Shown piece by piece: positions 1 through 64,000 of a stretch of DNA of 64,000 nt. The notes beneath the pieces are model-generated. The model did no database searches and had not been told where the DNA came from. It worked only from the letters and a program-made list of their open reading frames with translations. A program made the translations under genes and the position numbers. Origin of the DNA: Thermoanaerobacterium aotearoense (lineage in GTDB: Bacteria > Bacillota > Thermoanaerobacteria > Thermoanaerobacterales > Thermoanaerobacteraceae); NCBI RefSeq assembly GCF_009905255.1, contig NZ_CP047602.1, positions 682,001 to 746,000 on the forward strand, in the 5' to 3' direction. How positions within the stretch are numbered: position 1 is the first letter of the stretch; each line of letters starts with the position of its first letter.

Positions 1-1
1 A

Positions 2-457
2 AATGAGGAAAACCGCCACAAGATAGCCTCAAGGGTTGAAGACATAGCTAAAAATACTGCAGAAGCGATGGGAGGCAAAGCCGAATTTAATCGCGTGGAA
101 GGATATCCGTGCCTTATAAACGATAGCAGTATGATAGACATAATGAAAAGAAGTGCTGCATCAATCGTAGGTGATAGCAATGTAATAAGCGTATTGCCGA
201 CGCTTGGCGTTGAAGATTTTGCATACTACTTGAAGAAAGTTCCCGGATGCTTTTATAAATTAGGATGTGGAAATAAGGAGAAGGGAATAGATAAGCCCAT
301 TCACAACAACATGTTTGACGTTGATGAAAGCTGCATTCCTTATGGCATAGCTATACATGTATTGACTGCCATAAATTATTTAAAAAATGACTCAAAAGAT
401 GCAGTTAAGCAAAAGAGGACGCTTAAAAATATGTTTAATTACAGCGACTCTTTATAG
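2..457 (+). CDS. M20-family amidohydrolase, C-terminal part (cut by window edge)
   Basis: The frame is open from base 2 with no start, so only the last ~150 residues are present. The stretch GVEDFAYYLKKVPGCFY followed by HNNMFDVDES is typical of the metal-binding C-terminal half of M20D peptidases (N-acyl-amino-acid or hippurate amidohydrolases), which remove the acyl group from N-acylated amino acids in the cytoplasm. The Glu-Asp-Phe metal-ligand motif and the final conserved His are visible. The substrate cannot be told from this fragment. The methionine at 68 is internal, not a start. Confidence 0.85.
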   Translation, partial: NEENRHKIASRVEDIAKNTAEAMGGKAEFNRVEGYPCLINDSSMIDIMKRSAASIVGDSNVISVLPTLGVEDFAYYLKKVPGCFYKLGCGNKEKGIDKPIHNNMFDVDESCIPYGIAIHVLTAINYLKNDSKDAVKQKRTLKNMFNYSDSL

Positions 458-646
458 AATTAGCAATTTTATTAAAAAATTTTTGTAACCAATAAAAATA
501 AATTGGAAATCAAAAACGCCTTTGATACATATTTATGCATAATTTTTTGCCATATATAGCCATGCTGATGTATAATTTTGAGAATAGGTTTATATATTTG
601 CAAAAATACAGGAAATCTTGCAAAAATAATTTATATGAAGTAAATC

Positions 647-675
647 TTGACAAAATTAGATTTTTGATGCATAAT
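647..675 (+). promoter_or_regulatory. Putative sigma-A promoter of the small membrane peptide gene
   Basis: TTGACA at 647-652 and CATAAT at 670-675 are separated by 17 bp, about 27 bp before the small ORF at 702. The rest of 458-646 is A+T-rich and shows no gene or clear hairpin. Confidence 0.5.
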
Positions 676-701
676 ATGTATTGAAGGGTGGGTGATGAAA
701 G

Positions 702-881
702 ATGTTATTTATAATTACATTGATGGCATTTATAATGATATTTGTACCCGCAACGATAGAGAAAGACAATACTGAGTACGAAGAATTTTTAAGAAGTGAG
801 TTTGGCTACAAAGATACGGTTGATACAGCAATTAAAAATGAAGATTTCAGTGAATTAGCGTATAGTTACAAGTTAAGATAG
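702..881 (+). CDS. Small membrane protein, 59 aa, unknown function
   Basis: I do not recognise this protein. It starts with ATG 702 after a G-rich ribosome-site-like stretch (gggtgggtg). It has one hydrophobic N-terminal segment (residues 1-17, FIITLMAFIMIFV) followed by a charged, acidic tail rich in Glu and Asp. It lies between a consensus-like promoter and a strong terminator at 912, so it forms its own transcription unit, which supports a real gene. It could be a membrane-anchored regulatory peptide or a toxin-like small protein, but nothing in the sequence decides. Confidence 0.55.
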   Translation: MLFIITLMAFIMIFVPATIEKDNTEYEEFLRSEFGYKDTVDTAIKNEDFSELAYSYKLR

Positions 882-911
882 ATGAAAGATTCCTCCCATT
901 TAAAACACTAC

Positions 912-940
912 ATCCGGCTATGCCGGATATTTTTATTTTC
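912..940 (+). terminator. Rho-independent terminator
   Basis: A 7-bp stem ATCCGGC/GCCGGAT with loop TAT is followed by TATTTTTATTTT. It closes the small transcription unit upstream of luxS. Confidence 0.85.
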
Positions 941-1024
941 TGCCCCGAACCCATTGGCTTAATGTTGGTAAATGTGAAGAAAAATGATAAAATATAATGT
1001 ATCAACAATCAACGAGGTGATATA

Positions 1025-1465
1025 ATGGAGATAAAAGTTGAAAGCTTTAAATTAGATCATAGAACGGTGAAAGCACCGTACGTGAGAAAATCAGGCACTT
1101 TAGTTGGACCTAACGGTGATGTTGTAACCAAATACGACATAAGGTTGACACAGCCAAATGTAGATTCAATACCTACAGGTGGCATTCATACATTAGAGCA
1201 TTTATTTGCTACTTACTTTAGAGATTATTTCGACGACATAATAGATATTTCACCTATGGGGTGCAGGACTGGATTTTACCTTACAAAGTTTGGAGACACA
1301 TCAATTGACGAGATAAAAGATGCCTTGAAAAAAGTCTTGGAAAGGGTCTTAGCTACAAAAGAAGAAGATGTGCCTGCTACAAATGAGATTCAGTGCGGAA
1401 ATTATAGAGACCATTCTCTTTTTACAGCGAAAGAATATGCGAAGGCTGTTTTGGAAAAACTTTGA
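1025..1465 (+). CDS. luxS: S-ribosylhomocysteine lyase LuxS
   Basis: LuxS cleaves S-ribosylhomocysteine to homocysteine and the precursor of autoinducer-2, in the activated methyl cycle. The 146-aa length is normal. The metal ligands are His55 and His59 in HTLEH and Cys124 in CGNYRDHS; the catalytic Cys80 lies in MGCRTGFY. Start ATG 1025 follows AACGAGGTGAT. It stands as a single gene, and a TATAAT at 993-998 could be its -10 box. The partner nucleosidase gene (pfs/mtnN) is not in the window. The methionine transporter nearby (metNIQ) belongs to the same sulfur metabolism but is a separate unit. Confidence 0.97.
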   Translation: MEIKVESFKLDHRTVKAPYVRKSGTLVGPNGDVVTKYDIRLTQPNVDSIPTGGIHTLEHLFATYFRDYFDDIIDISPMGCRTGFYLTKFGDTSIDEIKDALKKVLERVLATKEEDVPATNEIQCGNYRDHSLFTAKEYAKAVLEKL

Positions 1466-1515
1466 TGAGTAATATATATTAAAAGCCGCGAATAAACTAT
1501 TGTGAGGTGTCATGT

Positions 1516-3075
1516 ATGCGCAATAGATCTTTTGTTCGCGGTGCTTTTATTTTAACTATAGCCAATATAGTTGATAGGACTATTGGGTTTGTATTCAGAA
1601 TCATTCTTTCTAATCTGCTGGGCTCTGAAGGAACCGGCATATATCAAATAGCCCTGCCAATTTATTTTGTATCGATAACATTTATAACATCAGGCATTAC
1701 GGCAGTTACGTCCCGGTTTGTGTCTGAAGAAAGAGCCAAAAATAACAAAAAAAATATTTTCAGCATAATGGAAGTTTCTTTTTTTATCGTAATTGTAATG
1801 GGTATAGCAATTTCTTCTATAATATTTTTTAATGCCAAGTACATATCAAACAACTTGCTTCACGAGCCACGAGCGTATCTATCAATATTGATTTTTTCAC
1901 CTGTACTGATTGTGGTTTCATCATCTTCTATATTCAAAGGCTTTTTCCAAGGTTTAATTAACATGGTTCCTGCATCGGTGTCTGAGATTGTTGAGCAGAT
2001 AGTGAGAGTTTTTTTGACATTGTATTTATTCAGCGTATTTACAGGAATGAAGCTGGAGTATGCTGCAGCAATAGCCGTATTTGGAATAGCCATAGGAGAA
2101 GTAACAAGTTTTATCATGTATATATTTTACTACAGGCGCGAATTAAAATACATAAACGAGGAAATGCCAAATGAAGGTACAATATGGAAGAAGGCAGATA
2201 TTGCAAAGACAGTAATAAAGACATCTTTTCCAATTACCATCTCAAGAATGATTGTAAACATTTTGGACTTGTTTGAATCTCTAATTATACCTTCAAAACT
2301 TGTTAAATCGGGACTTTCACACAAAGAAGCTATATCTGAGTTTGGTAAGCTGTCTGGGATGGCTTATCCTCTTGCATACATGCCTGCAGTTATAACAATG
2401 AGCTTATCAGTTACAGTGCTTCCTGCCGTTTCAGAAGCGGCATCTTTAAAAAGATGGGATACAGTAAGACAGAGGATAAATCAAGCGATAGGGTATACTA
2501 CTATGATAGGCATACCGGCAGCCGTATTGTTTGTAATGTTGCCTGATGAAATAGCTTCACTGCTTTACCCTAAAAGTCCAGGCGTCGGCGTACTTGTTAA
2601 GCTTATAGCTGCAGGAAGCATTTTTGCGTATCTTGAATCAATAGTCACAAGCATATTAAATGGGCTTGGAATGCAAAATTTAGTTTTGAGAAATTCTGCT
2701 ATATGGACTGCAATCTCTGTGATTGCCATGTATTTATTAGTGCCTATACCAAGTTTAAGGCTTTTCGGGTACATTTACGGCTTCATATTCGCTGATGCCT
2801 TTGTCTTCTTTTTAAATTTTAAAGCATTAGTTAAGCTTACTAATTTAGAAATTGATTTTAACAATTGGTTCTTAAAACCACTTATAGCTGCACTTATAAT
2901 GGGCATTTATGACACGATCGTTTATTTTAATCTGACTGCAGCAATTGCGAACGAATGGATTACAATGTCTATTACAGTATTATCGGGATTTTTAGTGTAC
3001 ATTATATCATGTCAACTTGTGAAGCTTCCATACTTGGAGGACTTAAACAGACTGATATTTTCCAGAAATAAATAA
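1516..3075 (+). CDS. spoVB: SpoVB-type polysaccharide flippase (MOP superfamily)
   Basis: This is a polytopic membrane protein of ~519 aa with about 14 hydrophobic segments. It resembles stage V sporulation protein B and related lipid-linked precursor flippases needed for spore cortex peptidoglycan. The N-terminus RGAFILTIANIVDR and the LLGSEGTGIYQIALP stretch are typical of the family. I prefer ATG 1516 because GAGGTG at 1504-1509 sits six bases before it; the GTG at 1507 is inside that ribosome site. A bidirectional terminator follows. The family has many paralogs, so a role in exopolysaccharide export rather than sporulation remains possible. Confidence 0.88.
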   Translation: MRNRSFVRGAFILTIANIVDRTIGFVFRIILSNLLGSEGTGIYQIALPIYFVSITFITSGITAVTSRFVSEERAKNNKKNIFSIMEVSFFIVIVMGIAISSIIFFNAKYISNNLLHEPRAYLSILIFSPVLIVVSSSSIFKGFFQGLINMVPASVSEIVEQIVRVFLTLYLFSVFTGMKLEYAAAIAVFGIAIGEVTSFIMYIFYYRRELKYINEEMPNEGTIWKKADIAKTVIKTSFPITISRMIVNILDLFESLIIPSKLVKSGLSHKEAISEFGKLSGMAYPLAYMPAVITMSLSVTVLPAVSEAASLKRWDTVRQRINQAIGYTTMIGIPAAVLFVMLPDEIASLLYPKSPGVGVLVKLIAAGSIFAYLESIVTSILNGLGMQNLVLRNSAIWTAISVIAMYLLVPIPSLRLFGYIYGFIFADAFVFFLNFKALVKLTNLEIDFNNWFLKPLIAALIMGIYDTIVYFNLTAAIANEWITMSITVLSGFLVYIISCQLVKLPYLEDLNRLIFSRNK

Positions 3076-3076
3076 T

Positions 3077-3102
3077 AAAACCCGCTTAAAACGGGTTTTT
3101 TC
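3077..3102. terminator. Bidirectional terminator between spoVB and metQ
   Basis: AAACCCG/CGGGTTT forms a 7-bp stem with an A-rich flank on the left and a T run on the right, so it can serve the converging spoVB (+) and metQ (-) transcripts. Confidence 0.85.
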
Positions 3103-3107
3103 TCATG

Positions 3108-3953
3108 TTAAAAAGCTGGAACTATAGCGCCTTTGTACTTGTCTTCGATAAATTTCTTGACCTCATCAGAATTTAAGGCTTTTGCCAACTTTTGTATCGC
3201 TGGATCGTTTTGATTGTCCTCCCTTACGACTAATACATTAGCATAAGGAGAATTTTTGTCTTCCATAAAAATTGCGTCCTTTAGAGGATTTAAGTTTGCC
3301 TCTAATGCAAAATTAGTGTTTATAATGGCTAAATCCACATCTTGAAGTGTCCTTGGAAGCTGAGGTGCTTCAAGCTCTACAATTTTTAGGTGCTTTGGAT
3401 TATCTACGATGTCTCTGGGAGTCTGTGTAAGGCCATTTGGATCTTTTAGCTTGATTAGTCCCTCTTTTTGCAGTAGCAGCAGTGCTCTTCCTTCGTTTGT
3501 AGCATCATTTGGTACAGCTACTGTTGCGCCATCTTTCAACTCATCCTTTGATTTTATCTTTTTTGAATATGCGCCCATCGGTTCCACGTGCACTTTGACT
3601 AATGGGACTAATTTTACATTATTTTTCTTTTCAAAGTCCTCAAGGTACGGAACGTGCTGGAAGAAATTTGCATCGATTTGCTTGTCGACAAGTGCAGTAT
3701 TTGGCGTCACATAATCTGTAAATTCTTTTATTTCAAGATCTATGCCTTCTTTTGCAAGGATAGGCTTTACTACGTTAAGTATTTCTGCGTGTGGGTTTGG
3801 CGTTGCGCCAACGACTATTTTCGTCGTTTTATTAGAGCTATCTGCATTTGAGTTTGCATTGGATGCGGTGGATACATTGTTGGACTTTGTGCATCCTGAT
3901 AAGATAAATGCAAATGTTAATATAAGCGTGAGAAATAACAATGATTTTTTCAT
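3108..3953 (-). CDS. metQ: Methionine ABC transporter substrate-binding lipoprotein MetQ
   Basis: NlpA/MetQ-family lipoprotein of 281 aa that captures methionine outside the membrane for MetNI. The signal peptide MKKSLLFLTLILTFAF ends in the lipobox LSGC, so the protein is lipid-anchored through that Cys. The mature part begins with a Ser/Asn linker and then KIVVGATPNPHAEIL, diagnostic of the family. An in-frame Met six codons upstream (3971) exists, but AAAGGATGG is placed correctly for 3953. It is the last gene of the SAM-riboswitch-controlled metN-metI-metQ operon. Substrates could include methionine derivatives. Confidence 0.95.
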   Translation of the reverse strand: MKKSLLFLTLILTFAFILSGCTKSNNVSTASNANSNADSSNKTTKIVVGATPNPHAEILNVVKPILAKEGIDLEIKEFTDYVTPNTALVDKQIDANFFQHVPYLEDFEKKNNVKLVPLVKVHVEPMGAYSKKIKSKDELKDGATVAVPNDATNEGRALLLLQKEGLIKLKDPNGLTQTPRDIVDNPKHLKIVELEAPQLPRTLQDVDLAIINTNFALEANLNPLKDAIFMEDKNSPYANVLVVREDNQNDPAIQKLAKALNSDEVKKFIEDKYKGAIVPAF

Positions 3954-3967
3954 TACATACCATCCTT

Positions 3968-4645
3968 TCATCTTTTATCAACTTTTTTTGCGAGATAGTT
4001 TCCTATTCTTTGCACGATTTCTACAAAGATTATTAAGACGATGATTGTGGCAATAAGCACATCTGTCTGAAACCTTTGATACCCATATCTTATAGCGAGA
4101 TCTCCTAAACCACCTCCTCCGATAGCACCTGCCATAGCAGAATACCCTAAGATGTTTATCACTGTAAGGGTTATTCCCAGTACAAGCGATGGCAATGATT
4201 CTGGAATCATGACTTTAAATATTATCTGTGGTATTGAAGCGCCAACTGATATAGATGCTTCAATGACGCCCCAGTCTACTTCTTTTAGGGATGACTCTAT
4301 AACTCTTGCCACAAATGGTGCCGCTGCAATGGACAGTGGCACTATGGCTGCAGTAGGTCCTATAGTTGTGCCAACTATAAGCCTTGCCAATGGGAAGATC
4401 GCGATTATGAGAATTATGAATGGCACAGATCTCATGACATTGATCACAGTACCTAATATCTGATTTAACTTTAGATTTTCCTTTATATGACCTTTATCAG
4501 TTATGACGAGTATTATGCCAAGAGGCATTCCTATGATTACTGAGAAAAGCGTTGAGAAAAATACCATGTATAAAGATTCCCAAAGAGGCTCTTCCATAAG
4601 CTGCCACAAGTTTAACAGATATTGCAATGCATTAGACGATACCAT
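3968..4645 (-). CDS. metI: Methionine ABC transporter permease MetI
   Basis: Membrane permease of 225 aa with about five transmembrane segments. The EAA-type coupling loop is visible as EASISVGASIPQIIFKVMIPE, which contacts the MetN ATPase. It overlaps the end of metN by 14 bp, indicating translational coupling, and is followed after 14 bp by metQ. Length and sequence are ordinary for the family. Confidence 0.95.
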   Translation of the reverse strand: MVSSNALQYLLNLWQLMEEPLWESLYMVFFSTLFSVIIGMPLGIILVITDKGHIKENLKLNQILGTVINVMRSVPFIILIIAIFPLARLIVGTTIGPTAAIVPLSIAAAPFVARVIESSLKEVDWGVIEASISVGASIPQIIFKVMIPESLPSLVLGITLTVINILGYSAMAGAIGGGGLGDLAIRYGYQRFQTDVLIATIIVLIIFVEIVQRIGNYLAKKVDKR

Positions 4646-5654
4646 TTTTAAGCACCTCTATTCTAAGACCATTATTTTCTAAGAATTTTATCGCATCTTT
4701 TATGGAGTTTTCTTCACCACTTATTTTTATTAGGAGATTTCCTATTTGTGAGTTTTGCACCCTTTCGATATTTCCAGAAATGATATTAACTTCAACATCA
4801 AAATTTTTTATCATGTGGGATATGACAGGCTGATTGCTGCTGCTGTCAAAAAACGATAATCTTAAGATTTCCTCGTTTGGATTTTCGTCATCAAGCAATA
4901 TATCTGGCGGAAGTTCAGCTATCATATCTTTTAAAAATCTCTTAGACGTTTCTGTTGAAGGATTTGAAAAGATGTCTATTACATTTCCTTCCTCGATTAT
5001 TCTACCGTCTTCTAAGACTGCCACTTTGTCGCACAGATTTCTTATGACAGACATTTCGTGAGTTATCACCACGATTGTAATTCCGTATTGCTTGTTTATG
5101 TTCTTTAAAAGATTTAAAATGGATTCTGTCGTGGTGGGGTCTAAAGCGGATGTGGCTTCATCAGATAGAATTATGTCTGGGTTATTTGCTAAAGCCCTTG
5201 CAATGCCTACACGCTGTTTTTGACCTCCAGACAACTGCGAAGGATATGCGTATTTTTTGTCTTTTAAATCTACTACATCCAGCAACTCATCAACGCGCTT
5301 TTTTATGACAGAGTCGCTGACTTTCGAGATCTTAAGAGGAAATGCTATGTTTTCATACACTGTAGAGTTCATCAGAAGATTGAAATGCTGAAATATCATG
5401 CCAATCTTCTTTCTCATATTTCTCAGTTCTTTTGGCTTTAGCTTTGTCATTTCTACGCCGTTTATCAATATGCTGCCAGATGTGGGTTTTTCCAGCATGT
5501 TGATGCATCTTATCAATGATGATTTTCCTGCGCCGCTTAAACCCATTATGCCGTAAATTTCACCATCGCTTATGGTTAAGTTGATGTCTTTTAAAGCCAC
5601 TACGTCTTTTCCGCTTGTGCTGTAAACTTTGCTTAAATTTTTTATTTCGATCAA
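4632..5654 (-). CDS. metN: Methionine ABC transporter ATPase MetN
   Basis: ATP-binding subunit of the methionine importer, 340 aa. Walker A is GLSGAGKS (residues 38-45), the signature is LSGGQKQR, and Walker B is DIILSDEATSALD. The last ~80 residues form a NIL domain (VEVNIISGNIERVQNSQIGNLLIKISGEE read in pieces), which in MetN proteins binds methionine and inhibits transport when the cell is replete. It is the first gene after the SAM-I riboswitch, so its synthesis should fall when SAM is abundant. Confidence 0.96.
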   Translation of the reverse strand: MIEIKNLSKVYSTSGKDVVALKDINLTISDGEIYGIMGLSGAGKSSLIRCINMLEKPTSGSILINGVEMTKLKPKELRNMRKKIGMIFQHFNLLMNSTVYENIAFPLKISKVSDSVIKKRVDELLDVVDLKDKKYAYPSQLSGGQKQRVGIARALANNPDIILSDEATSALDPTTTESILNLLKNINKQYGITIVVITHEMSVIRNLCDKVAVLEDGRIIEEGNVIDIFSNPSTETSKRFLKDMIAELPPDILLDDENPNEEILRLSFFDSSSNQPVISHMIKNFDVEVNIISGNIERVQNSQIGNLLIKISGEENSIKDAIKFLENNGLRIEVLKNGIV

Positions 5655-5691
5655 ATCTTCACCTTCTTTTCACAAATGTAATTTAAAAAAG

Positions 5692-5829
5692 CAATAAAAA
5701 AAACCTCCAATGAAAGAGGTTTCGTCCTCTCTCATCTCTCAGCAATCGCTGCAGGAATTGGCACCATTGCACATACGTGCCGGTTGCCGGGTTTCATCGG
5801 GCCAGTCCCTCCACCTCTCTGGATAAGAG
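5692..5829 (-). promoter_or_regulatory. SAM-I (S-box) riboswitch with terminator
   Basis: Read on the minus strand, the leader contains CTTATCCAGAGAGGTGGAG, then GGGACTGGCCCGATGAAAC with CCGGCAACC, then GGTGCCAATTCCTGC and finally GAGAGATGAGAG. This is the canonical order of S-box core motifs: kink-turn, P3 core and P4. The aptamer covers about 5734-5829. The expression platform is the hairpin AAACCTC/GAGGTTT (5701-5722) followed by a T tract on the minus strand. SAM binding is known to favour the terminator in this class, switching off metNIQ. Confidence 0.97.
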
Positions 5830-5857
5830 AATAATTTCGTTTTTAGTTGTTAAAATG

Positions 5858-5886
5858 ATTATATAGGATAGATGTTGAAAAGTCAA
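5858..5886 (-). promoter_or_regulatory. Promoter of the metNIQ operon
   Basis: On the minus strand TTGACT (5886-5881) and TATAAT (5863-5858) are 17 bp apart. Initiation would fall about 20 bp before the SAM-I aptamer. Confidence 0.8.
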
Positions 5887-5955
5887 GCAAAATTTTCATT
5901 CGACAGTATTAAATTTTTGTCACAATGAATCTGACAGTGTATTCACAAGTTTGTG

Positions 5956-5983
5956 TTGATTTAGTTAATAAATTGGTTATAAT
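5956..5983 (+). promoter_or_regulatory. Promoter of the PRD regulator / cellobiose-type PTS operon
   Basis: TTGATT at 5956-5961 and TATAAT at 5978-5983 have 16-bp spacing. The predicted start near 5990 is immediately before a perfect palindrome at 5995. Confidence 0.6.
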
Positions 5984-5994
5984 TAAGATGAAAG

Positions 5995-6008
5995 ATAAGT
6001 TAACTTAT
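5995..6008. promoter_or_regulatory. 14-bp perfect palindrome at the predicted transcription start
   Basis: ATAAGTTAACTTAT is a perfect inverted repeat directly after the promoter of the PTS operon. Its position fits an operator, but the binding protein is unknown. Confidence 0.4.
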
Positions 6009-6042
6009 TAATAATTTGTCGTAGACGAAAGGACAAATATTT

Positions 6043-8127
6043 ATGAAAGAGTTAAGTAGGCGCCAATTAGAAATTTTCAAAAGGGTTCTTTCGAAAGAAG
6101 TTTCCAGTCTAGACGATATCGTCGTTTTATACAAGTTAAGCAAAAGGACTGTTTACAGGGAAATAAATGCCATAAATGAGTATATAAAAGGATACAATTT
6201 AAGGCTTAAAAATGACGATGGTATATTAGTCTTAGAGGGAACTGATAGCGATATTGAAAAATTCAAATTTGACGTAATAGGGTATAGGCCAAGCATTGAT
6301 GCTGACAAAAGGCGAAAATTGATATTGTCTGAGCTTTTGCAGATGAAAGAACCTGTAAAGCTTGAGTACTTTGCTAAAGAGTACAATGTGACTACTGCGA
6401 CAATAAGCTATGACATCAAAGAGATTGATAAGTGGCTAAATAAGCAAAATGTTACAATTGTAACTAAACCTGGCGTTGGCATATACGTAAAAGGCGATGA
6501 AAGCAATATAAGAAGGGCTATAATAAATTTTTTATACGACAATGTAGAGACAAAAGACCTAATTGAGTTTTTAAATAAAGGGTACAATAATATAAACAAG
6601 CTTAGTGAAGACATAAATGATAGATTACTCAGGCTTATAGACTACGATACGGTTCTAAAGATAGAAAAGGCCATACAGAAATTGGAGAAGTCTCTTGATT
6701 ACGAGTTAGCCGAAAGCTCCTACATGGGGCTTACAGTGCATTTGGCATTGGCTTTAAAAAGAATAAAAGAAGGCGAAAAGATAAAAATAGGTACTGAAAG
6801 CCTTTATGAGCTTAAGAAGTCAGATGAGTACAAGTTTGCGGAAATGCTCGCTGGATTTCTGGAAGAAGAATTTGATATTTCTATTCCTGAAGATGAAATC
6901 GGTTATATAACGATTCATTTACAGGGCGCAAGATATAGGGCAAATACCGAAGACGTAAATGACGAGCTGTTAAATGAAATACTGCATGAAATGATCAGTG
7001 TTGCAGAAGATGAATTTGGCACTAATTTTAAAGACGATACGATGCTTTTAAGTGGTTTAAAGACGCACTTAAGGCCTACTATTTTCAGACTTCGCATGGG
7101 CCTTGCTATTAGAAATCCGTTAATAAAAGACATCAAAGAAAGGTACAGCGGTTTATTTGAAAAATGCATATCTATTGCAAATGTGATTAAAGACAAGCTT
7201 AATGTTGATGTGCCTGATGACGAAATTGGCTATATTGCGATGCATTTTGGTGCATCTATGGCAAGAAAAAGTGACAAGACGAAAAGGCACAATATCTTAG
7301 TCGTATGTGCCAGCGGCATAGGAACATCCAGGATGCTTCTGTCAAAGCTTCAGATGTTTCCGCAATTAAACATTGTAGATACGGTATCAAGCTTGAGAGT
7401 CAAAGACTTTAAAGACAGAGATGATATTGACTTGATTGTATCTACAATTCCAATAGATGTAAAAGACAAAGAGACCATAATAGTCAATCCGCTTCTTTTA
7501 GATGAAGATGTGAAAAGGCTGAAAGACGCCTTAAACACAGATTTTATAATGGACTTTTCGGAGAAAAAAGTCATAGGCGACAGATACAAAGAGTTGGAAC
7601 ACATTGCATGGTATGGCAAGAGAATAATTGAGCTGTGCGATTCCCTTAAGCTTAAAGATGTGTATGGCAAGAACTCGAAAGCCATCATAGATTCTTTCTT
7701 AGAAGATTTTGCTGGTAATGATGGAATTAATAATGAGAAGATAAAGCAGATAGAAGATAAGCTTCTGGGTAGAGAAAGCCTCGGAAAGATTATACTTCCA
7801 GGAAAAGGATTTGTAATCTACCACTGTACAGCATCTGATTTGATTGAGCCAATCCTCATCTTTGGAAAAGTGAAAAGCGATGTCAAGATGAAAAATTTGA
7901 TTAACGAGTATGAAACCATAAAAACGGCTTTTCTAATGGTCGCACCTGATGATGACAAGATGTGGATAGAAATACTTGGCGATTTAAGTGTTTCGTTTAT
8001 TGAAAGCAAAGACTTGGTAAAAAATCTCAATGAGATTGATAAAATTGATGAGGCGAAGGAAATTGTCAAGAAAGCCTTGATGGATAAGTATTACGATGAA
8101 ATAAAAAGAAATCTTGTAGGTGATTAA
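6043..8127 (+). CDS. PRD-containing transcriptional activator with PTS EIIB- and EIIA-like domains (LicR/MtlR/CelR class)
   Basis: 694-aa sugar-operon regulator. The order is two N-terminal helix-turn-helix domains (about 1-160), PRD1 (about 195-290, conserved His in TVHLALAL and TIHLQGAR), PRD2 (about 305-405, His in KTHLRP and AMHFGAS), an EIIB-like domain with Cys422 in VVCASGIGTS, and an EIIA-like domain with His594 in IYHCTAS. Proteins of this class are phosphorylated by HPr and by the cognate PTS to sense sugar flux. It is first in the operon and runs directly into the PTS genes, which argues that it controls them. ATG 6043 follows AAAGGA with 9-bp spacing. Confidence 0.92.
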   Translation: MKELSRRQLEIFKRVLSKEVSSLDDIVVLYKLSKRTVYREINAINEYIKGYNLRLKNDDGILVLEGTDSDIEKFKFDVIGYRPSIDADKRRKLILSELLQMKEPVKLEYFAKEYNVTTATISYDIKEIDKWLNKQNVTIVTKPGVGIYVKGDESNIRRAIINFLYDNVETKDLIEFLNKGYNNINKLSEDINDRLLRLIDYDTVLKIEKAIQKLEKSLDYELAESSYMGLTVHLALALKRIKEGEKIKIGTESLYELKKSDEYKFAEMLAGFLEEEFDISIPEDEIGYITIHLQGARYRANTEDVNDELLNEILHEMISVAEDEFGTNFKDDTMLLSGLKTHLRPTIFRLRMGLAIRNPLIKDIKERYSGLFEKCISIANVIKDKLNVDVPDDEIGYIAMHFGASMARKSDKTKRHNILVVCASGIGTSRMLLSKLQMFPQLNIVDTVSSLRVKDFKDRDDIDLIVSTIPIDVKDKETIIVNPLLLDEDVKRLKDALNTDFIMDFSEKKVIGDRYKELEHIAWYGKRIIELCDSLKLKDVYGKNSKAIIDSFLEDFAGNDGINNEKIKQIEDKLLGRESLGKIILPGKGFVIYHCTASDLIEPILIFGKVKSDVKMKNLINEYETIKTAFLMVAPDDDKMWIEILGDLSVSFIESKDLVKNLNEIDKIDEAKEIVKKALMDKYYDEIKRNLVGD

Positions 8128-8128
8128 A

Positions 8129-8371
8129 ATGTTTAGTATTTCGGTAAAACAGCGAAAAATTTTCTATACGATGCTGTCTTTAGTGTGGATTGCAACTGCT
8201 GTGTATTCTATGGTAAATGATACATTTGCACATGGCTTAGAGATTCTCTTGTTTGGTGCATTTTTCATTGCGGGAATTGCTCTTATACAAGCATACATGA
8301 TAAGGATGCTTAAATTATATGACAAAAATTTAAAAAATGAAATAAAAAAGAAAAACAAAAAAAGGAGGTAA
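8129..8371 (+). CDS. Small two-helix membrane protein inside the PTS operon, unknown function
   Basis: An 80-aa protein with two hydrophobic segments (about residues 12-30 and 38-60) and a strongly basic C-terminus ending KKKNKKRR. I do not recognise a family. ATG 8129 is preferred over GTG 8120 because AGGTGA at 8118-8123 precedes it; that ribosome site lies in the end of the regulator gene. It sits between the regulator and the EIIB gene, only 6 bp before the latter, so it is certainly co-transcribed with the PTS. A role in PTS assembly or regulation is only a guess from position. Confidence 0.75.
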   Translation: MFSISVKQRKIFYTMLSLVWIATAVYSMVNDTFAHGLEILLFGAFFIAGIALIQAYMIRMLKLYDKNLKNEIKKKNKKRR

Positions 8372-8377
8372 TTTACT

Positions 8378-8704
8378 ATGGCTATACATGGTGTTATATT
8401 GTGCAGTTGGGGTGCTACATCAAGCGCATTAGCCAAGAAAGTGACTGATGAAGCAAAAAAACAAGGTTTAGATGTGACAGTAGATGCAGGAGGCACAGGC
8501 GAATTCAAGAAGAAAGCTGAAGAATACGATGTTGCTCTTTTAGAGCCACAGGTAAGGCATTTAAAGAAAGAAGTAGAGACAATAGCCGAGAAGTTTGGCA
8601 TTCCTGTTGACATCGTTGATATGCAGGCTTTTGCACTTATGGATGCAAAAAAGATATTGAATCAGATCATCGAGCTTGCTAAGAAAAATGGGAAAGATGC
8701 GTAG
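8378..8704 (+). CDS. celA: PTS lactose/cellobiose-specific EIIB subunit
   Basis: A 108-aa cytoplasmic phosphocarrier that takes phosphate from EIIA and gives it to the sugar during import. The N-terminal loop LCSWGATSS carries the phosphorylatable Cys9; the fold and length match the Lac/Cel IIB class. A strong AAAGGAGG precedes the start. It lies in one operon with EIIC and EIIA. Substrate is most likely cellobiose or another beta-glucoside (inference from class), but lactose-type sugars cannot be excluded. Confidence 0.9.
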   Translation: MAIHGVILCSWGATSSALAKKVTDEAKKQGLDVTVDAGGTGEFKKKAEEYDVALLEPQVRHLKKEVETIAEKFGIPVDIVDMQAFALMDAKKILNQIIELAKKNGKDA

Positions 8705-8715
8705 GAGGTAATAAG

Positions 8716-10035
8716 ATGAACGAAAGACTTACTAACAATTGGTTTATGAAATGGATGGAGTCATCTTTGATGCCTGTACTGGCAAGGATTGCTCAAAATG
8801 TCATACTTCAATCTATAAGAGATGCTTTTTCAAGTTTTGCATTGCCAGTCATATTGACAGGTTCATTGTTTCTGATAATAGCTAATCCACCACTTGCAGA
8901 AGGTGCAAATTGGGGCCCTATTGTGGCATGGGCTAATGCTATTAAGCCTATTGCTGGTCAGTTGATGATTCCTTTCAACTTATCGTTTGGCATTATGGCT
9001 TTGATGGTTGCCTTTGGTACAGCATATAGTTTGGCTACTCGCTGGGATCTTGATGAAGCAATGACAGGTATCATTTCAATGTTAGCATTTTTGGTTACGA
9101 CGTTCCCAGCATCAGACGTTACAAAGGTAAGCTTTGGCGATGTTTTAAATTACCTTGGTGGACAAGGTTTATTTGTAGCTATAATCATAGGTGTATTGAC
9201 AGCAGTTGTTGTTAGATTCTTCAATAAGCAAGGTCTTGTCATTAAAATGCCTGAAGCCGTACCACCTTATGTTGTAAGAAGCTTTATGGCACTTGTGCCG
9301 ATGTTTGTCATGGTTGTATCAGCTTGGATAGTAGAGTGGATCGTATGGGCTAACTTCAAAGTCACATTGCCACAGTTGGTAATAGAGCTATTTAAGCCGC
9401 TTGTTGCAGCATCAAATAGCTACTGGGCAGCTTTAGCTGAAATCATCCTTATGATGCTTTTGTGGTCGCTTGGAATACACGGCATGAATGTCGTATCATC
9501 CATAGCATATCCTTTCTGGATGAGCCAGCTTGCTGCAAATGTAAAAGCATTAAATGCACATCAACCGATGACAGGTATTGTCACAGAGCCATTCTTCCAC
9601 ATGTTCACACACCTTGGAGGTTCAGGTACAACATGGCCTCTTGTCATAATGTTCTTGTTCTCAGCATCAAAACAGCTTAAGACGATAGGTACAGCAGAGC
9701 TTATTCCTGCTATATTCAATATAAATGAACCGCTTATTTTCGGTGCTCCAATAGTTTTGAATCCTATATTGATGATACCATTTATAATTGCACCTGCAGC
9801 GGTTGTGACGATAAACTACATCGCATTCCATTTCCACTTAGTAACAGGACCATTGTACCAGCTTCCATTTACAGTTCCTGTGTTTATAGGTGGTTTCATA
9901 TCAAGTGGTCTTGACTGGAGAGGACCGATTCTACAGCTTGTAAACCTGATTGTAGCAGGTATCATATACTACCCATTCTTCAAAATGTATGAAGCACAGC
10001 TTTTGAAGAATGAAAGAGAGCTTGAGGAAAAATAA
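8716..10035 (+). CDS. celB: PTS lactose/cellobiose-specific EIIC permease
   Basis: Membrane translocation subunit, 439 aa, about ten hydrophobic segments. The class motif region GIHGMNVV and the sugar-site stretch FNINEPLIFGAPIVLNP (conserved Asn-Glu-Pro) are present. It imports and allows phosphorylation of a disaccharide, probably cellobiose. It lies 11 bp after EIIB with GGAGG. Its 3' end is oddly duplicated: the last ten codons plus 11 bp downstream are repeated in tandem (see repeat at 10005). Confidence 0.93.
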   Translation: MNERLTNNWFMKWMESSLMPVLARIAQNVILQSIRDAFSSFALPVILTGSLFLIIANPPLAEGANWGPIVAWANAIKPIAGQLMIPFNLSFGIMALMVAFGTAYSLATRWDLDEAMTGIISMLAFLVTTFPASDVTKVSFGDVLNYLGGQGLFVAIIIGVLTAVVVRFFNKQGLVIKMPEAVPPYVVRSFMALVPMFVMVVSAWIVEWIVWANFKVTLPQLVIELFKPLVAASNSYWAALAEIILMMLLWSLGIHGMNVVSSIAYPFWMSQLAANVKALNAHQPMTGIVTEPFFHMFTHLGGSGTTWPLVIMFLFSASKQLKTIGTAELIPAIFNINEPLIFGAPIVLNPILMIPFIIAPAAVVTINYIAFHFHLVTGPLYQLPFTVPVFIGGFISSGLDWRGPILQLVNLIVAGIIYYPFFKMYEAQLLKNERELEEK

Positions 10036-10088
10036 TTAAAAATATAGAAGAATGAAAGAGAGATTGAGGAAAAATAATTAAAAATATA
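10005..10088. repeat. Tandem 42-bp duplication spanning the end of the EIIC gene
   Basis: Copy 1 is 10005-10046 and copy 2 is 10047-10088, directly adjacent. They differ at one position only (C in copy 1, A in copy 2, 17 bases in). Copy 1 holds the last codons and stop of the EIIC gene; copy 2 is untranslated and now forms the spacer before the EIIA gene. Confidence 0.95.
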
Positions 10089-10105
10089 TAAGGAGAAACC
10101 CTTTG

Positions 10106-10423
10106 ATGGAATTAGAGCAAATTATATACAATTTGGTCTTGCACGGCGGAAACGCCAGAGGCGAGGCGTATGAAGCATTAGATGCAGCAGAAAAAGGGGA
10201 TTTTGAATCTGCCGAGAAGCATCTAGAAAAGGCTGATGAAGAATTTTACGCAGGTCATGATTATCAAAACGCATTAGTGCAAGGTGAACAAAGCGAAGCA
10301 CCTAACTTCCTTGTTATACACGCTCAAGATCAGCTTATGACGGCTCTTGCAGAAAAGAATCTCATAAGAAGGCTTATAGAACTTTACAAGAGGTTAGATG
10401 CCCTTGAAAAGAAAGTAAAATAG
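10106..10423 (+). CDS. celC: PTS lactose/cellobiose-specific EIIA subunit
   Basis: A 105-aa cytoplasmic helical phosphocarrier accepting phosphate from HPr on a His. The active site IHAQDQLMTA contains His72 and the metal-binding Asp75 of this class. ATG 10106 is chosen over TTG 10103 because AAGGAGA at 10090-10096 is better spaced. Last gene of the operon, followed by a strong terminator. Confidence 0.93.
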   Translation: MELEQIIYNLVLHGGNARGEAYEALDAAEKGDFESAEKHLEKADEEFYAGHDYQNALVQGEQSEAPNFLVIHAQDQLMTALAEKNLIRRLIELYKRLDALEKKVK

Positions 10424-10429
10424 ACATTG

Positions 10430-10464
10430 AATTAAAAGGTGAGTCATCCTCACCTTTTAATTTT
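10430..10464 (+). terminator. Terminator of the PTS operon
   Basis: A 14-bp perfect stem AATTAAAAGGTGAG/CTCACCTTTTAATT with loop TCATC. The A-rich left arm would also allow termination of leftward transcription. Confidence 0.9.
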
Positions 10465-10514
10465 GCCATCAAGATATGTCTAAAGATGCTTTTTATCTTT
10501 TTTGCTTTAAAGTA

Positions 10515-10543
10515 TTGAATAATTTGTGCAAATTTTGTACAAT
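10515..10543 (+). promoter_or_regulatory. Promoter of yerC
   Basis: TTGAAT (10515-10520) and TACAAT (10538-10543), 17-bp spacing. Confidence 0.6.
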
Positions 10544-10588
10544 GGAGATGGACATTTTATAAAAAATTTTAAGAGAGAGGGATTGTCG

Positions 10589-10888
10589 ATGTACGATTCT
10601 AAAATAAGGGACGAGAACGTGGACAAGCTTTTTGAAGCGATCTTAATGCTTAAAGACATGGAAGAATGTTATCGTTTTTTTGAAGATATAGCTACCATAA
10701 ACGAGGTTAAGTCGCTGGCTCAAAGGCTTCAAGTGGCTAAAATGTTAAGAGATAGAAAGACGTATATAGAAATAGCCGAAAAGACAGGTGCCAGCACCGC
10801 CACAATAAGCAGAGTCAACAGGGCGCTTAATTATGGAGCAAATGGATACAATTTGATTTTAGATAGATTAAAGGAGAAATCTCGGTAA
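10589..10888 (+). CDS. yerC: YerC/YecD family TrpR-like protein
   Basis: A 99-aa TrpR-fold helix-turn-helix protein. The region EVKSLAQRLQVAKML and the recognition helix in TGASTATISRVNRAL are typical of the YerC/TrpR-related family found upstream of pcrA in many Firmicutes. It probably binds DNA, but its ligand and targets are poorly known. The true start is ATG 10589 after AGAGAGGG; the upstream in-frame ATG at 10526 falls inside the promoter. The gene end lies inside its own terminator stem. Confidence 0.88.
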   Translation: MYDSKIRDENVDKLFEAILMLKDMEECYRFFEDIATINEVKSLAQRLQVAKMLRDRKTYIEIAEKTGASTATISRVNRALNYGANGYNLILDRLKEKSR

Positions 10889-10904
10889 AGCCGAGATTTT
10901 ATTT
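10877..10904 (+). terminator. Terminator of yerC, overlapping its stop codon
   Basis: AAATCTCGG/CCGAGATTT, 9-bp stem with loop TAAAG (containing the stop codon TAA) and a T-rich tail. Confidence 0.85.
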
Positions 10905-10929
10905 GATTATGGACATGATGATAAAATGG

Positions 10930-10958
10930 TTGATTAATTAAAAAGTTACATATACAAT
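10930..10958 (+). promoter_or_regulatory. Promoter of pcrA-ligA
   Basis: TTGATT (10930-10935) and TACAAT (10953-10958), 17-bp spacing; an alternative TATAAT follows at 10958. Confidence 0.55.
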
Positions 10959-11003
10959 ATAATCGTAAGTTTAGGTACAAATAATTTGTTTGGAGTGAAT
11001 TGG

Positions 11004-13154
11004 ATGAATATTCTTGAAGGACTAAATGACAGACAGAAGGAGGCAGTTGTCACTACAGAAGGACCTGTTTTGATTTTGGCTGGTGCAGGCAGCGGCAAGA
11101 CGAGAGTTTTGACGCATAGAATTGCATATCTTGTAAGAGAAAAAAATGTGTCACCAGCAAATATCATAGCCATTACCTTTACAAACAAAGCGGCAGAGGA
11201 AATGAAGGATAGAGTGGAATCATTGCTGGGATATGTAGGGGATATTTGGGTTTCCACATTCCATTCGGCATGTGTCCGCATATTGAGAAGGGATATTGAA
11301 AAAATAGGGTATGACAGGAATTTCGTAATATACGATACACAAGATCAAAAAACGCTGATTTCTGACTGTATAAAAGAATTGAATTTGAATGACAAGCAGT
11401 ACACGGCAAAAGGCGTGTTATCCGCCATATCAAAAGCCAAAGATAAGATGATATCACCAGATGACTTTCTATTAGAGTTTGGCAATGACTACAGAAATAA
11501 GAAAATAGCTGACGTCTATAAATTGTACCAGAAGAAACTCAAAAAGGACAATGCACTGGATTTCGATGACATAATAATAAAGACGATAGAGCTTTTTAAG
11601 AAAAACGAAGATATACTGAAATATTATCAAGATAAATTCAGATATATAATGATAGATGAGTATCAGGATACAAACAGGCCACAGTATGAATTTGTGAATC
11701 TATTGGCTAAAAAGTACAGAAACCTTTGCGTCGTAGGTGATGATGATCAAAGCATATATGGATGGAGAGGAGCCGATATAAAAAATATTTTAGATTTTGA
11801 GAAAGACTATCCGGAGGCAAAAGTTATAAAGCTTGAACAAAATTACCGCTCAACGCAGGTTATACTTGATGCAGCCAACAGCGTCATTGACAACAATGTT
11901 AAAAGAAAGAGAAAAAAATTGTGGACAGATAATAAAAACGGTGAAAAGATTGTCATATGGGAAGCACAGAATGAGAGAGATGAGGCTAATTTTATCATAG
12001 AGACGATAAAAAACTTGATTTCTGAGGGAAGAAAGTATTCAGATTTTGCGGTTTTATACAGGACGAACGCTCAGTCCCGTATATTTGAAGAGACTTGTAT
12101 GGCGAATGACATACCATATAAATTGGTTGGGGCATTGAGGTTTTACGATCGAAAAGAGATAAAGGACATTATCGCGTATTTAAGGATTCTTGTAAATCCG
12201 TACGATGATGTGTCACTAAAGAGGATAATAAATGTGCCTAAAAGAGGCATTGGAGAGTCTACCGTAGCTTCTTTAGAAAAATACGCTTTAGACCACGATA
12301 CAAGCATGTACTTCGCGATTCCTCATGTTGAGGTCAGTGGAAGAACGAGAAAGGCGCTTGATGGCTTTAAAGAGCTTATTGACGATCTGATAAGCCAGCT
12401 TGACTTTATGACTGTCACTGAAGTTATCGACTATGTACTTGATAAAACTGGGTATATAGAGGAGCTTAAAGCAGATGGCACTGAAGAATCTGAAGGAAGA
12501 ATAGAAAATATAAATGAATTTATCGGCGCAGCACGTGAATTCATGGAAAGCTCACAGGATAAATCTTTAGAAGCCTTTTTATCAGGCATAACATTGGTAT
12601 CCGATATTGATACGACAGGCGAAATCGGTGAAAGCGTAGTTTTAATGACGCTGCATTCGGCTAAAGGGCTCGAATTTCCTGTCGTATTTATGGCAGGAAT
12701 GGAAGAAGGGATATTCCCAAACTCTATGTCGTTTGTTGACGAGCATGAATTGGAAGAGGAAAGAAGGCTGTGCTATGTGGGTATAACTCGGGCAAAAGAA
12801 AGGCTTTTTATGACTTATGCGAGAAATAGAAATTTGTACGGCAAGCCACAGTACAATACAGCCTCAAGGTTTATTAACGAAGTTCCTCGGGATTTGGTCA
12901 TCGAATACGACAAAGGTAATGTTAAAAGAAATGACTATGTTTCAGTGTCGTCGTATATAAATACTTTTGCAAGGAAAGCGAATAATAAAGAAAACTACAA
13001 TCCTGGAGATAAGGTTGAACACAAATTATGGGGTATTGGAACTGTGGTGAGTGTGGATGGAAACGGCGATGACAAAGAATTGACTGTTGCATTTCCTAAT
13101 GTTGGCATAAAGAGGTTGTCCTTGAAATACGCTCCAATCAGGGCTATATCGTAA
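11004..13154 (+). CDS. pcrA: ATP-dependent DNA helicase PcrA (UvrD/Rep family)
   Basis: Superfamily 1A 3'-5' helicase of 716 aa used in repair, rolling-circle replication and removal of RecA or stalled polymerase. Walker A is AGAGSGKT, motif II is DEYQDTNR, motif III is GDDDQSIYGWRG, and motif VI is RLCYVGITRAKE. The C-terminal tail with a Tudor-like VEHKLWGIGTVV segment, which binds RNA polymerase in PcrA proteins, is complete. ATG 11004 follows GGAGTG with 6-bp spacing. It is followed after 12 bp by ligA, a conserved pair. Confidence 0.97.
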   Translation: MNILEGLNDRQKEAVVTTEGPVLILAGAGSGKTRVLTHRIAYLVREKNVSPANIIAITFTNKAAEEMKDRVESLLGYVGDIWVSTFHSACVRILRRDIEKIGYDRNFVIYDTQDQKTLISDCIKELNLNDKQYTAKGVLSAISKAKDKMISPDDFLLEFGNDYRNKKIADVYKLYQKKLKKDNALDFDDIIIKTIELFKKNEDILKYYQDKFRYIMIDEYQDTNRPQYEFVNLLAKKYRNLCVVGDDDQSIYGWRGADIKNILDFEKDYPEAKVIKLEQNYRSTQVILDAANSVIDNNVKRKRKKLWTDNKNGEKIVIWEAQNERDEANFIIETIKNLISEGRKYSDFAVLYRTNAQSRIFEETCMANDIPYKLVGALRFYDRKEIKDIIAYLRILVNPYDDVSLKRIINVPKRGIGESTVASLEKYALDHDTSMYFAIPHVEVSGRTRKALDGFKELIDDLISQLDFMTVTEVIDYVLDKTGYIEELKADGTEESEGRIENINEFIGAAREFMESSQDKSLEAFLSGITLVSDIDTTGEIGESVVLMTLHSAKGLEFPVVFMAGMEEGIFPNSMSFVDEHELEEERRLCYVGITRAKERLFMTYARNRNLYGKPQYNTASRFINEVPRDLVIEYDKGNVKRNDYVSVSSYINTFARKANNKENYNPGDKVEHKLWGIGTVVSVDGNGDDKELTVAFPNVGIKRLSLKYAPIRAIS

Positions 13155-15146
<1,992 letters not shown>

Positions 15147-15204
15147 TAAAATTAACTAAATGATGATTTTTATTAGTATTTAAGAGTTGAAAGGGTGTGT
15201 ATGC

Positions 15205-15492
15205 ATGTCAATTACAAAAGACCAAGTTATCCACGTATCAAAATTGGCGAGGCTTAAATTTTCTGATGACGAGTTAGAGAAGTTTTCTCATCAGCTTGAT
15301 AGCATTATAAAATATGTGGACAAGTTAAATGAGCTAAATACAGATGACATAGAGCCTACAGCTCATATTGTCCCAATAAGCAATGTTTTCCGTGAAGATG
15401 AAGTTGTCCCATCAATGGATAGAGAAAAAATCCTTATGAATGCTAAAGAAAAAGAAGACGGATGCTTTAAAGTGCCAAAGATAATCGAGTGA
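15205..15492 (+). CDS. gatC: Aspartyl/glutamyl-tRNA amidotransferase subunit C
   Basis: A 95-aa small subunit that stabilises GatA in GatCAB, the enzyme converting Glu-tRNA(Gln) and often Asp-tRNA(Asn) to the amides. The [18 protein letters not shown] start and DDIEPTAHI centre are family hallmarks. ATG 15205 follows GAAAGGGTG; the earlier in-frame TTG lies within the leader. First gene of gatC-gatA-gatB. Confidence 0.95.
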
Positions 15493-15502
15493 GGTGATAT
15501 TG

Positions 15503-16972
15503 ATGGAATTGCATGAGCTAACAATACATGAACTTAATGACCTTTTAAAGAAAAAAGAAGTAAGCGCTGTAGAAGTTACAAACTCGTATTTAAAAAGAAT
15601 AAATGAAGTGGAACCGAAGGTAGATGCGTTAATATGTGAAACAGCGGATTTTGCCATTAAAAAAGCCGAAGAAGCTGACAAAATGATTAGGGACGGAAAT
15701 ATAAATGACCTGACAGGTATACCTGTTGTCATAAAGGACAACATGTGTACAGAGAACATAAGAACTACGTGCGCATCGAAAATGCTTGAAGATTTCATTC
15801 CTCCTTATAATGCAACAGTGGTAGAGAACCTTAACAGTCTTGGCGCTGTAATGGTGGGAAAAGCCAATTTGGATGAATTTGCGATGGGTTCGTCTACCGA
15901 AAATTCTGCTTTTAAGACGACTAAAAACCCATGGGACTTGGAAAGAGTGCCTGGAGGTTCATCTGGTGGTTCTGCTGCATCAGTTGCTGCTGATGAATGT
16001 GCATTTTCGCTTGGTTCAGATACAGGCGGTTCTATAAGGCAACCTGCGTCATTATGCGGTGTAGTCGGCATGAAGCCTACATATGGTCTTGTATCCAGAT
16101 ATGGACTTGTGGCGTTTGCATCATCATTAGATCAGATAGGCCCTATCACAAAGGACGTGACAGATTGCGCTATTGTGCTAAATGCCATAACAGGCCATGA
16201 TCCAAAAGATTCTACCTCTGTAGACAATGTTAGAAAAAGTGATTATAAGGAATTCTTAAAAGACGAAATAAAGGGAATGAAGATAGGATATGCAAAAGAA
16301 TTCTTTAGACAAGGGCTTGACGAAGGAGTAAAAAAATCCATTGAAAATGCGCTAAAGACATTTGAGGAATTAGGAGCTGAAATAAGAGAGATAAGCCTTA
16401 AATACATGGATTACGCGCTGGCGGCGTATTACATAGTAGCGTCTGCGGAGGCAAGTTCAAATTTGGCAAGGTATGATGGCATACGGTATGGCCACGCAGC
16501 AGAAAAATACGAGGACCTTATCGACATGTACATGGTATCCAGAAGCGAAGGCTTTGGCAAAGAAGTAAAAAGAAGGATAATGTTAGGCACATACGCATTA
16601 AGCTCTGGGTATTATGATGCGTACTACAATAAAGCGTTAAAGGTAAGGACGCTTATTAAACAGGACTATGAAAAGGCTTTTCAAGATGTGGATGTAATTG
16701 TAGGGCCGACATCGCCTACGGTAGCATTTAAAATCGGCGAAAGAGTGGAAGATCCATTGGCAATGTACTTGGCTGATGTATATACAGTTCCAGTTAACAT
16801 AGCGGGACTCCCGGGATTGTCGCTGCCGTGCGGACTTTCAGAAGGGCTTCCTGTAGGTCTTCAGATCGTCGGTAAGCATTTTGATGAAGGAACGATATTG
16901 AACGCAGCATATGCATTTGAAAAGGCGTGCAATTTTACTGCAAAACCAAGTTTTAAAGGTGGTGCTAAATGA
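15503..16972 (+). CDS. gatA: Aspartyl/glutamyl-tRNA amidotransferase subunit A
   Basis: Amidase-signature glutaminase subunit, 489 aa, which releases ammonia from glutamine for GatB. The catalytic Ser-cis-Ser-Lys region is visible: Lys in VVIKDNM, and the Gly/Ser-rich [14 protein letters not shown] plus [14 protein letters not shown] 15503 is preferred, as GAGGTG at 15491-15496 sits before it. It overlaps gatB by 4 bp. Confidence 0.97.
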
Positions 16973-18402
16973 TGAATTACGAAGCAGTCATAGGACTTGA
17001 GGTGCATGCAGAGCTTCTTACGAAGACGAAAATATTCTGCAATTGTACTACTGAATTTGGCGGTGAACCAAATACACATGTTTGCCCAGTGTGTTTAGGA
17101 TTGCCAGGCACTTTGCCTGTTTTAAACAAAAAAGTTGTAGAGTATGCTGTAAAGGCAGGACTTGCATTAAATTGTGAAATATCTAAATTTAGCAAAATGG
17201 ATAGAAAAAATTATTTTTATCCAGACTTGCCAAAAGCTTATCAAATATCACAGTACGATCTTCCTCTATGCAAAAATGGATATGTAGAAATAGAGACATC
17301 TGATGGGGCAAAAAAGAAAATAGGGCTTACCAGGATACACATAGAAGAAGACGCCGGCAAGCTAATGCATGAGAATGTAGATGGTTCATTAGTAGATTAC
17401 AACAGGACAGGTGTGCCGCTTATTGAGATAGTGTCCGAGCCAGACATGAGTACTCCTGAGGAAGCGTACCTGTACTTGACTAAATTGAAAAGCGTCCTTG
17501 AGTACTCAGAAGTTTCTGACTGCAAAATGCAGGAAGGATCTTTAAGGGTTGATACAAACGTATCGGTAAGGCCTGCTGGAAGCAAAGAGTTTGGAACAAA
17601 GATCGAACTTAAAAACTTAAATTCGTTTAAAGCTGTTCAGAAGGCATTGGAATACGAAATAAAAAGGCAAATAAAGCTTTTGGAAAATGGCGAGACGATA
17701 GTACAAGAGACTCGCCGCTGGAACGAGCAAAAAGGCATTACTGAGTCGATGCGCTCTAAAGAGGAAGCACATGATTACAGGTATTTTCCAGATCCAGATC
17801 TTGTGCCAATAATAGTCTCTGATGAATGGAAGGAAGAAATAAGGAAATCCCTTCCTGAAATGCCTGAGCACAAGAAGGAAAGGTTTGTCACACAATACGG
17901 AATTCCAGAATACGATGCATCTGTAATTACTTCATCAAAACCATTGGCAGACTTTTTTGAGAAGTGCGTTTTGGAGTATTCATCAGCCAAAACAGTAAGC
18001 AATTGGATAATGGGTGAAATGATGAGGCTTTTGAAGGAAACAGGAAAAGAAGTCGAAGAAGTTTTGATTAAGCCTCATCAAATGGCTTCGCTTTTGAACT
18101 TGATAGACAATGGTACCATCACAGGTTCTATCGCTAAAACAGTTTTTGAGGAAATGTTTGCAACAGGTAAAAATCCTGAGGAAATTGTAGAGGAGAAGGG
18201 TTTAAAGCAGCTTAGCAATGAAGATGAACTTAGGGAAATCGCATTAAAGGTCATCGAGGATAATCCAAAATCTGTTGAAGACTATAAAAATGGCAAAGAC
18301 AAGGCAATAGGCTTCTTAGTAGGACAAATAATGAAAGCGACAAAGGGGAAAGCAAACCCGCAATTGGCAAATAAAATTTTGTTAGAAGAGCTTTCAAAAT
18401 AA
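16969..18402 (+). CDS. gatB: Aspartyl/glutamyl-tRNA amidotransferase subunit B
   Basis: 477-aa kinase/transamidase subunit that activates the misacylated tRNA. The start [13 protein letters not shown], the [11 protein letters not shown] stretch and [16 protein letters not shown] are canonical, and the C-terminal YqeY-like tRNA-binding helix region is complete. ATG 16969 overlaps the gatA stop (ATGA). No gene for glutaminyl-tRNA synthetase is seen in the window, consistent with the transamidation route. Confidence 0.98.
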
Positions 18403-18420
18403 ATATTACTATTTTTAAAA

Positions 18421-18460
18421 AAAAGGCATACACTATTGATGGAGTGTATGCCTTTTAAGT
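18421..18460. terminator. Terminator after gatB
   Basis: AAAAGGCATACACT/AGTGTATGCCTTTT is a 14-bp perfect stem with loop ATTGATGG, flanked by an A run and a short T run. Confidence 0.85.
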
Positions 18461-18831
18461 TTAATATTATTTCAGAATATACTAAAAAATACAAGATAGT
18501 AGTATCATATAAACAATTTTCACTGAATTTTTAATATATACTTGTATAGCAAAACATCTAATGATATAATAAATAAAAATCCTCATAAATTGTTTTAAAA
18601 TTATGAACAGTAAATTTATCTAAATATCGCATGCATAGTATATTATGAGTAAAATGTTTTTAAACGTGCAGTGGATTTTAATTTTCATTAGTTGTAACAT
18701 TAAATTAAAATTTTGTGTTGCCAAAGAAGTTCTTCAAATAAATCATACATAGCTGGGGGTGAGAGATGAGGACTTATTTTTGGGGGGAGTAAAATCAAAA
18801 ATAATTATATTTTGATGGGAGGAAATTTTTG
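18461..18831 (+). other. Long A+T-rich leader of oppA with G-run blocks and a mini-ORF
   Basis: No gene is seen in most of this stretch. Near its end, ATAGCTGGGGGTGAG (18749-18763) nearly repeats a block before the oppA remnant (20882). It is followed by a possible 8-codon ORF (18766-18792, MRTYFWGE) and a six-G run. I cannot assign a known riboswitch class. Confidence 0.4.
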
Positions 18832-20514
18832 ATGAAGAGAAAAAATTGGTTAGCTTTATTGTTGACATTGGTATTAGCACTTTCTGCTTTATTGGCAGGG
18901 TGTTCAGCAAATAATAACAGCAGCTCTCAAAGCAAAAACAATAGTAGCTCAGGTACTCAAACTGCAAAGACAGATGAGCAGGTTCTGACTTTAAACTTAA
19001 GAGCAGATCCGCCAAACTTAAATCCATTTACTTCAACGGACATTGCTTCGTTTGATGTATTAAATGATGTTCTTGAGGGATTAACGAGGTATGATAAGAA
19101 TGGACAGCTTAAGCCAGGTTCCGGCCTTGCAAAAAGCTGGGACATATCAAGCGATGGTCTCACTTATACATTCCATTTGAAAGACGGGATAAAGTGGAGC
19201 GATGGAAATCCAATAACAGCTTATGATTTTGAGTATTCTTGGAAGAAAGTATTAGATCCTAAGACAGCATCACAGTATGCATATCAATTTTATTACATCC
19301 AAGGTGCTGAGGAGTACAACTCTGGCAAAGGTAGTGCTGATCAAGTAGGAATAAAGGCACTTGACGATAAGACTTTGCAAGTCAAGTTAAAAGCGCCTGC
19401 ACCACAGTTTTTAGGTCTTACTGCATTTGGAACATATTTGCCACAGGAGAAATCATTTGTAGAAAAAGTAGGCGTCGATAAATTAGGTTCAAGCCCAGAT
19501 ACGTTGGTGTACAGTGGTCCATTTGTATTAAAACAGTGGAATCACGATCAAAACCTTGTTTTAGAGAAAAACCCTGATTATTGGGATAAAGACAGTGTAA
19601 AGTTACAGAAAGTTAATCTTTTGATAATAAAAGATGCAAATACACAAGCACAAAATTATGATAATGGTACGCTTGATCAGATGAGGGTTCCAAGCGATCT
19701 AATGGATAAGTACAAGAATACAAAAGAATTTTCAATAAAGCCTGTAGCTACAAACTGGTATATACAGTTCAATGATAAGAAAGGAATATTTAAAAACGTA
19801 AATATCAGAAAAGCATTTACATTAGCTATAGACAGAAAGGCATTTACGGAGCAGGTTTTGAAGGATGGTTCTATACCGGCAGAATCGATAGTGCCGCCAG
19901 GTGTACCTGGATATAACGGCGAGGATTTTTCAAAGCAGGATGGTTCACCATTCTTTAAAGACAATGATGTGCAAGCTGCAAAAGATTATCTGAAGAAAGG
20001 GCTTGAAGAGTTAGGCTTAAAAGAATTGCCTACAATTACATTTACAGCAGATGATACAAGTGCAGCTAAAAAGAATGCAGAGGCATTGCAGCAAATGTGG
20101 AATCAAAATCTTGGCGTAAATGTGCAGATAAAGAACGAAGCATTCAAGATAAGAATAGATGATATGAATAAAGGAAATTACGATATGGTATTGGCTGGAT
20201 GGGGTGCAGACTACAATGACCCAATGACATTCCTTGATATGTGGGAGACAAACAATGGCAACAATACTGCCTTCTACAGCAATCCAGAATACGACAAGTT
20301 GATTGATGATGCGAAGTCGACGCCAGACTTGAAGAAGAGAAACGATGATATGATACAGGCAGAGAAAATTGCCATGAACGACATGGCTATAGTTCCACTT
20401 TACTTCCAAGCTTATGCATTAGCTACAAAGAGCTATGTGAAAGATTTGATTGTGCCGACATTTGGTACAGAATTTGAACTTAAGTGGGCATATATAGAAG
20501 GGAAAAACCAATAG
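18832..20514 (+). CDS. oppA: Oligopeptide ABC transporter substrate-binding lipoprotein (SBP family 5)
   Basis: 560-aa extracellular lipoprotein that captures peptides for OppBCDF. The signal peptide ends in the lipobox LLAGC (about residue 24), followed by a Ser/Asn linker. The mature part has the family-5 signatures LRADPPNLNPFTSTD, YTFHLKDGIKWSDGNPITAYDF and DYNDPMTFLDMW. Start ATG 18832 follows GGGAGGA. A terminator separates it from the permease genes, which would make the binding protein the most abundant product. The ligand could be peptides of several lengths, or another family-5 substrate. Confidence 0.93.
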   Translation: MKRKNWLALLLTLVLALSALLAGCSANNNSSSQSKNNSSSGTQTAKTDEQVLTLNLRADPPNLNPFTSTDIASFDVLNDVLEGLTRYDKNGQLKPGSGLAKSWDISSDGLTYTFHLKDGIKWSDGNPITAYDFEYSWKKVLDPKTASQYAYQFYYIQGAEEYNSGKGSADQVGIKALDDKTLQVKLKAPAPQFLGLTAFGTYLPQEKSFVEKVGVDKLGSSPDTLVYSGPFVLKQWNHDQNLVLEKNPDYWDKDSVKLQKVNLLIIKDANTQAQNYDNGTLDQMRVPSDLMDKYKNTKEFSIKPVATNWYIQFNDKKGIFKNVNIRKAFTLAIDRKAFTEQVLKDGSIPAESIVPPGVPGYNGEDFSKQDGSPFFKDNDVQAAKDYLKKGLEELGLKELPTITFTADDTSAAKKNAEALQQMWNQNLGVNVQIKNEAFKIRIDDMNKGNYDMVLAGWGADYNDPMTFLDMWETNNGNNTAFYSNPEYDKLIDDAKSTPDLKKRNDDMIQAEKIAMNDMAIVPLYFQAYALATKSYVKDLIVPTFGTEFELKWAYIEGKNQ

Positions 20515-20533
20515 AAATTCATCAATGTGAATG

Positions 20534-20560
20534 AACCGGGGTCAATTCCCCGGTTTTTGC
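20534..20560 (+). terminator. Terminator after oppA
   Basis: AACCGGGG/CCCCGGTT, 8-bp G+C-rich stem with loop TCAATT followed by a T run. Confidence 0.92.
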
Positions 20561-20881
20561 ATGTTTGCAAATTTTCGTGCAATTCAACAAAGATTTTAAT
20601 TAGCTCAAAAAATTGCCGAAATACTTTAAAATATTGAGATTGATTGTCAATGGTGCTATACTTAAAAAGTATTTAGTTTACAAATAACAATATTTTTATG
20701 AGGTTTTTATGACAAAATTTTTTATAGTTTAAAATAAGTAAATTATGGCGTTTCTTTGCAAATGTAAAGGGTAAAAATTTGTTATTGATTAATAAATTTA
20801 AATGTAATAAAATTTATGTATATAAAAAATTCAATTATCATATAAATCAAAAAATACAAATAGCGGGGGGTGTTTTTAGGT
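20561..20881 (+). other. A+T-rich intergenic stretch between oppA and the remnant
   Basis: No coding frame is supported. An inverted repeat ATACTT/AAGTAT lies near 20658-20672. G runs begin at 20863 (six Gs). It presumably carries the promoter for oppBCDF, but no clear -35/-10 pair was found. Confidence 0.3.
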
Positions 20882-21090
20882 ATAGCTGGGGATGAGCACT
20901 ATTTATTTTCACTTTTATTGACTGTAGGAGGAAAATTGATGAAAAGACATAAGAGCATATCACAACCAGTGAGCACAGTTGTTGCAGTCTGTGGGGGAGT
21001 GCTGCAAGCAGTGCGTTAAATAGCGACAATGATAAACAGGTATTGAATTCAAATTTAGTTAACATATATACTGTAAACGAATATTCATAG
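20882..21090 (+). pseudogene. Remnant of a second oppA-like lipoprotein gene (leader plus broken N-terminus)
   Basis: ATG 20939 has a perfect ribosome site (TAGGAGGA) and would give a 26-aa peptide, MKRHKSISQPVSTVV and on to VLQAVR. In a second frame, bases from about 20995 to 21090 read SSALNSDNDKQVLNSNLVN, which parallels the Ser/Asn linker plus DEQVLTLNLR of the intact OppA. The leader at 20882-20896 repeats that of oppA at 14 of 15 positions. I infer a deleted and frameshifted oppA duplicate. The short ORF could instead be an active leader peptide for oppB. Confidence 0.55.
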
Positions 21091-21102
21091 GAGGTGTTTT
21101 TG

Positions 21103-22032
21103 TTGCTAAATTATTCAATTAAAAGATTTGTGTACATGCTTATTACAATATGGGTAATCATAACATTGACATTTTTCTTGATGCACATGATACCAGGCGA
21201 TCCTTTTACGAGTGAAAAAAAGGTTCCGCCACAAATAAGGCAAAATATGTTGGCAAAATATCATCTCGATAAGCCCCTCATTGTACAATATGGGTATTAT
21301 TTAGATAATCTAATGCATGGTGATTTAGGAATTTCCCTCAAATATTTAAATAGAACAGTAGATGACATAATTAAGCAATCTGCTCCAGCTTCATTCCAGC
21401 TTGGCGTACAATCAATTTTCCTTGGTGTTGTCTTTGGATTGTTTTTTGGAATTGTTGCAGCATTGAAGCGTGGAGGCGGTTGGGATTATTTTTCTATGTT
21501 TTTAGCGATAATTGGAATTTCTGTCCCCAACTTTATAATAGCGACGCTTTTACAGCTTCTTTTGGCATCTAAGCTAAAATTGCTTCCTGTGTCGGGATGG
21601 GGTTCATTTAAATACACTATATTGCCGTCTATAGCATTGTCATTTGCTACACTGTCCATAATTTCTCGTATGATGAGAACAAGCATGTTAGACGTCATTG
21701 GGCAGGATTATATAAAGACAGCAAAAGCGAAAGGGCTTTCACAGCTACAGATAATATGGAAACATATGGTTAGAAATGCTATTATGCCTGTTGTTACAGT
21801 ATTAGGACCATTATTTGCTGGAATAGTAACGGGAACGTTTGTCATTGAACAGATTTTCAGCATACCAGGTCTTGGAAAGTTCTTTGTGCAAAGTATTTAT
21901 GATGAAGACTATTCTATGATATTAGGCACGACCATATTTTACAGCATAATATTGGTTGTTATGATGTTTGTTGTAGACATTGCTTATGGACTTATAGATC
22001 CGAGAGTAAGACTGGCAAAGGGAGGAAAGTAG
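21103..22032 (+). CDS. oppB: Oligopeptide ABC transporter permease OppB
   Basis: 309-aa inner-membrane permease with about six segments. The N-terminus LNYSIKRFVYMLITIWVIITLTFFLMH and the coupling loop around KTAKAKGLSQLQIIWKHMVRNA are characteristic. TTG 21103 is the likely start, eight bases after AGGAGG (21089-21094); the GTG at 21094 is inside the ribosome site. It overlaps nothing but is 1 bp from oppC. Confidence 0.94.
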   Translation: MLNYSIKRFVYMLITIWVIITLTFFLMHMIPGDPFTSEKKVPPQIRQNMLAKYHLDKPLIVQYGYYLDNLMHGDLGISLKYLNRTVDDIIKQSAPASFQLGVQSIFLGVVFGLFFGIVAALKRGGGWDYFSMFLAIIGISVPNFIIATLLQLLLASKLKLLPVSGWGSFKYTILPSIALSFATLSIISRMMRTSMLDVIGQDYIKTAKAKGLSQLQIIWKHMVRNAIMPVVTVLGPLFAGIVTGTFVIEQIFSIPGLGKFFVQSIYDEDYSMILGTTIFYSIILVVMMFVVDIAYGLIDPRVRLAKGGK

Positions 22033-22033
22033 A

Positions 22034-22951
22034 ATGGTGGATATAAGCAAAGATAAATTTGAAATAGTCGGACCAAATGCTTCTGAAAGCCAGTCGATTG
22101 TAAGACCAAGTATTAGCTACTGGCAAGATGCATGGAGAAGGCTTAGAAAGAACAAAGTTGCAATGGCATCTTTGGTTTTCTTGATACTTCTCGTTATAAT
22201 GTCGATAATAGGTCCCCACTTAAGGCCTTTTGACTACGCACATCAGGACTTGTTTAATACAAATAAACCATTTTCGAAAGTTCACTGGTTTGGAACAGAT
22301 TACCTTGGAAGGGATCTTTTTGTAAGAGTCTGGATGGGCGCAAGGGTATCTCTGTTTATCGGTGTTACGATTGCCTTGCTTGATGCGGTAATTGGTGTTA
22401 CGTATGGCGGTATAGCCGGCTATTTTGGCGGGCAAGTCGACAATATTATGATGCGTATTGTAGACATACTTTATGGCATACCTTACTTGATACTCGTAAT
22501 TCTTTTGATGGTTGTAATGGGTCAAGGCTTGTGGACCATCATCACTGCAATGGTAATGACAGGCTGGGTAGGCATGGCCAGAATAGTTAGAGGTCAAGTG
22601 TTGCAGCTTAAAGAGCAGGAGTTTGTCCTGGCTGCCAAGACGCTTGGAGCAAGTCCAGGCAGGATAATATTGAGACATTTGATACCGAATGCATTAGGCC
22701 CAATAATAGTATCAATGACGTTTGATGTTCCTAATGCTATATTTGCAGAAGCATTTTTGAGTTACATCGGCCTTGGCATAAGGCCACCTCTGGCAAGCTG
22801 GGGTACGCTTGCGAATGATGCTACACAAGTTTTGCTAATGTATCCAATGCAGCTTTTTATACCAGGCTTCTTCATAAGCATAACAATGCTGGCATTTAAC
22901 ATGCTTGGTGATGGCTTGAGAGATGCATTAGATCCAAGGCTTCGCCGTTAA
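22034..22951 (+). CDS. oppC: Oligopeptide ABC transporter permease OppC
   Basis: 305-aa second permease. The N-terminal cytoplasmic stretch leads into SYWQDAWRRLRKNKVAMASL, then HWFGTDYLGRDLFVRVWMGAR, both typical of OppC/DppC. The coupling loop is LAAKTLGASPGRIILRHLIPNA. It forms a heterodimer channel with OppB. Confidence 0.95.
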   Translation: MVDISKDKFEIVGPNASESQSIVRPSISYWQDAWRRLRKNKVAMASLVFLILLVIMSIIGPHLRPFDYAHQDLFNTNKPFSKVHWFGTDYLGRDLFVRVWMGARVSLFIGVTIALLDAVIGVTYGGIAGYFGGQVDNIMMRIVDILYGIPYLILVILLMVVMGQGLWTIITAMVMTGWVGMARIVRGQVLQLKEQEFVLAAKTLGASPGRIILRHLIPNALGPIIVSMTFDVPNAIFAEAFLSYIGLGIRPPLASWGTLANDATQVLLMYPMQLFIPGFFISITMLAFNMLGDGLRDALDPRLRR

Positions 22952-22965
22952 AGGAGGTAAGTATT

Positions 22966-24000
22966 TTGGGAGATAGAGAAGTATTGTTGGATGTACAAAA
23001 TTTGGAATATTCATTTGACACGTATGCAGGCGAAGTAAAGGCAGTAAGGGATGTCAGCTTTCAAGTTATGAAAGGTGAATCGTTAGCCATAGTCGGAGAA
23101 TCAGGATGTGGAAAATCAGTTACAATGCAGGCTGTCATGAGGTTAAATCCTGAGCCGCCAGGCAGATTTAAAGGTGGAAGAATCATATTTGATGGAAAAG
23201 AAATATCAAAATTCAATGAAAGGCAGATGCAGGCAATAAGGGGATCAGAAATAGGCATGATATTCCAGGATCCTATGACATCTTTAAACCCGACAATGAC
23301 AATTGGAAAGCAGATTGCCGAAGTAATTTTAAAGCATCAGAAAGTTACACGAGCTGAAGCGATGAAAAAAGCCAAAGAGATGTTGGATGTAGTAGGCATA
23401 CCAAATGCTGAAAGGCGTATAAATCAGTATCCTCATGAATTTTCAGGTGGTATGAGGCAAAGGGCAATGATCGCCATTGCATTGGCGTGTAGGCCAAAGC
23501 TTCTTATTGCTGATGAGCCTACTACTGCACTTGATGTTACGATACAAGCGCAAATTCTTGATTTGATGAAAGATCTTCAAAGAGAATTCAATACGTCTAT
23601 AATCATGATTACGCACGATTTAGGTGTTGTTGCAGATATAGCAGAGAGAATAATAGTAATGTATGCTGGTAAAATTATAGAGACAGGCACATCTGATGAG
23701 ATATTTAAACATCCACAGCATCCATATACATGGGGACTTTTAAAATCTGTTCCCAGACTTGATGCTCAGAATAAAGAGAAACTTGTGCCAATTGTAGGAA
23801 CGCCTCCAGATTTGTTTGCACCTCCTGTAGGATGTCCATTTGCTGCAAGGTGCAATTATGCCATGAAGGTTTGCTATGAGGCGCAACCAGAGTATACAAA
23901 TGAAACTGATACACATAAGGTTGCCTGCTGGTTGAAGCATCCATACGCGCCGAAGGTTAAGAATCCTTTTGAAAAGGAGGCGTACGCCGGTGAAAGATAA
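22966..24000 (+). CDS. oppD: Oligopeptide ABC transporter ATPase OppD
   Basis: 344-aa ATPase. Walker A is GESGCGKS, signature FSGGMRQR, Walker [13 protein letters not shown]. The C-terminal oligopeptide-transporter extension has a Cys cluster ([15 protein letters not shown]), which in related proteins binds an iron-sulfur cluster. TTG 22966 follows AAGGAGGT. It overlaps oppF by 11 bp. Confidence 0.96.
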
Positions 24001-24949
24001 TGTAATACTTGAAGTTAAGAATTTGAAGAAATACTTTCACGTCAGCGGCGGTGTGTTAAAAGCTGTTGACGATGTGAGTTTTAGCATAAAGAAAGGTGAG
24101 ACATTGGGGCTTGTTGGCGAGTCAGGATGTGGAAAGTCTACTACAGGCAGGACTATCATAGGACTTTATGAAGCTACAGGTGGTTCGGTAATATTTGATG
24201 ATATACCTGTTCATAAGATGAATAATGAAATAAGAAAGAAATTTGCAAGAAAGGCTCAGATGATTTTCCAGGATCCTTACGCATCGTTGAATCCTCGTAT
24301 GACTGTTGGCGATATCATAGGAGAGGGCATAGACATTCATGGATTGTACACTGGAAAAGAGAGAAGAGAAAGGATATACAGCCTTCTCGAGATGGTAGGG
24401 CTTAATAAAGAGCATGCCAATAGATTTCCTCATGAATTTTCTGGTGGACAGAGGCAGAGGATAGGCATAGCAAGGGCGATGGCGATAGAACCAGAGTTTA
24501 TAGTATGCGATGAGCCTATATCGGCTTTAGATGTGTCTATACAAGCCCAGATTGTCAATTTGCTTATGAATTTGCAAGAAGAAAAGGGATTGACATATCT
24601 CTTTATCGCTCATGATTTAAGCATGGTAAGGCATATAAGCGATAGAGTTGCTGTAATGTATTTAGGATCAATTGCAGAACTTACACAAAGTGGCGAGCTG
24701 TATGCAAATCCATTGCATCCATACACACAAGCGCTTCTTTCTGCTGTACCGATTCCTGATCCAGAAGTAGAGAGAAAGAGGGAGAGAATTATACTTGAAG
24801 GAGATGTGCCAAGCCCAATTAATCCTCCTTCAGGCTGCAAATTCAGAACAAGGTGTAAATATGCTATGGACATCTGTGGCCAAGTCACTCCACAATTAAA
24901 AGAGGTTGGAAGCGGGCATTTCGTCGCATGTCATCTATTTGACAAATAA
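23990..24949 (+). CDS. oppF: Oligopeptide ABC transporter ATPase OppF
   Basis: 319-aa second ATPase forming a heterodimer with OppD. Walker A GESGCGKS, signature FSGGQRQR, Walker B FIVCDEPISALD, C-terminal Cys cluster GCKFRTRCKYAMDIC. GTG 23990 is preferred: AAAAGGAGG lies ten bases before it, and the earlier TTG at 23969 includes this ribosome site. Last gene of the operon. Confidence 0.95.
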   Translation: MKDNVILEVKNLKKYFHVSGGVLKAVDDVSFSIKKGETLGLVGESGCGKSTTGRTIIGLYEATGGSVIFDDIPVHKMNNEIRKKFARKAQMIFQDPYASLNPRMTVGDIIGEGIDIHGLYTGKERRERIYSLLEMVGLNKEHANRFPHEFSGGQRQRIGIARAMAIEPEFIVCDEPISALDVSIQAQIVNLLMNLQEEKGLTYLFIAHDLSMVRHISDRVAVMYLGSIAELTQSGELYANPLHPYTQALLSAVPIPDPEVERKRERIILEGDVPSPINPPSGCKFRTRCKYAMDICGQVTPQLKEVGSGHFVACHLFDK

Positions 24950-24977
24950 GGCACTCATTGGAGTGCTTTATTTTTTT
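24947..24977 (+). terminator. Terminator of oppBCDF
   Basis: GCACTC/GAGTGC stem with loop ATTG, followed by TTTATTTTTTT. Confidence 0.85.
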
Positions 24978-25038
24978 GTATTGTAGTTTTAATTTTCCAA
25001 GTAATAACGTTTAACATCTTAATAAAATCTTAATATGT

Positions 25039-25067
25039 TTGTAACTTGCCTGTAATATATGTATAAT
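25039..25067 (+). promoter_or_regulatory. Promoter of the amidase gene
   Basis: TTGTAA (25039-25044) and TATAAT (25062-25067), 17-bp spacing. Confidence 0.55.
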
Positions 25068-25119
25068 AATATATAAATATGATGAAAAAAATGCCGATTT
25101 TATATGCAAAGGGGGGAAA

Positions 25120-26877
25120 ATGTTGAAAAAAGTCATCGCTTTTTTTGCGCTTTTACTGCTTTTGTCCACGTTTTACATAACTGCCTATGCATATAAAGCT
25201 ACGATTGTACTTGATAACAAGCCTATAAGCTACAATGTGCCTGATGTGTCGATTACTGTCGATGGAGCTAAATTTGACACCGGGAATAATCCGCCGCTTA
25301 TCATTGACAATAGCACGATAGTGCCACTTAGAGCGATAAGTGAGGGATTAGGCCAAAAAGTCGATTGGGATGGTAAGACTCAGACAGTTACTGTGACTTC
25401 AAAGGATAAAGTAATTAAATTGGTTATAGGGAAGAATTACGCTACAGTAAATGGCAATAATGTATCGTTGGATGTTCCAGCAAGGCTTATAAACAACAAT
25501 ACGACTTATGTGCCGATGAGGTTTTTGTTTGAAAACTTAGGTTATGATGTGAAATGGGTTGCAGACAAATATCTAATTCAAGCTACTAAAAAAGCAGATC
25601 CTCCCTCTGCAAACAACGTCAATATTGTAAGTTTTACATCAAATTACACAAATGGTACGTACACCATAACTGTTAAAGGCGATGGACCTCTAACGTATAC
25701 GCGTGGTTCTGTAAATGATGACAGCAACATCAGAGTTTATTTTGACTTCAACAATGCGATAAATACTGTTACTAATAAGCAGATAACGATAGACAAAAAT
25801 GGCTTAAATCAAGCTTATATAGGACAGAACAAGTTACAGCCAGCAGTAACAAGGCTTGTTGTAAATATGGACTATTCAATGCCGTATACTATAACACAGT
25901 CACAAGATAAAAAAGAATTCGACATATCGTTTAAAATAGGACAAAATAAAGTGACGAATATTTTAGCTGCTAAGGTAAATAATGGAGATCAGATAACGAT
26001 AGGTACAGATGCTGATCACTTCAGTCCATCCAGATATGGTGATAACAAGATCATTATAGATGTGACAGGTGCAAGCTTGACGATGCCAGATGGTAAATTA
26101 ACAGGCACCATATCTTACAGTGGAAATGTCGTTACAGGTATTAGATATTCTCAGCTTGATCCAAATACAGTGAGGATTGTTGCAGATACCAGTCTTAAAG
26201 CAGATTTTAATGTTCAACCAACTCCTCAGGGTGTATTGCTTACAATAACAAAACCAGACCCTAATAAAAAGCAGTTAGTTTACATAGATCCAGGACATGG
26301 AGGTTCTGATCCAGGTGCTATAGGGGTCGGAGGGATACACGAAGCAGATATCAACCTTGCCATTGGATTAAAATTAAAGGCGCTGTTGGACAATGGAGGA
26401 TATAGGACTATGATATCCAGGACGACTGATACTGACGTAGGTCTTTATGACAGGCCTTCACAAGCGAATAATGCTGGAGCAGATGTCTTTGTAAGCATCC
26501 ATTCTGATTCTTTTGAATCGCCTTCAGCAAATGGCACTACTGTTTTGTATTACCCAAATGGCTATAATGGCGATACAAGAGACGAAAAGACATTTGCACA
26601 GATAATTCATGATGATCTCATGAAACAGATAAATACCACTGACAGAGGACTTTCGGAAAGGCCAAATTTAGTAGTTCTTAATCAGACGAAGATGCCTGCT
26701 GTTTTAGTGGAGACGGGATTTGTCACAAGTCCTACGGATGCTCAGCTTTTGACTGACGAAAATTTCCAGTGGAAAGTCGCACAAGGAATATACAATGGAA
26801 TTGTCGATTATTTTGACAAATTATCTAATGGCAGCATAAGTACGACAGTTTCAAATTCCGTATATGGCAGCAATTAA
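25120..26877 (+). CDS. N-acetylmuramoyl-L-alanine amidase with copper-amine-oxidase-like N-domain
   Basis: 585-aa exported cell-wall hydrolase that cuts the amide between muramic acid and the stem peptide. It has a signal peptide (1-25), a copper amine oxidase N-terminal-like domain (about 40-155: PLRAISEGLGQKVDWDGKTQ), an AMIN-type domain (about 165-370) that targets cell wall, and an Amidase_3 catalytic domain (about 385-570). Zinc ligands are His in YIDPGHGGSDPGA, Glu in GIHEADINLAIG and His in VSIHSDSFE; the catalytic Glu is in VLVETGFVTS. ATG 25120 is only 3 bp from the G run, so TTG 25123 may be the true start. Confidence 0.94.
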   Translation: MLKKVIAFFALLLLLSTFYITAYAYKATIVLDNKPISYNVPDVSITVDGAKFDTGNNPPLIIDNSTIVPLRAISEGLGQKVDWDGKTQTVTVTSKDKVIKLVIGKNYATVNGNNVSLDVPARLINNNTTYVPMRFLFENLGYDVKWVADKYLIQATKKADPPSANNVNIVSFTSNYTNGTYTITVKGDGPLTYTRGSVNDDSNIRVYFDFNNAINTVTNKQITIDKNGLNQAYIGQNKLQPAVTRLVVNMDYSMPYTITQSQDKKEFDISFKIGQNKVTNILAAKVNNGDQITIGTDADHFSPSRYGDNKIIIDVTGASLTMPDGKLTGTISYSGNVVTGIRYSQLDPNTVRIVADTSLKADFNVQPTPQGVLLTITKPDPNKKQLVYIDPGHGGSDPGAIGVGGIHEADINLAIGLKLKALLDNGGYRTMISRTTDTDVGLYDRPSQANNAGADVFVSIHSDSFESPSANGTTVLYYPNGYNGDTRDEKTFAQIIHDDLMKQINTTDRGLSERPNLVVLNQTKMPAVLVETGFVTSPTDAQLLTDENFQWKVAQGIYNGIVDYFDKLSNGSISTTVSNSVYGSN

Positions 26878-26905
26878 AACAGGCAAAAAATCGCCTGTTT
26901 TTTTA
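26877..26905 (+). terminator. Terminator after the amidase gene
   Basis: AACAGGC/GCCTGTT, 7-bp stem followed by a run of seven or more Ts; the upstream A run completes the stem. Confidence 0.85.
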
Positions 26906-27022
26906 TATGCTTTCTTGTAAATTAATCTAAAAGGTTTTAAAATAATATTATGGTTTACGCTCTGGATAACAAAAATTAAATAAGGCTAAAATTATAGTAT
27001 AAAATATAAAGGAGCTGAAGAA

Positions 27023-27802
27023 ATGAAAAGAATAGATGGAAGAGATTCGAGATCGCTAAGACCCATAAAGATAACCAGGAATTTCAACAGATATGCTGAA
27101 GGGTCTGTTTTGATAGAAGTCGGCAATACAAAGGTCATTTGCACTGCATCAATTGAAGATAAAGTGCCACCATTTCAAAAGGGGACTGGCAAAGGATGGA
27201 TTACAAGTGAGTACTCAATGATTCCGAGAGCTACTGAAACCAGAACTCAGAGGGAGTCTACAAAAGGCAAGCAGTCAGGGCGGACGATGGAAATCCAAAG
27301 ACTTATAGGCAGAGCATTAAGGGCTGTTGTGGACTTAGATGCATTAGGAGAAAAAACGATATGGATCGATTGCGATGTAATACAGGCAGACGGAGGAACC
27401 AGGACTGCTTCTATCACAGGTTCGTTTGTAGCACTTGTAGATGCCATGAATAAGCTTAAGGAAAAGGGGGCCATAAGTAAACTTCCTATAAAAAGCTTTG
27501 TTGCCGCTGTAAGCGTTGGAATTGTAGGCAATGAAAAACTTTTAGATCTATGCTACTTAGAAGATAGCAATGCACACGTTGATATGAACATCGTCATGAC
27601 GGATAAAGGCGAATTCATCGAGATACAAGGAACTGGTGAAGGTGGGCCATTTAGCAAAAGTGATTTTTCAGAGCTTTTAGAATTGGCAGAGGAAGGATTG
27701 AATAAAATCATACAGATTCAAAAAGAATCATTAGGAGATATATCATTAGAAATCGGGGTTGAAAGCGATGAAAATAGTTGTAGCGAGCCACAACAAGTAT
27801 AA
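27023..27802 (+). CDS. rph: Ribonuclease PH
   Basis: 259-aa phosphorolytic 3'-5' exoribonuclease that trims tRNA 3' ends. The start [20 protein letters not shown] and the phosphate-binding region [31 protein letters not shown] are canonical, and the Asp-rich active-site stretch [19 protein letters not shown] is intact. It overlaps rdgB by 35 bp, a common Firmicute arrangement. Its placement just upstream of eight tRNA genes fits its role, although the tRNAs have their own promoter. Confidence 0.97.
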
Positions 27803-28364
27803 AGTGGATGAGATAAGGGAATTTTTTAAAGGAGATTATGAGGTGTTGTCGGCAGATGACATTGGATCATATGATGAAGTAGAAGAAACAGGTAAGACTA
27901 TTGAGGAAAATGCTTTATTAAAGGCCAGGTCTATAGCAAATTTAACCGATGAACTGGTGATTGCTGATGATACAGGTTTGTTTGTGGACTATTTAGATGG
28001 TGAACCAGGTGTTTATACTGCAAGATTTGCCGGTGTAAACGCCACATACGAAGACAACAACAACAAACTTTTAAACTTATTAAAAGGTGTTCCGATGGAA
28101 AAGAGGAAAGCTACTTTTAAAACTGTTATAGCGTTGATTTACAAAGGAAGAGAAGCTATAATAGAAGGAAAAGTAGATGGTAGGATAATTGATGTTCCAA
28201 GAGGACAACACGGTTTTGGGTATGATCCGGTATTTTATGTTGATGAGGTAGGCAAGACATTAGCAGAACTTACCTTAGAAGAAAAAAACAAAGTAAGTCA
28301 TAGGGCAAATGCTTTGAAAAAATTGAAAGAATATATAAAAAATAATTTGGAGGATCGCAGATGA
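27768..28364 (+). CDS. rdgB: XTP/dITP diphosphatase (RdgB/HAM1)
   Basis: 198-aa house-cleaning pyrophosphatase that hydrolyses dITP and XTP to avoid mutagenic incorporation. The signature [12 protein letters not shown] at the N-terminus, the [25 protein letters not shown] block and the [11 protein letters not shown] block near the C-terminus are present. ATG 27768 lies inside the end of rph, with GGGGTTGAAAGCG before it. It overlaps the next gene by 4 bp. Confidence 0.96.
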
Positions 28365-28888
28365 GACTATTTGTTACAAGTGATACTCACGGAATGTTAC
28401 AATCAGTGAGAAATATTTTAAAAAATATTAAAAATATTGATTATGTTATACATTTAGGGGACTATTACAAAGACGCAGAGGCGCTGAATAAAGAGTTTGG
28501 AATACCAACTGTATATGTATATGGCAATTGCGATTTTGGCGACAAAGAGAAGTATGAAAAGATTATTGAATTAGCAGGTAAAAAGATACTTTTGTCACAT
28601 GGACATAAGTACTACGTCAAATTTGAAAAAAGTATCATAATAGAAAAAGCCAGGGAATATGGCGTTGATGCTGTGTTTTATGGACATACTCATGTGCCGC
28701 TAATATATAGGGCTGGTGATATGCTTGTATTGAACCCTGGCAGCCCCTCAATGCCACGTGAAGGGTCATCACGGACAGTATCCATAGTAAATATAGAGGA
28801 TGGCATCATTGTGCCGCAACTAATAAACATAGACGACATGGAGGAATACATTGGAAATAAAAAAAGTGGAACAAAATTTGAATTTTAG
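28361..28888 (+). CDS. YfcE/MJ0936-family metallophosphoesterase
   Basis: 175-aa cytoplasmic calcineurin-like phosphodiesterase. Metal ligands are Asp and His in SDTHGML, Asp in HLGDYYKD, GNCD, and His residues in LSHGHKYYV and YGHTHVPL. Members hydrolyse phosphodiesters in vitro; the cell substrate is unknown. Overlap ATGA with rdgB shows it belongs to the rph-rdgB operon. A paralog lies at 42627. Confidence 0.9.
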   Translation: MRLFVTSDTHGMLQSVRNILKNIKNIDYVIHLGDYYKDAEALNKEFGIPTVYVYGNCDFGDKEKYEKIIELAGKKILLSHGHKYYVKFEKSIIIEKAREYGVDAVFYGHTHVPLIYRAGDMLVLNPGSPSMPREGSSRTVSIVNIEDGIIVPQLINIDDMEEYIGNKKSGTKFEF

Positions 28889-28891
28889 GTG

Positions 28892-28920
28892 TTGACAAAG
28901 ATAAATATTCCTGATATAAT
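28892..28920 (+). promoter_or_regulatory. Consensus promoter of the tRNA operon
   Basis: TTGACA (28892-28897) and TATAAT (28915-28920) with 17-bp spacing, about 50 bp before the first tRNA. Confidence 0.9.
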
Positions 28921-28970
28921 TTAAAACTGTCAGAGCGATGAGGCAGAAACAAGCGATGACAACTGTATAT

Positions 28971-29044
28971 GCGGGTGTAGCTCAATGGTAGAGTTCTAGC
29001 CTTCCAAGCTAGCTACGTGGGTTCGATTCCCATCACCCGCTCCA
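28971..29044 (+). tRNA. tRNA-Gly (anticodon TCC)
   Basis: Acceptor GCGGGTG/CATCCGC-type pairing (GCGGGTG with CACCCGC), anticodon loop CTTCCAA, TTCGATTCC T-arm and encoded CCA. First of eight tRNA genes. Confidence 0.96.
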
Positions 29045-29048
29045 ATAT

Positions 29049-29125
29049 GCGCCTGTAGCTCAGTTGGATAGAGCAACGGACTTCTAATCCGTGTGTCGGG
29101 AGTTCGAATCTCTTCAGGCGCACCA
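29049..29125 (+). tRNA. tRNA-Arg (anticodon TCT)
   Basis: Acceptor GCGCCTG/CAGGCGC, anticodon loop CTTCTAA, TTCGAATC T-loop, encoded CCA. Confidence 0.96.
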
Positions 29126-29158
29126 TTTTTTGGAGAATATGATTTATGTTTATAATAT

Positions 29159-29236
29159 GGTGGGTATAGTTCAGTTGGCTAGAGCGCCAGATTGTGGCTC
29201 TGGAGGTCGTGGGTTCGAGCCCCACTACCCACCCCA
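29159..29236 (+). tRNA. tRNA-His (anticodon GTG)
   Basis: Acceptor GTGGGTA/TACCCAC with an extra 5' G (29159) opposite the discriminator C, the identity mark of tRNA-His. Anticodon loop TTGTGGC; encoded CCA. Confidence 0.96.
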
Positions 29237-29240
29237 TTGA

Positions 29241-29316
29241 TGGGATGTAGCCAAGTGGTAAGGCACCAGACTTTGACTCTGGCAGTTCGTAGGTTCGAAT
29301 CCTGCCATCCCAGCCA
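29241..29316 (+). tRNA. tRNA-Gln (anticodon TTG)
   Basis: Acceptor TGGGATG/CATCCCA with the weak first U-A pair typical of tRNA-Gln, anticodon loop CTTTGAC, encoded CCA. In this organism it is presumably charged through GatCAB. Confidence 0.96.
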
Positions 29317-29320
29317 GCAT

Positions 29321-29393
29321 GACCCATTAGCTCAGTCGGCAGAGCACCTGCCTTTTAAGCAGGGTGTCCCGCGTTCGAATCGCGGATGGGTCA
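29321..29393 (+). tRNA. tRNA-Lys (anticodon TTT)
   Basis: Acceptor GACCCAT/ATGGGTC, anticodon loop CTTTTAA. The discriminator A is followed by CTT, so CCA is not encoded. Confidence 0.95.
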
Positions 29394-29432
29394 CTTAAAA
29401 AGATATTGAAAGAGAAACAATCTGGCGTTAAT

Positions 29433-29519
29433 GCGGGAGTGGCGGAATTGGCAGACGCGCTAGATTCAGGTTCTAGTGCCAGTCATGGCATATGGGTTCA
29501 AGTCCCTTCTCCCGCACCA
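29433..29519 (+). tRNA. tRNA-Leu (anticodon CAG)
   Basis: Class II tRNA with a long variable arm (TGCCAGTCATGGCA), acceptor GCGGGAG/CTCCCGC, anticodon loop TTCAGGT, encoded CCA. Confidence 0.95.
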
Positions 29520-29527
29520 TATATAAT

Positions 29528-29603
29528 GCGGACATAGCTCAGTTGGTAGAGCATCACCTTGCCAAGGTGAGGGTCGCGAGTTCGAGTCTCGTTGTCCGCT
29601 CCA
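29528..29603 (+). tRNA. tRNA-Gly (anticodon GCC)
   Basis: Acceptor GCGGACA/TGTCCGC, anticodon loop TTGCCAA, encoded CCA. Confidence 0.96.
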
Positions 29604-29611
29604 TACAACAT

Positions 29612-29684
<73 letters not shown>

Positions 29685-29701
29685 CTAGTATTTAAGCAAT
29701 C

Positions 29702-29735
29702 AAAGGGTATCGAGATTTTATCGATACCCTTTTTG
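29702..29735 (+). terminator. Terminator of the tRNA operon
   Basis: 12-bp perfect stem AAAGGGTATCGA/TCGATACCCTTT, loop GATTTTA, followed by TTT. Confidence 0.92.
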
Positions 29736-29766
29736 TATGCGAAATTAAAACAACATTTTTTCAAGC

Positions 29767-29924
29767 TTATCTGTTGCTGGTTTTTGCATATCTGGCAGTA
29801 CATGTATTCCTTAAGTCATATAATCTTATGTTGGGCAAATTTTCTTTTTTGAGAAGTTCTTTAGAATATCGTGATACATTTTTTCTTCTGATGGACTAAC
29901 GTTCTGTACGGCAAATATATCATC
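29767..29924 (-). pseudogene. Decayed C-terminal fragment of a tyrosine recombinase (integrase)
   Basis: On the minus strand, one frame (29895 down to the stop at 29767) reads KELLKKENLPNIRLYDLRNT, the linker and box II of phage-type tyrosine recombinases, where the norm is HDLRHT; both His are changed (Tyr and Asn). Upstream, in another frame, AVQNVSPSEEKMYHDILKNF gives the preceding conserved segment, so a frameshift joins them. There is no start, and the catalytic Tyr region is missing. It is a dead relic of an element that probably entered at the adjacent tRNA-Lys. The remainder up to 30009 shows no gene. Confidence 0.7.
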
Positions 29925-30009
29925 TTAATAGAAAGATTCCATTAAGTGGAAATGTCAAATATAAATAAAGTAAAGGCTAAAAAATTATCTAATAAGGTGT
30001 GCTTTAGAT

Positions 30010-31815
30010 TTAGGCATTTTTTATTTTGAACTGGGTGTTATACAAATCTTTGTAGATGCCTCCTTTTTTTAAAAGTTCTTCGTGGCTTCCTTTTTCAACT
30101 ATTTCACCATTTACTACAACAAATATTACGTCTGCAGCAATTATGGTGGATAGACGATGGGCGATGACTAAGCTGGTTCTGGATTTTAAAAGAGGTTCTA
30201 ATGCCTTTTGTATATAAAACTCAGAATTGGAGTCGAGTGCTGATGTAGCTTCATCAAATATTATAATCTTGGGATCTTTTAGTAATGTCCTGGCAATGGA
30301 TATGCGTTGTTTTTCACCGCCAGATAATTTTATACCTCTATCGCCTACTATTGTATCGTAGCCGTTAGGAAGAGATTCGATAAAATCGTGAATATACGCT
30401 GCTTTGCACGCACTTATTATTTCCTCATCTGTGGCATTTTGGCGTGCAAAAAGCAGATTTTCTTTTATAGTTGTATTAAAAAGGTATGTATCTTGTGTAA
30501 CCATTCCTATATGGCTTCTTAGAGAACTAAGTGAGATATCTCTTACATCTATTCCATCCAAAAAGATTCCTCCCATTTTCACATCATAAAGTCTGGGAAG
30601 AAGATAAGTAATGGTAGTTTTTCCAGCTCCGCTTGGCCCAACTAAAGCTGCCATTTGACCAGGCTTTATTTCGAAGTTGATATCTTTAAGAGTATCGTGG
30701 AAACCATCATAAGAAAAATAGACATGTTTGAATTTGATGTTACCTTTTACACTGTTAACAACGATTGAATTTTCTTTTTCATAAATCTCGCTTTTTAAAT
30801 CTAAATATTGAAAAATGCGTTCGAACAATGCTAATGATCTAATAATATCTACGTGTATATTTGAAAATGTACTTACTGGACCGTATAGTCTTGATACCAG
30901 CGATACAAACATGACTATTCCGCCTATTGTAATAGTATTATATCTTATAAGTATTATCCCTCCAACCAAATATATAAGCATTGGCCCTATTGCAATAAAA
31001 GTTTGTATTGTCATAAAAAACCATCTGCCAATGATCGTCGCCCTTATTTGAAGTTGTGTCACTTCATTATTTACTTTTTCAAATTCTCTATATTTTTCTT
31101 TTTCTTTTGTAAAGAGCTTAATAAGAAACATACCGCTTATATTTAAAGTTTCAGTTATTATGTTTGTCAATTCTGCAAGTTTCGATTGGGTTTTAAGTGC
31201 TATTTCCCAGCGCTTTTTGCCAACCTTTCTTGTAGGTATTACAAACAAAGGCAATGTCAGAAGGCTGACGATGGCAAGCATCCAATTTGTGTAGAACAAA
31301 GTTGCTGCAGTTGTTAGAAAGACAAATATACCAGATAAAAGTTGAATAAACGTGTTTGAAAATACACTTTCTATTCCTCCAATATCATTATTGATTCTGG
31401 AGGTTATTTCACCTGTTTTTGCATTAGAAAAAAAGCTTATAGACATGTGCTCTAAATGATTGTACATGATGGATCTTAGGTCTCTGATTATGCTTTTTGA
31501 GACAATGCTGTTTAAATATGATTGTCTAACAGCAATAATATTAAGCAGTAATGTTGTTGCAAATGACAAAAAAATATATGTAACTAAAAGCTTCAAATTT
31601 TTCTGTGGCAGCGCAATATCTATTACGTTTTTGGTTAGTATAGATGGAACTACGCCTAATATGGATGTGGAAATAACAGTCATAAACAATACTATCATTA
31701 GTTTCCAATACGGCATAAAATACTTTAGTATGCGCAAAATGAATGATTTTGTGATGTGAGGTTTTTCATCAGTTTCTCTGTAAAATCTTTTACCACGATA
31801 TCCCATTGACTGCAT
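30010..31815 (-). CDS. ABC exporter, fused membrane and ATPase domains
   Basis: 601-aa half-transporter working as a homo- or heterodimer at the membrane. Six transmembrane segments fill residues ~25-320; the ATPase domain follows with Walker A GPSGAGKT, signature LSGGEKQR, Walker B IIIFDEATSALD and the H-loop IAHRLST. The N-terminus (YRGKRFYRETDEKPHITK) is basic and soluble. It resembles the multidrug/lipid exporters (MsbA/BmrA-like); substrate unknown. It is monocistronic; no terminator is obvious after its end. The ribosome site is weak (GAAAGAATG), and the second Met (31806) is an alternative start. Confidence 0.9.
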   Translation of the reverse strand: MQSMGYRGKRFYRETDEKPHITKSFILRILKYFMPYWKLMIVLFMTVISTSILGVVPSILTKNVIDIALPQKNLKLLVTYIFLSFATTLLLNIIAVRQSYLNSIVSKSIIRDLRSIMYNHLEHMSISFFSNAKTGEITSRINNDIGGIESVFSNTFIQLLSGIFVFLTTAATLFYTNWMLAIVSLLTLPLFVIPTRKVGKKRWEIALKTQSKLAELTNIITETLNISGMFLIKLFTKEKEKYREFEKVNNEVTQLQIRATIIGRWFFMTIQTFIAIGPMLIYLVGGIILIRYNTITIGGIVMFVSLVSRLYGPVSTFSNIHVDIIRSLALFERIFQYLDLKSEIYEKENSIVVNSVKGNIKFKHVYFSYDGFHDTLKDINFEIKPGQMAALVGPSGAGKTTITYLLPRLYDVKMGGIFLDGIDVRDISLSSLRSHIGMVTQDTYLFNTTIKENLLFARQNATDEEIISACKAAYIHDFIESLPNGYDTIVGDRGIKLSGGEKQRISIARTLLKDPKIIIFDEATSALDSNSEFYIQKALEPLLKSRTSLVIAHRLSTIIAADVIFVVVNGEIVEKGSHEELLKKGGIYKDLYNTQFKIKNA

Positions 31816-31851
31816 TTAAATCATTCTTTCATTAATAGAAATCACGAGTAA

Positions 31852-31881
31852 ATTATATCAAAACTATTGTTAATATGTCAA
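31852..31881 (-). promoter_or_regulatory. Promoter of the ABC exporter gene
   Basis: On the minus strand TTGACA (31881-31876) and TATAAT (31857-31852), 18-bp spacing. Confidence 0.7.
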
Positions 31882-32033
31882 AAATGTTTTCCTTAAGGAA
31901 ATCATGAAGCATATCATCATATTGTGACGATGAAGTTCCCATTGTATACAAGCAGAAAGAAAATAAACTTAATTACTACGCTTATTGTGATATAATAATG
32001 AAGGGAATTTGAAAAAGAGAGAGGAAGATATTT

Positions 32034-32792
32034 TTGACGTTAGAATACATTTTATCATTATGCGTTATAGGTTTTACTGCCGCGTTTATTGATTCTATAG
32101 CAGGCGGTGGCGGCATAATAAGCCTTCCCGGGCTTATGGTTTTAGGAGTGCCTCCAGCATATGCTCTTGGCACAAACAAATTTGCATCTACGTGTGCATC
32201 TTTTACCAGTTCTATAACTTTCATGAAATATAAAGTGTATGATATAGATTTGTTGAAATACCTTGCTTTTGGGACACTATTTGGAGCAATTTTAGGAGTT
32301 AAAGCAGTTTTGCTGTTAGACAGTTCAAAATTAAGAATCATCATAATAATATTGATGATATTTGTGGCAATGTATACACTGTTATCGAAAAATGTTGGAA
32401 ATGTAAATAAATTCAAAGGAGTAAATAGAAAGGCGGTAATAATAGGCCTTGTTATATCCATCGTATTAGGGTTTTATGATGGTTTTTTTGGACCAGGCAC
32501 AGGTTCATTTTATATATTTTTGTTTATAATATTATTAGGATATGACTTTAAGCTAAGCGCGGGAAATGGCAAAATACTCAATTTTGTCAGCAATATCACT
32601 TCTTTGATACTGTTTGCTGTAAACAGTAAGATAATTTACTCAGCGGCGATCCCTATGGCGATTGCTATGATAGTCGGTGCCAGGTTTGGCACAAAAGTTG
32701 CGATAAAAAATGGTGCTAAGCTAATACGACCAATACTTGTATGTGTTGCTATAGCTTATGCGATTAAAATGGTGTTTGACATAGCAAAATGA
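32034..32792 (+). CDS. TSUP (TauE/SafE) family membrane permease
   Basis: 252-aa protein with about eight hydrophobic segments. The N-terminal GFTAAFIDSIAGGGGIISLP and the internal repeat GFYDGFFGPGTGSFYIF are the paired signatures of the TauE/SafE/YfcA family, which move sulfite, sulfoacetate or related small anions across the membrane. TTG 32034 follows GAGAGAGGAAG. A TATAAT lies at 31991-31996. No sulfur genes adjoin it, so the substrate is open. Confidence 0.9.
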   Translation: MTLEYILSLCVIGFTAAFIDSIAGGGGIISLPGLMVLGVPPAYALGTNKFASTCASFTSSITFMKYKVYDIDLLKYLAFGTLFGAILGVKAVLLLDSSKLRIIIIILMIFVAMYTLLSKNVGNVNKFKGVNRKAVIIGLVISIVLGFYDGFFGPGTGSFYIFLFIILLGYDFKLSAGNGKILNFVSNITSLILFAVNSKIIYSAAIPMAIAMIVGARFGTKVAIKNGAKLIRPILVCVAIAYAIKMVFDIAK

Positions 32793-32876
32793 TGTATTGA
32801 AATCACCTTCATTGTTTTTAATGATTAGTGAAGTGTGAGAAACCACTATTCTAAGCATTTTGGGTGATGAAGGGAT

Positions 32877-33584
32877 ATGGTTCGCAGTCTATTAAGTATA
32901 GATTGGGATTATTTTATTCCTTTAAAAAAAGAGTGGTTGAATTCATACACTGAGACACCAAGAAATATAGAGTGGATATGGTATAAAAGGCATTTAGAAA
33001 GCTCTTTGAGAGGTATTGACATAGAAAAATCAGTGTCCATATCTTTTAGTTTGGATGATTTTTGGGATAAGATAAGGGAACATTTTATCTTTGCAAAAGA
33101 CATTGAAGTATACGTGTCTGAGTCTCACATGTTGTCATATCATATAGCTATAAATAATAAATGTGAAGAAGTGTACTCTTTAGATACGCATGCTGATTTA
33201 GGATATGGAGGAATTAGTTCAACAAGTTTTAAGTTGAATTGTGCTAATTGGATGGGTAAACTGTTATGTGAAGGTTGGATAAAAAAGGCTAATATAGTAT
33301 ACAGCCATCATACGACTGAAAAGCCAGAAGACTTTAAAGATTTTAATAAACTTTTTCCGGTTAGATATTACAATGATATTGATGAATTGCCTAAGGATAT
33401 ATACACAGCAGCTATACATATATGTAGATCTGGTGCATGGACACCACCTTGGCTTGACGATGAATTTTTTAAGCTTGTAAATAATCTAAACTTGCCTTAT
33501 AAATTGATAAAACTTTACAAAAGAAAATGGAACATTAGAAAAATGCAGCTTTCAGACTTGCTTTTTTATCTTAATTTTTCATAA
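32877..33584 (+). CDS. Putative UPF0489/arginase-fold-like protein, unknown function
   Basis: 235-aa soluble protein. The start SLLSIDWDYFIP and the later SLDTHADLGYGG, with Asp and His residues in positions like those of metal-binding arginase/deacetylase folds, suggest a member of the UPF0489-type family, but the match is by eye. Later conserved-looking parts are NIVYSHHTTEKPEDF and HICRSGAWTPPWLDD. It has no signal peptide and stands alone between the TSUP permease and a terminator. If the fold is right, it may be a metal-dependent hydrolase. Confidence 0.6.
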   Translation: MVRSLLSIDWDYFIPLKKEWLNSYTETPRNIEWIWYKRHLESSLRGIDIEKSVSISFSLDDFWDKIREHFIFAKDIEVYVSESHMLSYHIAINNKCEEVYSLDTHADLGYGGISSTSFKLNCANWMGKLLCEGWIKKANIVYSHHTTEKPEDFKDFNKLFPVRYYNDIDELPKDIYTAAIHICRSGAWTPPWLDDEFFKLVNNLNLPYKLIKLYKRKWNIRKMQLSDLLFYLNFS

Positions 33585-33621
33585 AAAGTTTATAATGTGT
33601 TTAAATGAAAGGGCTTTAAAA

Positions 33622-33664
33622 ACAAAAAAGGCGCTAATCTATTTCGATTAACGCCTTTTTATGT
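33622..33664. terminator. Bidirectional terminator between the 32877 gene and tRNA-Leu
   Basis: AAAAAGGCG-C-TAATC pairs with GATTA-A-CGCCTTTTT with a single C/A mismatch; A and T runs on both sides serve both strands. Confidence 0.85.
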
Positions 33665-33692
33665 AAATCTCCATCATAACCTATATAACTTT

Positions 33693-33776
33693 TGGTGCGG
33701 ATGAAGGGATTTGAACCCCCACGTCAAAGACACTAGATCCTAAGTCTAGCGCGTCTGCCAATTCCGCCACATCCGC
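33693..33776 (-). tRNA. tRNA-Leu (anticodon TAG)
   Basis: Minus-strand class II tRNA: acceptor GCGGATG/CATCCGC, anticodon loop CTTAGGA, long variable arm, encoded CCA. Confidence 0.95.
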
Positions 33777-33870
33777 ACATAAATCTTTAAGTCAAAAACC
33801 TTAACAATGGTATTATAATTAATATTCACTAAAATGTCAATAGCAGATACGGTTTTAAAAGCCTATTTCC

Positions 33871-33899
33871 ATATACAAGTCTTTTCTATACATATTATA
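33871..33899 (+). promoter_or_regulatory. Possible sporulation mother-cell (sigma E/K-type) promoter
   Basis: ATA at 33871 is followed after 17 bp by CATATTATA (33891-33899), close to the mother-cell -10 form CATAnnnTA. A second CATAATATA at 33934 follows AC after 16 bp but is very near the ribosome site. These short patterns are common in A+T-rich DNA. Confidence 0.3.
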
Positions 33900-33962
33900 A
33901 TATATATTTTTTGTAACAAAAAAGCTATATCTCCATAATATATAGAAAGAGGGGGGATATAA

Positions 33963-34616
33963 ATGCCTAACAATATAGTTTTTAATCCAGTGGCGGAACA
34001 GTTAAAAACTTTGATTCATGGAATGCAAGGCACTACACCAACGCCTCTATTGTTAGATTCGACCACTGGAAAACTTTTGTCAACTGTTGATGGCTCTGTG
34101 ACTGTAGCAGGCACAGTGACGGCACAAGGAACTTTAACGGTTACTGCATCAAATCTTGATATAAGACCGCTAAGTGGTGCAACTGATTCTGTGACTATTA
34201 GCAGTGGTACGGTCACAGTTGCTGGAACAGTGACTGTAACTGCGTCATCATTAGATATAAGACCTCTTACTGCCTCAACTGATTCATTTACACTTGGAAG
34301 CAGGACATTCTTGGAAGACTCCACAAGCATTGCAGGTGTAACCGGAACAGGTGTTGTTTTGATGGAGAATACAGGCAACAAATCCATGTATTCTTATTAT
34401 ATAACGAATACAGGCACTAATACTATTTCCATTAAACTCCAGATAAGTCCTACTACTACTGACACCTATTTTGTTGATGACATCAATAGTATTAGTCTGG
34501 CAGGCGGATCTATTACAGTCTTGACTGCTGTGAAATTTATGCAGTATACAAGATTGTATTACGACACAGGCGGTGCCGCAGCCACTGCAGAATTTTATTA
34601 CAACGCTCAGGTTTAA
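33963..34616 (+). CDS. DUF6385-like repeat protein (Ser/Thr-rich)
   Basis: 217-aa protein with no signal peptide. After a short N-terminal part (NNIVFNPVAEQLKTLIHG) come two ~31-residue Ser/Thr/Val repeats (about 45-75 and 76-107) of the form SVTVAGTVT followed by TLTVTAS and LDIRPL, then a ~95-residue module ending YYNAQV. That module reappears at the end of the protein at 36468 (YITNTGTN vs YNTSENAA; LQISP vs LLISP; FMQYTRLYY vs FSQYSRLSY). It looks like a beta-rich structural or surface protein. The Thr-rich repeats and the glycosyltransferase next door make it a candidate glycosylation target. ATG 33963 follows GAGGGGGG. Confidence 0.8.
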   Translation: MPNNIVFNPVAEQLKTLIHGMQGTTPTPLLLDSTTGKLLSTVDGSVTVAGTVTAQGTLTVTASNLDIRPLSGATDSVTISSGTVTVAGTVTVTASSLDIRPLTASTDSFTLGSRTFLEDSTSIAGVTGTGVVLMENTGNKSMYSYYITNTGTNTISIKLQISPTTTDTYFVDDINSISLAGGSITVLTAVKFMQYTRLYYDTGGAAATAEFYYNAQV

Positions 34617-34618
34617 CG

Positions 34619-34641
34619 ATGGGGCTTTATGCCCCATATAT
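34619..34641 (+). terminator. Weak hairpin between the DUF6385-like gene and the glycosyltransferase gene
   Basis: ATGGGGC/GCCCCAT with loop TTTAT and a short T-rich tail (ATATTTT). It may be a partial terminator lowering expression of the enzyme relative to the structural protein. Confidence 0.5.
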
Positions 34642-34660
34642 TTTCGAAAGGAGGATTCAA

Positions 34661-36436
34661 ATGTTAAGCCTGTGCATGATCGTAAAAAATGAAGAGGACA
34701 ATCTTGAAAGATGCCTTAAAAGTGTTTACGACGTAGTCGATGAAATCATAATCGTGGATACTGGCAGTACTGATAAAACGGTGGAAATAGCGAAAAAATT
34801 CGGCGCAACGGTCTTCTATTATAAATGGAATAATGATTTTAGTGCAGCCAGAAATTTTTCATTAGATAAGGCAAAAGGCGATTGGATTTTGCTGATGGAT
34901 GCTGACGACGAGCTTGATGAAGATGGTAAAAAAATGATAAATGTGCTTTTGAAAGACGATAAAATTGATGCATATTTGTTTGAAACCATAAGCTATGTAG
35001 GAGATGAAGAAGGATCGGATGCTCTTTCCAACTTAAATGTAAGGATCATTAAGAATAAAGCTGAGTACAGATTTATTGGGTCCATTCATGAACAGATATT
35101 GATTTCAATATTAAATCATGGCGGAAATGTAGCAGAAGTTCCGATAAAAGTTTATCACTACGGCTATTTGCACAAAAATATCAAAGAAAAAGATAAAAGA
35201 AACAGGAACATGTCTATACTGAAAAAGGAGCTAAAAAGAGATCCAGACAATCCCTTTCACAATTTCAATATTGGAGCGGAGTACATGGCGTTGGGCGATT
35301 ATGAGCGCGCGTATAATTACTTTAAGAAGTCTTTTGATTTTTCAAAAAACATTAAAACTGGCTATACGACAAAACTGATTATCAGGATGATCATTTGTTT
35401 AAATCAGTTAAATAAGCTTGACGAAGCATTTAGTTTATGCAATGAGTCTATTGAAAAATATCCGAATGTAACTGATGTGGTGTTCTTAAAAGGCATGTTA
35501 TACCATAGGATTGGTCATTACCAAGAGGCCATAAATTGTTTTAAAAGATGCATAGAGATAGGTGAACCATCTCTTATTGATAGATTTATAGTAGGTGTAG
35601 GAGGATTTAAAGCTTACCTTGCCATGGGAGAAGTTTTTATGGATGCAAAAAATTTTGACGATGCCATTGAATGTTTTTTAAATTCATTTAGACTTAACCC
35701 AACCAATAAAGCAATACTGTATAAATTATCAAACGCTTATTTCAGCAGATACGATGAGAAGACTGCGATAGAGAAAATTGTTTCGCATTTTGATTTGTCA
35801 CCTGAAGCGTATACGATTATAAGCGATATATTCTTTTTAAATGGCAAGTATCAGCAATCGCTAAAATTTATAGACATGGCACTAAATTCACTGAAGAATA
35901 ATATAACGTATTATGTAAAGGGAAGAACATTGATGTATCTACACAGATATGATGAAGCTGCAGAATGTTTTGAAATGGTGGATGGCGGTGAATACACCCT
36001 TGATAGTCATATTAATGATATTATTTGCCGCTTGTTGATTGGAAAAAGCATTAAGAATCAAATGTTGTTGTTAAAAAAACGCTTTATAGAGGCTTATAAA
36101 GTATTTTTCAAATTGGATCTGTTGCTAAAAAAAGATGTGATATTGCCAATAGGCGTTGAAGACACTGGCACATATACAAATGTTATTTTTATTGTACTCG
36201 ACAAACTGTTTGAGATTCAGGAATTTGATTTATTTGAAAAATCGTTAAATATGCTTAATATGGTAAATGAGAAAGATGTTTTATTGAGATTGGGAAAGCT
36301 TTATTATCGGCATGGAGCGTACAAACTTGCTGAAGAAGAATTGACACGTTCTATGAAGCTATTTGATATAATCGATGAAGAAGGTATGATTATATTAAGC
36401 AGTTTGTGTGGGCAAAAGGAAGACAAAATTAGTTGA
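34661..36436 (+). CDS. GT2-family glycosyltransferase with C-terminal TPR repeats
   Basis: 591-aa soluble enzyme. Residues 1-190 form a GT-A domain: LSLCMIVKNEEDNLERCL, IIVDTGSTDKT for nucleotide binding and LLMDADDEL with the metal-binding Asp80-Ala-Asp82. Residues ~190-590 hold about seven to eight TPR-like repeats (for example GDYERAYNYFKKS, GHYQEAINCFKRC, KNFDDAIECFLNS). This GT2-TPR layout resembles protein-modifying enzymes such as SunS-like transferases, where the repeats hold a polypeptide acceptor. True start ATG 34661 after AAAGGAGG; the upstream frame is a leader. The neighbours suggest it acts on the flanking DUF6385-like proteins (inference). Confidence 0.88.
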   Translation: MLSLCMIVKNEEDNLERCLKSVYDVVDEIIIVDTGSTDKTVEIAKKFGATVFYYKWNNDFSAARNFSLDKAKGDWILLMDADDELDEDGKKMINVLLKDDKIDAYLFETISYVGDEEGSDALSNLNVRIIKNKAEYRFIGSIHEQILISILNHGGNVAEVPIKVYHYGYLHKNIKEKDKRNRNMSILKKELKRDPDNPFHNFNIGAEYMALGDYERAYNYFKKSFDFSKNIKTGYTTKLIIRMIICLNQLNKLDEAFSLCNESIEKYPNVTDVVFLKGMLYHRIGHYQEAINCFKRCIEIGEPSLIDRFIVGVGGFKAYLAMGEVFMDAKNFDDAIECFLNSFRLNPTNKAILYKLSNAYFSRYDEKTAIEKIVSHFDLSPEAYTIISDIFFLNGKYQQSLKFIDMALNSLKNNITYYVKGRTLMYLHRYDEAAECFEMVDGGEYTLDSHINDIICRLLIGKSIKNQMLLLKKRFIEAYKVFFKLDLLLKKDVILPIGVEDTGTYTNVIFIVLDKLFEIQEFDLFEKSLNMLNMVNEKDVLLRLGKLYYRHGAYKLAEEELTRSMKLFDIIDEEGMIILSSLCGQKEDKIS

Positions 36437-36467
36437 TTGTTTTGATTTTGTTTGTAGGGGTGATGGA

Positions 36468-37343
36468 ATGCCTTCTATAATTATACAGCCATCCACAAAA
36501 GATACGTCATTAGAATCGGGTTACCCAAACAGTAATAGGGGAAGTGATCCTACACTTTGGATCGGCAGGTATTACATTGGTTTATCTGGAAAATCGGTGT
36601 ACAGAGCTCTTATACAATTTGATTTAGGCATGATGCCACAAGGTTCTATTGTGGTTGAAGCTATTTTGAAGCTTTACTTCAATTATGCCACAAATCCATC
36701 AATTGCTGCATATATTACACCATTTTTGGTTTTGAATGAATGGGATGAAAATACAGCAACATGGAATAATGGGCCCAATATTGATGAAACAGTATTCGGC
36801 TCTACAAAGGCTGTGACTAAGGAGGGCTGGTATGGATTTAATATAACGAATATAGTTAATGGATGGATAAATGGCATTTACAAAAACAACGGGATATTGC
36901 TTAAAACTCCAGAAGTGCAAAACTTTGAAACAAAAAGTTTTTATTCTAAAGATGAAACAATAAACATATCTCTAAGGCCAATGTTGCAACTGACTTATAT
37001 AGAAGGATACCCATTTACGCTAAATGAGAGAAGATTTGTGAAGGCAAAGTCTACCTATACAGTATATGATGATGAAAATTTTACAGATGTGAATGATTGT
37101 TCATCATACGATAAGTATACGTACTTTGTTTATAATACAAGTGAAAATGCAGCTATAGTAAAACTTCTCATAAGTCCTGGTGATGATCTGTGGATAGAGG
37201 ATGGCAATGAAACAATTTTAGATGCCGGAAAAACAGTTGCATTAGTACCTTATTTATTTTCTCAGTATTCAAGGCTATCATATAAAAACAAAGATGCAGG
37301 AAAAGGAGCAAACATTACCGTATGGTTTGAGGCACAAGTTTAA
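36468..37343 (+). CDS. DNRLRE-domain protein with C-terminal DUF6385-like module
   Basis: 291-aa protein without a signal peptide. Residues 1-~185 match the DNRLRE/TGF-beta-propeptide-like beta domain of surface proteins: IIQPSTKDTSLESGYPN, RALIQFDLGMMPQGS, NEWDENTATWNNGP and the closing SLRPMLQLTYIE. Residues ~200-291 share the module of the 33963 product and also end in AQV. ATG 36468 follows GTAGGGGTGAT, 31 bp after the glycosyltransferase. The domain pairing suggests an outer-layer adhesin or spore-surface component; lack of an export signal fits assembly within the mother cell. Confidence 0.82.
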   Translation: MPSIIIQPSTKDTSLESGYPNSNRGSDPTLWIGRYYIGLSGKSVYRALIQFDLGMMPQGSIVVEAILKLYFNYATNPSIAAYITPFLVLNEWDENTATWNNGPNIDETVFGSTKAVTKEGWYGFNITNIVNGWINGIYKNNGILLKTPEVQNFETKSFYSKDETINISLRPMLQLTYIEGYPFTLNERRFVKAKSTYTVYDDENFTDVNDCSSYDKYTYFVYNTSENAAIVKLLISPGDDLWIEDGNETILDAGKTVALVPYLFSQYSRLSYKNKDAGKGANITVWFEAQV

Positions 37344-37418
37344 AAAATTGCGGCACAAATTAAAAAAATGCATTATAATATTAATAGTATAATATCAAAT
37401 GAAGAGGGATAGTTTTAA

Positions 37419-37991
37419 ATGAATAAGACAAAGGAAAAGATATTTAATGCGGCCATAGATATAATTTCTCAGAAAGGTTTCTATAAGGCTACAATGGATG
37501 AAATTGCAGATAAAGCAGGTGTAGCCAAAGGAACCCTCTATTATCACTTTAATAGCAAAGACGATATATTGATATTCTTGATAGATGAAGGATTGTCGCT
37601 TTTAAAGAATCAAATATTGGAGAAGATAAGCCACATGAAAAATTCTGTAGAAAAACTAAGGGAGATAATTGTGGTTCAGTCGAATTTTTTATTTAAGTAC
37701 AAAGATTTTGTCCTGATATTGCTAAGCCAATTGTGGGGAAAAGAAGATATTCAAAATAGCTTTAGAGAAAAAATATACGATTATTTAAAGATTATTGAGG
37801 ACATAATTGATGAAGGAATTGAAGAAAAGCTAATAGAAAGATGTGATAAAAAACTACTGTCTTCTGCCTTTTTTGGAATGATAAGCTCTCTTATTATCTT
37901 TCAATTTAGAAATAATGACATTATAGACCCGGAACATATAGCAGATAGTGTTATTGAATATACATTTAATGGAATCCATTATAGAGATTAA
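37419..37991 (+). CDS. TetR/AcrR-family transcriptional regulator
   Basis: 190-aa repressor-type protein. The N-terminal helix-turn-helix is MDEIADKAGVAKGTLYYHFNSKDDI (about 25-50, shown in part); the rest is a helical ligand domain. The gene lies directly before the YhgE/Pip-type gene, whose promoter carries a perfect palindrome, so it very likely represses that gene. It ends within its own terminator stem. Ligand unknown. Confidence 0.93.
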   Translation: MNKTKEKIFNAAIDIISQKGFYKATMDEIADKAGVAKGTLYYHFNSKDDILIFLIDEGLSLLKNQILEKISHMKNSVEKLREIIVVQSNFLFKYKDFVLILLSQLWGKEDIQNSFREKIYDYLKIIEDIIDEGIEEKLIERCDKKLLSSAFFGMISSLIIFQFRNNDIIDPEHIADSVIEYTFNGIHYRD

Positions 37992-38010
37992 TCTTTATAA
38001 TGGATTTTTT
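37973..38010 (+). terminator. Terminator of tetR
   Basis: AATCCATTAT/ATAATGGATT 10-bp stem followed by TTTTATT. Confidence 0.75.
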
Positions 38011-38011
38011 A

Positions 38012-38040
38012 TTGACTTTTAAAATCAAAGATACTATAAT
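38012..38040 (+). promoter_or_regulatory. Promoter of the YhgE/Pip-type gene
   Basis: TTGACT (38012-38017) and TATAAT (38035-38040) with exactly 17-bp spacing. Confidence 0.85.
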
Positions 38041-38048
38041 AAGTTAGA

Positions 38049-38062
38049 ACTGACCGGTCAGT
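38049..38062. promoter_or_regulatory. Palindromic operator, probable TetR-family binding site
   Basis: ACTGACCGGTCAGT is a perfect 14-bp palindrome at the predicted transcription start. The form GACCGGTC is common among TetR-family operators, and a tetR gene lies just upstream. Confidence 0.75.
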
Positions 38063-38085
38063 ATAAAAGTATTGGAGGTGTATTT

Positions 38086-40305
38086 ATGTTAAATGTGATC
38101 TTTAACGAGCTCAAGAGATTGGCTCAAAACAGATTTATTAGATTAGCAGTCATAGTGATTATTTTTATGCCACTATTGTACAGTTTTCTTTATTTGTATG
38201 CATTTTGGGATCCATATGGCAAGTTAGACAAACTTCCAGTTGCAGTTGTGAATCAGGATAAAAGTGTACTGTACGACGGAAAATATAAAAATTTTGGAGA
38301 CGACATTGTAAAGGAATTAAAAAATAATCATGATTTTAAATGGAGTTTTGTAAACTACGATGATGGTTTAAATGGTTTAAAAGGCAATAAATATTATTTT
38401 ATGATAGTGATACCTAAAGACTTTTCTAAAAATATTTTAAGTGTCAACGGCAATACTGTAGAAAAGGCTCATATTCAGTATATGACAAATGACAAAAAGA
38501 ATTTTCTGGCGACTCAGCTTGGAAACAAGGCCGTAGAAAATTTGACGCAAAAAATATCTGATACGATAAGGAAAAGCTATATAGATACTGTTTTTTCAAA
38601 CGTTAAAAACATGGGCGATGGTTTAAAACAAGCCTCTTTGGCGGAAAAACAATTATCGGATGGCGCTAAAATGCTAAATGACGGTGTTTCAAAATTAAAT
38701 GATGGCATTAACAAAGCTTTAGTTGGTACAAATCAATTTAAAGATGGATTGTACAATTTAAGCATTGGGGCAAATAACGCATCTTATGGCGCTTCAAATT
38801 TATCAAACGGTGCTCAGATTTTGTCTCAGAAATTAGATGAAGTAGACAAAAACAGCAATTTGATTTTAAATGGAATGAATAACCTAAAAAACGGCTTAAA
38901 TGGAGTGAAAGAGGGCCTCGATGCAATAAGCAATAGCATAAACCAATTGAAAAGCGGTTCAACTGCTGTGACAAACGGTTATGATCAAATCTACCAGAGT
39001 CTATCGTCATTTTTAACAGAATTCGATTCAGTAAGCGATGGATTGAACAGCATTCAAACAAATTTGGACAGCGCTGTTGTTGCATTAAACAATTATGTCG
39101 ATAAACATCCTGAGGCCATGTCAGATGCGGATTTTAAGACGGCGATTACTGTTGTGTCAGAATCTAATTTAGGATTAAAACAGATAATCAATGGACTTGA
39201 AACAAACAAGGCTAAAATGAATGCATTGAATGACTCTCTTAAAAAATTAGACAGTGCTACCAATAATTTAGCAATTGGATATGACAAATTAAATGATGGA
39301 GTATCTAAGCTGCAGTCAGTTGCAGCACAAATTATAAATGGTGAAAATAATTTAAGCAATGGAATTTCTCAGTATGCAAATGGAATATCATTGTTAGATC
39401 AAAAGATGGGCGACATTACATCTGGGCTTTTAAAACTTAATGATGGACTTAATGCGTTAAAACAAGGTGCTTTTAGTTTATACAATGGCTCTAAAGACTT
39501 AAATAATGGGTTGATGACGGTATCTAATGGCAGCAAGCAGATACAATTGAACATGGAGAAACTATACAAAAATCAAGATCTTCTTTACAAAAAGCTTAAG
39601 GATGCAACTGACAAAATAGAAGTGATGGGTACCGGTGATGAGAAAAAGAACATGATAAATGAACCTATTATTCTTGATACCAAGAGATTAAATCCAGTAG
39701 CAAATTATGGCATAGGATTTACACCCTATTTTATACCTTTATCACTTTGGGTTGGTGCATTGATTTTATTCTTTATAATTGATATTTACGATAAAAACGG
39801 CTATAAGGATATTAGCAATGCTTCAATTGTTTTAGGTAAGCTTTTGAGTTTAAGCATTTTAGGCATTTTTCAATCGATAGTTTCTGGTTTTGTGTTGATA
39901 GAAGCACTTAAATTGCCTGTAAACAATTTGTTCTACTATTATATTATAAATGCTGTAATGTCTGTGGTTTTTGTGTTTATTATCGGCTTTTTTGTAATGC
40001 TTCTTGGCATGGCAGGAAAATTCTTCGCTGTTGTGCTTTTGATGCTGCAGTTGACATCATCTGGTGGCGTATTCCCTATGGAATTAGAGCCGAAATTCTT
40101 TAATATTTTAAATCCATTTTTCCCAATGACATATGGCACTCAAGCATTGAGAGAGGCCATTTCAGGCTCTAATATTGGATTGATTGCTCATGATTTATTT
40201 ATCTTATCATGTTTCGGGGTTTTATTTATGCTTTTGTCAATTTTGTTGTCGGGTAAAGTAGGAGATAAGAATAAAATTGATGAAAAGTTAAATGCGGCAA
40301 ATTAA
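38086..40305 (+). CDS. YhgE/Pip-domain membrane protein (ABC-2 type)
   Basis: 739-aa protein: one N-terminal transmembrane segment (about 20-40), a long extracytoplasmic region (about 45-540) with coiled, repeated LxDGxxxLxDG-type motifs (LSDGAKMLNDGVSKLNDG and similar), then five or six transmembrane segments in the last 190 residues. This is the layout of YhgE/Pip proteins, related to phage infection protein and ESX/type VII accessory proteins; they may export a substrate or handle surface polymers. Controlled by its own promoter and palindrome. Substrate unknown. Confidence 0.9.
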   Translation: MLNVIFNELKRLAQNRFIRLAVIVIIFMPLLYSFLYLYAFWDPYGKLDKLPVAVVNQDKSVLYDGKYKNFGDDIVKELKNNHDFKWSFVNYDDGLNGLKGNKYYFMIVIPKDFSKNILSVNGNTVEKAHIQYMTNDKKNFLATQLGNKAVENLTQKISDTIRKSYIDTVFSNVKNMGDGLKQASLAEKQLSDGAKMLNDGVSKLNDGINKALVGTNQFKDGLYNLSIGANNASYGASNLSNGAQILSQKLDEVDKNSNLILNGMNNLKNGLNGVKEGLDAISNSINQLKSGSTAVTNGYDQIYQSLSSFLTEFDSVSDGLNSIQTNLDSAVVALNNYVDKHPEAMSDADFKTAITVVSESNLGLKQIINGLETNKAKMNALNDSLKKLDSATNNLAIGYDKLNDGVSKLQSVAAQIINGENNLSNGISQYANGISLLDQKMGDITSGLLKLNDGLNALKQGAFSLYNGSKDLNNGLMTVSNGSKQIQLNMEKLYKNQDLLYKKLKDATDKIEVMGTGDEKKNMINEPIILDTKRLNPVANYGIGFTPYFIPLSLWVGALILFFIIDIYDKNGYKDISNASIVLGKLLSLSILGIFQSIVSGFVLIEALKLPVNNLFYYYIINAVMSVVFVFIIGFFVMLLGMAGKFFAVVLLMLQLTSSGGVFPMELEPKFFNILNPFFPMTYGTQALREAISGSNIGLIAHDLFILSCFGVLFMLLSILLSGKVGDKNKIDEKLNAAN

Positions 40306-40372
40306 ATTCACATAAGATTCACACAAATATTTAATAATTTTGAAACAATCAGTGATTATAATTCTTATATAG

Positions 40373-40420
40373 AGCATTGCGAGATTAGTTTGCTTTGTAG
40401 CGGCTCGCCATGCTTTTTGT
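40373..40420 (+). terminator. Terminator-like hairpin in the galU leader
   Basis: AGCATTGCGAG pairs with CTCGCCATGCT with one mismatch; loop of 20 bases; then TTTTTGTTTT. A TATAAT at 40357-40362 lies just upstream, so this may be an attenuator or end a ~50-nt RNA. Confidence 0.55.
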
Positions 40421-40467
40421 TTTATACGTTATTGCTTCAATAAATATTTTTTGATGGGGGAATACGC

Positions 40468-41367
40468 ATGAAAATAAGAAAAGCGATAATACCTGCGGCA
40501 GGGCTTGGGACAAGGTTTTTGCCTGCAACAAAAGCACAGCCAAAAGAGATGCTGCCAATAGTAGACAAACCTACGATTCAGTATATAGTTGAAGAAGCTG
40601 TAAACTCAGGCATAGAAGACATACTCATAATAACCGGAAGAAATAAAAGAGCCATAGAAGACCACTTCGACAAATCAGTGGAATTAGAATTAGAGCTTAA
40701 GAAGAAAGGCAAAGAAAATCTTTTAAGCCTCGTTGAAGACATAACAAACATGGTTGACATACATTATATAAGGCAGAAAGAGCCAAAAGGATTGGGACAT
40801 GCCATCTACTGTGCCAGAACATTTGTAGGCGATGAGCCGTTTGCAGTTTTATTAGGAGATGACATAGTTGATGCAGAAGTACCCGTATTAAAGCAGATGA
40901 TAGAGCAGTATGAAAGGTACAACTGCTCGATAATAGGCGTGCAAGAGGTGCCAAAGAGCGAAGTAGACAAATACGGCATAGTAGACGCCAACATGATTGA
41001 TGATAGGCTTTATAGAGTAAACAACTTAATAGAGAAGCCAAGGATAGATGAAGCGCCATCGAACATGGCGATATTGGGAAGGTATATAATATCGCCCAAG
41101 ATATTTGAGATATTGGAAGATATAAAACCTGGAGCAGGAGGAGAGATACAGCTTACAGATGCCCTTAAAGTGCTATTGGAGTATGAAGCCATATACGCGT
41201 ATAATTTCGAAGGGAAAAGGTACGACGTAGGAGACAAGATGGGGTACTTGAAGGCAACGATAGAGTACGCCTTAAAGCGAGATGATTTGAAGGATGAATT
41301 TAGAAAATATCTTGTAGAGATTGTAAACACTTATGATAATCGCGAAGAAATTTTAGTTCAATCATGA
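40468..41367 (+). CDS. galU: UTP-glucose-1-phosphate uridylyltransferase
   Basis: 299-aa cytoplasmic enzyme making UDP-glucose for glycolipids, polysaccharides and galactose use. The nucleotide-binding start [31 protein letters not shown] (in part), GLGHAIYCA, the Asp-containing [10 protein letters not shown] and the sugar-binding LTDALK block are canonical. ATG 40468 follows GATGGGGGAAT. A hairpin with T run sits in its leader. Confidence 0.96.
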
Positions 41368-41387
41368 TATGGATAAATAAAAAAGTC

Positions 41388-41416
41388 TTGTGTAAATCTT
41401 ATAGAGATGTTAAAAT
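41388..41416 (+). promoter_or_regulatory. Promoter of queT-queF
   Basis: TTGTGT (41388-41393) and TAAAAT (41411-41416), 17-bp spacing, about 18 bp before the preQ1 aptamer. Confidence 0.55.
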
Positions 41417-41433
41417 AAATAAGTAATTGAATA

Positions 41434-41528
41434 AGACAGTTCGAAACCATCCTGTCTATAAACAAAACTACGGGCATTGCAAATCAAAAGTTTGCATATA
41501 TGAGCACAGGTGGGCTGTGCTCTTTTTT
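41434..41528 (+). promoter_or_regulatory. preQ1-I riboswitch with terminator
   Basis: Stem AGACAG/CTGTCT encloses TTCGAAACCATC and is followed by TATAAACAAAACTA, the A-rich pseudoknot tail of preQ1-I aptamers (41434-41470). Downstream, GAGCACAG/CTGTGCTC plus TTTTTT (41502-41528) is the terminator. The genes behind it, queT and queF, belong to the expected pathway. Confidence 0.93.
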
Positions 41529-41578
41529 CATTATGTTTATGGAAGGATGTGATAACTGGAAATTTTAGGAGGTATAGT

Positions 41579-42067
41579 GTGAACGGAGGATTTTTAAAAA
41601 AGAAGTACAGTCTTACTCAAAAATTGACCATATCTGGATTGGTAATGGCATTGTACCTTGTTGTAATGTACTTTACACAAAATTTCGCTTTTGGCCAGTA
41701 CCAGATAAGAATAGCAACATCGATTTATGCATTGTCTGCTATTTTCCCATTTTTGATATTGCCGATGGGGTTAAGCAATATGCTTAGCAATATTTTAATG
41801 GGAGGCTTAGGGCTTCCTGATATGATTGGAGGCTTTTTCGTAGGCATATTAACGTCGTATGCAGTTTACCTTATTAGAAAGTATCGTCTAAACGATTGGT
41901 TTATCTCTATTCCTATAATATTATTTCCAGGCCTTATAGTGCCAATTTGGCTTTCTGTTTTGCTTAAAATACCGTATCACATATTGGCTATAAGCGTTAC
42001 AGTAGGTCAGATTATACCGGGAATTGTAGGTGTACTGTTAGTCAAACAGTTGAAAAACAAATTATGA
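41579..42067 (+). CDS. queT: QueT-family queuosine precursor transporter
   Basis: 162-aa membrane protein with about five to six hydrophobic segments. The pattern QIRIATSIYALSAIFPFLILPMGLSNMLSNILMGGLGLPD is typical of the QueT/QrtT family of energy-coupling-type precursor uptake proteins. GTG 41579 is chosen because AGGAGGT (41567-41573) precedes it. The preQ1-I riboswitch upstream and queF 15 bp downstream support the assignment. It probably imports preQ0, preQ1 or queuine. Confidence 0.88.
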   Translation: MNGGFLKKKYSLTQKLTISGLVMALYLVVMYFTQNFAFGQYQIRIATSIYALSAIFPFLILPMGLSNMLSNILMGGLGLPDMIGGFFVGILTSYAVYLIRKYRLNDWFISIPIILFPGLIVPIWLSVLLKIPYHILAISVTVGQIIPGIVGVLLVKQLKNKL

Positions 42068-42082
42068 TGGAGTGTGAGTATC

Positions 42083-42577
42083 ATGCCGAGAGATGAGAAA
42101 GAGCTTAACGGATTATCTCAATTAGGGAATAAAGAGACTAAATATATTTTCGATTACGATCCATCTTTGCTTGAGACATTTCCTAATAAACATCAAGAGA
42201 ATGACTATTTTGTAAAGTTCAATTGTCCTGAATTCACAAGCCTTTGCCCTAAGACTGGACAGCCTGACTTTGCTACAATATACATTTCATATGTTCCAGA
42301 CAAACTGATGGTTGAAAGTAAATCTCTAAAACTTTATCTTTTTAGCTTTAGAAATCACGGTGATTTTCATGAAGACTGCGTAAATATAATCATGAAAGAT
42401 TTAATAAAACTGTTGGATCCAAAATACATCGAAGTTTGGGGCAAGTTTACGCCAAGAGGTGGAATATCGATAGATCCATATTGCAACTACGGAAAGCCTG
42501 GAACGAAATGGGAAGATGTGGCTCAAAAAAGGCTTTTTTACCACGACATGTATCCTGAAAAAGTGGATAACAGGTGA
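42083..42577 (+). CDS. queF: NADPH-dependent 7-cyano-7-deazaguanine reductase QueF
   Basis: 164-aa unimodular QueF that reduces preQ0 to preQ1 in queuosine synthesis. Catalytic Cys55 and Asp62 are in [11 protein letters not shown]; the NADPH-site region [21 protein letters not shown] is present. ATG 42083 is preferred, since GGAG at 42069 is too near GTG 42074. Second gene under the preQ1-I riboswitch. queC, queD and queE are not in the window. Confidence 0.96.
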
Positions 42578-42626
42578 TTTTGTGATATAATATAGATATC
42601 AGTTGGCGCTAAAGGAGATGCAATAC

Positions 42627-43178
42627 ATGAAAATCGGGATAATAAGCGATACACACGGCGATTATGCATCATGGGAAAAAGCCATTAGCTATCTTCATGA
42701 TGCTGATTTGATACTGCATGCAGGGGATGTCTTGTATCATGGTCCCAGAAATGATATTCCATCTGGATATAATCCTAAGAAACTTATTGATGCCATAAAT
42801 GATTGCAAAATACCTATTTTGATTTCGAGGGGAAACTGTGATGCATCTGTAGACCAAATGGTATTGAATGTTCCTATTCAATCGCCTTACGTCTTTGCAA
42901 TGATTGAAAATAAAAGGTTTTTAGTACAGCACGGTGATCATATAAGTCAAGACGAAATACAGAATTTAATTTTCAGGTACAAGCTTGATTATTTTATTAC
43001 TGGACATACTCATATTCCGGTGTTGAAGAAACATGACGATTGCATCATTGTAAATCCAGGTTCTACATCATTAAGCAAAAGAGACGATAGAATAAACACT
43101 ATAAGCATAATTGATGACAATGGCATCTATATTTTAGACATAGATACAGGTAATAAGATAATTGAAATCAAAAATTAA
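42627..43178 (+). CDS. YfcE-family metallophosphoesterase (second copy)
   Basis: 183-aa calcineurin-like phosphoesterase with SDTHGDYASWEKA, LHAGDVLYHGPR, RGNCD, QHGDHI and TGHTHIPVL metal-binding motifs. It resembles YfcE of enteric bacteria more closely than the 28361 copy, as it has the HGPRNDIPSGY insertion. ATG 42627 follows AAAGGAGAT. Monocistronic, ending in a bidirectional terminator. Biological substrate unknown. Confidence 0.92.
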   Translation: MKIGIISDTHGDYASWEKAISYLHDADLILHAGDVLYHGPRNDIPSGYNPKKLIDAINDCKIPILISRGNCDASVDQMVLNVPIQSPYVFAMIENKRFLVQHGDHISQDEIQNLIFRYKLDYFITGHTHIPVLKKHDDCIIVNPGSTSLSKRDDRINTISIIDDNGIYILDIDTGNKIIEIKN

Positions 43179-43200
43179 AACCACCTAAATAGGTGGTTTT
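43177..43200. terminator. Bidirectional terminator, phosphoesterase/nitroreductase
   Basis: AAAACCACCT/AGGTGGTTTT, 10-bp perfect stem, loop AAAT; flanks suit both directions. Confidence 0.88.
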
Positions 43201-43208
43201 AATCATAT

Positions 43209-43826
43209 CTATACAACTTTTACTATCTTTTCATATCCATTTCTCTTTAACCTTGGATAAAGCGTTTTGCTTTCATCAAAGTACCCGATAGATATAAGCA
43301 TCACTACGACCTTGTCATCAGGTATACCAAAGGCTTCTTTTAACTTATCTTCCTCAAAGCCGATCATCGCATGTGAGTCAACTCCGTAGTATTTTGCAGC
43401 GTACATTATGGACATGCTTAAGAGTGATGTATTTCTGACGGCAAAATTGTTTGCTTTTAGGTCTGTATTGTACAGCATGTTTTTAGCAAAATCGATGCTG
43501 CCTTGTATCTTGTCATCAGGAATTCCCACGTCTCTCATGTACCACCATGCAGGATTATCTTCCTTATATGCGTTTTTATCGCCTATCATGATTAAAGTGA
43601 CCGGCGCATCAAGAATCTTTGGCTGTTTCAATGCGACATCGTAAAGTTTTTCCTTTGCTTCCTTTGACTTTACAGCGATTATCTCCCAAGGTTGCAAGTT
43701 AAATGCAGATGGGGCCAAAACTGCTAAGTCAATTATTTTTTTTAATGTATCCTCATCAAGTTCTTTATTCTTATCAAAGAAATTAACAGAACGCCTTTCT
43801 TCGAACACTTCTTTTAAATCTTTCAT
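43209..43826 (-). CDS. Nitroreductase-family protein
   Basis: 205-aa FMN-dependent oxidoreductase. The N-terminal ERRSVNFFDKNKELD, the APSAFNLQPWEIIAVKS block (FMN-binding Ser/Asn) and the C-terminal GYFDESKTLYPRLKR are typical of the NfsB/YdfN-like group. It may reduce nitro compounds, quinones or flavins. Its start follows AGGAGGAAA. The promoter region contains a 16-bp palindrome (43871), suggesting a dedicated repressor. Confidence 0.93.
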   Translation of the reverse strand: MKDLKEVFEERRSVNFFDKNKELDEDTLKKIIDLAVLAPSAFNLQPWEIIAVKSKEAKEKLYDVALKQPKILDAPVTLIMIGDKNAYKEDNPAWWYMRDVGIPDDKIQGSIDFAKNMLYNTDLKANNFAVRNTSLLSMSIMYAAKYYGVDSHAMIGFEEDKLKEAFGIPDDKVVVMLISIGYFDESKTLYPRLKRNGYEKIVKVV

Positions 43827-43859
43827 AATATTTCCTCCTAATTTTGAAATTACACCTAA

Positions 43860-43887
43860 ATTATATCACATGTTTTTCGAAAAACAA
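43860..43887 (-). promoter_or_regulatory. Putative nitroreductase promoter with 16-bp palindrome
   Basis: On the minus strand TTGTTT (43887-43882) and TATAAT (43865-43860) are 16 bp apart. The perfect palindrome TGTTTTTCGAAAAACA (43871-43886) covers the spacer and -35 region. Confidence 0.55.
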
Positions 43888-43977
43888 AGAAATCGGATAG
43901 ACATACTATGAAATATGATTAGATCGAAAAAAGTTGTATAATATATGTGGACAAAATTTTGCATTGGAGGTCTTTTT

Positions 43978-44994
43978 ATGGATTGGAATGAGATAAGGGA
44001 AAAAGCAAGGGAAAACATGAAAGGCTATTGCAGGGGATGCAAAAGATGTGACGGCATTGCATGTGCTGGTGAAGTCCCTGGTATGGGCGGTACAGGTACG
44101 GGAAATGGATTTATCGAAAACGTAAAGGCTTTAGACAGATGGAAAGTCAAGTTGAAGACGCTTCACGATGTTCTAAAGCCTGACATAACCACATCACTTT
44201 TTGGCTTTCAAGTCAAGATGCCTGTTTTAGCTGCTCCAATGACAGGGCTTAAGGGAAATGCAGGCGGATATTTGTCTGAACGTGAATACGATATGATGGT
44301 TGCAGAGGCGTGCAAAAATGTAGGAACCATATTTATGTCTGGTGATGCTAATGATAAGGACATGTATCCTGCAGGCATCGATGCTATAAAATCAACAGGT
44401 GTTTTAGGAATACCATTTTCTAAACCCCGGACAGTAGAAGAAATAATAGAGAAGGCGAAGATTGCCAAAGAAGCAGGAGCTGTGGCGTTTGGCGTTGATG
44501 TGGATGGAGCAGGGCTTATCATGATGATAAAAAGCGGTCAGTTTGTGGGTCCAAAATCGAGAAAAGAGATCGAGATGATAGTTGAAAATATTGAGCTTCC
44601 TTTAATATTAAAGGGTATCATGACGGCAGAAGAGGCGATGATTGCGGCAGAAGCAGGTGTAAAGGCAATTGTCGTTTCAAATCATGGAGGAAGAGTATTA
44701 GATCACACGATGGGAACTGCCGATGTCCTACCTGACATTACAAAAGCTGTTGGTGACAAAATCGATGTATTGGTGGATGGCGGCGTAAGAACAGGCATAG
44801 ATGTTTTAAAGATGCTGTCATTGGGAGCAAAAGCCGTCTTAATAGGAAGACCTATAATGATTGCTGCACATGGAGGAGGAAGAGAAGCCATAGAGTTTTA
44901 TCTCAACAAGGTTGCTGACGAGCTGTATCAGGCCATGATCCTCACTGGATGCAAAGACTTAAAGAACGTGCCAGAAGTGTATAAAGCAAGCTGA
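43978..44994 (+). CDS. FMN-dependent alpha-hydroxy-acid oxidase/dehydrogenase-like protein
   Basis: 338-aa TIM-barrel flavoprotein. The FMN/substrate motifs GVDVDGAG, LILKGIMTAEEAM, VSNHGGRVLDH (catalytic His) and VDGGVRTGIDVLKMLSLGAKAVLIGRP (in part) match the lactate oxidase/glycolate oxidase family. Its N-terminus has a Cys cluster (CRGCKRCDGIACAGE), which sets off a subfamily of anaerobes and may bind a metal. ATG 43978 follows GGAGG. Substrate unknown. Confidence 0.9.
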   Translation: MDWNEIREKARENMKGYCRGCKRCDGIACAGEVPGMGGTGTGNGFIENVKALDRWKVKLKTLHDVLKPDITTSLFGFQVKMPVLAAPMTGLKGNAGGYLSEREYDMMVAEACKNVGTIFMSGDANDKDMYPAGIDAIKSTGVLGIPFSKPRTVEEIIEKAKIAKEAGAVAFGVDVDGAGLIMMIKSGQFVGPKSRKEIEMIVENIELPLILKGIMTAEEAMIAAEAGVKAIVVSNHGGRVLDHTMGTADVLPDITKAVGDKIDVLVDGGVRTGIDVLKMLSLGAKAVLIGRPIMIAAHGGGREAIEFYLNKVADELYQAMILTGCKDLKNVPEVYKAS

Positions 44995-45022
44995 TATGAA
45001 AAGATAGAAATGAGGTAATTTT

Positions 45023-45604
45023 ATGACAAATCCTAAAGTTGATGAGTATTTAGAAAAAGTTTCAAACTGGAAAGATGAGTTGGAAAAGTTAAGAGAAATA
45101 ATGTTGGAGTTTCAATTAGAGGAAGATTTAAAATGGGGTAAGCCATGTTATTCATACAATAAAAGCAATATAGCCATATTGATAGGATTTAAGGAATACT
45201 GTGCGATTTCATTCTTCAAGGGCTCTTTGCTAAATGATGAAAAAGGAATCTTAATTAAACCTGGCGAAAATTCTCAGGCATCTCGACAGATCAGGTTTAA
45301 AAGCATTGAAGAAATTGCCGAGAAAGAGGATGTTTTAAAGGAATACATCACTAAAGCGATTGAAATTGAAAAGCTGGGAATGAAAGTAGATTTTAAAAAG
45401 AACGATGAGACTAAAATACCTTATGAATTTCAGATTAAATTGGATGAAGATCCTATTTTAAAATCAGCTTTTTTTGCATTGACCCCTGGGCGGCAGAGGG
45501 CGTACATTATTTATTTTTCGCAACCGAAGCAATCTAAGACGAGAGAGGCAAGAGTTGATAAATATATAGGAAAAATCTTAAGCGGAAAGGGATTAAATGA
45601 CTAA
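45023..45604 (+). CDS. YdeI/OmpD-associated-like protein (DUF1801 family)
   Basis: 193-aa soluble protein. The N-terminal two thirds (EEDLKWGKPCYSYNKSNIAILIGFKEYCAISFFKGSLL, in part) match the YdhG/DUF1801 fold; the C-terminus FFALTPGRQRAYIIYFSQPKQSKTREAR matches YdeI-type bacteriocin-protection/iron-chaperone proteins. The combination is common and of uncertain function. Start ATG 45023 after GAGGTAAT; its own terminator follows. Confidence 0.88.
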   Translation: MTNPKVDEYLEKVSNWKDELEKLREIMLEFQLEEDLKWGKPCYSYNKSNIAILIGFKEYCAISFFKGSLLNDEKGILIKPGENSQASRQIRFKSIEEIAEKEDVLKEYITKAIEIEKLGMKVDFKKNDETKIPYEFQIKLDEDPILKSAFFALTPGRQRAYIIYFSQPKQSKTREARVDKYIGKILSGKGLND

Positions 45605-45605
45605 A

Positions 45606-45635
45606 CGGCGGATGTTTCCGCCTATTTTATTTTTA
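45606..45635 (+). terminator. Terminator of the YdeI-like gene
   Basis: GGCGGA/TCCGCC stem with loop TGTT followed by TATTTTATTTTT. Confidence 0.85.
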
Positions 45636-45654
45636 TAAAACATTGTAAAGGCTA

Positions 45655-45685
45655 TTGACATTTATGTATTATAGTGTTATATAAT
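45655..45685 (+). promoter_or_regulatory. Promoter of the GntR/ABC operon
   Basis: TTGACA (45655-45660) with TATATA at 45678-45683 (17 bp) or TATAAT at 45680-45685 (19 bp). Confidence 0.65.
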
Positions 45686-45699
45686 TATATAACAGTATA
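45670..45699. promoter_or_regulatory. 30-bp palindrome over the -10 region, probable GntR operator
   Basis: The two half-sites TATAGTGTTATATAA and TTATATAACAGTATA are inverted copies with one mismatched pair (G opposite G); the inner 20 bp are perfect. It overlaps the promoter of an operon containing a GntR gene. Confidence 0.75.
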
Positions 45700-45719
45700 A
45701 AACTTAAGGAGGTTGTTTT

Positions 45720-46823
45720 ATGAGAAATAATTTGATTGAAGCAATTGTCTTCCTTTTATCGATTATCGTGATTCTTGTTGGGTTTGCAGTTGTCATTTCT
45801 AAAAAGACGTTTAATATGCAATTGCTTAAGAGATTTAATGAAAGCAGAATGGTGAGGCTGATCTTCTCATTGGTATGTATATTTTTAGCTTGGATTATGC
45901 CATGGTTTTCTGTCAAGATGTTGATGGCTATCGGGGCTTTTGGACTTTTAATAAGCATCTTTCCCATTAAAAGGAGCTCTTCCCTTATATCAATAGGGAT
46001 TGCGGTTATACTTTTTGGACTTGTTGCATTAGGGCTTGTAGGACTATACTCATATCAAGGTGTTGGGAGCGTATCAAATAGCGTATTGCGGATAACAAAC
46101 AGTTTTCCAATAGACGTAAAGAGCACAGTGGATAATAGCCTACGCATTGATGGAAGCGAAAGAATAATGCCTGATAAGAAAATATCATTAAAAGATGTAA
46201 AGAATGTCAACTTATCAGTAAAAGGTGGAATAGAAATAAAGTTTACAAATGATGACACTATTTACATTCCATCCGAATTGAATGTGGAAAGCGATAATGG
46301 AAATTTGACAGTTTTTGAAAAAACTCCAAAGCAAAACGTCACTTATGTGATCGAATTGGGAACTAATCCAAATGAGGCTGTAGATATAAGATCTGCAGGT
46401 ATTGAGATCACTGGAAGCGGTAATTTCAATAATTTCAGTTTAAATTCTGCAGGTTCTTCAATAAATGGCAATATATCTTCTAATAATGATGTGTATTTAA
46501 GTTGTGCCGGACTTAAAGTGACCGGGAATTTAAAGGGAAAGGTCTTGAACATTAATAGTTCTGGTACAACTCTGAATGGAGAATTAGATTTTAACAAAAT
46601 AATTGTTAATTCAACAGGTTTAGCTATAAATGAGATGTCGAGATTTAGTGAGCTAAATATTAATGCAACTGGACTTTACGGTAGAATCGCTATTTTAAAC
46701 AGCAGCAATGAAAGAGGAAATCTTACTGTAAATTCGACAGGCGGGACATTAACTGTAATAAATAAGAATAAAGCACCTGTAGACATCAATACTTCCGGTT
46801 TTATAAAAATAACTAAAGAGTGA
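45720..46823 (+). CDS. Membrane-anchored beta-helix protein (DUF4097/adhesin-like)
   Basis: 367-aa protein with about four hydrophobic segments in the first 130 residues and a soluble C-terminal part built of repeated short strands: FNNFSLNSAGSSINGN, VYLSCAGLKVTGNLKG, LNINSSGTTLNGELD, INATGLYGR. Such strings form right-handed beta-helices as in DUF4097/LiaF-like proteins linked to envelope stress. First gene of an operon with a GntR regulator and an ABC transporter, so it may be a sensor or target of that system. Confidence 0.75.
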   Translation: MRNNLIEAIVFLLSIIVILVGFAVVISKKTFNMQLLKRFNESRMVRLIFSLVCIFLAWIMPWFSVKMLMAIGAFGLLISIFPIKRSSSLISIGIAVILFGLVALGLVGLYSYQGVGSVSNSVLRITNSFPIDVKSTVDNSLRIDGSERIMPDKKISLKDVKNVNLSVKGGIEIKFTNDDTIYIPSELNVESDNGNLTVFEKTPKQNVTYVIELGTNPNEAVDIRSAGIEITGSGNFNNFSLNSAGSSINGNISSNNDVYLSCAGLKVTGNLKGKVLNINSSGTTLNGELDFNKIIVNSTGLAINEMSRFSELNINATGLYGRIAILNSSNERGNLTVNSTGGTLTVINKNKAPVDINTSGFIKITKE

Positions 46824-46830
46824 TTGCAAA

Positions 46831-47187
46831 ATGTTGAGAAAAGTAGACAAACACAGTGGAGTTCCTGCCTATCTGCAGATAACGAATATGATAAAATCAG
46901 AAATTTTGCTTGGAAACCTTCAAAAAGGATCGCAGCTATCTTCAATACGTGAATTGCAACAAATCTTTGATGTGAATATAAATACTGTATTAAAAGCATT
47001 GGAAAAGTTAAAATCAGAAGGGTATATTGAAGCTGAACAAGGTGTAGGATACTTTGTTAAAAAAGATTTTGATGTAGATAAAAAGGTTATAGAGATAATA
47101 AAAACATGTGTAGCTAAGTTAAAAGACAATAGTATAGATTATTATACGGCCATATTGATATTTGAGGAGGTCTGGAAAAATGAGTGA
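46831..47187 (+). CDS. GntR-family regulator, YtrA subfamily
   Basis: 118-aa short GntR protein with a winged helix (GVPAYLQITNMIKSEILLG, SSIRELQQIFDVNINTVLKALEKL, read in parts) and only a ~45-residue helical tail, the YtrA type that typically governs ABC transporter operons and binds long A+T-rich palindromes. The 30-bp palindrome at the operon promoter is its likely site, implying autoregulation. It overlaps the next gene by 8 bp. Confidence 0.92.
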   Translation: MLRKVDKHSGVPAYLQITNMIKSEILLGNLQKGSQLSSIRELQQIFDVNINTVLKALEKLKSEGYIEAEQGVGYFVKKDFDVDKKVIEIIKTCVAKLKDNSIDYYTAILIFEEVWKNE

Positions 47188-47833
47188 CTATAAAAGCAGC
47201 TTTACCTTAGAGCTTAAAAAGATGGACGTTTATCTTGAAAAAGAATTAACGGAAAAAACAGGAAGAATTGCAATTTTGATGTTGATACTTTTATTGCCAA
47301 GTTTTTTTGTCAAGGAGTTTGCAATACTGTTTTTATCATCATCGCTGCTGATATATGATATACGGCATCAAAATGCTGAACTTCTGTATTCTTTGCCTTT
47401 TTCCAAAAAAGAATTGTTTAATTTCAACCTGATTTTTTTGTGTCTTGCCGTTTTTGCCACTTCTGCTTTTGGAGAAATTTTATTGGGCAATACAATTATT
47501 GAAAAATTAGACTTTATTTTAAGAAGTTTGATTTTAATATTTTCAATATTTGGGATTCAGATTATACTCTCCGAATTTAATGTTGACGCAGTAGTTTTTA
47601 GCTTTATTGCAGTGATTTTCGATGCAATTTTAGGCAATTTTGGCACACCTGATATAAATAGTTCTAATTTTAATCCTTACAGTTTGATAAGTTTTTCAAA
47701 GCAAGGGAATTTGGCTATGTCACTGGTATTTTCAATATTGATTTGTTTTATTAGCTATTTAGTATATACGCGAAAGGATGGTGAAAACCACCATGAAAGC
47801 TTTGGAAGTAATAAATTTAAGCAAACAAATTGA
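47180..47833 (+). CDS. ABC transporter membrane subunit (putative)
   Basis: 217-aa protein with five to six hydrophobic segments and a short cytoplasmic start (SDYKSSFTLELKKMDVYLEKE). No strong family signature, but the IYDIRHQNAELLYSLPFSKKELF motif is typical of ABC-2-type permeases of YtrC/CcmB-like systems. ATG 47180 follows GAGGAGG. Its gene overlaps the ATPase gene by 41 bp, so the pair is certainly co-expressed. Confidence 0.8.
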   Translation: MSDYKSSFTLELKKMDVYLEKELTEKTGRIAILMLILLLPSFFVKEFAILFLSSSLLIYDIRHQNAELLYSLPFSKKELFNFNLIFLCLAVFATSAFGEILLGNTIIEKLDFILRSLILIFSIFGIQIILSEFNVDAVVFSFIAVIFDAILGNFGTPDINSSNFNPYSLISFSKQGNLAMSLVFSILICFISYLVYTRKDGENHHESFGSNKFKQTN

Positions 47834-48620
47834 TGGCAAACAAATTATATCAGACGTAAGCTTTTCTGTGGCAGAAGGAGAAATAATCGCACTTGTTGGG
47901 CCTAATGGTGCAGGGAAAACCACCACATTAAAATGTATAATGGGCATTATAGGAAAAGATGCAGGCGAAATATTCATTTTTGGGCAGCCTTTTAGCACAA
48001 AACTTAAAACAGATATGGCGTTTGTTTCAGAAAACAGAAAGGTTTTTGCTAATTTAAGTTTAGAAAATTATCGAAAGATATATGAGACGCTTTACCCAAA
48101 TTGGGATGACAACTTTTTTAAAAGCCTCATATCGCGATATGGATTTAATTTAAAACAAGAGATGCAAAAATTTTCGGAAGGACAAAAGACGATTTTGATG
48201 TCGATTTTAGCTTTTTCTACAAATGCAAAACTCATTATTCTCGATGAACCAACTCAACACCTTGATCCAGCAGTAAGATTTGAGCTTATAGAAATGATAA
48301 AAGAATATGTCAATGACAAAAAAGGAACTGTATTGCTTTCTTCACACGAGATATACGAGTTGGAGGAGTACGCTTCAAGCTTTGCTATTATAAAAAACGG
48401 GAGAATAATTTACACCGATTCAATAGATGAAGCGAAACAAAAGCATAGGATACTAAGTGCAAACAAAAATGTAAAGGACATGAAAGTTATAGCCGTAATT
48501 AATGACGAGGTTTTGGTTAAGACAGATGAAGATGTGGGCGATTACCCTCGTTTAAATCAAATTATTGTGGGCTATTTAAAAAGCACAGATGAAATTTTTC
48601 AAACAAGTTATTCACTTTGA
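47793..48620 (+). CDS. ABC transporter ATPase
   Basis: 275-aa ATPase. Walker A GPNGAGKTT, a variant signature KFSEGQKT, Walker B LIILDEPTQHLD and the H-loop SSHEIYE are present. The FSEGQ signature and a C-terminal ~70-residue extension resemble YtrB-type and bacitracin/lantibiotic export ATPases. ATG 47793 after AAAGGATGG is preferred over ATG 47778. It probably powers the preceding permease in envelope stress or antibiotic export. Confidence 0.9.
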   Translation: MKALEVINLSKQIDGKQIISDVSFSVAEGEIIALVGPNGAGKTTTLKCIMGIIGKDAGEIFIFGQPFSTKLKTDMAFVSENRKVFANLSLENYRKIYETLYPNWDDNFFKSLISRYGFNLKQEMQKFSEGQKTILMSILAFSTNAKLIILDEPTQHLDPAVRFELIEMIKEYVNDKKGTVLLSSHEIYELEEYASSFAIIKNGRIIYTDSIDEAKQKHRILSANKNVKDMKVIAVINDEVLVKTDEDVGDYPRLNQIIVGYLKSTDEIFQTSYSL

Positions 48621-48687
48621 TGATTTGATTTGATAAAATATCTTTATATATAGATATAGTTGAATATGTTCAAAGGGGGACATTGAA

Positions 48688-50247
48688 GTGAAAAACATTG
48701 TTATTTATGATTCTACATTGAGAGATGGAGCTCAATCACAGGGGATTTCCTTTACAGTATCAGATAAAATAAAGATTGTTGAGCTTTTAGACGACTTTGG
48801 CGTAGATTACATTGAAGCTGGAAATCCTGGTTCCAATCCTAAAGACATGGAGTTTTTCGATATTATAAAAAGAAAAAGTTTGAAAAATTCCAAGTTGATA
48901 GCATTTGGCAGCACAAGGCGGGCAAACACGCCGGTGGAGAAAGACGCCAATGTCAGTTCGCTTTTATTGGCAGAGACAGAGTATGTGGCAGTATTTGGAA
49001 AATCATGGGACTTCCATGTTAGCGAGATATTGCGAACGACTTTAGATGAAAATCTCAATATGATATATGATACGATAAATTACTTGAAAAATCGGGGTAA
49101 AAAAGTCGTATTCGATGCAGAACATTTTTATGATGGCTTTGTGGAAAATCCTGATTACGCATTGAAAACCCTTCAGGTGGCGTATGATGCAGGAGCAGAC
49201 AGCATCTGCCTTTGCGATACAAAAGGTGGCATGTTTCCTACAGAAATATATGATATAACCAAAAAGGTTGTAGATAAATTTGATTGTGAGATAGGCATAC
49301 ACGCTCACAATGACAATGGTATGGCTGTTGCCAATTCTATAATGGCTGTAGAAGCAGGTGCAATACAAGTCCAAGGAACGATAAATGGATATGGTGAAAG
49401 ATGTGGAAACGCGAATCTGTGCACAATTTTGCCAAACTTGCAATTTAAAAAAGGAATAAAATGCGTTGAAGACGACAAAATGAGAGAGCTTACAGTGCTT
49501 TCAAGAAGAGTAAGCGAAATAGCCAATGCGGCGCCGGATGAAAGAGCACCGTACGTAGGGAGAAATGCATTTGCCCATAAGGCTGGTATGCATTCAGATG
49601 CTGTTTGCAAAAACACGAGATCGTATGAAATCATTGATCCAGAGCTTGTCGGCAATGAAAGAGTGCTTTTATTGTCAGAAGTAGCCGGCAGAAGCGCTTT
49701 GATAGGCATAGTGAATGAAGTTGATCCAACAATAGACCGTGACTCTGATAAGACGAAAGAGATATTAGACAAGCTAAAGGAAATGGAATCTAAGGGATAT
49801 AAGTACGAAGGCGCTGAAGGCTCGTTAAAGCTTCTGATATTGAAGACTTTGGGACTGTATAAACCCTCATTTAGGCTTATAGAATTTAAAGTCATAGTCA
49901 ATGAACCATCTGTTGATGATGTAAATTCGTCTGCCCTCATAAAGATAGAAGTAGACGGGCAAGAAGAAATAACCGCTGCAGAAGGCGACGGACCTGTAAA
50001 CGCACTTGATAAGGCAGTCAGAAAGGCTTTAGAAAGATTTTACCCGGAAGTCAAGGAGATGAAACTTACAGACTACAAAGTAAGAGTATTGGACTCTAAT
50101 TCTGCTACAGCAGCGAAAGTAAGGGTAATAATAGAGTCGTCCGATGGAAACGAAGTCTGGAGCACCATTGGCGTATCGACAGATATAATAGATGCCAGTT
50201 GGATAGCGCTTGTAGATTCAATAGAGTATAAGCTTAATAAAAAATGA
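48688..50247 (+). CDS. cimA: (R)-citramalate synthase / isopropylmalate synthase family
   Basis: 519-aa enzyme of the DRE-TIM superfamily with YDSTLRDGAQSQGISF, catalytic HxH (IHAHNDNGMAV) and GTINGYGERCGNANL. The ~150-residue C-terminal LeuA-dimer regulatory domain (about 375-519) gives isoleucine feedback in CimA. It condenses acetyl-CoA and pyruvate to citramalate, a threonine-independent isoleucine route common in this group. GTG 48688 follows AAAGGGGG. Monocistronic with a terminator. LeuA cannot be entirely excluded, but the length and start favour CimA. Confidence 0.92.
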   Translation: MKNIVIYDSTLRDGAQSQGISFTVSDKIKIVELLDDFGVDYIEAGNPGSNPKDMEFFDIIKRKSLKNSKLIAFGSTRRANTPVEKDANVSSLLLAETEYVAVFGKSWDFHVSEILRTTLDENLNMIYDTINYLKNRGKKVVFDAEHFYDGFVENPDYALKTLQVAYDAGADSICLCDTKGGMFPTEIYDITKKVVDKFDCEIGIHAHNDNGMAVANSIMAVEAGAIQVQGTINGYGERCGNANLCTILPNLQFKKGIKCVEDDKMRELTVLSRRVSEIANAAPDERAPYVGRNAFAHKAGMHSDAVCKNTRSYEIIDPELVGNERVLLLSEVAGRSALIGIVNEVDPTIDRDSDKTKEILDKLKEMESKGYKYEGAEGSLKLLILKTLGLYKPSFRLIEFKVIVNEPSVDDVNSSALIKIEVDGQEEITAAEGDGPVNALDKAVRKALERFYPEVKEMKLTDYKVRVLDSNSATAAKVRVIIESSDGNEVWSTIGVSTDIIDASWIALVDSIEYKLNKK

Positions 50248-50256
50248 CGAAAAAGG

Positions 50257-50304
50257 GACTGCTGCACAAATGACTGAATAGTTCATGGTGCATCAGTCTT
50301 TTTT
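50257..50304 (+). terminator. Terminator after cimA
   Basis: GACTG-C-TGCAC pairs with GTGCA-T-CAGTC with one mismatch; loop of 20 bases containing a short inner repeat; then TTTTTT. Confidence 0.75.
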
Positions 50305-50382
50305 AATACGCAATTTTACCTTGAGACGCCTTACCATATGTAATAAAATAAATATGTGATTTAGTTTGTGGGAGCTGATAAA

Positions 50383-53300
50383 TTGAAGGAGATATTTTTT
50401 GGTCCTTTTTGCAACAATGTTAGAGATATGCTTATTGAAAAGTCGATGGAAACTATTAGAAATGGGAAAAGGGTTTTATACATATTGCCTTCCCGTGAGG
50501 CTATGTTTGATGTAAGGGATAAGTTCATCAAATTAAATGGCGGCATCGTAGATGCGGATATATTTGTGTTTGAAGATATAGCGAAGCTTTTGTGCGGCGA
50601 TTTTATAAAAAATCACACAGTAATATCGACTTATGAGATGAAAGAAATTTTGAGAAGCATCTTGCAAAAGTCTGATTACAATGGGTACTATCAAAATGTA
50701 AAAGACAAGGCAGGATTTTTAGAATCTGTCTTAAGCTTCATAAAGACAGCAAAGAGAAACATGTTAAACCCAAATGATATTAAAAAGATTGCCAATAGCT
50801 TAAAGAGAAATGTGCTAAAGGAAAAGTTGAATAATTTAGCGGAAATTTACATTAATTATGAGGATTACAAGAATAAGAATGGATTGATTGATGTAGATGA
50901 CATTTCAGTTAACGCCATTCAATATGTCGATACTTCAAATTACTTTAGCAGAATAGGAATTGTCGTTGTAGATGGCTTTATAAATTTAGATGGTGTGAAT
51001 ATGCAATTATTGAAGAAGATGGCTCTAAATAGCGATCATGATATTTATGTGAATATTCCATTTAAAAATGAGCACAATGAAATCTTCATAAAAAACGGCA
51101 TCGTGAAAGACTTATTAGATATCGGATTTAGGTTAAATGAAATAATGGAAACGGAAGAAAATGCAGATGGCAGCAATGCAGAGAAAGTTTCTAAATACCT
51201 GTATTCAGGAAAAGAGATTATTAAAAGCGTAGATGGCACTATTATGATGCTGAATAGTCCATCGATTGAGCATGAAGTAAGAGAAACTGCAAGGTTAATA
51301 AAGAAGAAGATAGTCTTTGAAAAAGTAAAACCTGAAAATATTGCTGTGTTTGTAAAGAATATTGATGACTACAGAGAAAGCATAATTGACATTTTTGACG
51401 AGATGGGCATTCCTTTAAGGTTTAATGATGGAAAGAAATTAATGTCAGTGATGATTGCCAGTGATATTTACAGTTTGATTACATATAAGATAAATCGCGA
51501 TTTTAAGAGCTTTGACAGTATAATGAAATCAAAGTATCTGATGCCTAATGAAATAATAGACGTATACAATAAAGCATCAAAGCTGATAGATGAATCTTAT
51601 AACGATTATGAAGAAAAAATTTTATCTGCATTAAACGATGGAGAGTTTGAAAAATTAAAAAAATGCATCAATATGCTTGTAGAAAAGCAGTATAAAGATA
51701 TAAGTGAGTTTCTGGAAAGCATTTTAAATATCATAGAGATGCTTAAAATCGACTTAAACATAATGTCATTGTATGAATCAGGCGTGATAGACGGAAGGAA
51801 TTTCGTATACAGTTTAAAAGCGTTAGAAGCTATGAAACAAATTCTAAAGAATGTTATGGAATTAAAAAGGCGGTATGGTAAAACTTCCTCTGATGATATT
51901 GAGACTATTCAAGAGGACTTATTAGACATGATGGAAAACTGCGATATAATGATTAAAAATCTTGACATTGAAGGTGTGAAAGTGATAAATCCGGACTTGG
52001 CAAGAGGTCAGAGATACGATGTAGTGTTTATCCTTGGTGCAAATGAAGGGGATTTTCCAACCACATCTTCTGCCAATCCGATTTTTGATTCACAGGATGA
52101 AGCCTATTTGGGAAATAGCCACCTTTATGTATTTAGTCGAAACTTTGAAATAGAAAGGGAAAAAATAAGATTCAATTCATGCATAGCTTCTTCTTTAGGA
52201 GATGTTTATATATCGTATAGGACGACAGATAAAGAAGGAAATAAAATGATTAAATCACCATTTGTATATGAGATTGAAAGTCTTTTTGATAAAATGTCAC
52301 TGAAAAAAGTAGTTGCTCCTGTTGTTTACATGAAAGATAGATTTGCTTATAAGCTAAATGATTTATCCAGCGAAGATGAAATCATGTATTATTTGGCAAA
52401 TTCGAAATGCGATGATGCTGATTTGAACATTCTGTCAGGTAGGACAAGCCTTGCAAAAACGTACCAACATATTAATTATTTGTCATCATTAGAGAGAAAA
52501 AGAGTGACAAGCAATGAGATGAATGAGTACACAGGAAAAATACGCAAAGAGGAAAATTTAAAGATACTTGATGGAATTCACTTAAGCGCATCAGGTTTAA
52601 ACAGTTATGTTGCTTGCCCTTTTAGTTTTTTTGTGGAGACACTTTTAGACATCAAAATTTTAGATGAGTCAATTGAATTCAAGAAAAACATCGGCTCTAC
52701 ATATCATGAGATTTTGATGAAGTATTACAGCAAAAATGAAGATCTCTACGATGTGAATGAAGAAAAACTTAAAGATGTGATTGATAAAACTTGTGAGAAA
52801 TTAGATGGCATAAAAAATAATGTCATACTTGAAAAGTTTAAAAAAGAGATGTATGACACTTTATTTAAGCTTATAACAGATGATATATCAAATAGGCTTA
52901 ATTATTACAAGAAGGCTGGTGCTGAGCTTATTCCTTCGATGTTTGAAAAGAAATTTGAGATAGACTATGGCGGTTACAGACTCTACGGCAAGATAGATAG
53001 AATCGATTTAGAGCGAAGCATAGATGGCAATTTGACAGGAAAATACCTCATATACGATTACAAATTGGGTACGATAGGAGGGCTAAGGCAGTGCATAGAT
53101 GGTTTGGATTTTCAATTACCTACGTATTACATGGCTGCAGAAGAAATTCTTAGTAATGAGCTTGGCATCGAAAATCCATCCTGTTTAGGCTTGCTGTACT
53201 ACAGTGTGGAAAATGTCAAAAGAAATGGGATCTTGCTGGATGAATACAAGAAATACCTATTTAAAGGAAATGCAGGCCCGAGAGATGTATTAAGCAAAGA

Positions 53301-53496
53301 AAGCTTTGATGTGATAATTGATTGGATCGAAAAAAAGGGGATTGAAAATGCAGACAGAATGATGACGGGTTCTTTTAATCTGCCTGAAGTATGTCCATAT
53401 GACGATTCTAATATCAGATGTCCATATGCATCAATATGCAGGTATGATAGACGTGAAAACAAAAGAGGTGAAAATGGTGTACAGCATGTTGATTGA
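50383..53496 (+). CDS. addB: ATP-dependent nuclease subunit B (AddB/RexB)
   Basis: 1037-aa partner of AddA in double-strand break repair. The N-terminal region has no Walker A GKT motif, unlike Bacillus AddB. The C-terminal nuclease domain (about 720-1030) has SASGLNSYVACPFSFFVE with the first Cys, DRIDLERS and LIYDYKLG as the PD-(D/E)XK core, and the last three Cys in EVCPYDDSNIRCPYASICRYD (in part), which clamp an iron-sulfur cluster. TTG 50383 is nine bases after GGGAG; GTG 50368 lacks a ribosome site. It overlaps addA by 23 bp. Confidence 0.9.
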   Translation: MKEIFFGPFCNNVRDMLIEKSMETIRNGKRVLYILPSREAMFDVRDKFIKLNGGIVDADIFVFEDIAKLLCGDFIKNHTVISTYEMKEILRSILQKSDYNGYYQNVKDKAGFLESVLSFIKTAKRNMLNPNDIKKIANSLKRNVLKEKLNNLAEIYINYEDYKNKNGLIDVDDISVNAIQYVDTSNYFSRIGIVVVDGFINLDGVNMQLLKKMALNSDHDIYVNIPFKNEHNEIFIKNGIVKDLLDIGFRLNEIMETEENADGSNAEKVSKYLYSGKEIIKSVDGTIMMLNSPSIEHEVRETARLIKKKIVFEKVKPENIAVFVKNIDDYRESIIDIFDEMGIPLRFNDGKKLMSVMIASDIYSLITYKINRDFKSFDSIMKSKYLMPNEIIDVYNKASKLIDESYNDYEEKILSALNDGEFEKLKKCINMLVEKQYKDISEFLESILNIIEMLKIDLNIMSLYESGVIDGRNFVYSLKALEAMKQILKNVMELKRRYGKTSSDDIETIQEDLLDMMENCDIMIKNLDIEGVKVINPDLARGQRYDVVFILGANEGDFPTTSSANPIFDSQDEAYLGNSHLYVFSRNFEIEREKIRFNSCIASSLGDVYISYRTTDKEGNKMIKSPFVYEIESLFDKMSLKKVVAPVVYMKDRFAYKLNDLSSEDEIMYYLANSKCDDADLNILSGRTSLAKTYQHINYLSSLERKRVTSNEMNEYTGKIRKEENLKILDGIHLSASGLNSYVACPFSFFVETLLDIKILDESIEFKKNIGSTYHEILMKYYSKNEDLYDVNEEKLKDVIDKTCEKLDGIKNNVILEKFKKEMYDTLFKLITDDISNRLNYYKKAGAELIPSMFEKKFEIDYGGYRLYGKIDRIDLERSIDGNLTGKYLIYDYKLGTIGGLRQCIDGLDFQLPTYYMAAEEILSNELGIENPSCLGLLYYSVENVKRNGILLDEYKKYLFKGNAGPRDVLSKESFDVIIDWIEKKGIENADRMMTGSFNLPEVCPYDDSNIRCPYASICRYDRRENKRGENGVQHVD

Positions 53497-56400
53497 AGAA
53501 GATCTAAGCCAAGAGCAATCAAAAGCTCTTGATATAAGCAAAAACGTAGCACTAAGGGCTGGCGCTGGTTCTGGCAAAACGAGAGTATTGACTAAAAGGT
53601 ATATAAAGCTTTTGAATGATGTAGCTGATATCAAGATTGACAATATTGTCGCAATAACATTTACTCGAAAAGCCGCTGCTGAAATGAAAGAAAGGATAAG
53701 AAAAGAGATAGAATCACTGTGCAAATTAGATAAGGATAGCAAAAAATGGACGGCGTTTAGAGATTCACTGATATTTGCCAATATTGATACAATTCACGGC
53801 TTTTGCGAGAAAATGATAAGAGATAATTTTGCTGAAGCTTCAGTTGATCCCATGTTTTCCATTATGGATGAAGCGGATGTCAGTACGGCAGTTAAAAAGA
53901 TAGCCGAAATTGCGATAGATGAAGTGGTAAATGATGAAAACAACAAATATCTTATAAAGACTATTTTAGAAAAATACCCTTCAAAAATATTTACGGGAAA
54001 AATGTTTCAAGCTGAAATAGTAAGCTTATATTTCCGCATAAAAGAGGCTGGGATATCAGTTGAAGACATAAGATTGTCTTGTGACAGCGATGAATCAACA
54101 AAAGCCATGGAAACTTTGGCCTTTGCTACATTAAAGAAGATAGATGAGAATTATAGAAAATTCAAATCAGACAAGAATTTGCTTGACTTTAACGACTTAG
54201 AGATGATTGCTTTAAGACTTCTTTCCAACGATATCATAAGAAATGATTATTTTGAAAGGTACAAATACATTCTCATAGATGAGTTTCAAGACACGAATCC
54301 GATTCAAAAAGAGATTATTTTAAAGCTATCTGAAAAAGATGGGAAAATTCCGGATGGCAAATTATTTATTGTAGGTGATATAAAACAGTCAATATACGGC
54401 TTTAGGGGGACGGATTTTAGGATATTTGATGAATTTTGCAGAAGAATAGAATCAGGCGGAAAGGTGCTTAATCTAAGCAATTGCTACAGAAGCACAAAAA
54501 ACATCATATCAACAGTCAATGAGGTTTTTAAAAATTTGATTGAGCCATATGAAGAATTGAAGTTCCAAAGCTTTGCCGACGATGGTCCTAAAGTAGAGCT
54601 CATTACTTATAAAAAAGATGATGTAGTTAATGAAAAGAATGAAAGATATAAAAAGATAAAACAACTTTTGAAAGACGATGCCAATAAAGAAAAGCTGAAC
54701 GATCTGCTGATGGAAGACGGAGCTTTGGCTAATTCAAGAAAGGATTTTCAGGGCATGATTGTAGCAGGCAGGATTTTAAAGCTTGTGGACGAAAGATTTG
54801 ATTATAAGGATATTGCTGTACTTTTAAGAAGCAGGTCAAGTCTTAAAAGCATTGAAGGCGCACTTGCGAATTGTGGCATACCATATTGCATCATAGGTGG
54901 GATTGGATTTTGGGATAAGAGGGAGATTACCGACATCATTTCGGTTTACAAATTGGCTTTTGATACATCGGATGAAGTTGCGCTTCTTACAGCCTTAAGA
55001 TCGCCTATTTTTGGATTTAGCGATGATGATTTATTTGCTTTCATGAATATATACAATGGCGAATCTGTAGATGATTTATTGGAAGCCTTAAAAAATTTTT
55101 CTTCCATGTTTTGCGACGATAAATTGGTCATAAAAAGAGCTTGCAACATTTTTGATAGGATTTCGAAAATGAGGGGTGTATACAGTCCATACGAGATATT
55201 CAAGACGATTTTGAAAATCACAGAGTATAAAAAACTTTTGATTTCTTTGCCAAATGGATATCAAAAATTTAGAAATGTGGAGAAATTGGAGAGCATAATC
55301 AAAAGCTTTGAAGAGAAAGGCATACTCCATCCAAAAGATTTGATTGGGTATTTAGACGCTTTGAAAGAGTCATCAGGGCTTGACTCTGAAGCTTTTTTGG
55401 ATACGGAAGAAAGCAATGCCGTTAAGATTATGACTATTCATTCATCAAAAGGGCTTGAATTTGATGCTGTAATAATACCTGACATGGATAAAGCTACTGA
55501 TGGCATATCTGTGAGGAAGGCTCCTTTATTTATGTTAAATAAAGAAGGCTACATTTTTGGTATAGGCGTCAATGATGATGGAGATTTGGATAAATCGGCA
55601 AACAGTTTATATAGAGAGGAATATGACAAGTATCTTGAAAGGGAAAATATGGAGAGCAGGAGGCTTTTTTATGTAGCTTCTACGAGGGCAAAGAGATTTT
55701 TGTCTTTTATAGGACAAGAGAAAGACAATGTAGATGACATTGACGAAGACAGCAAACTTAACTCATTTATGAAACAGTTGATGTTTGCGATTAAAGATGG
55801 GTGTTCTAATATAGACTACATTGATGGCAGCTGTTTACAATCATGTGCAAAAAACAAACCTTATGATGTGAAAGGATTGGATGAAGATGTAAACAAAATA
55901 AAATTATTTGATGAATTGGTAGACAAAGTACCTCTTAGCATTAAAGGCAACGTTTCTGTAACTGCATATATTGATTATCTGATGTGCCCTATGCTTTACT
56001 ATTATAAATGTATTGCGTCGCTTGATGATAAATATGTGGAATCAGATGAAAACAGCGATGATATTTACTCAAAAAATGATGAGAAAATAAGTGCTTTAGA
56101 GAGAGGGACGATTATTCATAAGATACTTGAAACTTTAGATGATGATGACTTTATTGATGCAGGTAGTGCCAGTGATGAAAGCATCAAAAGGTATCTTGAC
56201 AATTACTACATGCTGGAAGATGAACGTAGAAAGAGGATAAACGGCAGACTACTAAAAAGATTAAAGGAGTATAAATTTAGGGTGCCCATAGACGACAACA
56301 TAAATTTAAACGGAGTAATCGACAGAATCGACATATACGAAAATGATGGAAACATTGAAGCATACATTTTTGACTATAAGACAAATAAAATAGATAGCAA

Positions 56401-56698
56401 TGATGATTTGGAGAAAATAGCAAGACATTATACACCACAGATTCATGTTTATTCGTATGCTTTACGGCGATTAAAAACCATCGGTGGTTTTTCACCAATT
56501 TTGAAAGGTGCTTTTTTGTACTTTTTAGATGTGGGAAAATATATTCAAGTTGATATTTCAGATTTTTACGTCATGGAGACATTAGGGAAAATACGTGAGG
56601 CTGCACCATTTTTATTAGGCACCAAAGGGATTGAAGAATATGTCAAGCGAAAAAGTGAATATTGCAGTATGTGTTCCTACAACAAAATTTGCAAATAG
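53474..56698 (+). CDS. addA: ATP-dependent helicase/nuclease subunit A (AddA)
   Basis: 1074-aa helicase-nuclease for resection of DNA ends. Walker A is AGAGSGKT, motif II LIDEFQDTNP, motif III GDIKQSIYGFRG, motif VI RRLFYVASTRAKR. The C-terminal RecB-type nuclease has GVIDRIDIY and IFDYKTNK. ATG 53474 follows AGAGGTG. With AddB it forms the Firmicute counterpart of RecBCD. The last residues CSMCSYNKIC may bind metal. Confidence 0.95.
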   Translation: MVYSMLIEEDLSQEQSKALDISKNVALRAGAGSGKTRVLTKRYIKLLNDVADIKIDNIVAITFTRKAAAEMKERIRKEIESLCKLDKDSKKWTAFRDSLIFANIDTIHGFCEKMIRDNFAEASVDPMFSIMDEADVSTAVKKIAEIAIDEVVNDENNKYLIKTILEKYPSKIFTGKMFQAEIVSLYFRIKEAGISVEDIRLSCDSDESTKAMETLAFATLKKIDENYRKFKSDKNLLDFNDLEMIALRLLSNDIIRNDYFERYKYILIDEFQDTNPIQKEIILKLSEKDGKIPDGKLFIVGDIKQSIYGFRGTDFRIFDEFCRRIESGGKVLNLSNCYRSTKNIISTVNEVFKNLIEPYEELKFQSFADDGPKVELITYKKDDVVNEKNERYKKIKQLLKDDANKEKLNDLLMEDGALANSRKDFQGMIVAGRILKLVDERFDYKDIAVLLRSRSSLKSIEGALANCGIPYCIIGGIGFWDKREITDIISVYKLAFDTSDEVALLTALRSPIFGFSDDDLFAFMNIYNGESVDDLLEALKNFSSMFCDDKLVIKRACNIFDRISKMRGVYSPYEIFKTILKITEYKKLLISLPNGYQKFRNVEKLESIIKSFEEKGILHPKDLIGYLDALKESSGLDSEAFLDTEESNAVKIMTIHSSKGLEFDAVIIPDMDKATDGISVRKAPLFMLNKEGYIFGIGVNDDGDLDKSANSLYREEYDKYLERENMESRRLFYVASTRAKRFLSFIGQEKDNVDDIDEDSKLNSFMKQLMFAIKDGCSNIDYIDGSCLQSCAKNKPYDVKGLDEDVNKIKLFDELVDKVPLSIKGNVSVTAYIDYLMCPMLYYYKCIASLDDKYVESDENSDDIYSKNDEKISALERGTIIHKILETLDDDDFIDAGSASDESIKRYLDNYYMLEDERRKRINGRLLKRLKEYKFRVPIDDNINLNGVIDRIDIYENDGNIEAYIFDYKTNKIDSNDDLEKIARHYTPQIHVYSYALRRLKTIGGFSPILKGAFLYFLDVGKYIQVDISDFYVMETLGKIREAAPFLLGTKGIEEYVKRKSEYCSMCSYNKICK

Positions 56699-56762
56699 TA
56701 TTGGATTTTTGTTTGTAATATGTAATAATATGGTTAAGTATTATTTAATGGGGGGTGGGTAA

Positions 56763-57878
56763 ATGACAGACCCGAGGTTAAAAAAACTTGCAAATCTTTT
56801 GGTAAATTACTCAACAAAGGTTAAAAGAGGAGATTTTGTATTGGTTCAAGCAGGGGATATTGCTATACCGTGGATAAACGAAGTAGTTAGGGAGGCAGTG
56901 AAGGCAGGGGCTCATGTTGAGACACTGGTTGACATTCCTGACGTGTCAGAGATTATCTTGAAAAACTCTACTGATGAACAACTTCTCATGGAAAAGTATA
57001 TTCAAAGAATCGCTCTTGAAAAAGCGGACGTATGGCTTACTGCGTGGGCTAACAAGAATACAAAGGCTAATTCAAATGTAGATTCTGCAAAGCTTAAATT
57101 GGCGGCAAAAGGAGCATCTTCATGGAGGAAAGTCTACTCTGAAAGAATGGGCAATGGTTCTTTAAGATGGTGCGGTACGCAATACCCAACACAGGCAGAT
57201 GCACAGGAAGCTGAAATGAGCCTAAGTGAATACGAGGACTTTGTCTATGGTGCAGGGTTATTAGACAGCGATGATCCTATATCTTTGTGGCAAAAGATAC
57301 GCATGGAGCAAGATATATGGGTTGATTATCTCGACAAAAAGTCAGAATTGCACATTGTATCAGATGGAACTGACATATACGTCAATACATCAGGCAGGAA
57401 GTGGATAAACTGCAGTGGCACAGAGAACTTTCCTGATGGAGAGATTTTTACATCACCTGTTGAAAGCAAAATCAATGGTCATATCACTTTCAGTTTCCCA
57501 GGAATATACATGGGTAAAAGCATAGAAGGCATATACTTGGAAGTAGAAGATGGGCATGTCGTTAAAGCTACTGCAGAAAAAGGCGAGGATTTGCTGCACG
57601 CTTTGATGGATACAGATGATGGTGCTAAGCGTTTTGGTGAAGTAGCCATAGGCACCAATTATGGCATACAAAAATTTACGAGAAATATGCTTTTTGATGA
57701 AAAAATAGGAGGCACAGTACATATGGCATTGGGGGATTCTATGCCTGAAGCGGGCGGCAAAAATCGCTCTGCCATTCATTGGGATATGCTTTGTGATATG
57801 AGACAAGGCGGAGAAATATACGCTGATGGTGAACTTTTCTATAAAGATGGACATTTTATTAAAAGTGTTTTGCGATGA
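56763..57878 (+). CDS. M29-family aminopeptidase
   Basis: 371-aa metallo-exopeptidase of the thermophilic aminopeptidase T/AmpS type. The N-terminal ~170 residues (KVKRGDFVLVQAGD) form the family alpha/beta domain. Metal-site residues are visible in GTENFPDGEIFTSP, the AEKGEDLLHALM segment and NRSAIHWDMLCDMR (His and Asp). A dinuclear metal enzyme releasing N-terminal residues in the cytoplasm. ATG 56763 follows GGGGGGTGG. Terminator downstream. Confidence 0.95.
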   Translation: MTDPRLKKLANLLVNYSTKVKRGDFVLVQAGDIAIPWINEVVREAVKAGAHVETLVDIPDVSEIILKNSTDEQLLMEKYIQRIALEKADVWLTAWANKNTKANSNVDSAKLKLAAKGASSWRKVYSERMGNGSLRWCGTQYPTQADAQEAEMSLSEYEDFVYGAGLLDSDDPISLWQKIRMEQDIWVDYLDKKSELHIVSDGTDIYVNTSGRKWINCSGTENFPDGEIFTSPVESKINGHITFSFPGIYMGKSIEGIYLEVEDGHVVKATAEKGEDLLHALMDTDDGAKRFGEVAIGTNYGIQKFTRNMLFDEKIGGTVHMALGDSMPEAGGKNRSAIHWDMLCDMRQGGEIYADGELFYKDGHFIKSVLR

Positions 57879-57883
57879 TATTT

Positions 57884-57917
57884 AAAAAGGCGTTGGCATG
57901 AAGCCGCGCCTTTTTAA
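57884..57917. terminator. Bidirectional terminator between the M29 gene and the small membrane peptide gene
   Basis: AAAAAGGCG/CGCCTTTTT outer stem with an inner GGC/GCC pairing; A and T runs on both sides. Confidence 0.85.
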
Positions 57918-57919
57918 TA

Positions 57920-58051
57920 TTATACTGTAGGCTCTTGTTTATCGAGTACAAATACACCTGGTACTAAAAGCAGTATTATGACGATTATCAAAACTATCCA
58001 TACCCAGTAATAGTCGTCTTTTGGTTTCTTCTTGCAGTCAGTTCCAGCCAT
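57920..58051 (-). CDS. 43-aa single-span membrane peptide
   Basis: Minus-strand ORF MAGTDCKKKPKDDYYWV, then a hydrophobic span of about 20 residues (WIVLIIVIILLLVPGVFVL) and DKQEPTV. The ribosome site AGGGGG lies about eight bases upstream and the terminator at 57884 closes it. Such single-span peptides with a short charged head are often sporulation or membrane-stress proteins, but I recognise no family. Coding capacity is supported by the ribosome site, hydrophobic profile and terminator. Confidence 0.75.
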   Translation of the reverse strand: MAGTDCKKKPKDDYYWVWIVLIIVIILLLVPGVFVLDKQEPTV

Positions 58052-58246
58052 TACAATACCCCCTTTTTATATAAATGGGAACAGATACAATAACATATTA
58101 TGATAAAAAAATATTTTTGTTACGGTATAAAATATTCCTTGTTTCTACAAATAATGATATAATGTTTATGTCTAATATTAAAATTTTTTGTCATATTTTC
58201 GATATAATGTATGAACGTTTAACTTAACAATGTAAGGAGGTCAATA

Positions 58247-58453
58247 ATGCTGAATCGATGCTTCTGTGGGGGAGATGTAAAGATAGAGATGGCAGATTAT
58301 GAATTGATTAAGGGGAAAAAGACGGTAGTCTATAAAGAAGTTCCGACTTATGTTTGTCAAAAATGTGGTGCTAAATATTATGACACAGAAGTATTGGATA
58401 AAATATTGAAAAAAGAAGAAAGAAAATCATTTTTTGGACTTATTAAAGCGTGA
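58247..58453 (+). CDS. YgiT-type zinc-ribbon protein (MqsA N-domain-like)
   Basis: 68-aa protein with two Cys pairs, CFCGG and CQKCG, forming a zinc ribbon similar to the N-domain of MqsA/YgiT. MqsA-type antitoxins also carry a C-terminal helix-turn-helix, absent here, and no MqsR-type toxin adjoins it. It may be an orphan regulator. ATG 58247 after AAGGAGG. Confidence 0.88.
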   Translation: MLNRCFCGGDVKIEMADYELIKGKKTVVYKEVPTYVCQKCGAKYYDTEVLDKILKKEERKSFFGLIKA

Positions 58454-58471
58454 TCTTTAAGGTGTAAGTGA

Positions 58472-59332
58472 ATGAAAATAATTGTAAATAAACAAGATGA
58501 TAATTTGACATTGAAGGAGTTTTTACTAAATAAGGGCTTTTCTCCAACTTTAATAAGAAAGTACAAAAATCGCGGGAAAATGATGGTAAATGGAGAAGCT
58601 TCTACAGTTAATAGAATCGTCTTTGAAGGAGATATTGTAGAGCTTTTTTTGGATGATGAAAACACATCAGTAAGGCCCGAAAAAATGGATTTACATATAT
58701 GCTATGAGGACGATGACATATTGGTTGTCAATAAAGATGCCGGCATCGTTGTCCATCCTACAGCCGGGCATCCTGATGGCACACTGGCAAATGGTGTAGC
58801 TTGGTATTACGAAAAAAATAATATTAAGGTGCCGATAAGGCCAGTCAACAGGCTTGACAGAGATACATCTGGCTTAATCATTTTTGCCAAAAATCCCTTT
58901 ATGCAAAATTATCTTCAGATCGTCTGCCCTATGAAAAAATTGTACATTGCAATAGTCGAAGGAGATATGGATGACAGAGGAACGATAGATTTGCCTATAA
59001 AAAGAAAACCAGGCAGCACAATTGAGCGAATGGTAGACGATGAAGGAGATATGGCGGTGACACATTTTCGTTTGCTAAAAAGGGGAGAAAAGCTAAGCCT
59101 TGTAAAGTTAGAGTTAAAGACTGGCAGAACTCACCAGATAAGAGTTCATTTAAGCCATATAGGACATCCTATCATTGGTGATACGCTATATGGCTCAGAT
59201 ACTTCTTATATAAAGAGGCAGGCCCTTCACGCTTATAGACTTACATTTAAGCAGCCTTTTATTGGGAAATGTATATCTATTTATTCACCTATTCCGGACG
59301 ATATGAAGGATGTTTTAAAAGATGCCTTCTAA
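58472..59332 (+). CDS. RluA-family rRNA pseudouridine synthase
   Basis: 286-aa RNA-modifying enzyme with an N-terminal S4-type RNA-binding domain (about 10-65) and the RluA catalytic domain with Asp in RPVNRLDRDTSGLIIFAK and the later LKTGRTHQIRVHLSHIGHPIIGD stretch (in part). It converts specific uridines in rRNA to pseudouridine. ATG 58472 follows AAGGTG. Its stop overlaps the convergent radical SAM gene by 18 bp with no terminator between. Confidence 0.95.
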   Translation: MKIIVNKQDDNLTLKEFLLNKGFSPTLIRKYKNRGKMMVNGEASTVNRIVFEGDIVELFLDDENTSVRPEKMDLHICYEDDDILVVNKDAGIVVHPTAGHPDGTLANGVAWYYEKNNIKVPIRPVNRLDRDTSGLIIFAKNPFMQNYLQIVCPMKKLYIAIVEGDMDDRGTIDLPIKRKPGSTIERMVDDEGDMAVTHFRLLKRGEKLSLVKLELKTGRTHQIRVHLSHIGHPIIGDTLYGSDTSYIKRQALHAYRLTFKQPFIGKCISIYSPIPDDMKDVLKDAF

Positions 59333-60208
59333 GTCAAAATCAGGGATGAAATTTTCTGATGCACTTTCATCATCCTGTACAAACCCGTTTTCCAATCCTA
59401 TTTCGAAGAAGTATTCTATCGCTTCTTCATATTCTTTTTTGCTTATCCTTCTATTTAGCTCTTTGTATTTACTTGCGTTGTAAAATGGTGTATATTGTCC
59501 CATCAAGCTTACGTATACTTCTTTAGGGAGATTATCTTTTATCCATCTAAGGATCTTTTTTGTCTCATCTAATTTCCCTGGCAATATCAAATGGCGTATA
59601 ATTATCCCCTTTTTCATTATGCCGTCGTTGTCAAATACGGGATTGCCTACTTGACGATACATTTCTAAAATCGCTTTTGTGGCAAATTCAAAATAATGCG
59701 GTGCATTAGAGTATTTTACAGCTACTTCATCACTGTAATATTTTAGGTCAGGCAGGTATATATCTATGAGTCCATCTAAAGTCTTTAAAGATTCTAAATT
59801 CTCATAAGCGTTTGAGTTGTAAACGATAGGCATGCTAAGCCCATTGTTTCTCGCTGTTATTATGGCTTCTTTTATTTTTGGAATAAATATTGTAGGTGTT
59901 ACGAGATTGATATTGTGAGCACCTGCTTTTTCTAAATTCATAAAAATATCTGCCAGTTTTTCTGGTGAAACACTTACTCCAAAATTTTCTTGACTGATTT
60001 TGTAGTTTTGGCAAAATACACATCTTAAATTGCAGCCTGTGAAAAATACCGTCCCAGACCCTCTGCTGCCACTTATGCAAGGTTCTTCCCACTCATGAAG
60101 ATATGCTTTTGCTACATGTATTTCACTTAACATGCCGCAAAAGCCTACTTTTGTACTGCGATCAACATTACAATTTCTCGGACATATATTGCATACTTGT
60201 GATACCAT
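59315..60208 (-). CDS. Radical SAM protein, PflA-like
   Basis: 297-aa protein. The radical SAM cluster is GCNLRCVFCQNY (Cys-x3-Cys-x2-Cys); an N-terminal CNICPRNCNVDRSTKVGFC motif offers further Cys residues, as in PflA-like proteins of the AmmeMemoRadiSam-related group. Later AHNINLVTPT, DIYLPDLKYY and RHLILPG are family hallmarks. It probably activates or modifies a partner protein, not identified here. ATG 60208 follows GAGGTG; GTG 60217 is the upstream option. Confidence 0.9.
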   Translation of the reverse strand: MVSQVCNICPRNCNVDRSTKVGFCGMLSEIHVAKAYLHEWEEPCISGSRGSGTVFFTGCNLRCVFCQNYKISQENFGVSVSPEKLADIFMNLEKAGAHNINLVTPTIFIPKIKEAIITARNNGLSMPIVYNSNAYENLESLKTLDGLIDIYLPDLKYYSDEVAVKYSNAPHYFEFATKAILEMYRQVGNPVFDNDGIMKKGIIIRHLILPGKLDETKKILRWIKDNLPKEVYVSLMGQYTPFYNASKYKELNRRISKKEYEEAIEYFFEIGLENGFVQDDESASENFIPDFDLEGIF

Positions 60209-60362
60209 TAAAAACACCTCATAAGTATTTTATCATATTTAGTGTATAAACAAAGTGTGAAAATTTCTTTAAAACTTATGGTTAAATTATAACTTTTTGC
60301 CAACAAAATGAATCGACGAAGTGTCTATAGATTGTATTAGTTCAGATTGAGGAGGTAAAAAA

Positions 60363-60866
60363 TTGCATGACGAAAAACAAAAAAATGACGATGAATTTAT
60401 AAAAATATATATGAAGTACAAAACACCTGTGTATTTTTATCTTTTATCTATCCTGAAAGATGCTGGACTTTCAGAAGACATCATGCAAGAAACATTCATA
60501 AGAGTGAGAACAAACATCTATAAATATGGCTCTATTAATAATTTACGAACATGGATAATGAAAATTGCTCGGAATCTTGCTTTAAATTGTTTGCGGGATA
60601 GAAAGTTTGAATTATTAAATTATGAAGAAATAAATGCTAATGTTGAAGAAGCTGTAAATGTTGATGAGTTTGTGACGGATTCTATAATGATAAATGATAT
60701 GCTGAATTATCTCAGTAATGATGAGAGAGAAATATTTTCGCTGCATGTCTTTGGATGTTATACACATAGAGAAATTAGTGAGATTTTGAATATTCCACAA
60801 GGTACTGTACGGTGGAAATATTCCATAATCAAGAAAAAACTTCGTAAATTATTAAAAAAATATTAG
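60363..60866 (+). CDS. ECF-family RNA polymerase sigma factor
   Basis: 167-aa sigma factor with region 2 (SEDIMQETFIRVRTNIYKYG, LRTWIMKIARNLALN) and region 4 (LSNDEREIFSLHVFGCYTHREISEILNIPQGTVRWK, in part). No region 3 or 1, as usual for ECF. TTG 60363 lies seven bases after GGAGG. The next gene, 11 bp downstream, is a single-span membrane protein likely to be its anti-sigma. Confidence 0.93.
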   Translation: MHDEKQKNDDEFIKIYMKYKTPVYFYLLSILKDAGLSEDIMQETFIRVRTNIYKYGSINNLRTWIMKIARNLALNCLRDRKFELLNYEEINANVEEAVNVDEFVTDSIMINDMLNYLSNDEREIFSLHVFGCYTHREISEILNIPQGTVRWKYSIIKKKLRKLLKKY

Positions 60867-60877
60867 GAGATGGTATT

Positions 60878-61978
60878 ATGAAGTTGTATAACTTTTATGA
60901 GGAATGTCGCAAGTATGCTAATGAGCATACGCCTGATGTATTAGAAAAGGTATTGAAAGCACCTTTAAACGAAAATACAGAAAATACAAGCGAAGAGTGT
61001 CAAAAAAGATCAGTATGGAATTATTTGTTGACATCATTCATAGCAGCGGCTATTTTGATGTCTTTATCAGTAATATTTGTTAATATACATTTTTTAGGAT
61101 CAAGTAAGAAAAATGAAATTGCTCCTAAGGTTACTTTAAGTACATCATATAATATTGTCTATGCTATGCAAAAAACTTATGACAATATTAAAACTATTGT
61201 AATTGAGGGCAAAGAAATATCAAAAAACATGAAGACAAATGTGGTTTTATCTAATAATTCCTGGAAAGAAATATATGCTGGCCCATTAAACTATCGATAT
61301 GAAATGCCTGATTTTATAAGAGTCGTAAATGGTGATAAGTCATGGAATTATTATAAAGACTTGAATCGGATTGAAATAATTCCTTCAGATCCATCTGGCT
61401 CACCTTTCTTAGCCCTTAAATCAAAAATAGATGATATAGCAAAAAATGATAGTTATAAATTGGTAGGCAGCGAAAAAATAGATGGAATTGATACCAATGT
61501 AATTGAAGTAAGATCAGGTAATTCTAAGAATGATAACTGGGTAGAGACTTATTGGATAGATAAAAAGACAAATTTCATTTTAAAACAAGAAACTTGCCAT
61601 AACGATATTAAAACTGTAATAACGTATAAGACAGACTTTGCTTCTGACGTTGACAAGGAAAGTTTAAAACCTAATTTTCCTTCAAACGTTCCTGTAATTA
61701 ATAGACTAAGTGATTTTAATATTTTTCGTTCAATTAGTGATGCCCAGAAAGCTGTAAATTTTGATATAATTGTACCAGATAAGATTCCTAAAGGTTTTAA
61801 GCTATTTGAGGTATGGAAATATAAAAATGAAAATGCCATTGAGCTTGACTACTACAACGAGGATTTTACAAAATTTATATTTATACAAGAATACCATAAA
61901 GATAAGACAACTGTAAATATTATGTCAAATTTAAATGACGAAGTATTAAAACGATTGAAGGATGATTTGAATAAATAG
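60878..61978 (+). CDS. Membrane anti-sigma-like protein with LolA-type domain
   Basis: 366-aa protein: cytoplasmic N-terminus (1-45) with MKLYNFYEECRKYANEHTPD, one transmembrane span (about 50-72), and a large outer domain with LolA/RsiV-like character (SYNIVYAMQKTYDNIKTIV, PDFIRVVNGDKSWNYYK, DGIDTNVIEVRSG). A cytoplasmic tail that could hold the sigma factor plus an outer sensor is the usual layout of ECF partners. Cognate of the sigma factor just upstream. Confidence 0.8.
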   Translation: MKLYNFYEECRKYANEHTPDVLEKVLKAPLNENTENTSEECQKRSVWNYLLTSFIAAAILMSLSVIFVNIHFLGSSKKNEIAPKVTLSTSYNIVYAMQKTYDNIKTIVIEGKEISKNMKTNVVLSNNSWKEIYAGPLNYRYEMPDFIRVVNGDKSWNYYKDLNRIEIIPSDPSGSPFLALKSKIDDIAKNDSYKLVGSEKIDGIDTNVIEVRSGNSKNDNWVETYWIDKKTNFILKQETCHNDIKTVITYKTDFASDVDKESLKPNFPSNVPVINRLSDFNIFRSISDAQKAVNFDIIVPDKIPKGFKLFEVWKYKNENAIELDYYNEDFTKFIFIQEYHKDKTTVNIMSNLNDEVLKRLKDDLNK

Positions 61979-62026
61979 GCAAATATATTTTATTGACATA
62001 AATTAGATAATAAATGATATTTAAAG

Positions 62027-62080
62027 TAAGCGTAGGAGTGAGAGAAAATATATTCTCGCTCATACGCTTATTTTATTTCA
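62027..62080. terminator. Bidirectional terminator between the sigma operon and the peptidoglycan-binding gene
   Basis: TAAGCGTA...TACGCTTA outer stem with an inner GAGAGAA/TTCTC pairing; flanked by A/T runs. Confidence 0.8.
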
Positions 62081-62087
62081 CTTATGT

Positions 62088-62387
62088 TTAAGATTGAAAA
62101 ACCTGATCTAACGGTTTTTCACCCCATACTGCAACTGGACCAGCATTGTATCTTTTTACAAGGTGATCTGAACTTATATTTCCGAAAATTCCATCTACAG
62201 TTATATTGTCCCAGGCTTGAAAAGACATTAAAGCATTTTTAGTTTCTGGTCCAAATATGCCATCTGCTTTGCAGTTACAGCTTGAAATTAAATAGTATCT
62301 GCCGACGGCATTTAATGCATATTGTAATCTGTACACATCTTGTCCCGTATTGCCCTCAGTTAATGTACGCGTAAAAGGATATGTCAT
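62088..62387 (-). CDS. Peptidoglycan-binding-domain protein
   Basis: 99-aa protein with one PG_binding_1 domain: GNTGQDVYRLQYALNAVG, DGIFGPETKNALMSFQ and a second partial DGIFG repeat. No signal peptide is visible. ATG 62387 follows GCGAGGTG; the upstream Met at 62429 is less well placed. It could be a spore or cytoplasmic component rather than an exported hydrolase. Monocistronic, minus strand. Confidence 0.85.
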   Translation of the reverse strand: MTYPFTRTLTEGNTGQDVYRLQYALNAVGRYYLISSCNCKADGIFGPETKNALMSFQAWDNITVDGIFGNISSDHLVKRYNAGPVAVWGEKPLDQVFQS

Positions 62388-62600
62388 TATTTTCACCTCG
62401 CTTTTATTATTTGTTTGAAAGGAATTCATCGGCCGATTTACCCTTCTATATAGAAAAGAGTATTTTATTTTTAAAATACAACCTTTTTTAAAGGTATTTT
62501 TAAATTTTAATTTTTTTTAATCATTTTTAATGTTTATGTAATATTTGACAAATTGATTAGATGTATAATAGTGCTAGAAATTGTGAGGGAGGATGATCAC

Positions 62601-64000
62601 ATGAAAAGATTTTTGGCTGGTTTATTGATTTTAGCTTTACTTTTAACTGGATGTGGAATTGCTGCAAAACAAAGCAATGCAGTTAATTCTTCAAAATCAA
62701 ATGAATCTGATATTATGTGGAAATGGTCTTTTAAAAACAATCATAAAGCATTAGAAAATTTACAGATTTTCAAGTCAACAGATAAAGGTAATTCATGGAC
62801 TGAAATAAATTTACCTATAAACACTCTTCCAAAAGATGCATATAGTGACGTCTATGTGGAAAATGTTGTCCCATATTTTTTAGACTCTGATAATGGTTGG
62901 ATTTCATGGATAAATAATAGCGATACAATATTGTATATGATTAAAACGACAGATGGAGGCAAAACGTGGAGCAAACTAATTTATAAACTGCCACAATTAT
63001 CACAAAGCATTTCGAAAATCCAATTTGTAACACCAAATATAGGATGGCTTTTAGCTGTATCTGATGGAGCAGCGGAGCAGCAAATTAAATATTTATTTAA
63101 AACAAATGATGGAGGTAAGACGTGGAAAAAAGTTAATGTTACTTCATCAGATTCTTATTCAGGTTTACCAATTGTAGGGACATCAACTGATATGATATTT
63201 TATGGCGTAGATAATGGATGGGTAGGTGTATCAAATCCGGTATCAGCGGATGTGATCTTGTATAGAACAGTTGATGGAGGCAATACGTGGATTAAAGTTT
63301 CAGTTCCTATACCACAAGGTTATGAAAAATATTGTATCTTGTCGGCTTCAGTACCTGTATTTAAAGACGATAAAAACGGAACATTAAACGTCGATTTCTA
63401 TAGGACAAACAATGGCAAAGCTGAAAATCACACTGTGACTTATGTGACAGATGATGGAGGAAACACTTGGTCAGCAAATGTATACGCGTATGATGAAAAT
63501 AAACATATATTTGTAAAATTAAAGACAAAAGGTGAGATTAAAAAATTTGACTTGATGGATTATGTAATAATGAAGGATTACAAAATTACAAGTGTTGCTG
63601 ATGTAAAAACTGTATCTCTGTCTTATGATAATAAACTCATATATGTTAATTTTAATTTGCCTGAAGATACTGATAGCATAATTATTCAGGTTAATGATGG
63701 AAAGTTTATTAAATTTGGTGATAGATATGGAGGCGCGACTAATGGGGTTTGGTCTCCTAACCATGATGAATTGGCTTTTACATCCGGTACAATAGGTAAA
63801 GGTGGAGTATATTTGTACGATGCTGAAAATAATTTTTATAAGAATTTTCATGTTCCTTATATTAATATTGCGAAAATTTTTTGGAATTGCGATGGTGATC
63901 GCATTTCTTTTATAGGAGAAAAGAATAGTGATTTTGAACTATGTACTATTGATCTGAAAAATGGCAAATATTCAGTTATCAATAAATTAAATCCAGAAGA
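62601..64000 (+). CDS. Asp-box (BNR/sialidase-type) repeat lipoprotein, cut by the window edge
   Basis: Open to the end of the window (over 466 codons, no stop). The signal peptide MKRFLAGLLILALLLTGCG has the lipobox LLTGC. The mature part has repeated Asp-boxes (STDKGNSW, TTDGGKTW, TNDGGKTW, TVDGGNTW, TDDGGNTW), which form beta-propellers, and later strands (VWSPNHDELAF, GKGGVYLYDA) of TolB/WD-like type. A likely surface sensor or photosystem-like YCF48 relative. ATG 62601 follows GGGAGGATGATC. Confidence 0.88.
   Translation, partial: MKRFLAGLLILALLLTGCGIAAKQSNAVNSSKSNESDIMWKWSFKNNHKALENLQIFKSTDKGNSWTEINLPINTLPKDAYSDVYVENVVPYFLDSDNGWISWINNSDTILYMIKTTDGGKTWSKLIYKLPQLSQSISKIQFVTPNIGWLLAVSDGAAEQQIKYLFKTNDGGKTWKKVNVTSSDSYSGLPIVGTSTDMIFYGVDNGWVGVSNPVSADVILYRTVDGGNTWIKVSVPIPQGYEKYCILSASVPVFKDDKNGTLNVDFYRTNNGKAENHTVTYVTDDGGNTWSANVYAYDENKHIFVKLKTKGEIKKFDLMDYVIMKDYKITSVADVKTVSLSYDNKLIYVNFNLPEDTDSIIIQVNDGKFIKFGDRYGGATNGVWSPNHDELAFTSGTIGKGGVYLYDAENNFYKNFHVPYINIAKIFWNCDGDRISFIGEKNSDFELCTIDLKNGKYSVINKLNPE

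Follow-up and report, generated by a model that had tools for sequence, protein, structure and literature searches.

tRNA genes are well-known sites of genomic islands, and crossover near the anticodon is a subsite named in the Islander account, in which the search requires an integrase frame (PMC4383910). In ICEKp1, insertion at the 3' end of a tRNA-Asn gene is reported to displace the native tRNA terminator, with a co-directional integrase that uses the promoter of the tRNA (PMC13023037). Below, we analyze 64,000 nucleotides of the Thermoanaerobacterium aotearoense genome (the window; contig NZ_CP047602.1, positions 682,001 to 746,000), in which a tRNA-Lys(CTT) gene is followed by what is, by its sequence, the decayed 3' end (29741-29917) of a phage-type tyrosine integrase gene. 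As in ICEKp1, insertion would have occurred at the tRNA 3' end and displaced the native terminator; unlike the ICEKp1 integrase (PMC13023037), the window integrase converges on the tRNA, with a hairpin supplied between the two. Like the islands of the Islander account (PMC4383910), the elements in relatives have a target tRNA, a displaced tRNA fragment and an integrase, whereas the window has neither the fragment nor an integrase frame. An Islander-type search, which demands such a frame, would therefore reject the window site (PMC4383910). Intact PF00589 integrases at tRNA-Thr genes in three relatives (G001, G003 and G012) provide a further comparison: their tRNAs adjoin the same hairpin and arm site, and protein identity to the relic is 74-89% (G001 copy, two tblastn pieces). 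Integrase relics beside tRNA genes are commonplace, and this one is an ordinary example. The features discussed are the following:

28971..29685, plus strand: cluster of eight tRNA genes (ARAGORN), in the same order in several relatives
29612-29685, plus strand: tRNA-Lys(CTT), last of the eight and putative target site (ARAGORN)
29702..29732, plus strand: hairpin terminator (GGGTATCGA...TCGATACCC, then a T run) from RNA folding, probably element-borne
29735..29745, no strand: single GTATGCGAAAT, candidate integrase arm-type site
29745..29917, minus strand: integrase relic (minus-strand frames, tblastn, DNA alignment to a relative's integrase gene)
first frame, minus strand: relic piece 1, the stretch before box II (AVQN...HDIL)
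29892-29800, minus strand: relic piece 2 (NVSRY...YDLRNTC), second frame
29804-29748, minus strand: relic piece 3 (HVLPDMQKPATDKLEKMLF), back in the first frame
29747-29745, minus strand: relic stop codon
29918..30004, no strand: stretch without assigned origin, in which neither an attR nor an arm site was recognised
30010..31815, minus strand: 601-aa ABC-transporter-like frame (name read from the translation), host flank common to G003 and G002

Integrase relic beside tRNA-Lys(CTT)

The minus strand of 29741-29917 aligns at the DNA level with a relative's integrase gene, with gaps of 1 nt and 98 nt, and the relic as delimited by its stop codon (29745-29917) lies 60 bp past the tRNA-Lys end at 29685. 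The sequence-only reading had proposed a tyrosine-recombinase relic beside this tRNA at 29767-29924, and the peptides it quoted are present in the minus-strand frames. The relic was correctly recognised but extends beyond that start, to 29741, and its C-terminus is a third piece (HVLPDMQK...MLF-stop) that had been overlooked. With the intact G001 integrase (398 aa) as tblastn query against the window, 29892-29800 corresponds to residues 318-348 (74% identity, 53.1 bits) and 29804-29748 to residues 380-398 (89% identity, 38.5 bits). These two adjacent pieces have a combined E of 2e-15, a significant translated match of the kind that the proposed relic called for. The next-best match in the window reaches only 25 bits, and the top score over 50 Markov-shuffled windows is 30.4 bits.

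Searched alone, the relic peptides matched no integrase in either Pfam or PHROGs, and nothing in phages with an E better than 4. Because peptides this short have no usable database match, proof of integrase identity requires the relatives. The G001 integrase matches Phage_integrase (PF00589) in Pfam with an E of 7.4e-32, and it is via this intact family member that the relic is homologous to PF00589. A DNA search covered 60 relatives, one genome per species, and the own genome; the query included the tRNA and matched all 61 genomes through it, and only matches outside the tRNA were counted. Three relatives have between them four integrase loci that match the block 29794-29917 with 87-89% identity, and G016 matches it with 75%. 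In several genomes this block and 29612-29804 are neighbors, and between the two the relatives hold sequence absent from the window.

The window copy has lost 1 nt and, separately, 98 nt that the intact gene has bounded by CATGT repeats. Together these losses total 99 nt, which returns the last piece to the first frame. Integrase residues 349-379 are missing through the deletion; from motif roles, we take them to include the second box-II His and the catalytic (nucleophilic) Tyr, so the window copy lacks a complete set of catalytic box-II residues. Substitutions include RHT to RNT. The sequence-only reading had described a linker and box II with both His replaced. AVQN...HDIL is the run-up to box II rather than box II, RHT to RNT is the sole His substitution, and the second box-II His was deleted, not replaced. 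The Tyr of LYDLR, taken for a replaced residue, is common to the intact copies and thus normal for the family. At ~60 codons, frame-broken and without the catalytic Tyr, compared with full-length, open copies in relatives, the window copy is, judging from its frames, a pseudogene of the PF00589 family and not a working member.

Empty, occupied and decayed sites in relatives

Close relatives show the same tRNA site empty, occupied and decayed. In G003, matched to Thermoanaerobacterium saccharolyticum NTOU1, the tRNA-plus-terminator block and the block of the 601-aa frame are 20 bp apart, which makes the tRNA-Lys site nearly empty; integrase copies in this genome lie beside tRNA-Thr(TGT) and, for the second, tRNA-Thr(CGT). 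In G004, an element of ~17 kb from the relic's integrase family lies between tRNA-Lys and a 44-bp repeat of the tRNA 3' part, and its integrase copy adjoining tRNA-Lys(CTT) is frame-broken. A 5.8-kb insertion occupies G002 between tRNA-Lys and a 48-bp tRNA repeat, with the relic's coding part unmatched there, and G001 has a rump of the integrase tail at the same tRNA-Lys. Related elements are found at tRNA-Thr in G001 (18.4 kb, bounded by a 65-bp repeat) and G012 (45 kb, bounded by a 47-bp repeat), where open integrase frames lie beside tRNA-Thr(TGT) and tRNA-Thr(CGT), respectively. The tRNA and its displaced 3' fragment form direct repeats in G001, G002, G004 and G012, and the region around the anticodon (tRNA positions 30 to 38) is where these repeats begin. 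A candidate for a second attR in G004 (L058) was dropped, as the intervening genes look chromosomal from their translations.

The comparison of this tRNA end across relatives thus revealed occupied sites in G004 (same integrase family) and G002 alongside the nearly empty site in G003, in agreement with the earlier suggestion of a former mobile-element insertion site. These alignments support the tRNA-Lys(CTT) 3' end as that site. In the window, an integrase next to the tRNA 3' end is present as a relic only. The window showed no attR, no second arm and no second tRNA-Lys 3' fragment, the direct repeat that would bound an element, and the stretch 29918-30004 is without any match. A few letters in common had raised the possibility of a degenerate attR in 29928-30010, which was rejected when shuffles equalled or beat it in 191 to 496 of 500 trials across eight comparisons.

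The elements in relatives carry cargo. Those of G001 (L034, L053), G004 (L033) and G002 (L044) have transporter-like frames and an HTH-TPR regulator in common, and those of G001 and G004 also encode a radical SAM/SPASM protein and a PqqD-like protein of 91 aa, a pair that resembles a small peptide-modification cluster. A Pfam check of ten element proteins, nine of them encoded by G001 and one by G004, identified, among others, a radical SAM/SPASM protein, an MFS transporter, an HTH-TPR regulator, a CHC2 zinc-finger protein, a second recombinase and transposase families; the radical SAM and PqqD runs used the G001 copies, and the PqqD match is under the cut-off.

We consider the following account of insertion and decay, including a probable terminator legacy, very probable as a whole. 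An element with a tyrosine integrase would once have inserted in the 3' half of tRNA-Lys(CTT), with the element's own copy restoring the tRNA 3' end. This would have put an attachment arm beside the tRNA, consisting of a hairpin terminator ~20 nt downstream, tandem GTATGCGAAAT arm sites and a convergent integrase gene. Nearly the entire element may later have been lost, probably via deletion and not clean excision, because the integrase tail remains and no attR was found. The tail would then have decayed through the 1-nt loss, the 98-nt deletion, which has CATGT repeats at its ends and took out the catalytic Tyr, and the H-to-N substitution. What is left would be a dead integrase tail and a probably element-derived terminator, which may now serve the tRNA cluster.

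Probable origin of the hairpin terminator and candidate arm sites

The hairpin at 29702-29732 folds as RNA with -19.4 kcal/mol (z -5.9); a simple terminator scan of 29600-30100 returned 0 sites and did not flag it. The sequence-only reading had placed a terminator between the tRNA and the relic. A hairpin is indeed there, although it probably belongs to the attachment region of the element and is not an independent host feature. The same hairpin is found beside the intact integrases of relatives, where it and GTATGCGAAAT are located between the integrase stop and the tRNA, with one GTATGCGAAAT copy in the window and two in the G001, G003 and G004 elements. In G001 and G004, GTATGCGAAAT recurs close to the other end of the element, and this placement at both element ends fits putative arm-type sites. 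In a sister group with 66% identity (read in G014), the integrase lies at the far end, followed by a pair resembling the GTATGCGAAAT pair, GATTGCGAGTT and GATTGCGAACT, and then a tRNA-Thr fragment.

A search of 20 family genomes with the hairpin pattern found it in 14 of them, at 27 places in total, and a reversed control pattern found 0. At 23 of the 27, a tRNA-Lys(CTT) or tRNA-Thr sequence ends 19-21 nt before the hairpin; 18 of these tRNAs are full or nearly so and 5 are fragments. No tRNA matches at the other 4. Part of the tRNA library was taken from the same loci, which affects tRNA identity and not position. At least one arm site stands beside 18 of the 27. The tRNA-Lys(CTT) flanks read among the 20 genomes (19, with G008 left out) have an intact hairpin in 7 cases, a damaged one in G016 and different flanks in 11.

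Several factors bear on whether the integrase relic is genuine while the hairpin is a native tRNA terminator that elements captured in attP, so that nothing was donated. Firstly, the tRNA-gene hairpins of G009, G010, G013 and G019 have neither arm sites nor an integrase match, which speaks for native terminators and against donation. The second factor is the flank displaced beyond attR, which has a diverged hairpin in G001 but none in G012 and a different module in G004. Finally, a native terminator sits poorly with the 11 of 19 tRNA-Lys(CTT) flanks that have no intact or damaged hairpin, with the arm sites adjoining 18 of the 27 hairpins, and with one copy at a non-tRNA insertion beside sigK. 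We consider a native origin less likely than not. The displaced flanks and the hairpin distribution favor a hairpin that arrived with the element and stayed, and transfer from element to host is the likely direction. The hairpin and its neighboring repeat look like a terminator and an integrase arm site that an element brought in and the host has retained.

Two other explanations concern the tail rather than the hairpin. The tail could be a fragment acquired through homologous exchange with another strain or through duplication of an attachment end, with no full insertion at this locus, as the window retains one element end only; we judge this improbable, since G004 and G002 have insertions at this very tRNA gene and G001 has a tail rump there, and insertion in the lineage or a neighbor is therefore needed anyway. 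Chance resemblance in non-coding DNA, to which the isolated peptides without a Pfam or PHROGs integrase match might point, has practically no standing against 87-89% DNA identity to integrase genes across ~120 bp and a protein E of 2e-15, with all 50 shuffled windows far below.

Terminator modules and related loci

Besides the GGTATCGA type, a second type of module consists of AAGTGCTT repeats followed by a GGGTATCC hairpin, and occurs at tRNA-Thr or tRNA-Lys genes or in the displaced G004 flank. A search of 20 genomes matched it in 10, where three of the matches are short and weak, and in G001 it adjoins an intact integrase that is 58% identical. A third type with TTTGCTAACG repeats is not claimed, as its one full match is the query's own locus and the other five are short and weak. 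Whether the Lys and Thr tRNA terminators of this bacterial family are portable element parts of at least two modules, swapped with each insertion and kept after element death, such that the 3' ends of tRNA units would record serial occupancy, is evenly balanced in our estimation. Among the literature titles searched, we noticed none on an element-borne tRNA terminator like this one, a weak negative result. Should the terminator be element-borne, mobile elements would rewrite the ends of tRNA operons, and dead insertions rejected by integrase-based island finders could be mapped, with the hairpin and arm-site signature marking insertion sites even where no integrase remains.

Three further loci of the own genome carry such modules or hairpins. 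A AAGTGCTT/GGGTATCC module lies beside tRNA-Thr(TGT) at G000:C1:38588-38701 (L119); the stretch fetched there has no match to the relic's integrase, and the module is possibly a second dead insertion in this genome. A third hairpin copy, at G000:C1:2625800 (L107 1501), stands beside what reads as a tRNA-Arg-like 3' fragment, and ARAGORN predicts no tRNA gene at L107. Outside the window, at G000:C1:1299407-1306210 (L174 ~3408-10211), a 25-bp repeat flanks a 6.8-kb element that has this hairpin with its arm sites, as well as an intact sister integrase of 375 aa from its ATG. On one side of it is a penicillin-binding-protein gene and on the other the sigK ATG (TIGR02846, E 3e-112), two genes that are contiguous in seven of the nine genus genomes searched, own genome included, with G008 unmatched. 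Positioned upstream of sigK and not inside it, this element resembles a tyrosine-integrase counterpart of skin elements.

Follow-up and report, generated by a model that had tools for sequence, protein, structure and literature searches.

Three tightly spaced open reading frames, designated P1, P2 and P3, are present at positions 33963-37343 of the window (the complete 64,000-nucleotide stretch that was analysed), flanked by a tRNA-Leu gene on the opposite strand (33693-33776) and a TetR gene. All three reading frames and their domains were found in the order proposed by a first-pass annotation, i.e. DUF6385-like, GT2-TPR and DNRLRE. The protein of 235 amino acids encoded upstream (32877-33584) is without a Pfam or NCBIfam match. 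The features of the locus are as follows.

33916..33942, + strand: candidate sigma-K-like promoter (AC-N16-CATAATATA); conserved block, consensus match only
33963..34616, + strand: P1, repeat protein of 217 amino acids with an N-terminal MPN motif, Ser/Thr-rich repeats and a DUF6385 head
34074..34307, + strand: Thr/Ser-rich repeats of P1 (residues 38-115), proposed glycan acceptor or stalk; self-match, 0/500 shuffles
34368..34610, + strand: DUF6385 domain of P1 (residues 136-216), modelled as a jellyroll; Pfam 75 bits, pLDDT about 96, Ena1B at Foldseek rank 2
34619..34637, + strand: hairpin between P1 and P2, possible attenuator; position kept in 10 genomes
34661..36436, + strand: P2, predicted GT2-TPR protein glycosyltransferase of 591 amino acids; Pfam Glycos_transf_2 and TPRs, PDB match to GmaR, structural model
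36468..37343, + strand: P3, 291 amino acids, DNRLRE/CBM96 plus DUF6385, candidate anchor; NF033679, CBM96 and DUF6385 matches
36498..36995, + strand: DNRLRE domain of P3, one of two in the genome
37095..37337, + strand: DUF6385 domain of P3; Pfam 91 bits

Translation of P2 is likely to start at the ATG at 34661, behind AAAGGAGGA, which is preferred because the upstream ATG at 34619 falls within the hairpin of conserved position; for P3, the ATG at 36468 is more likely than the GTG at 36408. The hairpin itself, located directly 3' of P1, keeps its position in 10 related genomes while its sequence changes, and may act as an attenuator that lowers the yield of the enzyme relative to that of an abundant structural protein. 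Kyte-Doolittle analysis revealed no hydrophobic N-terminal segment in P1, P2 or P3 (maximum 15-residue means of 1.2, 1.3 and 0.7, respectively) and no signal peptide is evident, in agreement with the first-pass annotation.

Repeats and head domains of P1 and P3

The C-terminal module previously noted as common to P1 and P3, in both of which it ends AQV, is the Pfam domain DUF6385 (PF19912; gathering cut-off 26.8 bits), matched by residues 136-216 of P1 (E 4e-21, 75 bits) and residues 210-290 of P3 (E 6e-26, 91 bits), the two copies having 27 identities over 87 aligned columns. P3 additionally has a DNRLRE/CBM96 domain that scores well above the respective cut-offs (NF033679, 122 bits against 34; PF24517, 74 bits against 26). 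The DUF6385 domain of P1 is modelled as a jellyroll with high confidence (about 96), and the 21 best PDB folds for this model in a Foldseek search include Ena1B (rank 2), Ena2A, Ena3A and Ena1C, with the insecticidal protein PirA at rank 1 and many viral jellyrolls matching also; jellyrolls are common, and the resemblance to the Ena proteins is of this general kind (target TM 0.57). When the P1 alignment was used as a profile against the PDB, no match was returned. No mention of DUF6385, PF19912 or the InterPro number tried was found among 5.4 million open-access papers, most subscription papers and preprints lying outside the scope of that search.

The two Thr/Ser-rich repeats formerly placed at about residues 45-107 of P1 proved to be real: residues 38-83 align without gaps to residues 70-115 (offset 32), with a score reached in none of 500 shuffles. 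The repeat region holds 18 Thr and 12 Ser in a stretch of 83 residues, and is modelled by AF2 with low confidence (about 50). There is no Cys in P1, and neither P1 nor P3 has a Collagen or BclA_C match in Pfam. Relatives of P1 have in common the DUF6385 head and, at the N-terminus, an M-P-N motif; their stalk repeats vary by lineage and are as long as about 1,700 residues in Thalassobacillus and Fictibacillus, where DUF6385 proteins of 1748 and 1699 amino acids consist almost entirely of GT(I/L/V)-rich repeats (L180:4033-9279 and L189:4150-9249). At one distant locus (L091), collagen repeats precede DUF6385. Two draft genomes hold disrupted genes, P1 being split by a frameshift in G007 (L008, L017) and P2 being in pieces with stops in G003 (L003 region); sequencing error is possible in both.

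The P2 enzyme and comparison with known systems

P2 comprises a GT2/GT-A domain with an intact DXD motif followed by TPRs, the domain arrangement of SgtA, and the catalytic aspartates D33 and D80xD82 do not vary in the alignment. Among PDB sequences, the glycosyltransferase domain is most similar to GmaR of Listeria (153 bits, 9e-44), followed by SunS. In the AF2 model (pLDDT 89.7), helical repeats extend from the glycosyltransferase domain almost to the C-terminus; the closest whole folds in the PDB are SunS and ThuS, whereas the nearest folds to the TPR part alone are consensus TPR proteins and human O-GlcNAc transferase (OGT). The prediction, from sequence and model, that P2 is a GT2-TPR protein glycosyltransferase is thus well supported. 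The likeness to SunS that had been claimed at first holds for the overall fold, but not for the family: P2 scores 99 bits against a curated cut-off of 350 (TIGR04195) and its closest PDB sequence is GmaR, so membership was rejected. SunS-type S-glycosylation was likewise rejected on account of this score and the absence of Cys from P1, which also favours an O- rather than an S-linkage; a single Cys is present in P3, but no glycocin precursor is encoded on either side of P2.

GmaR is a flagellin glycosyltransferase and anti-repressor of Listeria that acts on flagellin. It is described as a glycosyltransferase in PMC3150276. GmaR has the same order of glycosyltransferase domain and TPRs as P2, but differs in its MogR-binding C-terminal domain and its role in flagellar control; the repeats of P2 run almost to its C-terminus and its gene is not adjacent to flagellar genes, and P2 was accordingly not assigned to GmaR.

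By layout, the closest known system is SgtA-BclA3 of Clostridioides difficile, in which SgtA (a glycosyltransferase with four TPRs, 358 amino acids) adds beta-O-GlcNAc to Thr of the repeats of the adjacently encoded BclA3 (PMC7157674). The sigma-K regulon lists bclA3 (CD3349) together with CD3350, a family-2 glycosyltransferase gene beside bclA3 (PMC3789822), which from this position is taken here to be sgtA. Both systems have a glycosyltransferase with C-terminal TPRs, encoded beside a Thr-rich repeat protein, and a spore-surface setting, which for the present cassette is presumptive. The differences are that BclA3 is collagen-like and P1 is not, that P1 has a DUF6385 head, that the TPR tail of P2 is longer (591 versus 358 amino acids in total protein length) and that a counterpart of P3 is not described for the C. 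difficile system. By analogy, the SgtA assay may be regarded as a precedent for P2, not as a test of it. A SgtA-BclA3-like pair does occur elsewhere in the same genome (G000:C1:277686-279697; L198, L202), where the only close paralogue of P2, a GT2-TPR protein of 356 amino acids with 40% identity over its glycosyltransferase domain, adjoins a DNRLRE-collagen-BclA_C protein of 403 amino acids. The latter contains the genome's sole BclA_C domain and the one DNRLRE domain besides that of P3, and would provide the collagen-like acceptor that P1 and P3 do not. This parallel and the flagellin-side relatives described below suggest that enzymes of the P2 type travel with their acceptors.

Spore appendages were compared also. 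P1 resembles the Ena1/2/3 and F-ENA proteins in its similar jellyroll and N-terminal extension (the F-ENA hooks begin M-P) and in occurring in spore-forming Bacillota, and putative O-glycan densities have been seen on one F-ENA (PMC11952670); it differs in lacking sequence membership and a Cys connector. F-ENA membership was rejected, DUF4183 being present in 0 of 37 genomes of the class, the genome of origin included; assignment to the S- or L-type ENA (DUF3992) fails also, with no such Pfam match in P1 or P3, no Cys in P1 and a resemblance of fold only. P1 is reminiscent of the BclA exosporium nap in its layout, with a motif at the N-terminus, a Thr-rich stalk and a jellyroll as head, but P1 and P3 are without collagen repeats or BclA_C, and the true BclA_C protein is encoded separately. 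A spore-surface structure of the sort proposed for the cassette was not found described in the accessible literature; the SgtA-BclA3 kind of system is already known.

Gene pairing, sporulation and promoters across genomes

DUF6385 is present in 42 of 299 genomes sampled across the phylum (40 over the family cut-off), where two neighbouring copies are usual. Regions compared comprised 40 genome regions and 80 named loci, of which 113 have DUF6385 by profile, giving 114 with the window. The named loci are from Carboxydothermus, Desulforamulus, Desulfosporosinus, Thermotalea, Petroclostridium, Ruminiclostridium, Cohnella, many Paenibacillus, Alicyclobacillus, Fictibacillus, Thalassobacillus and Sediminibacillus, and sample DUF6385 proteins of the P1 type because they were fetched with P1-type queries. 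A GT2-TPR gene accompanies DUF6385 in 94 of the 114 regions, from Clostridia to Paenibacillus, and lies within 2 kb in 92 of these 94 (median gap about 70 bp, usually within 100 bp), despite there being mostly only about 0-2 P2-like genes per genome in the class at E<=1e-30. The co-occurrence on which the first-pass annotation had staked its reading is therefore clear. Like sgtA, the P2 gene adjoins that of a Thr-rich repeat protein, and the second DUF6385 protein of the loci carries DNRLRE or another N-terminal part. The remaining 20 regions have no nearby GT2-TPR gene, and in seven of them DUF6385 occurs solely in a protein of the DNRLRE type or another type.

Some variants of the arrangement were observed. 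In one metagenome-assembled genome, a P2-like TPR tail is fused to DNRLRE instead of the glycosyltransferase domain (L123:6569-8395), adjoining P1, glycosyltransferase and DNRLRE-DUF6385 genes; this may be a product of tandem duplication or of assembly. Paenibacillus cassettes have two small proteins encoded upstream on the opposite strand (L130:6624-7767 and L168:5198-6340, minus strand), with an MPNY/MTNY-like N-terminus resembling that of P1 and no confident Pfam family. One of these cassettes (L168) is surrounded by more glycosyltransferase and methyltransferase genes (3484-5065, 14546-15685), consistent with a modified glycan.

A Thr-rich stalk is associated with an adjacent glycosyltransferase gene (0.118 vs 0.229; p=1e-6 raw, p=0.008 on 60% clusters), a correlation that is suggestive and not counted as proof because it involves only two independent changes on the tree; some P1 proteins adjoining glycosyltransferase genes are Thr-poor.

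Genera of the named DUF6385 hosts are spore-forming. Among genomes at least 90% complete, SpoIVA is present in 33 of 33 with DUF6385, and DUF6385 in 0 of 38 that lack SpoIVA (p=0.007, uncorrected for relatedness); SpoIVA is missing from two DUF6385 genomes, both of lower completeness (75-80%). The genome to which the window belongs encodes both SpoIVA and sigma-K (sigK). The promoter first proposed, at 33871, did not hold up, being common only to the closest genomes, whereas conservation of the block at 33916-33942 extends further. There, AC-N16-(C/A)ATAATATA is conserved in the relatives of the window as a match to the consensus, not a transcript, and AACA...[CA]ATAATATATA is conserved as far as a different genus while the flanks diverge. 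The leader would be short, as the block ends only 20 nt before the ATG of P1. Sigma-K-like motifs, a weak consensus match, occur in 9 of 62 dereplicated P1 upstream regions compared with 12 of 310 GC-matched controls (p=0.003). Together with Thr-richness, this promoter evidence is only suggestive with regard to the function of the cassette.

Proposed function of the cassette

The explanation considered probable is that the locus encodes a protein O-glycosylation cassette, made in the mother cell and serving a spore-surface structure with a non-collagen, Thr-rich stalk. P2 would act in the cytoplasm as a GT-A glycosyltransferase of the type of SgtA and GmaR, and its TPR superhelix may hold the acceptor while sugar, probably O-GlcNAc or similar, is attached to Thr and Ser of the P1 repeat stalk. 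P1, with its Ena-like jellyroll head, would assemble on the spore from the mother-cell cytoplasm without secretion, and P3 may anchor or cap the P1 assemblies via DUF6385-DUF6385 contacts. Protein glycosylation and a spore layer, both part of the first-pass reading, are thus retained as the best supported, with the comparison to SunS corrected.

It is rather unlikely, but the most serious of the alternatives, that P2 modifies flagellin, P3 or another surface protein, with P1 as an unmodified structural companion in the operon. Such a role would fit the activity of GmaR, its nearest PDB sequence, on flagellin, the P2-like enzymes that adjoin flagellin or sit in flagellar clusters in genomes lacking DUF6385, and the lineages that have P1 and P3 without a glycosyltransferase. 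However, neither partner in the window is flagellin, the pairing of P2-type genes with Thr-rich P1 recurs in many genera, and lineages without the glycosyltransferase gene have Asp/Asn-rich, Thr-poor repeats, although this last point is suggestive only. Somewhat less likely again is a system of the vegetative cell surface or biofilm, as might be expected from the many non-spore proteins with DNRLRE/CBM96 domains and the sigma-70-like site at 33872-33901 (10/12 matches); the lack of signal peptides from all three proteins, the restriction of the cassette to SpoIVA-bearing genomes, the parallel BclA_C locus and the lower frequency of sigma-A-like motifs upstream of P1 (2/62) than of control genes (45/310) all argue against it. 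A phage-tail-like or other intracellular particle, with jellyroll fibre proteins and a glycosylating enzyme, is very improbable despite the viral jellyrolls that match the DUF6385 model, given the conserved pairing, the restriction to SpoIVA-bearing genomes, immediate neighbours without phage structural genes and the absence of P1 relatives from phage records, on which basis a phage origin was rejected.

With a spore-surface glycosylation cassette as the preferred reading, a broader proposal can be put forward tentatively, and with some doubt: DUF6385 repeat proteins may make up a hitherto undescribed type of glycosylated appendage or nap on the endospores of Clostridia, Paenibacillus and some Bacillaceae, in which the MPN peptide docks into jellyroll heads and a Thr-rich, non-collagen stalk of up to about 1,700 residues is decorated by the GT2-TPR enzyme. 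Except in C. difficile and the Bacillus cereus group, little seems to be known of outward-facing spore proteins, and the cassette, which includes a dedicated modifying enzyme, represents a concrete and widespread spore-surface candidate in genera that matter in industry and in soil. It would extend the SgtA principle, whereby the enzyme is encoded beside its spore acceptor, beyond collagen, and would offer a function for DUF6385; with only three genes, it is also a compact system for tests of TPR-guided O-glycosylation.
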